Virus record (IMG/VR): IMGVR_UViG_3300046010_011271
Location: 1-37,503 of that record
DNA: 37,503 bases
Strand: one strand, 5' to 3'
From: a virus
A program made the translations under genes and the position numbers. The notes below the pieces were generated by a model. That model was not told the origin of the DNA, searched no databases, and was given only the letters and a program-made list of their open reading frames with translations. This document shows, piece by piece, positions 1-37,503 of this stretch; the first letter of the stretch is position 1, and each line of letters opens with the position of its first letter.

Positions 1-54
1 GAATTTAACAGCTTGCTTTTCTTCTTCTGTTTGATATTTTTTTAAACGTCCCAT
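1..54 (-). CDS. Unknown protein, N-terminal fragment at window edge
   Basis: Eighteen codons run from an ATG at 54-52 to the edge of the window, reading MGRLKKYQTEEEKQAVKF. The gene continues outside the window. It follows the UvsX-like gene on the same strand, about 50 nt after its stop. The short, basic and then acidic start resembles the beginnings of small phage proteins of unknown function, but 18 residues cannot identify a family. The start is supported only by its position after an AT-rich gap and by the open frame. Confidence 0.5.
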   Translation of the reverse strand, partial: MGRLKKYQTEEEKQAVKF

Positions 55-106
55 CGATTATACATATTAAAGGATCCAACAAAGATACAAAAATTATTAA
101 AATAAA

Positions 107-1204
107 TTACATTTCATTTTCTGAGGTGAAATCATCTAAAATATATTCAGGAGTTTCATTCCACTCGCTGTTATCCTCAATTACTTTGAATTCTCCTTTT
201 CCAAGAATTTCTGTCCATTCATGAGAATGTTCTTTTTTATATTTATCTATTGCTGTTGGTTTATCATCAATAAAACCATGGGCTGTACTAACTACAGTTC
301 CAGTTGTAGCAATACCGTTGATGTGGTTTTTATCACATGCTATTTTAGTTCGTAAAGCAAATTCTACTTTCTTTTTATCTCTAGTGGCATGTAATTTAGA
401 TGTTCCTGAATTGGTTATATTTCCAAAGGTAAAACATAAAGATGCATCATAATATATAGTATCTCCTCCTTTATTTGTCATTTTAGGTTGTGACATTGGA
501 GTTAAAGCTGGGGCTACACCTACTTTATTTACAACAAATAATGTATTGGTATATTTTGAGCTTTCTTTACGAGACATTACAATTTGTTGATTAATAAAAT
601 TTCCAAATTGGGTTGCGATTGCTCCAGCATTCCACATAGGATTGTTTTTACCTTGATCAATAGACATTTGACATGGGATAGAACCCACTGAATCCCAAAT
701 AAATAAAAGATCATATGGTAGATTTCCTTTTTTCTGTTCAGTTAATAAGTCAATAATGAATACTGAGATATCTTCAATTGAGTTTAAAGTACTTCTATCT
801 CGATAAATAAAAAATCCATCTTGATCTACTATTTCCCCAGTTTCCTCATCTACAATATCTTCCATCTGGAATCCCATTGCACGCCAGTGGTTCCAATCGT
901 GTTTCATTTCGGTGATGATTAGAACAGGTAATACTCCCATTTTTTGAGCGTTTACAGCTGTTTCAATAGTCATAGTAGATTTTCCAGTATTACTTTTACC
1001 TCTAACCATTACAACATGTCCCATAGGAATTCCGGGGATGGATAATGCTTCCTGTAATGCTGGAGAGAAAGGAACCCATTGTTGATCTTTAAATTTTACA
1101 TTAGATGATAATCCTTTAGATTCTTTAAATTTCCCTAAGCTAAAGGACGACTGGATTGCTTTTCCAGCCGCCTCTGTAAGTGATTTTTTTGTTGTTTTTG
1201 GCAT
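107..1204 (-). CDS. uvsX: UvsX/RecA-like recombinase
   Basis: A RecA-superfamily strand-exchange ATPase of 365 aa, close to the usual length of T4 UvsX (about 390 aa). It would form filaments on ssDNA and drive homologous pairing in recombination-dependent replication and repair. The Walker A motif GKSNTGKST is at residues 69-77. The Walker B strand LLFIWDS is at about 166-172, followed by the typical serine-rich RecA segment. A conserved region near 195-250 (NQQIVMSRKE, then a glycine-containing DNA-binding loop) fits UvsX. The C-terminus is acidic. It lies directly downstream of the gp32-like ssDNA-binding gene with about 20 nt between them, and the two proteins act together on the same ssDNA in T4. 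The family assignment is firm. Confidence 0.93.
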   Translation of the reverse strand: MPKTTKKSLTEAAGKAIQSSFSLGKFKESKGLSSNVKFKDQQWVPFSPALQEALSIPGIPMGHVVMVRGKSNTGKSTMTIETAVNAQKMGVLPVLIITEMKHDWNHWRAMGFQMEDIVDEETGEIVDQDGFFIYRDRSTLNSIEDISVFIIDLLTEQKKGNLPYDLLFIWDSVGSIPCQMSIDQGKNNPMWNAGAIATQFGNFINQQIVMSRKESSKYTNTLFVVNKVGVAPALTPMSQPKMTNKGGDTIYYDASLCFTFGNITNSGTSKLHATRDKKKVEFALRTKIACDKNHINGIATTGTVVSTAHGFIDDKPTAIDKYKKEHSHEWTEILGKGEFKVIEDNSEWNETPEYILDDFTSENEM

Positions 1205-1224
1205 AACTTATTTTATAATTTTAT

Positions 1225-2073
1225 TTAGAAAGGTACATCATCACTATCTTCATCATCTCCTTCATCAAATAGCTCATCGAATTTATCAACCGGAGCTTTT
1301 ACTGATTTTTTAGAAGATAGACTATAATTTGATTTAGGTTCTTCTTTAATTTCCTCAACAACATTAGTTTCTACTTCTTCTTTTTCATTTTCCTCATTTT
1401 CTGGGTCTAGGAAATTTTGAAGAATTATTTTCAAATCATCGAATGATTTTTTAAATTTACCTTGTAACTCTAAAATATCTGGTTGGTCATCTAACCATGC
1501 CTCTATTTGTTTAACATCATCTGATAATGAAGATGTTTTACGTTTTGGACGAATTGATGATTTAAGACCTTGTCTTCCTCCAATATCTCCCATCACGGCC
1601 TCAAGAGTGAAATCAAATCCTTCATATACATCTGTAAAGTCACCATAATCTTCATCTTCAGCTAATCCTAACAATTGAAGATAAATTTCTTTTCCAAATT
1701 CCCACATTCGAACACCTTTTTCTTCTTCTCCTCTAACGATAACAGGAGCAAATACTCGCATTTTAGGATCTAATTTTTTAGCTAGTTGCCAATTTTCACG
1801 ATCATTTGTTCCACGAAGTTGTTTAGAGAACTCTACAATTGGATCTTTCTCACCCCAGTTGGTCAAAGCATAAATGGGAAATTTTGAAATCCCATAATGT
1901 AGATACACTTCTTTGAATGGGTTTTGTTTATCGAATTTTGATGGTACAATTCGAATTTGATACTTGCCTTCTTGTTTTGGCTTCCATAATGTCAACGAAT
2001 AATCGACTTTTTCTTTCTTTTGCCCAGATGATTGTAAGGCATTCAATCGGTCTTTGATTGCATTTAAATTCAT
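1225..2073 (-). CDS. 32: gp32-like single-stranded DNA-binding protein
   Basis: A 282-aa protein that would coat ssDNA during replication and recombination. The N-terminal segment is basic. The core (about 25-215) has the pattern of myoviral gp32-like proteins, with KYQIRIVPSKFDKQNPFKEV, an aromatic-rich HYGISKFPIYALTNWGEKDP stretch and a conserved region near MWEFGKEIYLQLLGL. The last 60 residues are very acidic and end DSDDVPF, resembling the acidic tip by which SSB proteins recruit partners. I see no Cys/His cluster matching the T4 gp32 zinc site, so it would be a zinc-free version. Its neighbour downstream is UvsX. The gene starts after a 62-nt AT-rich gap, so it may have its own promoter. 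Confidence 0.85.
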   Translation of the reverse strand: MNLNAIKDRLNALQSSGQKKEKVDYSLTLWKPKQEGKYQIRIVPSKFDKQNPFKEVYLHYGISKFPIYALTNWGEKDPIVEFSKQLRGTNDRENWQLAKKLDPKMRVFAPVIVRGEEEKGVRMWEFGKEIYLQLLGLAEDEDYGDFTDVYEGFDFTLEAVMGDIGGRQGLKSSIRPKRKTSSLSDDVKQIEAWLDDQPDILELQGKFKKSFDDLKIILQNFLDPENEENEKEEVETNVVEEIKEEPKSNYSLSSKKSVKAPVDKFDELFDEGDDEDSDDVPF

Positions 2074-2135
2074 AATATAACTTAATTTATTTGTTTATAA
2101 CTTTTAATATAAGAACCTTTTATGGGGGAGACAAA

Positions 2136-3014
2136 CTATTTTATTCTCCTTATTAATTTATATTTCCCTCTTTTAGGATTAACATGGGTCCAAAGAAAAG
2201 GACCTTTATCATCTTCAGGAAAACCATTCCATTCTATCGGTTTGCCATTTTTATAAAAATCATCTTGGAAATTATCTGAAACTGTTTCTATGGGGTATTT
2301 GTTTATTTTTTCATATTGAATAAATCCTTTTTCTCCTGTTTCTGTGTTTTCTATTTCATATTTCATTATCTCTGGAGGGGAAATAGGAGATTTATGTTTT
2401 TTTAAATATATTCTTTCTTCTTCATATTGAGGTACTTCATCTATTGATATTTCTTTTCCCATACTGTCTAAAATTTTAAACCCATATTTTTTAGTCATTA
2501 ATTTAAAAAAATTTAAATCATTCTTTCCAGAAATATCTTCATCTTCCATTTCAAAATCAATCAAATCAGCATAAAATATTACTTTACCTTTGGGAGAAAG
2601 AGCATCATTTATAGTTTTTGTAAAATTTTCTTGATTAGAAATATAATGAGTAATTTTAGAGGTTATAATATTTGGAACTTTTGGTAAAGAAATATAATTA
2701 TTTAAATTATGTTGAATATAATATACTTCATTATATTCTTCATTTAAGCCATAATCAACTGCTTCTTCACCAAATTCATCTGGACTCATTGTATCAATAT
2801 GGACATATCCTTCTTCTTCAGGCATTCCTCCACCCCCCATATTATAACCTATAATATTTGAAGGTAATGAAGAGATAGTTTCATATTTATATTCATTGTC
2901 ATTAAACGTAAAATAATATATCTTACTAGATGGTGATTCATTTAATTTAGCATTATATTGACTTTCAGTAATAATACCTGAAAGGAATTGCATACGTATG
3001 AGTTCTTTATTCAT
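2136..3014 (-). CDS. Unknown protein with possible capsid-targeting N-terminus, weakly methyltransferase-like
   Basis: A 292-aa protein I cannot assign firmly. Residues 1-26 (MNKELIRMQFLSGIITESQY, then NAKLNE) form a short amphipathic leader ending in L-N-E. That fits the (L/I)-x-E cleavage consensus of T4-type prohead proteases, so the protein could be a packaged internal head protein. The middle (about 50-185) has a Gly-rich stretch GGGGMPEEEGYVHID, then SKITHYISN, a helix and LSPKGKVIFYADL. This order resembles a degenerate class I SAM-dependent methyltransferase core, but motif I is not canonical. The C-terminal third is charged and ends in a basic tail. It lies between the 153-aa unknown and the gp32 gene, away from the head genes. 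Function unproven. Confidence 0.7.
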   Translation of the reverse strand: MNKELIRMQFLSGIITESQYNAKLNESPSSKIYYFTFNDNEYKYETISSLPSNIIGYNMGGGGMPEEEGYVHIDTMSPDEFGEEAVDYGLNEEYNEVYYIQHNLNNYISLPKVPNIITSKITHYISNQENFTKTINDALSPKGKVIFYADLIDFEMEDEDISGKNDLNFFKLMTKKYGFKILDSMGKEISIDEVPQYEEERIYLKKHKSPISPPEIMKYEIENTETGEKGFIQYEKINKYPIETVSDNFQDDFYKNGKPIEWNGFPEDDKGPFLWTHVNPKRGKYKLIRRIK

Positions 3015-3031
3015 CTTAGTTTGTTTAAATA

Positions 3032-3493
3032 CTATATTTCAATTATTCTAAAAATCTTTGTATTAAGTTGTTTTAACTCATTATGTTGAGTAAGGAGAAT
3101 ACAATTTCTATAATGTTGCCAATCTATCATAAATGTATTATCAACAACACCATTGTTTAAACCTTTAATAAGTTGGTTTAAAGCATTTATTGTATATAAA
3201 GAGTTTGTTTCTTTTTTTCTATGTACCAATATAGTATTTTCTGGGATACTGTTGATATTACCTTGGTCTATATTGTAGGTGATGGCATATTCATTATTAC
3301 TTTTTACATGTAATACAAATATTTTATTATATAATATATCATACTTTCTTTTTATATCGGATATTAATATATCCATATCATCAAATGATGTGAAAGTACA
3401 TAGTAATCTATTGTTCATTGAAAGTATATCAGTTATATCAAAATCGTACTGATTATACGTATGTCCAGGGATGGGGGGGGATTGGTTTGTCAT
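3032..3493 (-). CDS. Conserved-looking unknown protein next to the polymerase
   Basis: A 153-aa soluble protein with no domain I recognise. It begins MTNQSPPIPGHTYNQYDFDI and contains an alpha/beta pattern (LLCTFTSFDDMDILISDIKR, NKIFVLHV, EYAITYNI, NTILVHRKKETNSLYTINAL). There is no signal peptide, membrane segment or visible catalytic motif. It starts 6 nt after the stop of the polymerase-like gene, so the two are co-transcribed and probably co-translated. An accessory role to the polymerase is possible only by neighbourhood. The next gene starts 17 nt downstream. Confidence 0.75.
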   Translation of the reverse strand: MTNQSPPIPGHTYNQYDFDITDILSMNNRLLCTFTSFDDMDILISDIKRKYDILYNKIFVLHVKSNNEYAITYNIDQGNINSIPENTILVHRKKETNSLYTINALNQLIKGLNNGVVDNTFMIDWQHYRNCILLTQHNELKQLNTKIFRIIEI

Positions 3494-3499
3494 AACTGG

Positions 3500-4759
3500 T
3501 TATTGGAAATTATAGTTTATTCCTTTTTTAAATTTAATTTGTAAATTATATTTTTTAAATATATTGGTTATTTGTTTGAATGTTTCTTTTTCTGTTTTAT
3601 CAACATCAAAGAGAAATGAATCGTAAACATATAATACAAGTTTTGTATTTTTTCCTCTAAGGAGTTTTAAAATATCCCATAATATAAGAATATTTTGTGC
3701 GGTTTCCAAATTTTGATTGTGATAATTTAAAAGTTTTTGGGGATACATATCCTCTAACTTATCTTTTTCAAAAACATGGTTAGATATTGGACATGTTATT
3801 TTTCCTGTTGTTTTAAAAATGTTCCATAATTCTTTAACATATTCATCTATTTTCTGAAAGAAATCTATATGTTTATATTCATCTTGTATTCCTCCATATA
3901 TTTGTCTAAAGGTTATTTCTTTGGATGTGTTATAATCTACATTATATATTTTAGCAAAATGTTCATGGAAATCCTCCTCGGGTAAAGTATATCCCAATAA
4001 ATTAGCTAATAATGTTGGATGATATGCACTGATGTCTATTTCTATAAAATAGTCATTTCTAGGGATAAAACTTTGCCTTTCTCCTGTATCTTTTTTTAGA
4101 GCCGCAAAGTTTATACCATTGAATGAATTTGCTGGCCTAGTGGTTAAAGTACTAAGATTATATTTAGTGTAAATGTATTCTGAGTTTGTTGAGGAGAAGT
4201 ATTCATTGAATATATTGGGGTTTATTTTTATCCCGTTTTTTTCTATAGAGTTAAATACAATGGTGGTTTTGTTGTTGTAAAATGGGTTTACATGGGATGA
4301 AAAATATGGTTGTAATTTTTGAAAATTATCCTCACATACCTCATAATGTTTTACTATTGGTATTATTTCATTCAAATTTGGATAATTTGGGTATTTATTT
4401 TGAAAAAATGAATGTATGGGAGATATTTGAGGTGTAAATGATTTGTTTATAAGATTTAAAGAAATAATATTTTTATGGAAAAAATAATGTAAGAATTCTT
4501 TCTTATCTATAACATATATTTTTTTTATACTATTGATTAGTTGTTGAACTAAATTAAAATTCACGTGAAATGCCTCGCTATGATTAATAGGCACCATATG
4601 TCCCTTAGTTGCCGATATCGGCCTAATATACACGGTAGAAACGTTGTTTTCAACGGGGTGAAGTGTGGGGGATGATGGTATAATTTCGATATATGCTTCC
4701 TCATATTGAATTTGAGAAAAAATATCAATTTCGTTTGTATTTTCTATTAACCAAAACAT
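3500..4759 (-). CDS. Short family-A DNA polymerase-like protein
   Basis: At 419 aa this is much shorter than E. coli Pol I (928) or T7 polymerase (704). The palm and finger motifs of family A can be seen in order. Motif A is IEIDISAYHPTLLANLLGY with D242. The finger-helix motif B is K280-EITFRQIYGG, with R285, Y288 and G289. Motif C is LVLYVYDSFLFDV with D380, where the usual HDE is YDS. A TLTTRPAN segment at about 204-211 matches the TGRLSS-PNLQN region. Residues 40-95 (GHMVPINHSEAF, then IKKIYVIDKKEF) resemble a 3'-5' exonuclease fold that has lost its acidic metal ligands. It could be a replicative or repair polymerase of reduced form. It lies between structural genes and gp32/uvsX. The family call is probable; activity is unknown because motif C is altered. 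Confidence 0.72.
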   Translation of the reverse strand: MFWLIENTNEIDIFSQIQYEEAYIEIIPSSPTLHPVENNVSTVYIRPISATKGHMVPINHSEAFHVNFNLVQQLINSIKKIYVIDKKEFLHYFFHKNIISLNLINKSFTPQISPIHSFFQNKYPNYPNLNEIIPIVKHYEVCEDNFQKLQPYFSSHVNPFYNNKTTIVFNSIEKNGIKINPNIFNEYFSSTNSEYIYTKYNLSTLTTRPANSFNGINFAALKKDTGERQSFIPRNDYFIEIDISAYHPTLLANLLGYTLPEEDFHEHFAKIYNVDYNTSKEITFRQIYGGIQDEYKHIDFFQKIDEYVKELWNIFKTTGKITCPISNHVFEKDKLEDMYPQKLLNYHNQNLETAQNILILWDILKLLRGKNTKLVLYVYDSFLFDVDKTEKETFKQITNIFKKYNLQIKFKKGINYNFQ

Positions 4760-4782
4760 AGGTTAAATGTACAAACTTTATT

Positions 4783-5364
4783 TTAAGAGGCCAAATAGTA
4801 CTTTAGATAATCCTCTTTTAAATATTGTGAAAAACCATACCATTTTTGACGTTTTTCAAGTAGGGCTATGTTGTTTTTATTGGCAAGAAATGTTCCTTCT
4901 CTATCTCCATTTATCTGCCATACTATAGATTGTGGCTCATATAAATCCCAGGCTATTTGTGTATCTTTAATTTTTAATTTATCGTGTGTTTCTTTGTTTA
5001 TCTCAATATATTTTAACTCATTTGTTTTTTTACAGAAATAACGGGTGAATGAACCTAAAGTATAGTCTTGGAGGGATGGTGAGGGTTGATTGAATAGGGG
5101 GAGAAATCTTTCTGATGGTATATTAGAATTATATTGAGATGAAGGTAAGGTTAATATGGGGTTATTCTCCCCAGGCTCATCAGATGATGGGAGTAATTCA
5201 ACAAGTAATATATTGTCACCATCATTAGGAAACTTACCTGTATATTTATCTCCAATGGAAGTTTTGTAATAATATCCTTTATAATTTTGTTGATTGGTAG
5301 ACAAAATATATTCATCTCCATTAGTATATAAATTAGTTTTTATTTGTGATTTTGGATAATACAT
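4783..5364 (-). CDS. Conserved unknown, possibly virion-associated
   Basis: A 193-aa protein beginning MYYPKSQIKTNLYTNGDEYI, with many Tyr, Asn and Pro residues and a pattern of short beta strands (GYYYKTSIGDKYTGKFP). There is no signal peptide or membrane helix, and I recognise no catalytic motif. The first 50 residues read like a small beta domain; the C-terminal part (WYGFSQYLKEDYLKYYL) is helical. It sits between the M15 peptidase and the polymerase-like gene and closes the tail and baseplate cluster, so a minor virion or baseplate role is plausible by position only. The gap to the upstream gene is 15 nt. Confidence 0.72.
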   Translation of the reverse strand: MYYPKSQIKTNLYTNGDEYILSTNQQNYKGYYYKTSIGDKYTGKFPNDGDNILLVELLPSSDEPGENNPILTLPSSQYNSNIPSERFLPLFNQPSPSLQDYTLGSFTRYFCKKTNELKYIEINKETHDKLKIKDTQIAWDLYEPQSIVWQINGDREGTFLANKNNIALLEKRQKWYGFSQYLKEDYLKYYLAS

Positions 5365-5379
5365 TGTGTTTTTATTTTT

Positions 5380-6132
5380 TTATTCTGCTGATCCCCAGTA
5401 TTCAAAATGCCATATTTCATCTATAAAAGGTTTTCCTTTTGCATTTTTTCCTACTAAACTATCTGATAATCTCCATGGGTTATACCATCCATATTTGGCT
5501 CCTATTTGAGCTATTTGAGTATAAATAGGGTATTTTATTCTAGCATTTTTATTAACAATAGGATCTTTACTTGCCGTTCCTGTTCCTAGTTTTACTAATT
5601 GATTAAGGTTACTAAAATCTACAGCTATACCATACCCATGAGGGCCATCACCTGTATTTGAACCAAATCTAACTGCTGATGATATAAGGAAATCAATGTT
5701 AGAATTTTTCATTTCATTAGCCCATAACAAAAATTGTTGTCCGGCTTTTTTTTCAAGGTAATATTTATTATCTAATATTAGTACTGATTGGAGATTACTA
5801 TTTCCTTTAGCATAATATTTTGGATTTTTATTTGCATCTCCTATTTCTATTAATTTACCTTGTTTTACTAATTCAAGAACTTGTTGTTTATTAAAACTTC
5901 TTAAATCAATTTTTGTTTTTTGATATACTGGGGTATTTTGAGCATTAGAGCTACCTATTTTATTAGGGTTAATTTGGGGAGCAGGGTCTATTCCAGGTAT
6001 TGGTTGGGAAAGAGGGGCATTTAAAATAAAATTTACTTGGTTAGTAATGATTCCTCCTCCAGTACTATCACTTGACCTAGCTATTAAGTTTTTTAAATAA
6101 TCATATATTTCTTTGTTATTACTATTTGGCAT
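5380..6132 (-). CDS. M15-family peptidase (peptidoglycan D,D- or L,D-endopeptidase)
   Basis: A 250-aa protein with a C-terminal zinc peptidase domain of the M15/VanY type, which cuts peptide bonds in peptidoglycan. The first metal motif is GPHGYGIAVDF, with H165 and D172 as likely zinc ligands. The second is EIWHFEYW, with E239 as base and H242 as the third ligand. Residues 1-70 are Ser/Asn/Pro-rich and probably link the domain to something else. There is no signal peptide. It follows the 1036-aa hub, which carries its own wall-hydrolase domain. It is therefore either a baseplate-borne entry enzyme or the lysis endolysin; I see no holin next to it, which slightly favours a virion role. Domain identity is strong. 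Confidence 0.87.
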   Translation of the reverse strand: MPNSNNKEIYDYLKNLIARSSDSTGGGIITNQVNFILNAPLSQPIPGIDPAPQINPNKIGSSNAQNTPVYQKTKIDLRSFNKQQVLELVKQGKLIEIGDANKNPKYYAKGNSNLQSVLILDNKYYLEKKAGQQFLLWANEMKNSNIDFLISSAVRFGSNTGDGPHGYGIAVDFSNLNQLVKLGTGTASKDPIVNKNARIKYPIYTQIAQIGAKYGWYNPWRLSDSLVGKNAKGKPFIDEIWHFEYWGSAE

Positions 6133-6196
6133 GTTATAGAATAATTATTATAGAATTTGGTACTACTATTATCTTTTAATATAAGTTGATTTTTAT

Positions 6197-9100
6197 TTAA
6201 ACATTAATATTGGTTACATAAGAAGGTATGGGTGCTGCATTACCTCCATTTGCTGGATTCCAACCCCAATTAAAACCAAATTTATTATTAGTACTATTTC
6301 TTTGAATTTTTTGTTTCATTCTACTTGCAGGTTGATTAGATCCAAGGAAATCAGTTCTTCCTTTTATAAAACTTCTTGCATTTTGCTGTAATGTAGGGTT
6401 TTTTAAAGCCTCAACTACTTTCTGTAATGTACTTATTGGTAATCCTGTAGCAATACTAGCTGTTTGTATGTCTTTAATATTAAACCATTCAATGTTAGCT
6501 TTATATTCAGTTCTAAATACAGGGAACCTCCAAGTAGGTTCATATTGTGAGTTTGCTAAAATCTGATCTACTATATCTGATCTATATCCAATGCTTCTTC
6601 CTCCTAAATTTCTATTATAAATACTTTGGGCAACGTCTGCATATCCTTGGGGATTATTATCTTCTCTTGAACATATAGCTACTAATGTCCAAAATCTCCT
6701 ATTATCATCGACAACTCCTAATACTGCTGTATTTATTGTTGAGGTGGTTGATGCTGCTGCTACCCCTGCAGCTCCTGCTGCTCCTGTTGTTTCCTCCGAG
6801 GTTGAGGTTGTAGTGGTTATTTGGGGTCTAGGTATTATTTTTGAAGGATCTATAAATGAATTAGGTACTACTTGTGTTTCTAGAGTTGTTTCCCAATCTT
6901 GGTTTGATATTTTATGAGATACTCCTTTTATTATAAAATGTAATGCATCTGGGTAATTTTGAGGCAGAAAACGAGTTGAAACATTTAATTTATTATATAT
7001 TTTTATTCCTGAGATACCATCCATAGTTACTCCTAGATTAAAAGGAATAAATCCATTTGTTGAGGATGAGAATGTATCTTGTTCTTCTTGGGCTAGAGCG
7101 TTTAAATATTTGTAATATTCTTCAGCTACACTTAGATTATTATCAATAACTGCATCATCTAATGTATTTTTTCCATTACCATCAAATCCAAGTATTTTTT
7201 CTAGTGAGTTTAAATATTTAATATAATTATCTTTAGGTTCATCTTTTATGTTTTGGATTTCTTCAGCTGGGAGGTTTTCGGATGAGGGGGGATTGTATTC
7301 TTCTTTAAATCTATCTACAATACCTTTATTCCATTTAGAGAACATGGTTGCTTCTGTTCCTTTAACGTATCCTCCCGCGGTAGCACCTATGGTTACCATA
7401 GAGGCATATTCTGGGGTGATTTGAGTTTTTAAATCGAGATTTCGAACGAAATTTGAGCTGTTAAATGATGGGTTATATCCAAATACCTCTAAAAAATAAT
7501 CTCGTCTATTTATATCATCTGAGAGGTAGGATCCATCTATAATTCGAAGAAGATTATCATCTTCATCTACAACTGGTTCAAGATTATTTATTCCGCCTAA
7601 AGCTCTATTTAAATCATTACATATACTCTGGAGGAAAGAAATTAAGGCTAATTTATTATTTTCATCTAAGTTATTATCGATAGCATTTTGTATGGTAGAA
7701 AAATTAACATATATATTTTCTATTCGAGCTGCTCCTGCGTTTTCATTTCCCCACTCTTTCAATTGAGGAAATATTAATTTATTATCTATTTCTCCTCTAA
7801 CTACACATATCCTAGGATCAAATGAGATTTGATTAGGGTAATAAAGCATTTCACCTGATGTTCGGAGGTTTATAATTATTTCTCCATTGTTATTTACAGG
7901 GAGGCATAATTCTTTGACTTTTTTTAAAAGATGACCAAAATTCATATAATAATTTATATTATTTTGTCCTATATTATCTACTTCTTCTTCCTCCCCAGTA
8001 TTGTATTTAAAATAAGCAACATTTTGATCATTTTCTAATTCTATACTACCTGCTGGGATTGTGTAACTAATAGAATATGATGGATATTCAAAAAAGAGGG
8101 GGCCATTATTTAATATTAAAATTTCTTCATTTAGATTTTTATTTTTAATAATTTCTAAAAATCTATTTTCATTTCCTACACTATAATCTTCAAGAGTAAT
8201 TTCATTTATTATAAAACTAGAATATTCATCTAATTTTTTTTCAAGATCATCTATTATACTACTAAAAAAGAATCTTCCAGAATGATATATTTGATTTATT
8301 GATGTTAAAGGTTTAACAAAATGTCCAACCGGAAAAATCCCAGTAGGTTGAGCAAATATAGAATTAGGTTGAGGTTCATTTCCTGTTCCTTTATTTTCTA
8401 CATTAGCTTGTTTCCAACTATATAATAATTCAGATAATATATCTTTTGGTTTATTTGCTATATTTTCACCTTCTATTAATCTAGGAGATACATTTGTTTT
8501 TAATGATTCTATAACATCACCTAAACTAATTAATGTTAAATTTATATCGTAAGAACCATCTGGATTGAATGACCAATCAAAATTAGATACTTTAGCTAAT
8601 AAACCATCATAGTTTCCTGATTTATCTCTTCTAAATAACTTTATTTTTTGGAGAAATTGTTTATGAGATTTAGCTGTATTAGAAAAAAATCCATTTTCGG
8701 CTTCAACTAAAGTATAACCCATAGTTTCTAATTTATCACTATTACTAAAATAATGGCTCCATCCCCATTCCAATAATACTGTATATCCTAATCGCATATA
8801 TAGAATGTCTAGGATATCGAATTGATCTCGACTGTAAGCTTTTATTTTGACTGTGGCTTTTTTGATAGAGCCACGGTTCATATTTTTTACCTCTACACTC
8901 TCTATTCCAGGAGGAGGAACAAAACCGAAATCTAAAGATGGGGTAGTACCCAAATCTAAGTCAAATGTTTTATTTTTTGCACTTATGTTATAAGGATTTC
9001 TTGAACCGGGGGTGTTAAAACCTCCAAACGGAAATAATGTAGTTGAATTATTTAATTTTTGTGAGACTCCACCAAATAAAACATAACTTTTGGCTAAATC

Positions 9101-9307
9101 CATCCCCTCCATAATATTAACCCATTTTAAATTTTTTATCCGTTCATCCCCATCTAAACTAACTCCAGATGCTAATTTTACCCAAGCTGTTTTAGAATTT
9201 AAATATTGTAAATCCTCTATGGTACGTTCTGTTTTACCATGTATTTTTTGCCTTTGGTTGATTTGATCAACAACAAATTTTTCAAATTGTTCTCCTACTA
9301 CAGCCAT
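6197..9307 (-). CDS. Baseplate hub protein with C-terminal SleB-like wall hydrolase domain
   Basis: A 1036-aa protein, the largest in the window. The N-terminal half has hub-like content: a PSLDFGFVPPPGIESVEV segment near 120, then KATVKIKAYSRDQFDILDIL, then RLGYTVLLEWGWSHYF near 170-190, which resembles gp27-type hub domains that ring the tail tube. A Thr/Ser/Ala-rich linker (ITTTTSTSEETTGAAGAAGV) lies near 830-860. It leads to a C-terminal domain (about 865-1010) beginning FWTLVAICSREDNNPQGYAD with VAQSIYNRN, which resembles the SleB/cell-wall hydrolase_2 fold. The arrangement parallels the T4 gp27-gp5 hub and lysozyme needle as one chain. It lies between a LysM-like baseplate gene and an M15 peptidase, consistent with an entry module. 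Confidence 0.78.
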   Translation of the reverse strand: MAVVGEQFEKFVVDQINQRQKIHGKTERTIEDLQYLNSKTAWVKLASGVSLDGDERIKNLKWVNIMEGMDLAKSYVLFGGVSQKLNNSTTLFPFGGFNTPGSRNPYNISAKNKTFDLDLGTTPSLDFGFVPPPGIESVEVKNMNRGSIKKATVKIKAYSRDQFDILDILYMRLGYTVLLEWGWSHYFSNSDKLETMGYTLVEAENGFFSNTAKSHKQFLQKIKLFRRDKSGNYDGLLAKVSNFDWSFNPDGSYDINLTLISLGDVIESLKTNVSPRLIEGENIANKPKDILSELLYSWKQANVENKGTGNEPQPNSIFAQPTGIFPVGHFVKPLTSINQIYHSGRFFFSSIIDDLEKKLDEYSSFIINEITLEDYSVGNENRFLEIIKNKNLNEEILILNNGPLFFEYPSYSISYTIPAGSIELENDQNVAYFKYNTGEEEEVDNIGQNNINYYMNFGHLLKKVKELCLPVNNNGEIIINLRTSGEMLYYPNQISFDPRICVVRGEIDNKLIFPQLKEWGNENAGAARIENIYVNFSTIQNAIDNNLDENNKLALISFLQSICNDLNRALGGINNLEPVVDEDDNLLRIIDGSYLSDDINRRDYFLEVFGYNPSFNSSNFVRNLDLKTQITPEYASMVTIGATAGGYVKGTEATMFSKWNKGIVDRFKEEYNPPSSENLPAEEIQNIKDEPKDNYIKYLNSLEKILGFDGNGKNTLDDAVIDNNLSVAEEYYKYLNALAQEEQDTFSSSTNGFIPFNLGVTMDGISGIKIYNKLNVSTRFLPQNYPDALHFIIKGVSHKISNQDWETTLETQVVPNSFIDPSKIIPRPQITTTTSTSEETTGAAGAAGVAAASTTSTINTAVLGVVDDNRRFWTLVAICSREDNNPQGYADVAQSIYNRNLGGRSIGYRSDIVDQILANSQYEPTWRFPVFRTEYKANIEWFNIKDIQTASIATGLPISTLQKVVEALKNPTLQQNARSFIKGRTDFLGSNQPASRMKQKIQRNSTNNKFGFNWGWNPANGGNAAPIPSYVTNINV

Positions 9308-9314
9308 AACTTTA

Positions 9315-9623
9315 TTATAAATTTAATGCATCAAATTGTGCTTGTATTTCAAATATCCTATTTGAGGATGGTATTCTAATTTGAGATCCAAATGGTGGTA
9401 TAAGTGAATCTTGTGGTAGGTTTGGATTTGCTATTGAAATTATCCACCAAAGGGATGAATCGCTGTAGTATATCCTAGCTAAAGTATCATATCTATCTCC
9501 TCTTGTAGTATACACATAAATATCTGAGAAATCAAGGGAGATTTCAGGGTATTTTACCATAGAATATCTCCTTTTAGGATTATCTAATGTTGTTATAATT
9601 GGTATGGAAGTATATCTAGACAT
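9315..9623 (-). CDS. LysM-like baseplate protein (gp53-like position)
   Basis: A 102-aa protein whose residues 35-88 look like a LysM fold: IYVYTTRGDRYDTLARIYYS, then SSLWWIISIANPNL and SQIRIPS. Small LysM proteins of this kind bridge hub and wedge in contractile tails (P2 gpX and T4 gp53 types). It ends 8 nt before the start of the hub gene and begins 3 nt after the gp48/gp54-like gene, so the three are translationally coupled. The identification as the T4 gp53 equivalent rests on position and LysM resemblance. The alternative is a generic LysM tail protein. Confidence 0.72.
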   Translation of the reverse strand: MSRYTSIPIITTLDNPKRRYSMVKYPEISLDFSDIYVYTTRGDRYDTLARIYYSDSSLWWIISIANPNLPQDSLIPPFGSQIRIPSSNRIFEIQAQFDALNL

Positions 9624-9626
9624 TTA

Positions 9627-11633
9627 TTAGGTATTGGTTAGACCACTTTGCCAATTCTGTATGAATGGGATTTTTTCTGTGATAAATCTATTTTCAACAA
9701 TTAATTCTTTGTTTTCAGGATATTTATTAATTTCGGGTCTAAATTTATGAATTGGAGTGAATTTAAATCCTGTTACTTTTATCATAAAAGGTAATTCATC
9801 TGGGTTTGGATTAGGATTTGTGGATATTTTAATATCAGGGGTTAAAGATAATTCCCACGATGATTCCTCAGGTATATCATATGTGATTGAGGAGATAAAT
9901 CCAACTTGTTCATATATATAATTTCCTACAGTTAATTTAACTAAATTTCCAGCCATGTATCCTTGTTTAGTATAATAAGGGGCAAGTGAGGAAGCAAGAT
10001 AGTTTAATTTTTGGTACATACCATTCATTTCCCCTTGAGATTGAGCAACAACAGTAAAGGATAAAGATATATCTCTAGAGAATCCTTCATATTTATAGAA
10101 TTTTTCTCCTCTACCCATATATGATTGAGCTTTCCAATCTGATGAATATGAATCTGAGAATGAGTCTATATATGCTCTAAAATTCATATATGTAGTGTTG
10201 TTTGGATTTGCATTATCTATAACTCCTATTCTAAAAGCTATTAAATCGTTATAATCTTTTCCATTATTTCCTATATCTGTTGAGTTATATATTGGAGAAC
10301 CATTTATTTTATCTATTATTTGGCTTTTATTAGTAACATCATCTGCCCATGTTCCTTTTACAGCTCCTGGGTCTCCTAGATTTACTCTATTTTCTATATT
10401 TGCGGGGTGATTTAATTTATCATCTGATGCACGATATTTTTCATTTATAGCGACTATATAAGTATCATTTTCATTTGGTTGTTTAGCTTCTAGGGTTCTA
10501 CTACCTTTTCTAGGATCTTCTCTTAATTTTATACTTTCTAAGGATTCTTTATATAATGAACCAGAAGTAGAGGAATTTGTAAAGTTAAAGATATTTTTTT
10601 CTTCTTTTCCTATATTTAAATCTGTTTTTTGTATATCATATGTTGGGTTAGTTGATACACCTTTTAATAAGATTTCTGTATTGAATGTTCTATCACCTTT
10701 TCTAGGATCTTCTCTTAATTTTCTACTTTCTAAGGATTCTATATATAGTGAACCAGATTTAGTAGATAAATTAGAGAAGAGCATTAATTCAGGTGAATTG
10801 TTTGTAGTTGAAAATTCACTTTTTAATGGATCTTCTCCAGTATAGTTTTCATATATTGAACTTAAGTTTTTTCCATTAAATATAGAGGATCCGTTATATA
10901 ATAATAATCTTGGGGATTTAAATGATCCATAATTATAATACCCAAACTTCTCTAAAGATGAAAAAAAACCTGTTTTCTCTAATTTTATATTGTTTATTCC
11001 AGTACGTTGATCTGCAAATTTTATTTTTGTTTTTCCTATACCTAAAATAGAACCAGGTCCACCACTATATTCATCTATAAAACCACTAAATGAAACATTT
11101 TGTTTTTCATTTAAAAATCGTATTAATCTGTTTTTATTTGATGGGGGAGAGGATAGTTCTTCTTTTACAATATCCTCATATTTGTTAAGCGATAATCCAG
11201 GTATTAACCCCGTTGGATCAATTCCCATTCTGTTTAAACGTGTACCTGTAAATCCTACTCCAGCTTGAGCTAATGTTGATAATGGAGTATACACACCAGC
11301 ATATAAAGCACCCCCAGCATATGCTATACCTTTTGATGCTTCTGTTTTAACAGATGTACGTGATAGAAGATTTTCTTTTGCTGTATATAATAATCCTTTT
11401 ACTCCATCTGTGGCGTATTTGGATAATCTAACTACATCTTCTAAGGCGCGTTGAGGAGCTTTTATCCCACCTCGTATAATAAAATCATTACCTCCTGTAG
11501 AAGATATTGGATTATCTGAGATTGGTTTTTGAATGTATGGTTGTTTACTAGAACCACCACCTGGTCTATCATTACCAAATTTAAGTGATTTTAGTAAGGT
11601 GTCGCCATCCTTTAATTTTAATAAAAGTCCCAT
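9627..11633 (-). CDS. Baseplate tail-tube initiator-like protein (gp48/gp54-like)
   Basis: A 668-aa protein. The N-terminus (MGLLLKLKDGDTLLKSLKFG) is amphipathic. Residues 85-150 are a Gly/Ala/Thr-rich hydrophobic stretch. Residues about 480-620 resemble a tail-tube-fold domain: MNFRAYIDSFSDSYSSDWKA, RDISLSFTVVAQSQGEMNGM, LVKLTVGNYIYEQVGFISSI. I infer a protein that caps the baseplate and nucleates the tube, like T4 gp48/gp54. The centre holds two near-identical segments, SGSLYIESLESRKLREDPRKG and SGSLYKESLESIKLREDPRKG, encoded by a 63-bp DNA repeat. It is long for the family (gp48 is 364 aa), so the middle looks expanded. It sits between the tape-measure module and the LysM/hub genes. Confidence 0.68.
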   Translation of the reverse strand: MGLLLKLKDGDTLLKSLKFGNDRPGGGSSKQPYIQKPISDNPISSTGGNDFIIRGGIKAPQRALEDVVRLSKYATDGVKGLLYTAKENLLSRTSVKTEASKGIAYAGGALYAGVYTPLSTLAQAGVGFTGTRLNRMGIDPTGLIPGLSLNKYEDIVKEELSSPPSNKNRLIRFLNEKQNVSFSGFIDEYSGGPGSILGIGKTKIKFADQRTGINNIKLEKTGFFSSLEKFGYYNYGSFKSPRLLLYNGSSIFNGKNLSSIYENYTGEDPLKSEFSTTNNSPELMLFSNLSTKSGSLYIESLESRKLREDPRKGDRTFNTEILLKGVSTNPTYDIQKTDLNIGKEEKNIFNFTNSSTSGSLYKESLESIKLREDPRKGSRTLEAKQPNENDTYIVAINEKYRASDDKLNHPANIENRVNLGDPGAVKGTWADDVTNKSQIIDKINGSPIYNSTDIGNNGKDYNDLIAFRIGVIDNANPNNTTYMNFRAYIDSFSDSYSSDWKAQSYMGRGEKFYKYEGFSRDISLSFTVVAQSQGEMNGMYQKLNYLASSLAPYYTKQGYMAGNLVKLTVGNYIYEQVGFISSITYDIPEESSWELSLTPDIKISTNPNPNPDELPFMIKVTGFKFTPIHKFRPEINKYPENKELIVENRFITEKIPFIQNWQSGLTNT
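10503..10757. repeat. 63-bp imperfect direct repeat inside the tube-initiator gene
   Basis: Two copies lie at 10503-10565 and 10695-10757, matching at 60 of 63 bases. Both are in frame and encode GSLYxESLESxKLREDPRKG. Sequence between the copies is not repeated. They look like a partial intragenic duplication or a repeated peptide that docks to a repeated partner. Confidence 0.85.
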
Positions 11634-11643
11634 TTATATTGGA

Positions 11644-11859
11644 TTAACCTGGTAAATTATCTAAATACTGCTCTGGTGTTTCTCCATTCAAATCCAATTC
11701 TGAAGGTGTAGGAAAACCTAGTAGGTTTGGATTACCGTTGATAGAATATTCATAATGGAGAGTTGATTGAGGATTTGATAAGTCTAGGTTTGGTGGAGTT
11801 GTTCCATCAAATTGGCTTAGGTTTGATCCTTCTTCTGTTAATTTGTTTAATAGTCCCAT
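11644..11859 (-). CDS. Small unknown protein after the tape measure
   Basis: A 71-aa protein beginning MGLLNKLTEEGSNLSQFDGT and rich in Pro, Leu and Asn. The start resembles that of the next gene (MGLLLKLKDGDTLL), so the two may share a binding helix, for example to the tape measure or baseplate. There are no membrane segments. It lies between the tape measure (29 nt upstream) and the gp48/gp54-like gene (10 nt downstream), and a TTATAAATATT element precedes it. It is a real gene by context; function is unknown. A small baseplate or tape-measure-associated protein is plausible. Confidence 0.7.
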   Translation of the reverse strand: MGLLNKLTEEGSNLSQFDGTTPPNLDLSNPQSTLHYEYSINGNPNLLGFPTPSELDLNGETPEQYLDNLPG

Positions 11860-11872
11860 AATATTATTTTGT

Positions 11873-11883
11873 TTATAAATATT
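11873..11883 (-). promoter_or_regulatory. Candidate late promoter element upstream of the 71-aa gene
   Basis: The minus strand reads AATATTTATAAAC here, 14 to 24 nt before the ATG. It is one of a family of similar elements upstream of many genes in the window and resembles the T4 late -10 box TATAAATA. Confidence 0.4.
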
Positions 11884-11888
11884 AAAAA

Positions 11889-14456
11889 TTATTGAGTTTT
11901 ATATGATACTAAATTTAAGGCAACACCTACTTTTTGTCCATCCAATACTACATCACCTCCTGCTGATATTAAGTCTATTAATTGTTGTAGGAGTGTGTTG
12001 GTTTTGGTCATATCAACTACTGTTGTTGATTGTGGGGATGAGGATTGGGATTTATTTTTATCAAAGAGGTTTGTTCCTGCTACTATACTATCGTCTTTGT
12101 CTAATTGGATAGAGCCTTTTGGACCTGATACTACCATTTCACCGCCAGGGCCGATGACACCGTCTTGCATTTGGGAATATATTAAAGCTCCTGCCCCTGC
12201 TGCAAGTCCTAATCCTAGTATAGCTTTAAGGGGGTTCATAATAACCCATGCTGCAGCTTGGGCTACCATTAAACTTAATCTACTTGCTAAAGGAATTAAA
12301 CTTTGTTTTTCTGAAAGGGCTTGCATTTTTTGAGATTTTTCTTGGGTTATTTTTGCAAAAGTAATAAGATTATTAACTATAGCTATAGCTTTCATAGTTG
12401 CATAAATACCTGTTGCTATAAGTGCTATACTACCTAATACAGTTTCCCACCCAGTTAATTCTTTAAAACTCCCAGTAATAATTTTTCCTAATCCTTGAAA
12501 AGCTATCACAAATGGTTGTAAAACAAAATTAATAGCCGGCATTACAACTGTAGCTATAGAAGATAATATATCAAATATAGGAGCAACAGCATCCATCACT
12601 TGCACAAATACCTCTCTTAATTTTTCAACAGAAGCATTAAATTTATCTTGGGCAGATTGTTGTTCGAGTTTTTCGGCTGTTTCTTTTCCTAATATTTCTA
12701 CAATTTCTGCTTGAGTTTTCTTTTGATTTTTTAAATCATTATATCTTTCAAGAGCTGTTTCACCCTCAGCCATAGACATGTTCTGTAATGCCTCTCTTTC
12801 AATTAAAGAAGATGCTAATTCATCTCGTGTTAATCCAACTGCTTTTGCCATAGCCTCTTGTTGGATAACATTCATTTCGCTAAATTCTTTTGATCCTTTT
12901 AATTGTTTTAGGACTTCTTCAGCGGCTTCTGCTATATTACCCTCTAATGAGAGTTGCCTAGCTCTTTCAAGATTTAAATTTTTACCAGTTAATAATTCTG
13001 CTGAGAGTTCATTTTCAATTGATGATTCAAAATCAAGTAAACTACTAGCTAATGAATTAGCTTCATCAAGTGTTATACCGAATTTTTGAGCTTGAACTAC
13101 CGCTTTACCTAAAGCCTCAACACTACCACCTAAAGATAATTTTAAAGAGGAAGATGCTTTGTTTACTTCTTTTAAAATTTTATTATTATTTATGGCAAGT
13201 TTATTTTGAGAAGCATATGCTGTAGCTCCCCCCAGTGCTGATTTTACATTACTATCTAAACTTTTTCCGGTTGCTAGGGATAATTTTTCAATACCAACCA
13301 ATTCATCATGTTGAAGACCTGTCTTTTTAACTATGTCTGTCATAGTTATAAGATCTTTTTCATTAAGCATTGCATTAGTACCTAATGCTTGCCCAACAGC
13401 TAATTGTGATTCTTGAAGACCCTTTACGGAAATATTAGCATTCATTGAGGAATTTGCTATACCTGCAAATTCTTGTCTCATTTGAGTGGCATTTGAGGCA
13501 GACATTCCTAAACCTCTAGCTAATTCACTAATGGATTTTTGAGAGGTTCCAAAAGCAACTATAAGTTCTTTAAAGATAAAATCAAGTATATTAACACTTG
13601 TTATCTGATCTTTTAAAGCTTTACCTATATTTTTATATTTGGAGGTTTGTGTTTCAAGTTCTTTATTTTGGGATTCTAAATCTTTTACTTTTTGTTTATT
13701 AGCTTCTTTATCAACATTGTGTTTTTTTTCTAAATCAAATAATCTTTGTAATTCTTCTTCTGAAAGATCATCTATATTTTTTCCTTGGAGTTCAATTAAT
13801 TCATTTAATTCTTCTTGGGCGTGTTTATTGAGAATAGTCTGTATTCGGGCATTTTTAGTTTTATCTATAGCATCTTGTAATGGTTGAGATAAATCTCCAA
13901 ACCCCATTTTAGCTAATGCTTTTGCAGCTCCACCTATACCAACTCCTAATAAACCTATTTCTTTATTTGCTTGTTTTTGAGCATCAATTGTTCTTTGAAC
14001 CTCATCAGTAAATGATCCTTGAACTTTTAAAGCTTCTTCTATATCTTTTTTTTCTTTTTCATTAAGATTACCTACATCTAAAGATCTTTTAAGAATATCA
14101 AATTTTGTTTTGGCTTGTTGTTGAAGATTTTTAAGTTGTTTTTCACTTAATGATGTTTCTCCTTTTCTATATTCTGTGATTTTTTGAGAAATACTTGATA
14201 TTCCTTTAAGTGAATTTCGAGCATCTACTAAATATCTATTTTGATTAGATAATTCATTAACTATATCAACAAATGCATCTTTTACATAAGTTAAATCCGA
14301 ATCCATATCGCGGATTTCTGCTCTTAAACCTTTTAAAGATTCTTTGGCCTTTTCAATGTCTTTTATATCGAAGGGGGATTGAGGAAGTTTTCCTAACTCT
14401 TTTCGGAGTTTAGATATTTCATCATTTACTTTTTTTATATCATCACTTAAAGCCAT
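11889..14456 (-). CDS. Tail tape measure protein
   Basis: An 855-aa protein that would set tail length and occupy the tail-tube lumen. Residues 1-290 are almost entirely charged helix with coiled-coil character (KKVNDEISKLRKELGKL near the start, several Lys/Glu-rich heptads, EELNELIELQGKNIDDLSEE). The centre (290-620) is a Ser/Ala-rich helical region. The C-terminal third has hydrophobic segments near 630-660, 672-700 and 735-765 (MNPLKAILGLGLAAGAGALI), followed by a Gly-rich stretch and a short tail. Helical rods with late hydrophobic segments are usual for tape measures. Position fits: it follows the tail tube and the overlapping chaperone pair and precedes baseplate genes. The length is similar to other myoviral tape measures; T4 gp29 is 590 aa. 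Confidence 0.85.
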   Translation of the reverse strand: MALSDDIKKVNDEISKLRKELGKLPQSPFDIKDIEKAKESLKGLRAEIRDMDSDLTYVKDAFVDIVNELSNQNRYLVDARNSLKGISSISQKITEYRKGETSLSEKQLKNLQQQAKTKFDILKRSLDVGNLNEKEKKDIEEALKVQGSFTDEVQRTIDAQKQANKEIGLLGVGIGGAAKALAKMGFGDLSQPLQDAIDKTKNARIQTILNKHAQEELNELIELQGKNIDDLSEEELQRLFDLEKKHNVDKEANKQKVKDLESQNKELETQTSKYKNIGKALKDQITSVNILDFIFKELIVAFGTSQKSISELARGLGMSASNATQMRQEFAGIANSSMNANISVKGLQESQLAVGQALGTNAMLNEKDLITMTDIVKKTGLQHDELVGIEKLSLATGKSLDSNVKSALGGATAYASQNKLAINNNKILKEVNKASSSLKLSLGGSVEALGKAVVQAQKFGITLDEANSLASSLLDFESSIENELSAELLTGKNLNLERARQLSLEGNIAEAAEEVLKQLKGSKEFSEMNVIQQEAMAKAVGLTRDELASSLIEREALQNMSMAEGETALERYNDLKNQKKTQAEIVEILGKETAEKLEQQSAQDKFNASVEKLREVFVQVMDAVAPIFDILSSIATVVMPAINFVLQPFVIAFQGLGKIITGSFKELTGWETVLGSIALIATGIYATMKAIAIVNNLITFAKITQEKSQKMQALSEKQSLIPLASRLSLMVAQAAAWVIMNPLKAILGLGLAAGAGALIYSQMQDGVIGPGGEMVVSGPKGSIQLDKDDSIVAGTNLFDKNKSQSSSPQSTTVVDMTKTNTLLQQLIDLISAGGDVVLDGQKVGVALNLVSYKTQ

Positions 14457-14469
14457 CTAATATATTTTA

Positions 14470-14480
14470 TTATAAATATT
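14470..14480 (-). promoter_or_regulatory. Candidate late promoter element upstream of the tape measure
   Basis: The minus strand reads AATATTTATAATAAAA, 14 to 24 nt before the tape-measure ATG and directly after the hairpin at 14483-14517. It is a member of the recurring upstream element family. Confidence 0.4.
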
Positions 14481-14482
14481 GA

Positions 14483-14517
14483 AAGCCCACAAAGTTATTT
14501 ATACTTTGCAGGCTTTT
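14483..14517 (-). terminator. Hairpin spanning the end of the chaperone gene
   Basis: On the minus strand AAAGCCTGCAAAGT pairs with ACTTTGTGGGCTTT (14 pairs, two of them G-T) around a 7-nt loop ATAAATA. It overlaps the last codons of the 113-aa gene and is followed by TTTCAATATTT, so the U tract is weak. It could be a terminator or an RNA-processing/stabilising hairpin between the chaperone and tape-measure genes. Confidence 0.5.
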
Positions 14518-14836
14518 TATTTTGTGGGTTAGCGCTCATAAATGCTGGAGTGTTTACTTTACCAGATGGGTCTACTAGAGTTTTACTTCCATTTTTAGAG
14601 GTAGAATTATTTATACTATCTGCTTCCTCTTTATAATAGGATTTTATCTGATTGAATGTAAATTTTCTAAGCCATATTGGCATATTATATATTGTATTCC
14701 AATCATATCCTCCTTTACCATGAAATACTATCTCATGTATTTGGGTAAATAATGCGGCTCGAATTTGGGGAGCGGTATCAGAACTCAGGCCAAAAAAAGC
14801 TAATCCCAATAGGGATGTTGAATCTGTTGCTCCCAT
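14495..14836 (-). CDS. Downstream half of tape-measure chaperone pair (probably made by frameshift)
   Basis: A 113-aa open frame, the first 59 nt of which overlap the end of the upstream 242-aa gene in another frame. The recognisable part begins near residue 16 (GLSSDTAPQIRAALFTQIHE) and includes GKGGYDWNTIYNMPIWLRKF, a motif pattern I associate with T4 gp51/gp26-type small proteins that precede tape measures. The Lys/Asn/Pro-rich tail ends NPQNKKPAKYK. Residues 1-15 look less conserved and may simply be readthrough of the overlap. The location between tail tube and tape measure matches lambda G/GT-type chaperones. Translation could start at the ATG at 14836 or arise by +1/-2 shifting at the T7 run. 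Confidence 0.72.
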   Translation of the reverse strand: MGATDSTSLLGLAFFGLSSDTAPQIRAALFTQIHEIVFHGKGGYDWNTIYNMPIWLRKFTFNQIKSYYKEEADSINNSTSKNGSKTLVDPSGKVNTPAFMSANPQNKKPAKYK

Positions 14837-15506
14837 CGCTGGGAAAGTAGGACATGTCTACATCTGGTTGTAATTCTTTAATGTACTCCCTTAATGCTCT
14901 AGAATCTTTAGCTAAAAGATAATTGTCAACAAATGTTCGTACATCTTTTTTTTCTGTTTTACCTTCCACTGATGTAATAATGTATTTTAATCTAGTGGAT
15001 AGTTCAGGTGATGAGTCTTTGTTAATTTTCTTTAGACCTTCCAATTCACGCGTGATATCCTGTTCATCCTTGTGTGTTAAAAAGCGGAACGTTAAATGGT
15101 TACCAGAGTGGGGTAAGGTAAATTCAAACTCGTTTTTATCGCTGCTTTCTACAATGGTATGAAGTAGTTTGTTCTCTAAAGTAGATAAATCAACTGTATG
15201 TTCTTCTCCAAGATATTCAAAAGTGTAATCTTTTCCATATCCTAAAACACGGGCAGCTATCATGATAGCGTTTTTATCTCCGATTAAAAGATCATCATAT
15301 TTAATTGGGGATACAATTAATGATTTCATCAGTTTATCCAAAACTGTACCATTTTTAATATATGATTGGTTGGTGAGGATATCTTCCTCACGAGCTGTCA
15401 TATATTTCATTTCTACTACTCCTTTAGCTAATTCTGAATCTTTTGGATAAAGAATACCTTTAGAGGGTAATTCAACAATTTCTGTTGGGATTTTAAATTC
15501 ACTCAT
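14778..15506 (-). CDS. gp26-like baseplate/tape-measure chaperone protein
   Basis: A 242-aa protein of the T4 gp26-like baseplate family. It opens with PTEIVELPSKGILYPKDSEL, then a TAREEDILTNQSYIKNGTVL segment, IVSPIKYDDLLIGDKNAIMI and LGYGKDYTFEYLGEEHTVDL. This is the order seen in these baseplate/tape-measure-chaperone proteins, in which LPSxGxxY and the ExxL segment are typical. The end IPIGISFFWPEF overlaps the next gene and contains a T7 run. In cytoplasm it would act in tail assembly rather than being a major virion part. It follows the tail tube by about 100 nt that contain a hairpin and an upstream element, and it precedes the tape measure as expected. No Cys pairs are seen. Confidence 0.75.
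   Translation of the reverse strand: MSEFKIPTEIVELPSKGILYPKDSELAKGVVEMKYMTAREEDILTNQSYIKNGTVLDKLMKSLIVSPIKYDDLLIGDKNAIMIAARVLGYGKDYTFEYLGEEHTVDLSTLENKLLHTIVESSDKNEFEFTLPHSGNHLTFRFLTHKDEQDITRELEGLKKINKDSSPELSTRLKYIITSVEGKTEKKDVRTFVDNYLLAKDSRALREYIKELQPDVDMSYFPSDGSNRFNIPIGISFFWPEF
14792..14798 (-). other. Candidate programmed ribosomal frameshift site (T7 run)
   Basis: On the minus strand the upstream gene reads AGC TTT TTT TGG, with seven T in a row, 12 nt before its stop TGA. The downstream frame is +1 (equivalent to -2). A slip here would give a fusion of about 336-337 aa, residues 1-238 of the upstream protein plus GLSSDTA onward. The downstream frame is closed by a TAG only about 23 nt before its own ATG, so the shift window is small. 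Confidence 0.45.
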
Positions 15507-15540
15507 AGATTTTATTTTTTTATAACTTTATTTATCATAT

Positions 15541-15552
15541 ATAAATATATTG
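15541..15552 (-). promoter_or_regulatory. Candidate late promoter element upstream of the gp26-like gene
   Basis: The minus strand reads CAATATATTTATATATG here, about 35-46 nt before the ATG and directly after a hairpin. It is a looser member of the recurring element family. Confidence 0.33.
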
Positions 15553-15558
15553 AAAGAT

Positions 15559-15592
15559 AAGAAGCCTACCTAAACTAGGCAAGCTTCTTTTT
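15559..15592 (-). terminator. Hairpin terminator after the tail tube gene
   Basis: The minus strand GAAGCTTGCCT pairs with AGGTAGGCTTC (11 pairs, two of them G-T) around loop AGTTT. It is preceded by AAAAA and followed by TTATCTTT. It lies between the tail-tube stop and the gp26-like gene. The flanks make it partly symmetrical, so it could act in both directions. The U tract on the minus strand is weak. Confidence 0.6.
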
Positions 15593-15612
15593 ATATAGTT
15601 TTTAACTATATT

Positions 15613-16101
15613 CTAGTAATTCAAGATGCAGTAATCTGGTTGAACCGTCATTGTAATGTTTACTGGAGTACCATCATCATCCCAACTATAATCACCGAAT
15701 GATGCTTCTGTAATTAATGCTCCTTTAACAATCCATTCTGATACGATATCACCTACTGGGCCTACTACATTGAATGTTAAGTCTTTCTTATAGAAATCTG
15801 AGTATCCATCTCTACCTGTTACAGATTCGTGATGTAAACGAACCCATTCCATTACTGATTGGGCACCGGAAGGAGTAATTGGATCAAATAAAGTGAATTG
15901 AATTGTTCCCCAAGTTGTTTTTCCTTTAACATATCTTTGAATGTTGATATGATTAAGGGCAACTGCTGTTTGGGACAATGTTACCGCACCCATTCCTTTT
16001 ACTAGATATGATGGAATACCATCAATATAAAGTATAAAGCGATTGGTTTGTTTTGGTTCAAAAGCTGTGAAAAATATTTCGTTTGGGTTTAATACTGCCA
16101 T
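15613..16101 (-). CDS. 19: Tail tube protein (gp19-like)
   Basis: A 162-aa protein, the usual size for T4 gp19 (163 aa). It polymerises into the inner tube through which DNA passes. The sequence has the tube fold pattern: N-terminal strand NRFILYIDGIPSYLVKGMGA, central TWGTIQFTLFDPITPSGAQS with MEWVRLHHES, a strand LTFNVVGPVGDIVSEWIVKG, and the C-terminal strand DDDGTPVNITMTVQPDYCIL. It comes directly after the two sheath genes (48-nt gap), as gp19 follows gp18 in T4. The leader before the ATG is A-rich (AAAATAAAAATAAA) with no Shine-Dalgarno sequence. Identification is strong. Confidence 0.92.
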   Translation of the reverse strand: MAVLNPNEIFFTAFEPKQTNRFILYIDGIPSYLVKGMGAVTLSQTAVALNHINIQRYVKGKTTWGTIQFTLFDPITPSGAQSVMEWVRLHHESVTGRDGYSDFYKKDLTFNVVGPVGDIVSEWIVKGALITEASFGDYSWDDDGTPVNITMTVQPDYCILNY

Positions 16102-16149
16102 TTTATTTTTATTTTAATTCAGTTATACATATTTAATGTTTTACTCTTT

Positions 16150-18267
16150 TTACCCAGGGAATTCAGCTCCTGTTGGTTGAAGAATGAAATCTAGGTTTAT
16201 AAATTCTGCTGTACGAGATGGTTGGATATAGATTTGACCTACTAATTGATTTCTATCTATAACATCTGGTGTATTGATTGATTCATCCATAACTACTCTA
16301 AAAGCGTATAATCCTTGTTTTTGTTGAATTGCTTCTAAATATGGATTAACTTGTGATAAGAAATTATTGCGAGTAGTGATTGTATTTTGTTCAAATACTA
16401 ATGTATTAGCTATTTGAGAAATACGAGATTTTAATTCAATTAGTAAACGACGAACATTTATACGATCTAGAGCTGATGCTCCTTTTTGCAATGTTTTCTG
16501 ACCATATACTGATACTCCGGTTTTTGGGAATGTGGCTATTGGATTAATATTTGCCTCATATAATGTATCTCTATTTCCTTGAGATAATTTAGATTTAGCA
16601 GATAATACCATTGATAATCCACCTCTGTTTATACCTGCTGGGGCAAACCATGGGGCAGCTACTTTATCATTGTATGCGTATACTCCTGGGATTAAGGTAG
16701 ATGCTGGGATATGTACTTGTTTTCCTGTTGCGGGGTCATTAATTCGTACCCAAGGCCAGTATGTAGCTGCATATGATGTGTTTCTAGTTGCCGCTTGTGT
16801 AACTGCGTCTGCTAATACCCCATCATAATCTACCATATCAACTACATATAAATTATCTCCTCTATTTATTGTATTAGATATGATGTTTGAGATAACACTA
16901 GTATGATGTTCATTTATTAAACCTGGGGTAGATAAGATGTTGAATTGATAATCATCTTTATTTGATAACAAATTAACCATATTTGTATAATCACCTGATG
17001 CAACACCTTGTGTTTGAGATCCAATATTTTGGTAGAAATTAGCACCCGCCATTATAGTTCCTACAGCCCCAGTAAATGAACCTGATCCATTTGATGGGAT
17101 AGATGAAGTATATGCTGGAACTGGGTTTCCTGAATTATCTAAGTAATTTGGAGTTGGGGAATCTACTGATGATACTCTTATATATCTAGATTTATTTGAA
17201 TAATCACCTGATGAGATTTCTATTTGATTTGATGATGGAGAGTATCCTAAAACTTGATCTCCAATTACTTTTGAGATAAATCTTGATGAATTTGGATCTA
17301 AACTAACATTATTCCAAGTCTCTAAAATTATTTTATCATTTGTTTTATCATCTCCTCTACGGATAATAACATTAAATGTTCCAGATCCAGTATTTGCATT
17401 TGTAATTTCCCATCTAAGGTTATCTTTTGTTCCTAATTCAAGAGTACCATCACTCGATAATGAACTTGAACTATTCATTATAATACCTTCTGAAATAGTT
17501 TCTAAGGTAAAAGCATTTGCTGTAATATTTGAAGTACCACCACTAAAAGATCCTATTAAAACTCCTGGTTGTCCTGCTACAGCATTATTAAATATTTGAA
17601 TACCATTAAAAGATACTCCAGGAGTTGTTGCAGATATGGTTAAATTAGGAGAAGAAAAACTAGCAGTAAGTCCAATATTATCAAAATCAGCTGCGGGGTC
17701 GTTGATAGTGGAAACAATAGCATTTATATAGTTTGTTACGTTATCATTTGTTGTTAGACCACTAGAGGTGTAAAATATGTCTGCTAAAGTATTATAGAAA
17801 TTAATATTGGAACTATTAGGTGAAATCCAATAATCATTAACGGATGTTGAAATTCTAACTGCTCTAAATGATTGAGTAACACTACTTGTAAATACTGTAT
17901 TTACATTAATAGTAAAAGAGGCTGTAACTCCAGGAGTTGCAATGGTTCCATTAAATATATCTGTACTTTCAGCTGGTGTATATGAACCTGATGTTACACG
18001 AGCAACAATTAATGATTTACCTCCATTTTGAAAATAATTGTATGCTGAGATTGAGGTTAGATATGAATATGTATTACTTCCGCTGATGAGTACATCACCA
18101 AATCTGTTTACATAATCAGAATATGAGGTAACTAGGGTAGGAATTTCAACTGGTCCTTTAACAGTTGGACCTACAATTGCTGCTCCAGCTTGTGTAGGTT
18201 GACCTGTTAAAAATGTGTTGTCTATTTCATTAGTAGTTACTCCTGGGGATACTGAGAAATTTGCCAT
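16150..18267 (-). CDS. 18: Tail sheath protein, second paralogue (gp18-like)
   Basis: A 705-aa contractile tail sheath protein, near the T4 gp18 length (659 aa). The N-terminal domain starts SPGVTTNEIDNTFLTGQPTQ with AGAAIVGPTVKGPVEIPTLV and SAYNYFQNGGKSLIVARV. The C-terminal domain carries NINPIATFPKTGVSVYGQKT, RINVRRLLIELKSRISQIAN and NPYLEAIQQKQGLYAFRVVM, the conserved sheath core that interlocks neighbours. The middle (about 120-420) is Ser/Thr/Asn-rich and exposed. It is paralogous to the gene just upstream: both ends align residue by residue, while the middle differs. It is placed nearest the tail tube gene, so it may be the main sheath. Confidence 0.92.
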   Translation of the reverse strand: MANFSVSPGVTTNEIDNTFLTGQPTQAGAAIVGPTVKGPVEIPTLVTSYSDYVNRFGDVLISGSNTYSYLTSISAYNYFQNGGKSLIVARVTSGSYTPAESTDIFNGTIATPGVTASFTINVNTVFTSSVTQSFRAVRISTSVNDYWISPNSSNINFYNTLADIFYTSSGLTTNDNVTNYINAIVSTINDPAADFDNIGLTASFSSPNLTISATTPGVSFNGIQIFNNAVAGQPGVLIGSFSGGTSNITANAFTLETISEGIIMNSSSSLSSDGTLELGTKDNLRWEITNANTGSGTFNVIIRRGDDKTNDKIILETWNNVSLDPNSSRFISKVIGDQVLGYSPSSNQIEISSGDYSNKSRYIRVSSVDSPTPNYLDNSGNPVPAYTSSIPSNGSGSFTGAVGTIMAGANFYQNIGSQTQGVASGDYTNMVNLLSNKDDYQFNILSTPGLINEHHTSVISNIISNTINRGDNLYVVDMVDYDGVLADAVTQAATRNTSYAATYWPWVRINDPATGKQVHIPASTLIPGVYAYNDKVAAPWFAPAGINRGGLSMVLSAKSKLSQGNRDTLYEANINPIATFPKTGVSVYGQKTLQKGASALDRINVRRLLIELKSRISQIANTLVFEQNTITTRNNFLSQVNPYLEAIQQKQGLYAFRVVMDESINTPDVIDRNQLVGQIYIQPSRTAEFINLDFILQPTGAEFPG

Positions 18268-18290
18268 TTTTTATCTATTATTTAATTTTA

Positions 18291-18301
18291 TTATAAATAT
18301 T
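18291..18301 (-). promoter_or_regulatory. Candidate late promoter element upstream of the second sheath gene
   Basis: The minus strand reads AATATTTATAATAAAATT, 24 to 34 nt before the ATG. It follows a 7-bp AT hairpin (18305-18321) just after the stop of the first sheath gene. It is a member of the recurring element family. Confidence 0.4.
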
Positions 18302-18324
18302 ATTAGTTTTTTTGAAAAACTATT

Positions 18325-20412
18325 TTATTCAAAAGAAACTCCTGTAGGGGTAAGATTGAATGTTAGGTATATAAATTCAACTGTTCGGGTTGGTTGTAAA
18401 TATATAGATCCTATCAATTGATTGTTATCTATTGTAGTAGGAGTATTATTTGTATCATCCATAACTACTCTAAAAGTGGTTAAACCTTCTCTTTGCTGAA
18501 TTGATGATAGATATGGGTTGACTTGGGATAAGAATTCATTTCGAGTTGCTACTGTATTTTGTTCGAATACAAGTGTATCTGCAATTTGAGTGATGAAATT
18601 TTTAACTTCAATTAGTAAACGACGAACATTTACACGATCAAGTGAACTTTTTTTCTTTTGGGTTGTTTTTTGTCCGAATACTGTAACTCCAGAATTTGGG
18701 AATGTAGCAATTGGATTGACATTCGCTTCATATAATGTATCTCTATTTCCTTGAGTTAAATATCTTTCAGCCATTATAGCTGTAGATATAACTCCTCTAT
18801 TGATACCAGCTGGTGCAATCCAAGGTTCTGCAACACTATCACTAAATGCATATACTCCTGGGATCATAGTTGATGCAGGAACCCAAATTTGTTGACCTGT
18901 TGATGGGTCAATGGTTCTTAACCAAGGCCAGTATGTGGCGGCATAGGATGAATTTAAAGTAGCATTTGCTGTAACTAATGCAATATTCTGTCCATATTCT
19001 ACAGTATCATATATCATTAATGAATTACCATTATTTTGGATAATTGAATTTAAAAGATTTAAAACATTAGCATGTGTTCCAAAGTTATATATTAAGCCAG
19101 GAACAGTTATGTAATTGTATCTATATGCATCTTTATTTGATAATAAATTTATAGATTGTGTATATGCACTAGCTTGTAATCCTTGAATATTAGTTTCAGT
19201 TATATTTTCATAATAATTACCAGCTGTTGATGGTAAAATATTTCCAGTGGCCCCACCGAATGAGCCCGTAGAGGCAATTGGAATAGATGCGGTGTATGAG
19301 GATATTGGATCACCTGAATTATTTAAGTAATTTGGGGTAGTAATGTTTACTTGTTTTACTCTAATATAAGATGAGTTATTTGAGTAACTACCTGAGATTT
19401 GAAGATAAAAATCTGCTCCATCATTAGCTATATTTTGGGTTTGATTACCTATGATTTTTTCAATGTAATTTGATGAGAATGGATCAAGCGATAATGGACC
19501 CCATGTTTCTAAAATAGATGGAGAGGTTGTTGAATCATCTCCTCTTCTGATTATTAATGTAAATGTACCGTTGTTTATGTTTGGAGATGTAATTTGCCAT
19601 CTAATATTATCAATAGAACCTGAAGGTAATGTGCCGTCGGGGTTTGGAGTACTATCACTGTTCATGATAATACCTTCAGATAATGTCTCTAATATAAATG
19701 CTTCAGTGTTTGTACCTCCAGAGAAAAAAGTTGTAGTACTTCCAGAAACAACATATTGTGAATTTCCTAGCAAACCATTTTGTCCAACATATGTAAATGT
19801 TATGTTAGGTGAAGATGTACTAGAAGAAATATTTAAAAAAGATGCACTATATGGAGCAACAGAACTACTAACTGTAAATACAACAGAAGCAGTAGCTACA
19901 TAGTTAGCAACAGTAGAAGCAGCAAATGATGCTGTGTTAAGGTATATAACTGTAGAAGTATTAGCTACATTGGAACCTGTAAAGAAAAATGTAATTCCAT
20001 TTACATTAAATGAACTAGAACCAACAGAAGCAACACTAGCTGAAATGTATGTTAAGTTAATATTTGCTGAAGCAGAAGTAGCAGCTGTTGAAGATGGGAT
20101 TAAAGATGAAGTAGCAGGTGTGAAAGATCCACTTACCACTCTAGTTACTAATAATGTATTTCCAGCGTTTTGGAAATAATTATATGCTGAGATTGAGGTA
20201 AAGTATGAATATGTTTGACTTCCACTTACAAATACATCTCCAAATTTATTTAAATATTCACTATAGCTTGTTACTACAGTTGGAATACCAACTGGTCCTT
20301 TAACTGTAGGCCCGATAATTGCTGCTCCAGCTTGTGCAGGTTGTTGAGTTAGGAATGTTTGATCATTCTCTATGGCTAATACACCGGGTGATAATAATAT
20401 TTCTTCTGGCAT
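18325..20412 (-). CDS. Tail sheath protein, first paralogue (gp18-like)
   Basis: A 695-aa sheath protein, the second of two in tandem. N-terminus: LSPGVLAIENDQTFLTQQPA, AGAAIIGPTVKGPVGIPTVV, SAYNYFQNAGNTLLVTRVVS. C-terminus: NVNPIATFPNSGVTVFGQKT, RVNVRRLLIEVKNFITQIAD, NPYLSSIQQREGLTTFRVVM. These ends are closely similar to the downstream copy. The central part (about 100-230) is unlike it: a Ala/Ser/Thr-rich stretch (TAATSASANINLTYISASVA) that reads as a beta-rich surface insertion. Both copies look intact, so both may be made. Possible meanings are a mixed sheath, alternative surface display, or a duplicate being lost. It follows the 87-aa coiled-coil gene by 19 nt, with the promoter-like element at the junction. 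Confidence 0.9.
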   Translation of the reverse strand: MPEEILLSPGVLAIENDQTFLTQQPAQAGAAIIGPTVKGPVGIPTVVTSYSEYLNKFGDVFVSGSQTYSYFTSISAYNYFQNAGNTLLVTRVVSGSFTPATSSLIPSSTAATSASANINLTYISASVASVGSSSFNVNGITFFFTGSNVANTSTVIYLNTASFAASTVANYVATASVVFTVSSSVAPYSASFLNISSSTSSPNITFTYVGQNGLLGNSQYVVSGSTTTFFSGGTNTEAFILETLSEGIIMNSDSTPNPDGTLPSGSIDNIRWQITSPNINNGTFTLIIRRGDDSTTSPSILETWGPLSLDPFSSNYIEKIIGNQTQNIANDGADFYLQISGSYSNNSSYIRVKQVNITTPNYLNNSGDPISSYTASIPIASTGSFGGATGNILPSTAGNYYENITETNIQGLQASAYTQSINLLSNKDAYRYNYITVPGLIYNFGTHANVLNLLNSIIQNNGNSLMIYDTVEYGQNIALVTANATLNSSYAATYWPWLRTIDPSTGQQIWVPASTMIPGVYAFSDSVAEPWIAPAGINRGVISTAIMAERYLTQGNRDTLYEANVNPIATFPNSGVTVFGQKTTQKKKSSLDRVNVRRLLIEVKNFITQIADTLVFEQNTVATRNEFLSQVNPYLSSIQQREGLTTFRVVMDDTNNTPTTIDNNQLIGSIYLQPTRTVEFIYLTFNLTPTGVSFE

Positions 20413-20422
20413 GATTGTTTAT

Positions 20423-20433
20423 TTATAAATATT
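20423..20433 (-). promoter_or_regulatory. Candidate late promoter element upstream of the first sheath gene
   Basis: The minus strand reads AATATTTATAAATAAAC and includes a perfect T4-type late box TATAAATA, with its upstream end on the stop codon of the preceding gene and 11 to 21 nt before the ATG. It is the best match in the window. Confidence 0.5.
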
Positions 20434-20695
20434 AGGAGATAGAGGTAATTTCACCTGTTTGTGGGTTTATATTACATTTTCCATAATTTTCAAATATGGA
20501 TTGTGTAAAAGTTTGTTCTTTTTTAGATACTTCATTTAAAAACTGTTTTGCTTTTTCTTTTCTTTCATTCAATTGTATTTGAATGAGTTCAATTTCTCCA
20601 AGTTCCATGATAACTGTTTGAGTTTCATCTTGGATTGTTTTTAAAGTTTGTAATTCTTCTTGATTTAAAACTTTGTTTTCTGTAACTGTTTCCAT
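20432..20695 (-). CDS. Small coiled-coil protein upstream of the sheath genes
   Basis: An 87-aa protein, almost wholly helical and charged (LNQEELQTLKTIQDETQTVI, then MELGEIELIQIQLNERKEKA), which suggests a coiled coil. It ends NPQTGEITSIS. There is no known domain or membrane segment. It lies between a 77-aa unknown and the first sheath gene. The A-rich leader (AATAAAAAATAAAA) and a TTATAAATAT element precede it. Genes like this in tail modules are often assembly helpers, but nothing in the sequence proves a role. Confidence 0.72.
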   Translation of the reverse strand: METVTENKVLNQEELQTLKTIQDETQTVIMELGEIELIQIQLNERKEKAKQFLNEVSKKEQTFTQSIFENYGKCNINPQTGEITSIS

Positions 20696-20707
20696 TTTTA
20701 TTTTTTA

Positions 20708-20718
20708 TTATAAATATA
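20708..20718 (-). promoter_or_regulatory. Candidate late promoter element upstream of the coiled-coil gene
   Basis: The minus strand reads AATATATTTATAATAAAA just before the 87-aa gene, 13 to 23 nt before the ATG. It is a member of the recurring element family. Confidence 0.4.
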
Positions 20719-20952
20719 TTATAATTTATATTCTTCTAATTTTACTTGTACCCAATCAATAATATCTTGGTCGTACCATACATCTCTATATTCAAAACCT
20801 GCTAAAGTAATACCAAAACTACATCTATCAACATTCAATTCAATTTCAACTGAGCATTTTTTATATATAATGTTGTCTATTACATTTATTACTGTTATTG
20901 TTGGATTTTCTATCTCAACGTTAAATTGTTCGAATTTGTATTTTTTTTCCAT
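20719..20952 (-). CDS. Small unknown protein
   Basis: A 77-aa protein with no recognised domain. It starts MEKKYKFEQFNVEIENPTIT, is mixed beta/alpha, and ends in an amphipathic helix with several aromatic residues (WYDQDIIDWVQVKLEEYKL). There is no signal or membrane segment. It starts 1 nt after the stop of the fibre-tip gene, so it is probably translationally coupled to it. A fibre-assembly or small virion protein is a guess by position. Confidence 0.65.
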   Translation of the reverse strand: MEKKYKFEQFNVEIENPTITVINVIDNIIYKKCSVEIELNVDRCSFGITLAGFEYRDVWYDQDIIDWVQVKLEEYKL

Positions 20953-20953
20953 A

Positions 20954-21586
20954 TTATGTAAATGTTACTGTTGGGCCTGAAACTGAAAATGTTGCTAATC
21001 TTGCATCAATTCTACGTGCATTATTACTTTTTGCTAATGCTGCTATTAAACCTGAAGCATTTCTTGCTATACTTTGGGTTGTTGTTCCATCATTTGTACT
21101 AGAGGAATGAACAAGAAAATTATTAGGAATTAATAAACCTGAATGGTTTATGGAAAAAGGGACTAAGCCATCACTTACACAAAGACTTATTAGTTCTCTA
21201 CTATTAATAAGCTCCCAATCAGTGTATCCTCCATGTGTTGCAGCTAATGCATTATCTATTTGGTTATTCCAAGTAGTTGAAGTACTACTATAAACATACA
21301 TCATAACAGTTCCAGTTGTTAATGATGTCCATCCTAAGGTAAACCAATCTAACTGGATTGTATTTGTATATGTTGTACCTCCTAATGTATCTAGGAATCG
21401 TGTTGTATTGTTATAAGGATTGTTAAATGGTAGAGTAAAAAAAGATTGACCACGTTGAGAATTTCCATCATCCCCTGTACGATAACTTGTTGTTTGTCCT
21501 GTAATAAGTGGTTTGTATCCTCCAATATTTGGACAAGATGAAGGAGAACTGGATTTGGCTTTAATATATAAATCTCTTTTACTCAT
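20954..21586 (-). CDS. Fibre tip / receptor-binding protein with DUF1566 (Lcl_C)-like domain
   Basis: A protein of 210 aa from the MSKRD start chosen here, or 213 aa if the in-frame ATG at 21595 is used. The start at 21586 gives an ATGAGTAA overlap with the fibre stop. The C-terminal half resembles the DUF1566/Lcl_C fold: a W..A-type segment, GGYTDWELINSRELISLCVS at about 120-140, then NFLVHSSSTNDGTTT and a closing ARRIDARLATFSVSG. This C-type-lectin-like fold occurs in adhesins and phage receptor-binding tips. It is directly coupled to the 978-aa fibre gene, which suggests a separately encoded, swappable tip. No chaperone gene is obvious. The domain call is moderate. Confidence 0.75.
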   Translation of the reverse strand: MSKRDLYIKAKSSSPSSCPNIGGYKPLITGQTTSYRTGDDGNSQRGQSFFTLPFNNPYNNTTRFLDTLGGTTYTNTIQLDWFTLGWTSLTTGTVMMYVYSSTSTTWNNQIDNALAATHGGYTDWELINSRELISLCVSDGLVPFSINHSGLLIPNNFLVHSSSTNDGTTTQSIARNASGLIAALAKSNNARRIDARLATFSVSGPTVTFT

Positions 21587-24515
21587 ATCTTGCATTCAAA
21601 TTAAATACGCTTGCACTTGCGGCAGTTACAGTTATTTTATTACCTTGATTAATTAAATTAGTTAAGGTATATGCTGAGTTATTTACAGATAATGATGCTG
21701 TTACTGAGCCGCTAATGGATGAAGTTGTGTTTATTCTTAGATCATCGGGAGCATAAAAATCAACTGTTAAAGCATCAATAAGTTCTATTGTAAATGTAGC
21801 GGCGTTAGGATCAAACCCACTTAATACAGATGCAGTTGCTGATGTTTGGGCAAATGAAGCAGATATTGCAAATGATGCTGTTTGAGCATTTATAGCCCAA
21901 GATGCAGTTCCAAATAATGAGCCTGTAAATGATCCTGTAAATGATCCGGTGGTGTATGATGAGGTAAAGGTATTAAATGAACTTGTTGTAACAAAGGAAC
22001 TAGTATCTATTGTTGTTACATTTAATGCATATGATGCTGTTTGAGCAAAAGATGAACTTGCAACACTCAAACTAGAAGTTAATACTGCTACTGGTATGCT
22101 ATCTGCATTACCAACCCACACACTTCCTGAAGATAGATTTGGTAAAGAGTTTGGGCCTGGGTTTAATATTACTCCTTGCCCACCATTGCCTTCTTTTGTT
22201 ACGTATCCTAGAACTTGGACTATTGCTGAACCTGTTGGTCTGATTGATGTAAATCCTCCACCTGGGGCTACATATATTTCTGTTCCTGCTGGGAAACCAG
22301 TTGTATCTACTCCTTTTATTAAGCCTAAAGCAATACCTCTACCAGCCTCTGTGGGTGCTAGTGTATCTGCTGCCACATAAATAACGGGCATTTTTGTTGG
22401 GTCACCTGCATCTGCTCTATATACAATGGATGCAGCCCCTTGAGAGCCAGAAGCATATACTGGAGTTCCTTTTATAAGGTTTGTGGCTTCGCCGTTTACT
22501 ATTTCTTCATATATGGTTTTTACATATTGTAAAGATAGATTACCGTTTCCATCGGTTTGTATGAATGATTCTTCACCATTATCTATCGCAGGATAATTTA
22601 ATCCACTTGCGGTAAAGGATGATGTAACATTTAAATTTCCATTAATTAAAACATCTTGATATAATGGTGTAACGTATGAGGCAGTTGATGCATTTTCTGC
22701 CCAAGAAGCAGAAATTGTAAATGATGCTGTTTGTGCATTTTGAGCTTGGGAACTCGATATAGCAAAAGATGCAGATGTAACACTATTTGATCCAAATGGG
22801 CCAAATACACTTGATGCTGTTACAAACGAAGCAGTTTGTGCTATTGCTACAAAAGATGCTGTGATAGCATTAGAGGATGATATAGCAAATGAAGAGGTAC
22901 CTTGTAATGAGCCTGTAAAAGAAGTAGCTATTAGACTACCAGATATCTGTACTTCATTTCCTGCGGCATATATAAGATTACTTCTATTACCATCATCAGT
23001 ACCATTACCTACAATAAAAGCAGATTGTACGGGTGATACAAAATTATATTGACCCGTTACGTGTTGTCTATCACCTAATGCTATTGTTCCATAACCTTCA
23101 GCGTGTGAATATGAACCTGATGCTATTGTTTCTTGACCTTCAGCGTGTGAATAGTCTCCTTTTGCTTGGGTAAAATCTCCTTCAGCATGTGAATAGTTTC
23201 CTATTGCTTTAGTAATACTTCCTTCAGCATGTGAGTTTTCTCCGGTTGCTATATTCCCCTCTAATCCGTGAATAAGAGAACCTGTTATAGTTTGATTACC
23301 ATTAAATTGATTAGAACCAGTTGTTGCAAATGATCCAGATTTTGCAACAAATATAGGATCTGTTTCTTGGTAGAAAGATGCTGTGGTAGCATTAGAGGAT
23401 GATATAGCAAATGAAGAGGTACCTTGTAATGAGCCTGTAAAGGATAAAGCCCATACATTACCATTTACTGTTAGTGATGCAGATGTTGGTGTTGTTGTTC
23501 CTATACCTACATTTCCTCTTAAAGCTGTTGTTACGATTGATGTATTACCTAGTACCACAGTGTTTGAACCTAGACCTATTGCTCTATCACCAATTACTAT
23601 TTGGTTTATTTGATTATTACTTGCTGCTCTTGTATCACGACCTAAAAATACGGAACCAGAAGCATCAGTGATGTTAGTATCACTAAGAGTAAGTCTTCCT
23701 GCTCCCATACCCAAAAATACGTTGGAATCTCCGTTAACATGGTGTTCTCCTGCAGTATTACCAATGAATGTGTTGAATCTATCCTTAGTATTTCTTGCAA
23801 CATTTTCACCAAAAAATGTGTTTGTTCCAACCGCTCCTATACCATTATTGTAAACATCACCGGCACCATTTACCCTCAACGTTCCAATCCTTGCTACGTT
23901 ATGAGTTGATAATGCTGATGAAGATGATACTTGAAATTGTGAATCTGGGGTTGTTGTTCTTATTCCAATATTACCACTACTGGAAATAAACATTCTAGTA
24001 GAACCGCTTGTCTCTAGAGCAAGTGATTGATTGTCATTTGTTCCTAGAATAGCAGTTGTACCAAAACTATTTCCATTCTGTACAAATCCACCTAAACCTG
24101 CAACATTGACAAAAGATGCTGTTTGGGCAAATGATGCTGATATTGTATTTTGAGCTTGGGAACTCGATATGGAAAAAGATGCTGTTTGGGCGAATGATGC
24201 TGTACCTAACAATGAACCAATGAACGATCCAGTAAATGACCCTGTGTTGTATGTTTGAGTGAATGAATCAAAGCTACCAGACAGTGTATTTATGCTTGAA
24301 CTGTTTGATATTATACGTGTATCAAAAGATGCACTATCTTGGATATAAGATGATGTAAAAGCATTGAATGAACTTGTTAAAACAAATGATCCAGTATCAA
24401 ATGATTGAGTTGGTAAATTAGTTAATCCACTACCATTTCCCTGAAATGATCCAGAGAATGATCCTGATATTGTATATGATCCTGATCTGAGCTGTTCGGG
24501 TTTAATTAATGCCAT
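21579..24515 (-). CDS. Repetitive tail fibre with YadA-like head repeats
   Basis: A 978-aa fibre for host attachment. The N-terminus MALIKPEQLRSGSYTISGSF probably anchors it. Residues 15-140, 350-400, 530-620 and 810-900 are many short repeats of the type SFAQTASF and SFTGSL, a beta-strand repeat with Ser/Ala/Thr/Phe. GNVGIGTTTP lies at 335-344. Residues 429-485 hold four HAEG repeats with a 14-residue period (HAEGSITKAIGNYS and so on), as in trimeric YadA-type adhesin heads. Residues 670-790 contain GTPVYASGSQGAASIVYRAD and RGIALGLIKGVDTTGFPAGT, a domain frequent in phage fibres. A 68-bp internal DNA repeat is present. It lies between gp15-like and sheath genes. Trimeric assembly is inferred from the repeat types. 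Confidence 0.87.
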   Translation of the reverse strand: MALIKPEQLRSGSYTISGSFSGSFQGNGSGLTNLPTQSFDTGSFVLTSSFNAFTSSYIQDSASFDTRIISNSSSINTLSGSFDSFTQTYNTGSFTGSFIGSLLGTASFAQTASFSISSSQAQNTISASFAQTASFVNVAGLGGFVQNGNSFGTTAILGTNDNQSLALETSGSTRMFISSSGNIGIRTTTPDSQFQVSSSSALSTHNVARIGTLRVNGAGDVYNNGIGAVGTNTFFGENVARNTKDRFNTFIGNTAGEHHVNGDSNVFLGMGAGRLTLSDTNITDASGSVFLGRDTRAASNNQINQIVIGDRAIGLGSNTVVLGNTSIVTTALRGNVGIGTTTPTSASLTVNGNVWALSFTGSLQGTSSFAISSSNATTASFYQETDPIFVAKSGSFATTGSNQFNGNQTITGSLIHGLEGNIATGENSHAEGSITKAIGNYSHAEGDFTQAKGDYSHAEGQETIASGSYSHAEGYGTIALGDRQHVTGQYNFVSPVQSAFIVGNGTDDGNRSNLIYAAGNEVQISGSLIATSFTGSLQGTSSFAISSSNAITASFVAIAQTASFVTASSVFGPFGSNSVTSASFAISSSQAQNAQTASFTISASWAENASTASYVTPLYQDVLINGNLNVTSSFTASGLNYPAIDNGEESFIQTDGNGNLSLQYVKTIYEEIVNGEATNLIKGTPVYASGSQGAASIVYRADAGDPTKMPVIYVAADTLAPTEAGRGIALGLIKGVDTTGFPAGTEIYVAPGGGFTSIRPTGSAIVQVLGYVTKEGNGGQGVILNPGPNSLPNLSSGSVWVGNADSIPVAVLTSSLSVASSSFAQTASYALNVTTIDTSSFVTTSSFNTFTSSYTTGSFTGSFTGSLFGTASWAINAQTASFAISASFAQTSATASVLSGFDPNAATFTIELIDALTVDFYAPDDLRINTTSSISGSVTASLSVNNSAYTLTNLINQGNKITVTAASASVFNLNARYE
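22852..23441. repeat. 68-bp near-perfect direct repeat inside the fibre gene
   Basis: Copies at 22852-22919 and 23374-23441 differ at one base. Both are in frame and encode LQGTSSFAISSSNAxTASF. Recombination between them would delete about 174 residues, including all four HAEG repeats, while keeping the reading frame. Confidence 0.85.
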
Positions 24516-25792
24516 TAGTTGTTAAATTTTCCTATTGCTATTACTTCATCATTCGGATCTATTGAAAATCCTAGTTGGGTTGGGTTAATTATTAAAGTTG
24601 TAATTCCGTTCAATTCTGTAAATGATACTATAGCGGCTTGTTCTACAAGCTGACCGTTTATAAATATTGAAAAATTATTTACTGATGTTGCTGGGAGATT
24701 AGTTGGAGATATTAACCAGCCACTATTAAAAGTAACAGTGGTTGAGTTTACATATGTTCCTAATTTTTGTATATTAGTATTTAAATATAATAAAACAGAT
24801 GGGTCTACCCCACCTCCTCCTGTTGTTCCTCCATCCACTGGAAATACAGTTGAGGGGGTTAAGAATGATTTTTGGTTTGAAGATGCTACTGTTTCTGAAA
24901 TAGAATCTGTTGTTTCTAACCCGATTATAATTTTTGCTTTGCTATTATATTTTTTAATAGCTGTAACATCTTTTTGAATTGTATCAGGTACAATATATCC
25001 ATGTACTTTAAGAGTAAATGTACTTCTTACTGTTCTTTCACTATCTTGATTTAATTCGGTTGTAATTCCAAAACTATCTATAGTTGCTTTGAATTTAAAA
25101 CGTTCTGGATCACCCCAATATGAATCAGATGCATAATTTATGGCTTCAACTATTTTATTCAATTGATCCATATAATATGTTTGTATAATAAAATTATATG
25201 TTACTGTAACATAATCTGGAACTACATTAACTATAAATTGTTTTACTGGGATTCTATTGGTTAATAGGTTAAAATTAGAATATGCATTTTTTGGGTTATA
25301 TGGTTTTTGCCAAGATACAAATAGATTTGGTGAGTTTGCATCTAGTTTATTATATGTTGTTCTATTTTTCTCTATATTATCACGTTTAAACATGATAATA
25401 GGATTCATAATTTTCCCATTCTTATCCTTATAATATCCATCTTTTTGAACAGACTTCCATTTTTCAGGAGACCCATATATAACAGGTACAGCAATCCTAA
25501 CACCATTTTGGATTACAAATGGGCGAATAACATTTTCAAAATAATAGAATATAGCCTCATCTATATCTTGTATACCAATAGAGAAGGGTTTTGTTGAATC
25601 ATTTTTAAAAGATAATTTTTCAGATCTATTAAAGTCTAAACCATTTTGTTCCGCTTGAGTGAATTGTTGAAATGTAGAGGGTATATTAGGATTACCTAAA
25701 GTCTCACCCGTATCTGGGTTAACATATGGGTTAACTAGATTATTTGATATCTCTTTTTGAGATTTTGGGTTTGGTTTTCTTTGTGATGGCAT
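24515..25792 (-). CDS. 15: Tail terminator / sheath stabiliser, gp15-like
   Basis: A 425-aa protein with the T4 gp15 pattern at about 70-285: VIRPFVIQNGVRIAVPVIYG with SPEKW, then a PIIMFKRDNIEKNR segment, VPDYVTVTYNFIIQTYYMDQ and LNKIVEAINYASDSY, an ERFKFKATIDSFGI strand, and RTVRSTFTLKVHGYIVPDTI. T4 gp15 is 272 aa and closes the tail tube and sheath at the neck. The extra C-terminal 140 residues (after about 290) look like an added beta domain after a Gly-rich linker GGTTGGGGVD, perhaps exposed. The stop and the fibre start share one base (TAATG). The order gp13, gp14, gp15 matches T4. Confidence 0.82.
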   Translation of the reverse strand: MPSQRKPNPKSQKEISNNLVNPYVNPDTGETLGNPNIPSTFQQFTQAEQNGLDFNRSEKLSFKNDSTKPFSIGIQDIDEAIFYYFENVIRPFVIQNGVRIAVPVIYGSPEKWKSVQKDGYYKDKNGKIMNPIIMFKRDNIEKNRTTYNKLDANSPNLFVSWQKPYNPKNAYSNFNLLTNRIPVKQFIVNVVPDYVTVTYNFIIQTYYMDQLNKIVEAINYASDSYWGDPERFKFKATIDSFGITTELNQDSERTVRSTFTLKVHGYIVPDTIQKDVTAIKKYNSKAKIIIGLETTDSISETVASSNQKSFLTPSTVFPVDGGTTGGGGVDPSVLLYLNTNIQKLGTYVNSTTVTFNSGWLISPTNLPATSVNNFSIFINGQLVEQAAIVSFTELNGITTLIINPTQLGFSIDPNDEVIAIGKFNN

Positions 25793-25795
25793 TCT

Positions 25796-26305
25796 TTATA
25801 TCCTTTGTTTATTAATTTGAACACGATCTCCCGGAACATAATGCGTTTTACATATAATAGATACACTAGTACCAAAATTCTCTAAACCAGGATTTAATGG
25901 GTTTTCATTATTTGGATATGCTGGGTCTTTACCTGCAAAGTATTGATTAGCATTTGTTGTATCTACCTCATAATATGCTTCATTATACATGATTATATCT
26001 CCTACCTCTGGTATTAATTGAGCATCAACTAGATCATCTCTAAAGAATCTAAATTCAATATTCCATGCAAAATCTACTCCAAATTCATCTGTTGGATGAG
26101 ATTGGTCATCACGAGATATAAGGGCGTTTAATATTACAGGTTCGTTATAGAATTTGGCTCCAGATGCCTCACCATACATGTTTACTTTAGTTTCATTTAA
26201 TTTAAATTTGTAATATATACATTGTTGTGTGATTATATCCCCTAATAACTCTCTATTAAGGTGTCTAAACAATGAGATATCTCTTATTCCTCCAAAAAGC
26301 GCCAT
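25796..26305 (-). CDS. 14: Neck protein, gp14-like
   Basis: A 169-aa protein. T4 gp14 is 256 aa, so this is shorter. The sequence RDDLVDAQLIPEVGDIIMYN, with EAYYEVDTTNANQYFAG, resembles the C-terminal beta domain of myoviral gp14, where LxPxxGDxIxF is followed by a strand and aromatic-rich loop. It would join the head-completion ring to the tail terminator. It starts 1 nt after the gp13-like stop and ends 3 nt before the gp15-like start, as expected for coupled neck genes. Position supports the assignment as much as sequence. Confidence 0.72.
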   Translation of the reverse strand: MALFGGIRDISLFRHLNRELLGDIITQQCIYYKFKLNETKVNMYGEASGAKFYNEPVILNALISRDDQSHPTDEFGVDFAWNIEFRFFRDDLVDAQLIPEVGDIIMYNEAYYEVDTTNANQYFAGKDPAYPNNENPLNPGLENFGTSVSIICKTHYVPGDRVQINKQRI

Positions 26306-26306
26306 G

Positions 26307-27458
26307 TTATCCTACAAATATTGTAAAAGGTACATAATTTAATTCTTTATTTAAATAATCTGCCTCTAATGATTTTCTTTCTAATAATTTTTGCCTAGAT
26401 GACTCGTCAAAGTAAGCTCTTAAACGCTCGATCAACGCTTGTTTTTCAGAAGTCGCCGCAGTTATCAGATCACTCTGGTTAAGCGTTATTTCCGCGTTAG
26501 GGATAGGAATGGTGGAGTATTTTCCTCTAACATATCCTAAAATTTCTTTTACAATGGCTAAACCATATTCAAATATCCATGAACGCCCAATAGAATTTAT
26601 TTGTGAGTATGTTGGGTTCTGATATGGAACTTGTGATATATTAGTGATTACACCTCCATTACCTGTGTTAACATATGGGTTGTTTCTATCTGATTTTTTA
26701 ATATATTGGAGCCATAATTTCTCTACTCCTCTTCCAGGGATGGGGAATATTCTTAGATTATTATTTATAAGCTCAAATGAATATTGGGAACGTCTAATTT
26801 GATCGTTAAATTCAATTGCTTGTAATTTTTGAACATCATAATTTATAGGCATCATAAGGAAGTTTATAGCTGGGGAATATCCTCCAAATCCAAAACTATC
26901 TAACAATTGCATCATTCCAGTACCAGTACCAGCATATGGGTCAAAATATCTAACGATGGCTGGTGGAGCCTCATAGAATACTCTTTTAATTTCTAAATCA
27001 CCAATATTTACTCCTAATTGCTCACCCCATGGGGTTAGATTATAATCTTGTATTCCTGGTTGGAGATCAATAGATGCAGAATACCATGTTACGTTTCCCC
27101 CAACTCCCGCTTCCACACCATATTGATCTGCTAATCTTATAGTAGATGCTAGGTTTGGTTGAGGTAAGGAGTTGTTTGCTGATTCTATGGTTAATGGGGC
27201 ACCTTGAAAAGATAAAAAGTTTTCTTGAGCTTGATACGCATATAGTTCATTACCGTATGTGGTTATAGCTTCCTCTATAGCAGCATAAAAATTTATATCT
27301 TGTAATTCTATATCTACTATAGGATATCCTAATCGGCGAGATGCAAATGTGGCAAATCTATCAGCATCTGATTGGAATTGTGGATCATTATCATAAAATC
27401 CAAATGGAGTTTCTCCAGGTTGGAATGAAGAAGTTCCGGTCCAAATTGGTACATTCAT
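26307..27458 (-). CDS. 13: Head-completion neck protein, gp13-like
   Basis: A 383-aa protein (T4 gp13 is 309). The N-terminal region has SDADRFATFASRRLGYPIVD and IELQDINFYAAIEEAITTYG, the typical gp13-like helix in which a DxxxxxAIxEA segment follows the LGYP turn. The centre contains LEIKRVFYEAPPAIVRYFDP, the C-terminal half QYSFELINNNLRIFPIPGRG, and the end SRQKLLERKSLEADYLNKEL. The protein closes the filled head and connects it to the tail. The order with gp14- and gp15-like genes is as in T4. The extension relative to T4 is mostly in loops around the centre. Confidence 0.8.
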   Translation of the reverse strand: MNVPIWTGTSSFQPGETPFGFYDNDPQFQSDADRFATFASRRLGYPIVDIELQDINFYAAIEEAITTYGNELYAYQAQENFLSFQGAPLTIESANNSLPQPNLASTIRLADQYGVEAGVGGNVTWYSASIDLQPGIQDYNLTPWGEQLGVNIGDLEIKRVFYEAPPAIVRYFDPYAGTGTGMMQLLDSFGFGGYSPAINFLMMPINYDVQKLQAIEFNDQIRRSQYSFELINNNLRIFPIPGRGVEKLWLQYIKKSDRNNPYVNTGNGGVITNISQVPYQNPTYSQINSIGRSWIFEYGLAIVKEILGYVRGKYSTIPIPNAEITLNQSDLITAATSEKQALIERLRAYFDESSRQKLLERKSLEADYLNKELNYVPFTIFVG

Positions 27459-27462
27459 ATTA

Positions 27463-27909
27463 TTAAGCGTTTATTACAGTGAATTCAATATCTATATTAT
27501 CATCTAAAGCATATAGAGAAATAGATTTTATATCATCGCCAAAAGTTCCATTAAAATTACTTGAGGTAATTTGAGAGGATGCTATAAAGAATGAATTTGA
27601 TGGAGTTAAATTTTGTGTAAATGTTCCTTGAGACCCACTTAAAATAACAGCTACATCATTTTCATTATCTAAATTTGTAATTCTAACATATTGAATACTA
27701 GATGAGGGGAATGTTCCTGCTCCTGGATTAGGACCATTTAGATTTATTAGGTTAATAGAGGTTGTTTGAGGACATGTGACTACTCTACGGTCAACGTTTG
27801 TAACGTTTTCGATAGTATGAGTAATTTCATTTTTTAAAACATTATTACGAACTATTTGTTCCTCTATAATTTTAATTTTGAATGTGGTTGGAAATAAGGT
27901 TGAAGCCAT
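27463..27909 (-). CDS. Small beta-rich, probably virion-associated unknown
   Basis: A 148-aa protein starting MASTLFPTTFKIKIIEEQIV. It is rich in Asn, Ser and Thr, with alternating strands (IQYVRITNLDNENDVAVILS, SQGTFTQNLTPSNSFFIASS, DDIKSISLYALDDNIDIEFT). This is typical of small decoration or neck proteins, but I recognise no family. It starts after a TTATAAATATT element and lies between phoH and gp13-like genes, with 4 nt to the gp13-like start. A capsid- or neck-associated role is inferred by position. Confidence 0.72.
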   Translation of the reverse strand: MASTLFPTTFKIKIIEEQIVRNNVLKNEITHTIENVTNVDRRVVTCPQTTSINLINLNGPNPGAGTFPSSSIQYVRITNLDNENDVAVILSGSQGTFTQNLTPSNSFFIASSQITSSNFNGTFGDDIKSISLYALDDNIDIEFTVINA

Positions 27910-27921
27910 GTCTATATTTTG

Positions 27922-27932
27922 TTATAAATATT
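27922..27932 (-). promoter_or_regulatory. Candidate late promoter element upstream of the 148-aa gene
   Basis: The minus strand reads AATATTTATAACAAAA, 13 to 23 nt before the ATG, just after the phoH stop. It could start a neck-protein transcript. Confidence 0.4.
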
Positions 27933-27955
27933 AGAGAATTTTTACTTCATATAGA

Positions 27956-28651
27956 TTAGTCTCTATATTCCTCATATATTTTTAATATTCCCTCTACAGC
28001 CTCATGTCTATGGTTTTTTAATAATGTTATAGTTTTTACATTATCTGTTTTACTTTCAAGTATTTTAAAGAAACTTATACCTGATTCTTTTTTATTTTTT
28101 AAATCCACTTGGGTAATATCCCCACAAAAAACCATTTTCCCATTTTTTCCTAAACGACCTATCATCATTTCAGTTTGGGAATGTGTTATATTTTGACATT
28201 CATCTACAATAATCATTGAGTTAGGGAATGTTCTACCTCGCATAAATGCAAATGGTACTATCTCTATAATATCTTCTTCAACTAATTTTTCAACTTTTTC
28301 TTTATTATATAGCATTCCTAAATTAGCATATATAGGAGCTAACCATGGGTCCATTTTATCTTTTAAATCTCCTGGGAGGAAACCAATTTCTTCTTTAGCT
28401 ACTGTTGGGCGGGTTATGATTATTTTTTCAATTTCTTTATTGAATAATAAATCAAGAGCTATTTGACATGCTAATAAAGTTTTCCCTGAACCAGCCATTC
28501 CTCTAACTAATGTAATGGGAGTATGAAGGATTTGTTCTTTGGCTTTTTTCTGTTCTTCGTTTAATGAAATATTAAATTTGATTGGTCCTTTTGGTTTTCT
28601 TTTTTCTTTAAAAACTTCTTGGGCTTGAGGAGTTCTGTTATAATCAGTCAT
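27956..28651 (-). CDS. phoH: PhoH-family ATPase
   Basis: A 231-aa P-loop ATPase of the PhoH family. Walker A GMAGSGKT is at 51-58. The family motif IIITRPTVAKEEIGFLPGDL, with KDKMDPWLAPIY, lies at about 77-108. Walker B MIIVDECQN is at 146-154. A sensor-like GDITQVDLKNKKESG follows near 180-200. PhoH-like genes are common in aquatic phages; the biochemical role is unsettled, with RNA metabolism or helicase-related activity proposed for the family. It lies after the kinase-like gene, and the 33-bp sequence around its start is nearly identical to that of the kinase-like gene. The family call is very strong. Confidence 0.93.
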   Translation of the reverse strand: MTDYNRTPQAQEVFKEKRKPKGPIKFNISLNEEQKKAKEQILHTPITLVRGMAGSGKTLLACQIALDLLFNKEIEKIIITRPTVAKEEIGFLPGDLKDKMDPWLAPIYANLGMLYNKEKVEKLVEEDIIEIVPFAFMRGRTFPNSMIIVDECQNITHSQTEMMIGRLGKNGKMVFCGDITQVDLKNKKESGISFFKILESKTDNVKTITLLKNHRHEAVEGILKIYEEYRD

Positions 28652-28663
28652 AAACTTTAGTTT

Positions 28664-28676
28664 GTTGATAAATATG
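28664..28676 (-). promoter_or_regulatory. Candidate promoter/leader element upstream of phoH
   Basis: The minus strand reads CATATTTATCAAC, inside the 33-bp repeat, 13-25 nt before the phoH ATG. It is a variant of the recurring TATTTATAA element with C in place of A. Confidence 0.35.
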
Positions 28677-28681
28677 AAAAA

Positions 28682-29398
28682 TTAACTATTTATTATATCC
28701 GTAAATACAATAGTATTTCCTCTCATTAAAAAATTTCCTGGGGTAGGGTCTAAAGTTCCAGAATCAATAATATCTTCCATATCTAAAGCAGTATTTAAAT
28801 CATTTTTTATACCTACTAATTGGTTTAGGAAATTGTATTTTTTAATAGTGGGTTCTACTGATGGGTCTAATTCTAATAATACTTTTTCTATTTCATCAAT
28901 TTCTATTAATCCTTCTAAAAAATTATCCAAATAAGGTGCTTTTTTATTATAATTAGGAAATAACATCACAAATAAATTAAATAAATCTTTAGGCAATTCA
29001 GTTAAATATTCTAATACAATTACTCCAGCATATTTACTACGTTTAGACCATTCTTTCCTTACCCCTTCAGTATAATGAATTGTATTATATATTTTAGGTA
29101 AATGTTTAAAATTTGTTCCTAATAAATCATCAGCAATATATACATCATAAACATTTTTTGTAATCTTAATAACTTTATCAGAATTACCTATTCTAAAAAC
29201 TTTTCCATTAGCACCACTTCCTAAAAAAGAATGTTCTTCATCATATTTAGTTATTGGAGTTAAATCTCTTTTATATTGATTAAATAATTTAATAAAATCA
29301 TTCCATGTTTTTGCTTTATTAAAATCAGATAAAGTAAATTCATTTAATATATTAGTAATTTCTTCTTTTATTAATAATTTTAAGTTAGATTTTTTCAT
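28682..29398 (-). CDS. Compact protein-kinase-like protein with capsid-targeting-like leader
   Basis: A 238-aa protein with kinase-fold motifs in order. The glycine loop FLGSGANGKVF is at 58-68. The strand DKVIKIT has K78 as the likely ATP-binding lysine. VIVLEYL at 126-132 fits the hinge strand. The catalytic loop LDPTPGNFLM has D217 and N222 in the D-x4-N spacing of kinases. IVFTDI has D234 in the DFG position. The usual His before the catalytic Asp is absent. The chain stops four residues after D234, so the C-lobe is minimal. Residues 1-20 (KSNLKLLIKEEITNILNE) form an amphipathic helix ending L-N-E, like a prohead-protease-cleaved targeting peptide. It sits between the capsid terminator and phoH. 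Likely a phosphotransferase; substrate unknown. Confidence 0.75.
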   Translation of the reverse strand: MKKSNLKLLIKEEITNILNEFTLSDFNKAKTWNDFIKLFNQYKRDLTPITKYDEEHSFLGSGANGKVFRIGNSDKVIKITKNVYDVYIADDLLGTNFKHLPKIYNTIHYTEGVRKEWSKRSKYAGVIVLEYLTELPKDLFNLFVMLFPNYNKKAPYLDNFLEGLIEIDEIEKVLLELDPSVEPTIKKYNFLNQLVGIKNDLNTALDMEDIIDSGTLDPTPGNFLMRGNTIVFTDIINS

Positions 29399-29410
29399 AA
29401 ACTTTTGTTT

Positions 29411-29423
29411 GTTGATAAATATG
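29411..29423 (-). promoter_or_regulatory. Candidate promoter/leader element upstream of the kinase-like gene
   Basis: The same 13-nt sequence as upstream of phoH (minus strand CATATTTATCAAC), 13-25 nt before the ATG and immediately after the capsid-gene terminator, so it is well placed to restart transcription. Confidence 0.38.
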
Positions 29424-29433
29424 AAAAAGATAC

Positions 29434-29459
29434 AAAAAAAGCCTAGGTTTCCCTAGGCT
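29434..29459 (-). terminator. Rho-independent terminator after the major capsid gene
   Basis: On the minus strand AGCCTAGG, loop GAAA, CCTAGGCT, then TTTTTTT: an 8-bp GC-rich stem with a stable tetraloop and a clean U tract, about 30 nt after the capsid stop. This is the clearest terminator in the window and would keep capsid transcripts separate. Confidence 0.88.
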
Positions 29460-29488
29460 CTTTCAAGAAAATATATCTTGTTATTTGA

Positions 29489-31132
29489 TTAAACCGAAGC
29501 CAAATCACTAACAAATACACGACCATAAAATTCTGGACGAATCATTTTCTTAGCGTAACGAGTCAAGAGACCTTTACGTGGAGTAAATGTTTCTGGGTCG
29601 TACACCAATGGAGTCATGATTAATGGAATATATGGAGAGAATACAGCACCTGTTTCCAAGAATTGTGAACCTCTATAACCCATCAAAATCACGTTCTCAG
29701 TCATATAAGGATTCTTATAAACTGTGAAACGGTTATTCAACTGACCTGATTTCTGGATACCAAATGCGTATGACATTTTAGTAGCTTCACCATCTGCTGT
29801 AGATGCGAATCCAGGGATTGATTCAAGAATAGTTGCAACTGATGGAGAAACTACCATAAAGTTAGCACCTCCACGTAGAGTTTTCTGGTGGATTTTGTTG
29901 CTTACTTTTTGTAATTTAGTACCCAAAGTTTGGAACCACTGACCTTGTGTGTTGAAGAAATTCAAATCATCATATCCTGTTCTAGCAGCATTCAATGATT
30001 TGTTACTTATAGCTGACCAATATTCATCAGCAGCAGAAGCATCTTGAATCAACATATCCAAAATTTCAAGGTCAATTTCCAATGAAATATATTCAGACAT
30101 GATAGATGTCAATTCAGCTTCAGCATCTAATGCTTGGTAAGCATTAAGGTCTTGAGCAAACTCAGGAGTCCATTGTGCTTTCAATTTACGTGTTTTAGCC
30201 ACGATAGCCTCACTTTTCAACTGTACGTTGATTTGTGGGATAGACAATTCTGTTTGTGATTGAGCATTTGGGAAACCACCTGAAGTACCTAATTGGTCTT
30301 CGAAATCACCTCTGTAATTATCTGTTGGTTGTACGTTATAGAATACTGTACCAGTACCATTAACTGTACCCGAACCAGAAGCAAAGATAAATGTTGCACT
30401 GTTAGTTCCGTTTGTAGATGTAAATTGTGGTAAGATATATTCTGGATCAGCAGTAGAACCACTAAGTACAAATGCACGAACACCTTTAAAATCAGCGTTT
30501 GTAGGTACTGTAACTGTTACTTTTCTTAAGTTACCCAAAGAGGCAGACAATTCAGCAGTATACTCTACATCCGCCCATTGAACTGAAGCAGTTACGAATG
30601 TAGAACTAGTTGTGAATTGGTTAACTGAGTAACCGAAACGACCAGCACCGTAAAGACCACCATTTGGATCAACGTTAGCACCTGGGTTAGTATCACCGTA
30701 CATAGAAGCAGGAGATGTAAATACACCACCAGGACCACCAAATTGAAGTTGTTTTGTTTGATCGTATTGGAAATCAAGGAAGAATACTAGACCTGAAGGC
30801 AAGTTCATAGGTTGAACAGATACAAACTCTTTTGTAGAGATTGAACCGAATACCTTACGTACCAAAGGAAGAGCAACTCCAGCCCATTGAGCACCAGTAC
30901 CTACGTTGAATGTACCTGTTCCAGCACCACCAACAGTGTTTGTTGAAGATTCAACAACAAGTTGTTTTGCTTGGTTTTCAAGGATCATAGACATGTTGTT
31001 TTTATCAACCTCGCTACCAAGGCCTTCTAACAAACCTGTCTTACCCCATTTTGCAGCTAAACGAGCTGCATCACTCTGCATGTTTTTCCATCCAGAAGCA
31101 GAGCTTTCTAAAAGTGAATTAATGTTTGACAT
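29489..31132 (-). CDS. 23: Major capsid protein (gp23-like)
   Basis: A 547-aa capsid protein, close to T4 gp23 (521 aa). The N-terminal prodomain starts MSNINSLLESSASGWKNMQS. KNNMSMILENQAKQLVVE ends at E61; cleavage after E61 (V-V-E, then SSTN) corresponds to the T4 cleavage after E65, and the ENQ segment is also shared. The shell part begins with GTGAQWAGVALPLVRKVFGS and VSVQPMNLPSGLVFFLDFQY, the gp23 signature. The end, LLTRYAKKMIRPEFYGRVFV, is also typical. The codon choice looks less AT-biased than the neighbours, as expected for a highly expressed gene. The leader before the ATG is A-rich (ACAAAAAAACAAAAACACA). It follows scaffold and precedes the strong terminator. Confidence 0.96.
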   Translation of the reverse strand: MSNINSLLESSASGWKNMQSDAARLAAKWGKTGLLEGLGSEVDKNNMSMILENQAKQLVVESSTNTVGGAGTGTFNVGTGAQWAGVALPLVRKVFGSISTKEFVSVQPMNLPSGLVFFLDFQYDQTKQLQFGGPGGVFTSPASMYGDTNPGANVDPNGGLYGAGRFGYSVNQFTTSSTFVTASVQWADVEYTAELSASLGNLRKVTVTVPTNADFKGVRAFVLSGSTADPEYILPQFTSTNGTNSATFIFASGSGTVNGTGTVFYNVQPTDNYRGDFEDQLGTSGGFPNAQSQTELSIPQINVQLKSEAIVAKTRKLKAQWTPEFAQDLNAYQALDAEAELTSIMSEYISLEIDLEILDMLIQDASAADEYWSAISNKSLNAARTGYDDLNFFNTQGQWFQTLGTKLQKVSNKIHQKTLRGGANFMVVSPSVATILESIPGFASTADGEATKMSYAFGIQKSGQLNNRFTVYKNPYMTENVILMGYRGSQFLETGAVFSPYIPLIMTPLVYDPETFTPRKGLLTRYAKKMIRPEFYGRVFVSDLASV

Positions 31133-31170
31133 TGTGTTTTTGTTTTTTTGTTTTTAAATTAATTGTTTTT

Positions 31171-32418
31171 TTAAATAATACCAGCCAATTTTTGGAATCG
31201 AGCAACCATGTTGTCTGATTCGATTATCGGTTGTTTTGAGTTTGTCGTTCCTACAATTTTGGAAGCCATACCTAAAGATTCTTTAATTGGTGATTTTTTA
31301 GTTTTAAGTCCCTCGCTTAATGTTTCAAATACCAATTTAGTTTCTTTAACAGTTGTTGCTTTGTCAAAAGATGTAAGAATGTTCAATTTTTGACTTTCAG
31401 TTAAGTTTTTAGCTGAATTAAAAATCTTGTTTGTGTAAAGCAATTTAGCATTTAATAAATTAACTTCGTTCAAGTCAGTACGTAATGTTTCGATAGTTTT
31501 AAGAGCTTCTTTTAACTCTTTTTTCATACCCTCATTACGAGCAATACTAATTGAACCTTTAGTTCCTGCTGCTAGTTTTTGTAATAATGATCTTGAATCT
31601 CCGAATAATTCTCTTTTAAATTCACTCATATTACCAATAACGTCTGCATCAACACCATCAGCTTTAAGTTTTTTAAATTCTGTGAATGCTTTTTGTAGAA
31701 GTGGATCAGCCATTTGTTTCTTTTTAGCTGGGTCTGTTTCTTGAGCAATTGCTTCTATTGTACTTTTATTATCAGCCATTAGTTGAGCAATTACTGTTTC
31801 AAAGTTTCTTTTAGATTTTTTACCTAGACCAAAAATTTCTTCTAAATCTTCCTCCATCATATCATCATCCATCATGTCATATTCCATCATGTCGTCATCC
31901 ATCATATCGTCATTAAAATCAGCAATTTCTGCTAGTAATTCATCTAAATCAACTTCCTCATCTTCAACTTCCTCATCTTCCATTTCTTCACCTTCTTCTT
32001 CACCTTCTTCTTCACCTTCTCCGGCTTCGATTTCTCCAGCTTCGATCATATCAGCGATTACATCTTCGATAAGTTTTTTAAGATCTTCATCCGTCATATC
32101 TTCTAAATCTAACGGTTCACCTTCTTCAGATTCCATTTCGTCTTCTTCAGATTCCATTTCATCTTCTTCATTTAGCTCATTTAAAAGTTCATTTAAATCT
32201 AAATCTTCATCCATCATTTCTTCTTCTTCATAGATATTTTCTTCGATTTCTTGTTCATCGATTTCTTCTTCCATTTCTTGAAGTTTTGCTGAGAGCATGG
32301 ATTTTAATTGAGGTGTAAATGCTTCTTCTAGAGCTGCTTTTGCATTAGCTATTGCCATTTCTTTCACGGCTTTAGCATCTGCGATTGCTTCTTTAAGCAA
32401 ATCTCTGTTTGTTGCCAT
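31171..32418 (-). CDS. 22: Prohead scaffold protein (gp22-like)
   Basis: A 415-aa acidic protein (T4 gp22 is 269 aa). It begins MATNRDLLKEAIADAKAVKE in an Ala-rich helix. A very acidic centre (about 50-195) follows, with repeats of EDEMESEE, GEEEGEEEGEE and MMDDDMMEYDMMDDDMMEED. The C-terminal helical half (195-415) contains KKQMADPLLQKAFTEFKKLK and TLRTDLNEVNLLNAKLLYTN with a typical scaffold helix KIFNSAKNLTESQKLNILTS. The scaffold assembles inside the prohead and is digested by the gp21-like protease, whose gene is just upstream. The order gp21-gp22-gp23 is as in T4. The length excess is from the acidic repeats. Confidence 0.88.
   Translation of the reverse strand: MATNRDLLKEAIADAKAVKEMAIANAKAALEEAFTPQLKSMLSAKLQEMEEEIDEQEIEENIYEEEEMMDEDLDLNELLNELNEEDEMESEEDEMESEEGEPLDLEDMTDEDLKKLIEDVIADMIEAGEIEAGEGEEEGEEEGEEMEDEEVEDEEVDLDELLAEIADFNDDMMDDDMMEYDMMDDDMMEEDLEEIFGLGKKSKRNFETVIAQLMADNKSTIEAIAQETDPAKKKQMADPLLQKAFTEFKKLKADGVDADVIGNMSEFKRELFGDSRSLLQKLAAGTKGSISIARNEGMKKELKEALKTIETLRTDLNEVNLLNAKLLYTNKIFNSAKNLTESQKLNILTSFDKATTVKETKLVFETLSEGLKTKKSPIKESLGMASKIVGTTNSKQPIIESDNMVARFQKLAGII
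31856..32171. repeat. Short tandem acidic-codon repeats in the scaffold gene
   Basis: Three runs of short repeats encode the acidic centre: Met-Met-Asp/Glu units around 31856-31912, Gly-Glu-Glu units around 31985-32030 and EDEMESEE units around 32123-32171. They may vary in copy number by slippage. The complementary strand appears as a long serine-rich open frame that is not a gene. Confidence 0.75.
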
Positions 32419-32562
32419 TTTTCCTAAATTTATTGTTTGTTGGGAAAATACGTTTATTGAGAAACGTAATAGAATTTATTTCATTTAATGCTGTATATAG
32501 AATGAGGGGAACAGCATATTCGGGTTATATATATGGTGGGGGAATGTCAAAATCGCAGAGAC
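32419..32562 (-). promoter_or_regulatory. Structured leader with possible promoter upstream of scaffold
   Basis: About 144 nt without a gene on the minus strand between the gp21 terminator and the gp22 ATG. On the minus strand TTGACA (32545-32550) and TATAAC (32524-32529) are separated by 15 nt, possibly a host-type promoter. Downstream lie two inverted repeats: TGCTGT...ACAGCA (32489-32516) and ACGTTTCTCAATAAACGT (32451-32468). The leader ends AATAAATTTAGGAAAA before the ATG. It may control the abundant scaffold transcript. There is no recurring AATATTTATAA element here. Confidence 0.35.
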
Positions 32563-32587
32563 AAAAAAAGCTCTCAAAAAGAGAGCT
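32563..32587 (-). terminator. Rho-independent terminator after the prohead protease
   Basis: On the minus strand AGCTCTC, loop TTTTT, GAGAGCT, then TTTTTT. The 7-bp stem and U tract lie about 25 nt after the gp21 stop. The A-tract on the other side means it is nearly symmetrical. Confidence 0.82.
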
Positions 32588-32611
32588 TATTTTTTATTAT
32601 ATTAAAATCTA

Positions 32612-33229
32612 TTACCAGATTGGGCAAGAACCTTGTGAACAAAGGATCTCAGTAACGATTGAGTTTACTTTAGAATATTTAGTAAGATTTTTTATTTGAG
32701 ATTCATTTAATGATTCTCTTACTAAATTCATATATGAACCAGGATTGGAAGGAGTAGAAACAAAATCCCAACAAAGAAGTTCGAAATCGTCTTGTACCTC
32801 AAGTACTCCATCATTTTCTTTCAATGAACCCATCCCACGAGAAGATACACCAACTGTAATACCACTTTCAATTAATGCTTTTAAAATATTTCCTGATGGT
32901 GTAGGGAGGATTTCAATATGACCCATTATATTATCACCATCCCACCAAACTTTAGATATATTATGAGATACATTTTTAAGGTTGATGATTTGAGATTCTG
33001 GATGGTCTAGTTCTCCTAATGCTCTTTTTTCTTTAATATATTGAGAATATTTATCCATTTCTCTTTCCCATAAATCTTTTTTGTAATATCTTCCATTACC
33101 GTTTTTAATTTCAACAGTAGCTAAGATACCTTCTACAATTGGATTACCTCGTTCAGATCGTTTACTTTCTGTTAAAGAAAATTTACCTGAGGAAAATAGT
33201 TGGGTTTCTATTAATATTTGTTTGTTCAT
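32612..33229 (-). CDS. 21: Prohead core protease (gp21-like)
   Basis: A 205-aa protease, close to T4 gp21 (212 aa). It digests the scaffold and trims head proteins during maturation. I chose the ATG at 33229 (MNKQILIETQ), which comes right after the upstream stop; a TTG start six codons earlier would overlap that gene. The catalytic motif GELDHPE has His76 and GVSSRGMGS has Ser129/Ser130, and a WDFVSTPSNPG block follows, with D155 as a likely third residue. The early block EGILATVEIKNGNGRYY is also typical of the S78/U9-type prohead proteases. It lies in the classical gp20-gp21-gp22-gp23 order, with a terminator directly after it. Confidence 0.92.
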   Translation of the reverse strand: MNKQILIETQLFSSGKFSLTESKRSERGNPIVEGILATVEIKNGNGRYYKKDLWEREMDKYSQYIKEKRALGELDHPESQIINLKNVSHNISKVWWDGDNIMGHIEILPTPSGNILKALIESGITVGVSSRGMGSLKENDGVLEVQDDFELLCWDFVSTPSNPGSYMNLVRESLNESQIKNLTKYSKVNSIVTEILCSQGSCPIW

Positions 33230-33230
33230 G

Positions 33231-35570
33231 TTAAATATCGTAATCAAGTCCTAAATCGTATCCTTTTAAAAATTCAACAACACTTTCTTCATATTCAGGG
33301 AAATTTGATGCTATGTTAATAATTTCATCTGAGTCTCCATTTACATCTGCAAACATTTCTACTGCTTGATTTATAATATTTTGAGGTAATTCACCTTCAT
33401 TTTCAAACATATCTTTTGTTTTAGTAGATATATCTTCTACTTTTTTTCCTATGTCATCTAAACTTTTAGAGGTATCATCTAATTTTTTATCATCTATAGC
33501 TTCATCAATAGGTGCATCCTCATCTATTATATCAGAAGAAACTGCATCTTTATTTTTTTTCTTAATTTTAGATAAATCTTTTTCTAATTTAGCTTTTGCT
33601 TTCTCTAAAGTTTTAATGTCTTTTTGTGCTTGTTTGATTTTTGTTTTATCAGTTAAAGCTTTCATATCTTCATCCTCATCCAATTTATTTAGTTGAGATT
33701 GACGTTTTTCAATAGCTGCATCTATTTTTTCTAATTTGGTTGATATTACTTCACTTTCTGCTTCTTTATTAATAGCTGATAATTCTTTTTCTACTGATTC
33801 ACGGATTACTTTACGTAAAAGTTGTTCTTCTAGTTCCTCAGGAGCGTATTTTTCTTTATCTTTGTATGAAAATCCTAATCCTTCAAACATTGGAGGAGGA
33901 ATTATTGCAATACCACCTTTAGCATTAGGTTTCATATCTTCTAATTGTTTCTTAAATCTTTGTAAAGCTCCAACATTTATAGGACGACCTCTTCGTACTT
34001 CTCCAGAAGTAGCTTTAGTTAGTTTATCATCAATTTCTATTAATTTTTTATCAATCCATTCTTCTAATTTTTCTACTTCATATCCATTTTCTTGAAATCT
34101 AATTTCATGATATAAAACATTTTTTCCAAATGTAGGAATTACTGTGGTTTTAGGTTCAGCGAATTTTTTAAATAATGTTCTTATCATTGGCCAATATCTA
34201 TCAGAAATTTCATTGGTAATAATTTTGAGACGATTTTTATTATCTTGAATTTGTTTTTCTCTAGTACCTCTACCTTTTTCCATTCCTTCTAAAGTAATAT
34301 AAAGTAAATTTGAGATAAAGATGGTATTATTTGGGGTAACTCTAATATGAGGAATTTTTAAAGACTCATTATATGAAGGGGCATTAGAACTTGGGGTTGA
34401 AAGATTAAATGCTTTTCTTACTTCTGGAGTTAGAATATAATATGTGGGGATTTTTTGTTCTCCTTTTTCTAAGTTAGATGTATTGATATTTAAAATCCCA
34501 TAATTACCTCCACCTCTAACTTCTTCTAATTCTTGATCTACTATAGAACGAATAGCTTCACGAATTTCATTTTCTCTTCTTTCTAATTCTTTTCTGCGTT
34601 TTTCTTCTCTATCCGCTTTAATTTGTTCTGGGGATGGTTTTGGTTTGTTGGATGGGGTGAATGCTTGTTTTACTCCACTTTTAAATTTTTCTAATTCATC
34701 TAACATTTCATCTCCAAACACTAAATCCCATGATTGTTGATTTTCTGGGTTTGCTATTCCATTATGAATATGCCAACTTGATACATCACTAGTATTTTTA
34801 TCTAAAAAATCATGAAAATATGAACCTTCCATTCTTTCTTCCCAAGAAATTGGGTTTTTATCTAAAGTTAAATTATTTTTTTTTATAAAATGTTTTACCT
34901 GGGTATCTAATGGTTGGTCACTCCAAAGTCCACCTTTTAGTTGGGTTTGAATATTTTCTTTTAAATCACCATACCCACTTGATTTATATTTACCTTTTGG
35001 CTCTTTTGGAGTACCTAAACCTGGATGTTCGGTTGTATATCCTAAACCTTTAACTCCAAATTGACCATCTTTAACATAGTATATAGGATCTTTTGATAAA
35101 TTTTTCAATACAATATCTTTTAATTCTTGCATTGTTTTATTTTCATTTTTTGGATCCTTCATTTCAGCATAATATCCAGTCATAATCTGATCAAATATCA
35201 TGTTATCAAAGTTTTTATCCTCTTTTTTATCTGTTGGTTTAGAAGTTTTTTCTTCTTTTTCTTCAACTTGTTTTGATGGAGTTTTAGCTGTTGCTTTATC
35301 TGATTCCTCTTGTGATTTAGCTGCTTCAGCTAAAAATTTCTCAAATGCGGTTTCAAATGATTCTTTTTTAGTTTCAATTGAGTTGATTGGAGAAAGTCCA
35401 ATTATATTTTCATTAATAACCCCTTTTTGTTTTAGGATTAAGGATACTTCATCAAATGTTGCAGCATTTCGTATATAGTTTGGGAACATTGATTTGGCTT
35501 CTTTTAAGAATACACCTTTATGTCCTTTTCCTTCCTTAATTAGTTGATATTGTTCGTTTAGGGTTTTCAT
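33231..35570 (-). CDS. Large unknown head-associated protein with coiled coils
   Basis: A 779-aa protein inserted between the portal region and the protease gene. N-terminus MKTLNEQYQLIKEGKGHKGV with FLKEAKSMFPNYIRNAATFDE. A charged low-complexity stretch (EKEEKTSKPTDKKEDKNFD) lies near 100-120. A folded part has YHEIRFQENGYEVEKLEEWI near 480. Residues 600-700 are Lys/Glu-rich helices likely to form a coiled coil (AAIEKRQSQLNKLDEDEDMK, KDIKTLEKAKAKLEKDLSKI). The C-terminus is acidic and ends YDLGLDYDI. Composition (Lys/Glu-rich, helical) suits an internal head core or scaffold-like protein, and its position supports that. No enzymatic motif seen. It shares one base (TAATG) with the upstream gene's stop. 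Confidence 0.8.
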   Translation of the reverse strand: MKTLNEQYQLIKEGKGHKGVFLKEAKSMFPNYIRNAATFDEVSLILKQKGVINENIIGLSPINSIETKKESFETAFEKFLAEAAKSQEESDKATAKTPSKQVEEKEEKTSKPTDKKEDKNFDNMIFDQIMTGYYAEMKDPKNENKTMQELKDIVLKNLSKDPIYYVKDGQFGVKGLGYTTEHPGLGTPKEPKGKYKSSGYGDLKENIQTQLKGGLWSDQPLDTQVKHFIKKNNLTLDKNPISWEERMEGSYFHDFLDKNTSDVSSWHIHNGIANPENQQSWDLVFGDEMLDELEKFKSGVKQAFTPSNKPKPSPEQIKADREEKRRKELERRENEIREAIRSIVDQELEEVRGGGNYGILNINTSNLEKGEQKIPTYYILTPEVRKAFNLSTPSSNAPSYNESLKIPHIRVTPNNTIFISNLLYITLEGMEKGRGTREKQIQDNKNRLKIITNEISDRYWPMIRTLFKKFAEPKTTVIPTFGKNVLYHEIRFQENGYEVEKLEEWIDKKLIEIDDKLTKATSGEVRRGRPINVGALQRFKKQLEDMKPNAKGGIAIIPPPMFEGLGFSYKDKEKYAPEELEEQLLRKVIRESVEKELSAINKEAESEVISTKLEKIDAAIEKRQSQLNKLDEDEDMKALTDKTKIKQAQKDIKTLEKAKAKLEKDLSKIKKKNKDAVSSDIIDEDAPIDEAIDDKKLDDTSKSLDDIGKKVEDISTKTKDMFENEGELPQNIINQAVEMFADVNGDSDEIINIASNFPEYEESVVEFLKGYDLGLDYDI

Positions 35571-36028
35571 TATTCTTCTTCTGTTAATAGGGTTTTTATA
35601 TCTTTTATATAATCTAAAATTAAATCTGTTGGGATGTAAACTTCATATGAACCTGGATTTTCATTGTAAAATTCTGCAGTTTCATTTTTTTTATTTGATA
35701 GGATAGGTAAAAGGGAGTTTATTTCTTTTTCTATTTTAGTAAATGCATTAATTCTTTCTTGTTGAAATTCATTATATTCATTTAATGTATCTTCTTCAAA
35801 TAATTTTTTTACTTCTAATCCTGATCCTTTAATTTTTTTAGGGACTGCTTTCCATCCCAATTTATAATAATAGTGTCTTTTTACTCCATCCATATTAGTA
35901 CCTTTTTTAAAAGAATATTTATCAGCATATTGTGCTCCCTCACCTGCTGTGAATGTAGCCCCTCCAGTACCTGTAGATGAAAGTTCTTGGAGTTTTTGTC
36001 TGATAATTTCTTTTATTTTATCACGCAT
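35570..36028 (-). CDS. Unknown head-associated protein with possible cleavage site
   Basis: A 152-aa protein. Residues 1-15 (MRDKIKEIIRQKLQE) form an amphipathic leader ending L-Q-E, consistent with the prohead protease consensus. The next residues, LSSTGTGGATFTAGEGAQYA, closely resemble those after the capsid protein's candidate cleavage site (SSTNTVGGAGTGTFNVGTGA, then QWA). Then come YYYKLGWKAVPKKIKGSGLE and a long helical tail with acidic end. The start gives an 8-nt ATGCGTGA overlap with the upstream gene. I infer a small internal head protein processed on maturation. No enzymatic motif. Confidence 0.78.
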   Translation of the reverse strand: MRDKIKEIIRQKLQELSSTGTGGATFTAGEGAQYADKYSFKKGTNMDGVKRHYYYKLGWKAVPKKIKGSGLEVKKLFEEDTLNEYNEFQQERINAFTKIEKEINSLLPILSNKKNETAEFYNENPGSYEVYIPTDLILDYIKDIKTLLTEEE

Positions 36029-36875
36029 TTGCTAATTCTAATTCAGTTAATAATTCACAGTATTGTAACAAATCAACTAGATTTTCAGTTGTGATTTTAG
36101 TTGTTTTATTTACTGGTCTGATCAATGATATAATTTCGTTGATTTTGATTTTAGTAACATTGTTTTTTGTAGTATTATTTAATTCAATTAAATCATCTTT
36201 TATTTCTTGTGATTTAGAAATATAAAATTCTTTTAATTTAGGAGTATTATCAATTGATGTGATAAGTTCTTTTAAAATATCTTTTTGATGTAAATTTAAA
36301 TCTTTATATTTTTCATTAAATTTTTCCAAAATTATTTTATAGGCCAATATACTAACATCTTTATCTCCTTTTATTTCATCTAATATATTTTCTCTAATTT
36401 TTTCCTCTTTTATAGGAGCTGCTGTTAGATGCTCTAAAATAGTAATTTTATTTGAGATTATATTTTCTGGATTTACTGGGGTAGTGATATTGTATATTTC
36501 TAATAAGGTATAGAAAGCGGCTTGGATTTTATAGTTTGGTAATTTATGATTAAAAAATTCATTTAAATCATAATGCTGTTGTAATTCATTAATTAGATTA
36601 TACTTTTGTTTTTTTAAAAGTTTTCTATTTAATGTTTTAGAGGCCTCTAAAAGAGTATCTATAATTATATTAGCTCTAGATTCAGTTAATGATGTTTTTT
36701 TAAGTAAAGATTCATATAATTTATATTCTTTCCCTAATTCTGTTTTAACAAAATATTTCTTTAAAATATCTTTAACTGGAGAATCCTTGCCTTCTAAAGT
36801 ATCAGCAGTAATTTGCCTAACTAAAAGTTCAAAAAGGATACCAGTATTTTTATACTTCGAATGGTTGATCTTCAT
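36021..36875 (-). CDS. Unknown helical protein between portal and protease genes
   Basis: A 284-aa protein, almost all helix and Lys/Asn/Ile/Leu-rich. It begins MKINHSKYKNTGILFELLVR and has charged helices such as ASKTLNRKLLKKQKYNLINE and KITILEHLTAAPIKEEKIRE. There is no signal peptide or membrane segment, and I see no known motif. It is in the position occupied in T4 by small genes 67 and 68 (prohead core), but is much larger than those, so homology is not claimed. It starts after a TTATAAATAT element and overlaps the 152-aa gene by 8 nt. A head assembly or core role is inferred from place only. Confidence 0.75.
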   Translation of the reverse strand: MKINHSKYKNTGILFELLVRQITADTLEGKDSPVKDILKKYFVKTELGKEYKLYESLLKKTSLTESRANIIIDTLLEASKTLNRKLLKKQKYNLINELQQHYDLNEFFNHKLPNYKIQAAFYTLLEIYNITTPVNPENIISNKITILEHLTAAPIKEEKIRENILDEIKGDKDVSILAYKIILEKFNEKYKDLNLHQKDILKELITSIDNTPKLKEFYISKSQEIKDDLIELNNTTKNNVTKIKINEIISLIRPVNKTTKITTENLVDLLQYCELLTELELANA

Positions 36876-36894
36876 TCTATTTCAATTAATTTGT

Positions 36895-36905
36895 TTATAA
36901 ATATA
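36895..36905 (-). promoter_or_regulatory. Candidate late promoter element upstream of the 284-aa gene
   Basis: The minus strand reads AATATATTTATAAACAAATT, 20 to 30 nt before the ATG and just after the portal stop. It is a member of the recurring element family. Confidence 0.4.
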
Positions 36906-36915
36906 TTAAAATCTA

Positions 36916-37503
36916 TTACTCACGAATTTGTTTTTCATCTAATAGTGAAGATTTTTCATTATCGGATTCAAATATTAATTTTTTCTGTGGAATTTTAGCT
37001 AACATTTCTTTTTGAAATATAGATATTTTCTTATTTTCTAAAGCTAATGGTGATCCTCCTTTATATTGTGGTTTAATTGAATCTGAAGAATCAGTGTCTT
37101 TTTTCATCCCTAATGCCCCAATTCTATCTTTTCCAAATGCATTATCTTGGGTATTAATTTTGGTTGACTTTTCCTCTGGGCGACCTAAAGTTGATTTTTC
37201 ATCATACCCCTCAGGTACCTCACCACCATCATATCTTCCTCTACCATATAATGTAGCTAAATCATGTGGGGTACCATATGATTGTCCTGTTACTTGAGGG
37301 TCATTTCCTTCTGATTCAATTTGAGTTATTCTGAATTTACGTTTAGAGTCTTCTCGAATTAGATCTCTATATTCATCATATTGATCCTCACTCATATGCC
37401 AGATATTCTCATATACCCAATCTGATGGGAATAGATTGTTGTCTATTATAGCATTAGATAGATCAACTTTTTCTTTCATAAGCATTACTCTTTCTTGATC
37501 ATA
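36916..37503 (-). CDS. 20: Portal protein, C-terminal part (gp20-like), cut by window edge
   Basis: The last 195 residues of a protein whose frame is open to the window edge (it starts here with YDQERVMLMKEKVDLSNAII; an internal ATG at 37485 is not its start). The segment VDLSNAIIDNNLFPSDWVYE, with NIWHMSEDQYDEYRDLIRED, matches the helical C-terminal region of gp20 portal proteins, where helices with D/E-rich ends precede a tail. The remaining sequence is Gly/Asp/Ser-rich and ends LLDEKQIRE. T4 gp20 is 524 aa; the dodecameric portal forms the packaging vertex. It precedes the gp21-gp22-gp23 genes as in T4. The tail from about residue 70 onward looks longer than in T4. Confidence 0.75.
   Translation of the reverse strand, partial: YDQERVMLMKEKVDLSNAIIDNNLFPSDWVYENIWHMSEDQYDEYRDLIREDSKRKFRITQIESEGNDPQVTGQSYGTPHDLATLYGRGRYDGGEVPEGYDEKSTLGRPEEKSTKINTQDNAFGKDRIGALGMKKDTDSSDSIKPQYKGGSPLALENKKISIFQKEMLAKIPQKKLIFESDNEKSSLLDEKQIRE

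What the first reader, a model, noticed from the sequence alone, without database searches (positions are those of the whole stretch)
28682..29398. Candidate capsid-packaged, injected protein kinase
Seen: the 238-aa protein keeps glycine loop GSGANGKVF, K78, D217-x4-N222 and D234 in kinase order, yet ends four residues after D234. Its first 20 residues (KSNLKLLIKEEITNILNE) form a helix ending in L-N-E. Known: in T4, internal head proteins and the injected enzyme Alt carry short N-terminal targeting peptides cut by gp21 after (L/I)-x-E, and are delivered with DNA. Inference: this kinase may be loaded into the prohead, trimmed and injected to modify host proteins at once. Its position between capsid and phoH genes supports head-associated expression.
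Basis: partly seen in the sequence, partly recalled or inferred. Interest (0 to 1): 0.78.

Follow-up and report, generated by a model that had tools for sequence, protein, structure and literature searches.

The report
Phage kinase carrying a head-cargo tag
A virus of bacteria encodes a very small kinase-like protein whose first 20 residues match a detachable N-terminal tag found on at least 83 otherwise unrelated phage proteins, which suggests that the kinase is loaded into the virus head, trimmed and injected into the host.

Summary
ORF 28682-29398(-) is a 238-aa protein with GSGANGKVF, K78, D217-x4-N222 and D234, ending four residues after D234. Its N-lobe is significantly related to phage kinases (hhalign 91%, score 48.9 against at most 22.8 in 100 shuffles). 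AlphaFold failed twice, so the fold is not shown.

In relatives the kinase body (72-74% identical) carries three different N-terminal peptides, each ending in (L/I)-x-E directly before the conserved body. The gene sits in three different modules. The window's peptide belongs to a common tag, MKKSELKQIIKEEIxKVLNE, found on 83 unrelated protein clusters in IMG/VR. Tag conservation stops after E20, and (L/I)-x-E lies there in 76% against 10% in control windows, although the search pattern ended at residue 14. A second tag (MENFDLKKYLAEGKLLKE), carried by other kinase homologues, marks 63 more clusters. Of 13 tag-bearing contigs over 100 kb, 12 encode the S77 prohead protease.

Best reading: a capsid-targeting propeptide system, T4-like in logic but different in sequence, with the kinase as one cargo. 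Packaging, cleavage, injection and kinase activity remain unproven.

The parts
28682..29398 (-). kinase-like ORF, 238 aa
   Evidence: homologues L001-L004 and L020
29339..29398 (-). N-terminal tag, residues 1-20 (MKKSNLKLLIKEEITNILNE); predicted cleavage E20|F21
   Evidence: tag replaced in homologues exactly at this boundary; matches the class A tag on 83 unrelated clusters
28988..29230 (-). kinase N-lobe-like region, residues 57-137 (glycine loop, K78, LPKIYN, VIVLEYL)
   Evidence: hhalign to phage kinases 91%, shuffles at most 3%; blastp E 3e-4 to an Alicyclobacillus phage kinase
28697..28750 (-). catalytic-loop-like segment D217-x4-N222 ... D234
   Evidence: conserved in all homologues; MAFFT aligns it with DLHPGN..IIDVG of a phage kinase; not detected by hhalign
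29396..29423 (-). 28-nt leader at the kinase start codon, shared with phoH
   Evidence: two matches with no mismatch to CATATTTATCAACAAACNAAAGTTTATG in the window, 0 expected
28649..28676 (-). copy of the same leader at the phoH start codon
29435..29464 (-). terminator-like hairpin between gp23 and the kinase gene
   Evidence: 1 found against 1.6 expected in shuffles, so weak
27956..28651 (-). PhoH-like gene (neighbour)
   Evidence: Pfam PF02562 E 9.5e-63
29489..31132 (-). major capsid protein gp23; conserved E61 marks its likely processing site (QLVVE|S)
   Evidence: Pfam PF07068 E 9.5e-75; N-terminal alignment
31171..32418 (-). acidic protein at the scaffold position (gp22-like by position), 19 (L/I)-x-E sites
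   Evidence: no family match
32612..33229 (-). S77 prohead protease (gp21 type), the predicted tag-cutting enzyme
   Evidence: Pfam PF03420 E 5.7e-29; phrog_207 E 1e-60
35570..36028 (-). 152-aa protein in the head cluster with a class-A-like N-terminus (MRDKIKEIIRQKLQE)
2136..3014 (-). 292-aa protein with a third tag class (RMQFLSGIITES)

Best explanation
The gene encodes a very small kinase-like effector that travels as cargo in the head of a T4-like phage, probably of Bacteroidota. Residues 1-20 are a capsid-targeting propeptide: they would bind the prohead scaffold core, and the S77 protease would cut after L18-N19-E20 during head maturation. Mature F21-S238 would stay in the head and enter the host with the DNA. 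There it would phosphorylate host proteins (takeover or counter-defence), much as T4 Alt ADP-ribosylates RNA polymerase. Shown: the tag is a detachable module shared by unrelated proteins, its boundary is at (L/I)-x-E, the protease is in the same fragment, and the N-lobe is related to phage kinases. Inferred: packaging, cleavage, injection, catalysis, targets.
For: Tag swapping: kinase bodies 72-74% identical to the window's carry MENSFNLKKFLAEGKMLKE or MIYLKEIIKEILIQE instead of MKKSNLKLLIKEEITNILNE, all cut-compatible directly before the conserved FT. Class A tag: 95 non-redundant proteins in 83 unrelated body clusters, information dropping from 1.4 bits at position 20 to 0.25 at 22, (L/I)-x-E within residues 15-28 in 63/83 against 10% in controls. 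Class B tag, searched without a start codon in the pattern, lies 2-4 codons after an ATG in 87/90 hits, in 63 body clusters, with (L/I)-x-E at fixed positions. S77 protease in 27/42 tag-bearing contigs of at least 30 kb, and in 12/13 over 100 kb when G001 is counted. In contigs of at least 60 kb, 33/47 class A tags lie within 20 kb of the protease, 14 expected. Codon third positions vary (72% identical against 91% at positions 1+2) and upstream DNA is 44% identical, so selection acts on the peptide. Kinase N-lobe. T4 capsid-targeting biology: PMC9026906, PMC3012670.
Against: No virion proteomics for any tagged protein was found. The tags show no significant sequence similarity to T4's MKTYQEFIAE (shuffle p 0.48 for the window's tag, 0.03 for the L004 tag). 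About a quarter of class A tags lack (L/I)-x-E at the boundary. Class B tags alone are not significantly close to the protease (p 0.34). The gp23 processing site appears to have V at P3. No fold support: mean pLDDT 48 in both runs. The catalytic-loop segment is not detected by profile comparison. The background frequency of S77 among large IMG/VR contigs was not measured.
Confidence: 0.6

Rival explanations
1. The protein is packaged by the tag, but its kinase-like domain is a catalytically dead or non-protein kinase that binds nucleotide or a host partner, for example as a decoy or inhibitor.
For: The C-lobe is absent, the catalytic-loop H/R and the G of DFG are absent (LDPTPGN, TDII), and profile comparison recovers only the N-lobe.
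Against: K78, D217, N222 and D234 are invariant in all homologues. Kinases lacking the C-terminal subdomain but keeping the active-site residues are described (PMC5512222).
Confidence: 0.2
2. The tag is a docking helix for some other phage or host structure (membrane, replication centre, tail) and the protein acts in the infected cell; the protease is not involved.
For: The tag is a short helix-like peptide; some tagged genes lie in replication or tail modules; class B tags show no significant clustering with the protease.
Against: The end of conservation at (L/I)-x-E and the co-occurrence with S77 are not explained.
Confidence: 0.15
3. The shared N-termini are a recombination or start-site cassette (a DNA-level repeat around start codons) without function in the protein.
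For: Several identical tag copies within one genome, e.g. three in G012.
Against: Upstream DNA is only 44% identical within genomes, third codon positions vary more than first and second, and the peptide is conserved across many contigs.
Confidence: 0.03
4. An ordinary non-packaged phage kinase of the T7 gp0.7 kind, made during infection, with an incidental N-terminal helix.
For: T7 gp0.7 and the Bacillus phage kinases match one phage kinase family, phrog_18305.
Against: The tag is shared with 83 unrelated clusters and is exchanged between homologues; the gene has a leader shared with phoH in the structural region.
Confidence: 0.07

Closest known systems
T4 internal proteins IPI-IPIII and Alt with capsid-targeting sequences (CTS) cut by gp21
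   Same: Short N-terminal peptide shared by unrelated proteins, ending at (L/I)-x-E; S77 protease encoded by the same phage; T4 cargo is injected (PMC9026906, PMC3012670).
   Different: Tag sequence is unrelated to MKTYQEFIAE and about twice as long; cargo repertoire is far larger; packaging and cleavage not demonstrated.
Phage kinases of phrog_18305/phrog_11167 (Bacillus, Geobacillus, Staphylococcus, Alicyclobacillus phages) and T7 gp0.7
   Same: N-lobe sequence, compact domain, D-x4-N...D order.
   Different: The window protein has a longer middle segment, ends four residues after D234, and has an N-terminal tag; the catalytic-loop segment is not recovered by profile search.
Kinase-PolyVal domains of polyvalent proteins (PF18762)
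   Same: C-lobe lost, active-site residues kept, predicted to be injected with phage DNA; known in Bacteroidetes (PMC5512222).
   Different: No Pfam match; single-domain protein; no conserved H before the catalytic D.
Propeptides of giant-phage head proteins (phiKZ, SPN3US)
   Same: N-terminal propeptides removed after a short x-x-E motif by a gp21-related protease (PMC5694885).
   Different: Many of those are longer than 100 residues, and SPN3US uses A-x-E.

Membership tests
T4-type capsid-targeting sequence / internal head protein | short N-terminal peptide shared by otherwise unrelated proteins | tested here: met
   83 class A and 63 class B body clusters
T4-type capsid-targeting sequence / internal head protein | peptide ends at (L/I)-x-E | tested here: met
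   window LNE-20; 63/83 class A against 10% in control windows
T4-type capsid-targeting sequence / internal head protein | S77 (gp21) prohead protease encoded by the same phage | tested here: met
   window 32612-33229, E 5.7e-29; 12/13 tag-bearing contigs over 100 kb
T4-type capsid-targeting sequence / internal head protein | sequence homology to T4 MKTYQEFIAE | tested here: not met
   shuffle p 0.48 for the window's tag, 0.32 for the class A consensus, 0.13 for class B, 0.03 for the L004 tag
T4-type capsid-targeting sequence / internal head protein | protein found trimmed inside virions and injected | not testable with these tools
   no proteomic data found
protein kinase superfamily | N-lobe with glycine loop and ATP-anchoring lysine, homologous to known kinases | tested here: met
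   hhalign 91% against at most 2.9% in shuffles; blastp E 3e-4
protein kinase superfamily | catalytic loop D-x4-N and metal-binding D in order | tested here: inconclusive
   residues present and invariant and aligned by MAFFT, but not recovered by hhalign
protein kinase superfamily | kinase fold | tested here: inconclusive
   AF2 mean pLDDT 48 twice; Foldseek on that model has no meaningful match
protein kinase superfamily | C-lobe (activation segment, helix F) | tested here: not met
   ORF ends 4 residues after D234 in the window and 4-6 residues after it in homologues
Kinase-PolyVal (PF18762) | match to the Pfam model | tested here: not met
   no hit for the window or its homologues
T7 gp0.7 kinase family | direct sequence similarity | tested here: not met
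   blastp finds none; indirect link only, through phrog_18305 relatives

The most novel reading that the evidence does not exclude
Environmental T4-like phages, probably of Bacteroidota, share a portable address code, at least two unrelated N-terminal propeptides (possibly three), that sends dozens of unrelated effector proteins into the prohead for trimming and injection. A minimal kinase that has changed address tags at least twice is one such cargo.
Probability: 0.58. Interest if true: 0.85.

Novelty: new variant of a known kind. Interest (0 to 1): 0.76.

Why it matters
If the tags are capsid-targeting propeptides, a simple N-terminal pattern would predict, from sequence alone, the injected first-strike proteins of a large group of uncultured phages, most of which have no annotation today. 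That would make the injected proteome, including kinases and possibly ADP-ribosyltransferases, directly testable. A kinase delivered with the DNA could act on the host before any phage gene is expressed. None of the tag sequences tried was found in the held paper library (open-licence PMC only).

Tried and rejected
Pfam, PHROG, NCBIfam, PADLOC and PDB sequence searches of the protein: nothing significant. Direct blastp to T7 gp0.7: none. Genome-collection scan for cellular homologues: none. Adding full-length kinases to the alignment misplaced the catalytic loop, so those alignments were not used as evidence. Tag query by tblastn in phage isolates: no match, the query being too short to reach E 10. 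The two tag patterns were not found in T4, cyanophages Syn9, P-SSM2 and S-PM2, pelagiphage HTVC008M, RM378, Mel-JY01, T7 or Bacillus phage 019DV002. A first ungapped comparison of the tag with N-termini of the window and of G001 alone had little power. Rfam: nothing at the locus.

Full report
The window is a 37,503-base virus record from IMG/VR, a fragment of a T4-like phage with the structural genes on the minus strand. Its closest cultured relative by capsid protein is Flavobacterium phage immuto (58.5% identity). The head cluster contains gp23, a protein at the scaffold position, and an S77 prohead protease (PF03420, E 5.7e-29).

Observation. The ORF at 28682-29398(-) encodes 238 aa with the stated residues. 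No Pfam, PHROG, NCBIfam, PADLOC or PDB sequence match is significant. IMG/VR holds five homologous loci, four of them distinct. K78, D217, N222 and D234 are invariant in all.

Is it a kinase? The only hit among known phages at E up to 1 was a Bacillus phage 'serine/threonine kinase' (E 0.1), itself related to Pkinase (E 1e-4). An alignment of ten such phage kinases compared with the window family gives hhalign 91% over the N-lobe (score 48.9). One hundred column-shuffled controls reach at most 22.8 and 2.9%. Direct blastp to the Alicyclobacillus phage member gives E 3e-4, with LGSGANGKVF aligned to LGSGANGEVF. The catalytic-loop segment is not found by hhalign, but MAFFT places DPTPGNFLMRGNTIVFTDI on DLHPGNVMLTNNGEFVIIDVG without prompting. 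T7 gp0.7 and these kinases meet in phrog_18305, although gp0.7 has no direct similarity to the window protein. Two AF2 runs gave mean pLDDT 48, so the fold is unproven. Kinases lacking the C-lobe are known: PMC5512222 describes Kinase-PolyVal domains that lost the C-terminal subdomain, are predicted to be injected, and occur in Bacteroidetes phages. The early end is therefore unusual but not unprecedented.

The N-terminus. In L001/L002 the gene lies at the same site as in the window. In L003/L004 it lies beside the ssb and recA genes. In L020 it lies among tail genes. The bodies of the L003, L004 and L020 homologues are 72-74% identical to the window's, but their first residues are different peptides: MENSFNLKKFLAEGKMLKE, MENTFNLKQFLAEGKMLKE and MIYLKEIIKEILIQE against MKKSNLKLLIKEEITNILNE (tag identity 7-8 of 20). 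All end in (L/I)-x-E immediately before the conserved body. In L003 two unrelated neighbouring genes carry the same MENxF tag.

Class A tag in IMG/VR. They encode 95 non-redundant proteins in 83 body clusters (E 1e-3, residues 25 on). The pattern ends at residue 14, yet positions 15-20 are conserved as xKVLNE, with information falling from 1.4 bits at position 20 to 0.4 and 0.25 at 21 and 22. (L/I)-x-E lies within residues 15-28 in 63/83 (44 exactly at 20), against a mean of 10% in control windows. Within a genome the 30 bases upstream are 44% identical; within the tag, codon positions 1+2 are 91% and position 3 is 72% identical. This is a conserved peptide, not a copied DNA cassette.

Class B tag. 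A pattern for F-(N/D)-L-K-K-(F/Y)-L-x-E-(G/N/S)-K with no start codon gave 120 stretches. In the loci held, 87 of 90 matches lie 2-4 codons after an ATG, in 63 body clusters, with a second (L/I)-x-E at fixed positions 14/15 or 20/21.

Link to head maturation. The S77 protease is in 27 of 42 tag-bearing contigs of at least 30 kb. Over 100 kb it is in 11 of 12, or 12 of 13 with G001. In the set checked for both, the one contig without S77 also lacks gp23. In contigs of at least 60 kb, 33 of 47 class A tags lie within 20 kb of the protease against 14 expected (p 2e-4, tags treated as independent). Class B alone is not significant (p 0.34). In G006 eight class A tags lie at 251-265 kb around the protease at 256 kb. 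In the gp23 alignment the conserved N-terminal stretch ends at an invariant E (QLVVE|S, QIVSE|A, QLISE|A), which suggests that the protease here also cuts after glutamate and tolerates V at P3.

Interpretation. T4 directs Alt and the internal proteins into the prohead with short N-terminal sequences that gp21 removes after L/I-x-E, and many of these proteins are then ejected into the host (PMC9026906). The tags found here follow the same logic but not the same sequence: similarity to MKTYQEFIAE is not significant except weakly for the L004 tag (p 0.03). I therefore describe them as working like capsid-targeting sequences, and do not claim that they descend from the T4 ones. One other class-A-tagged protein resembles an ADP-ribosyltransferase (Tox-ART-HYD1, 20.8 bits, below the cut-off of 25), which would parallel Alt.

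Expression. The kinase and phoH share a 28-base leader, and a terminator-like hairpin separates the kinase from gp23 (weak). This fits co-regulation with a neighbouring structural-region gene. The position itself is not conserved in relatives.

Limits. No proteomic or biochemical evidence exists here. The background rate of S77 in large contigs was not measured. Most tag-bearing records are fragments. The host is inferred from immuto only.

Noticed in passing
L064:12872-13501 (minus strand): A class-A-tagged 210-aa protein has a sub-threshold match to an ADP-ribosyltransferase family (Tox-ART-HYD1, E 6.4e-4, 20.8 bits against 25), a possible Alt-like cargo.
   Followed up: partly
contigs of L101, L104 and L128 (G023, G024, G029): The prohead protease reads through 2-3 in-frame TGA codons, suggesting that these phages recode TGA; they carry 5-15 class A tags each.
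   Followed up: no
window 28649-28676 and 29396-29423, minus strand; also 11868-11881 and 36890-36903: A leader TATTTAT(C/A)AACAAA sits just upstream of several start codons in the structural region, possibly a late promoter or ribosome-loading element.
   Followed up: partly
window 2136-3014; G001 119579-119884 and 127339-128004; immuto 25061-25456 and 111675-112139: A third shared N-terminus, RMQxLAGIITES, occurs on several proteins and may be another tag class.
   Followed up: partly
G006 (contig of L068), 251-265 kb: Eight to nine class-A-tagged genes are clustered around gp21 and gp23 in a 293-kb phage contig.
   Followed up: partly
L109:626-2543: Seven successive small genes all begin with the class A tag, an apparent cargo cassette.
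   Followed up: no
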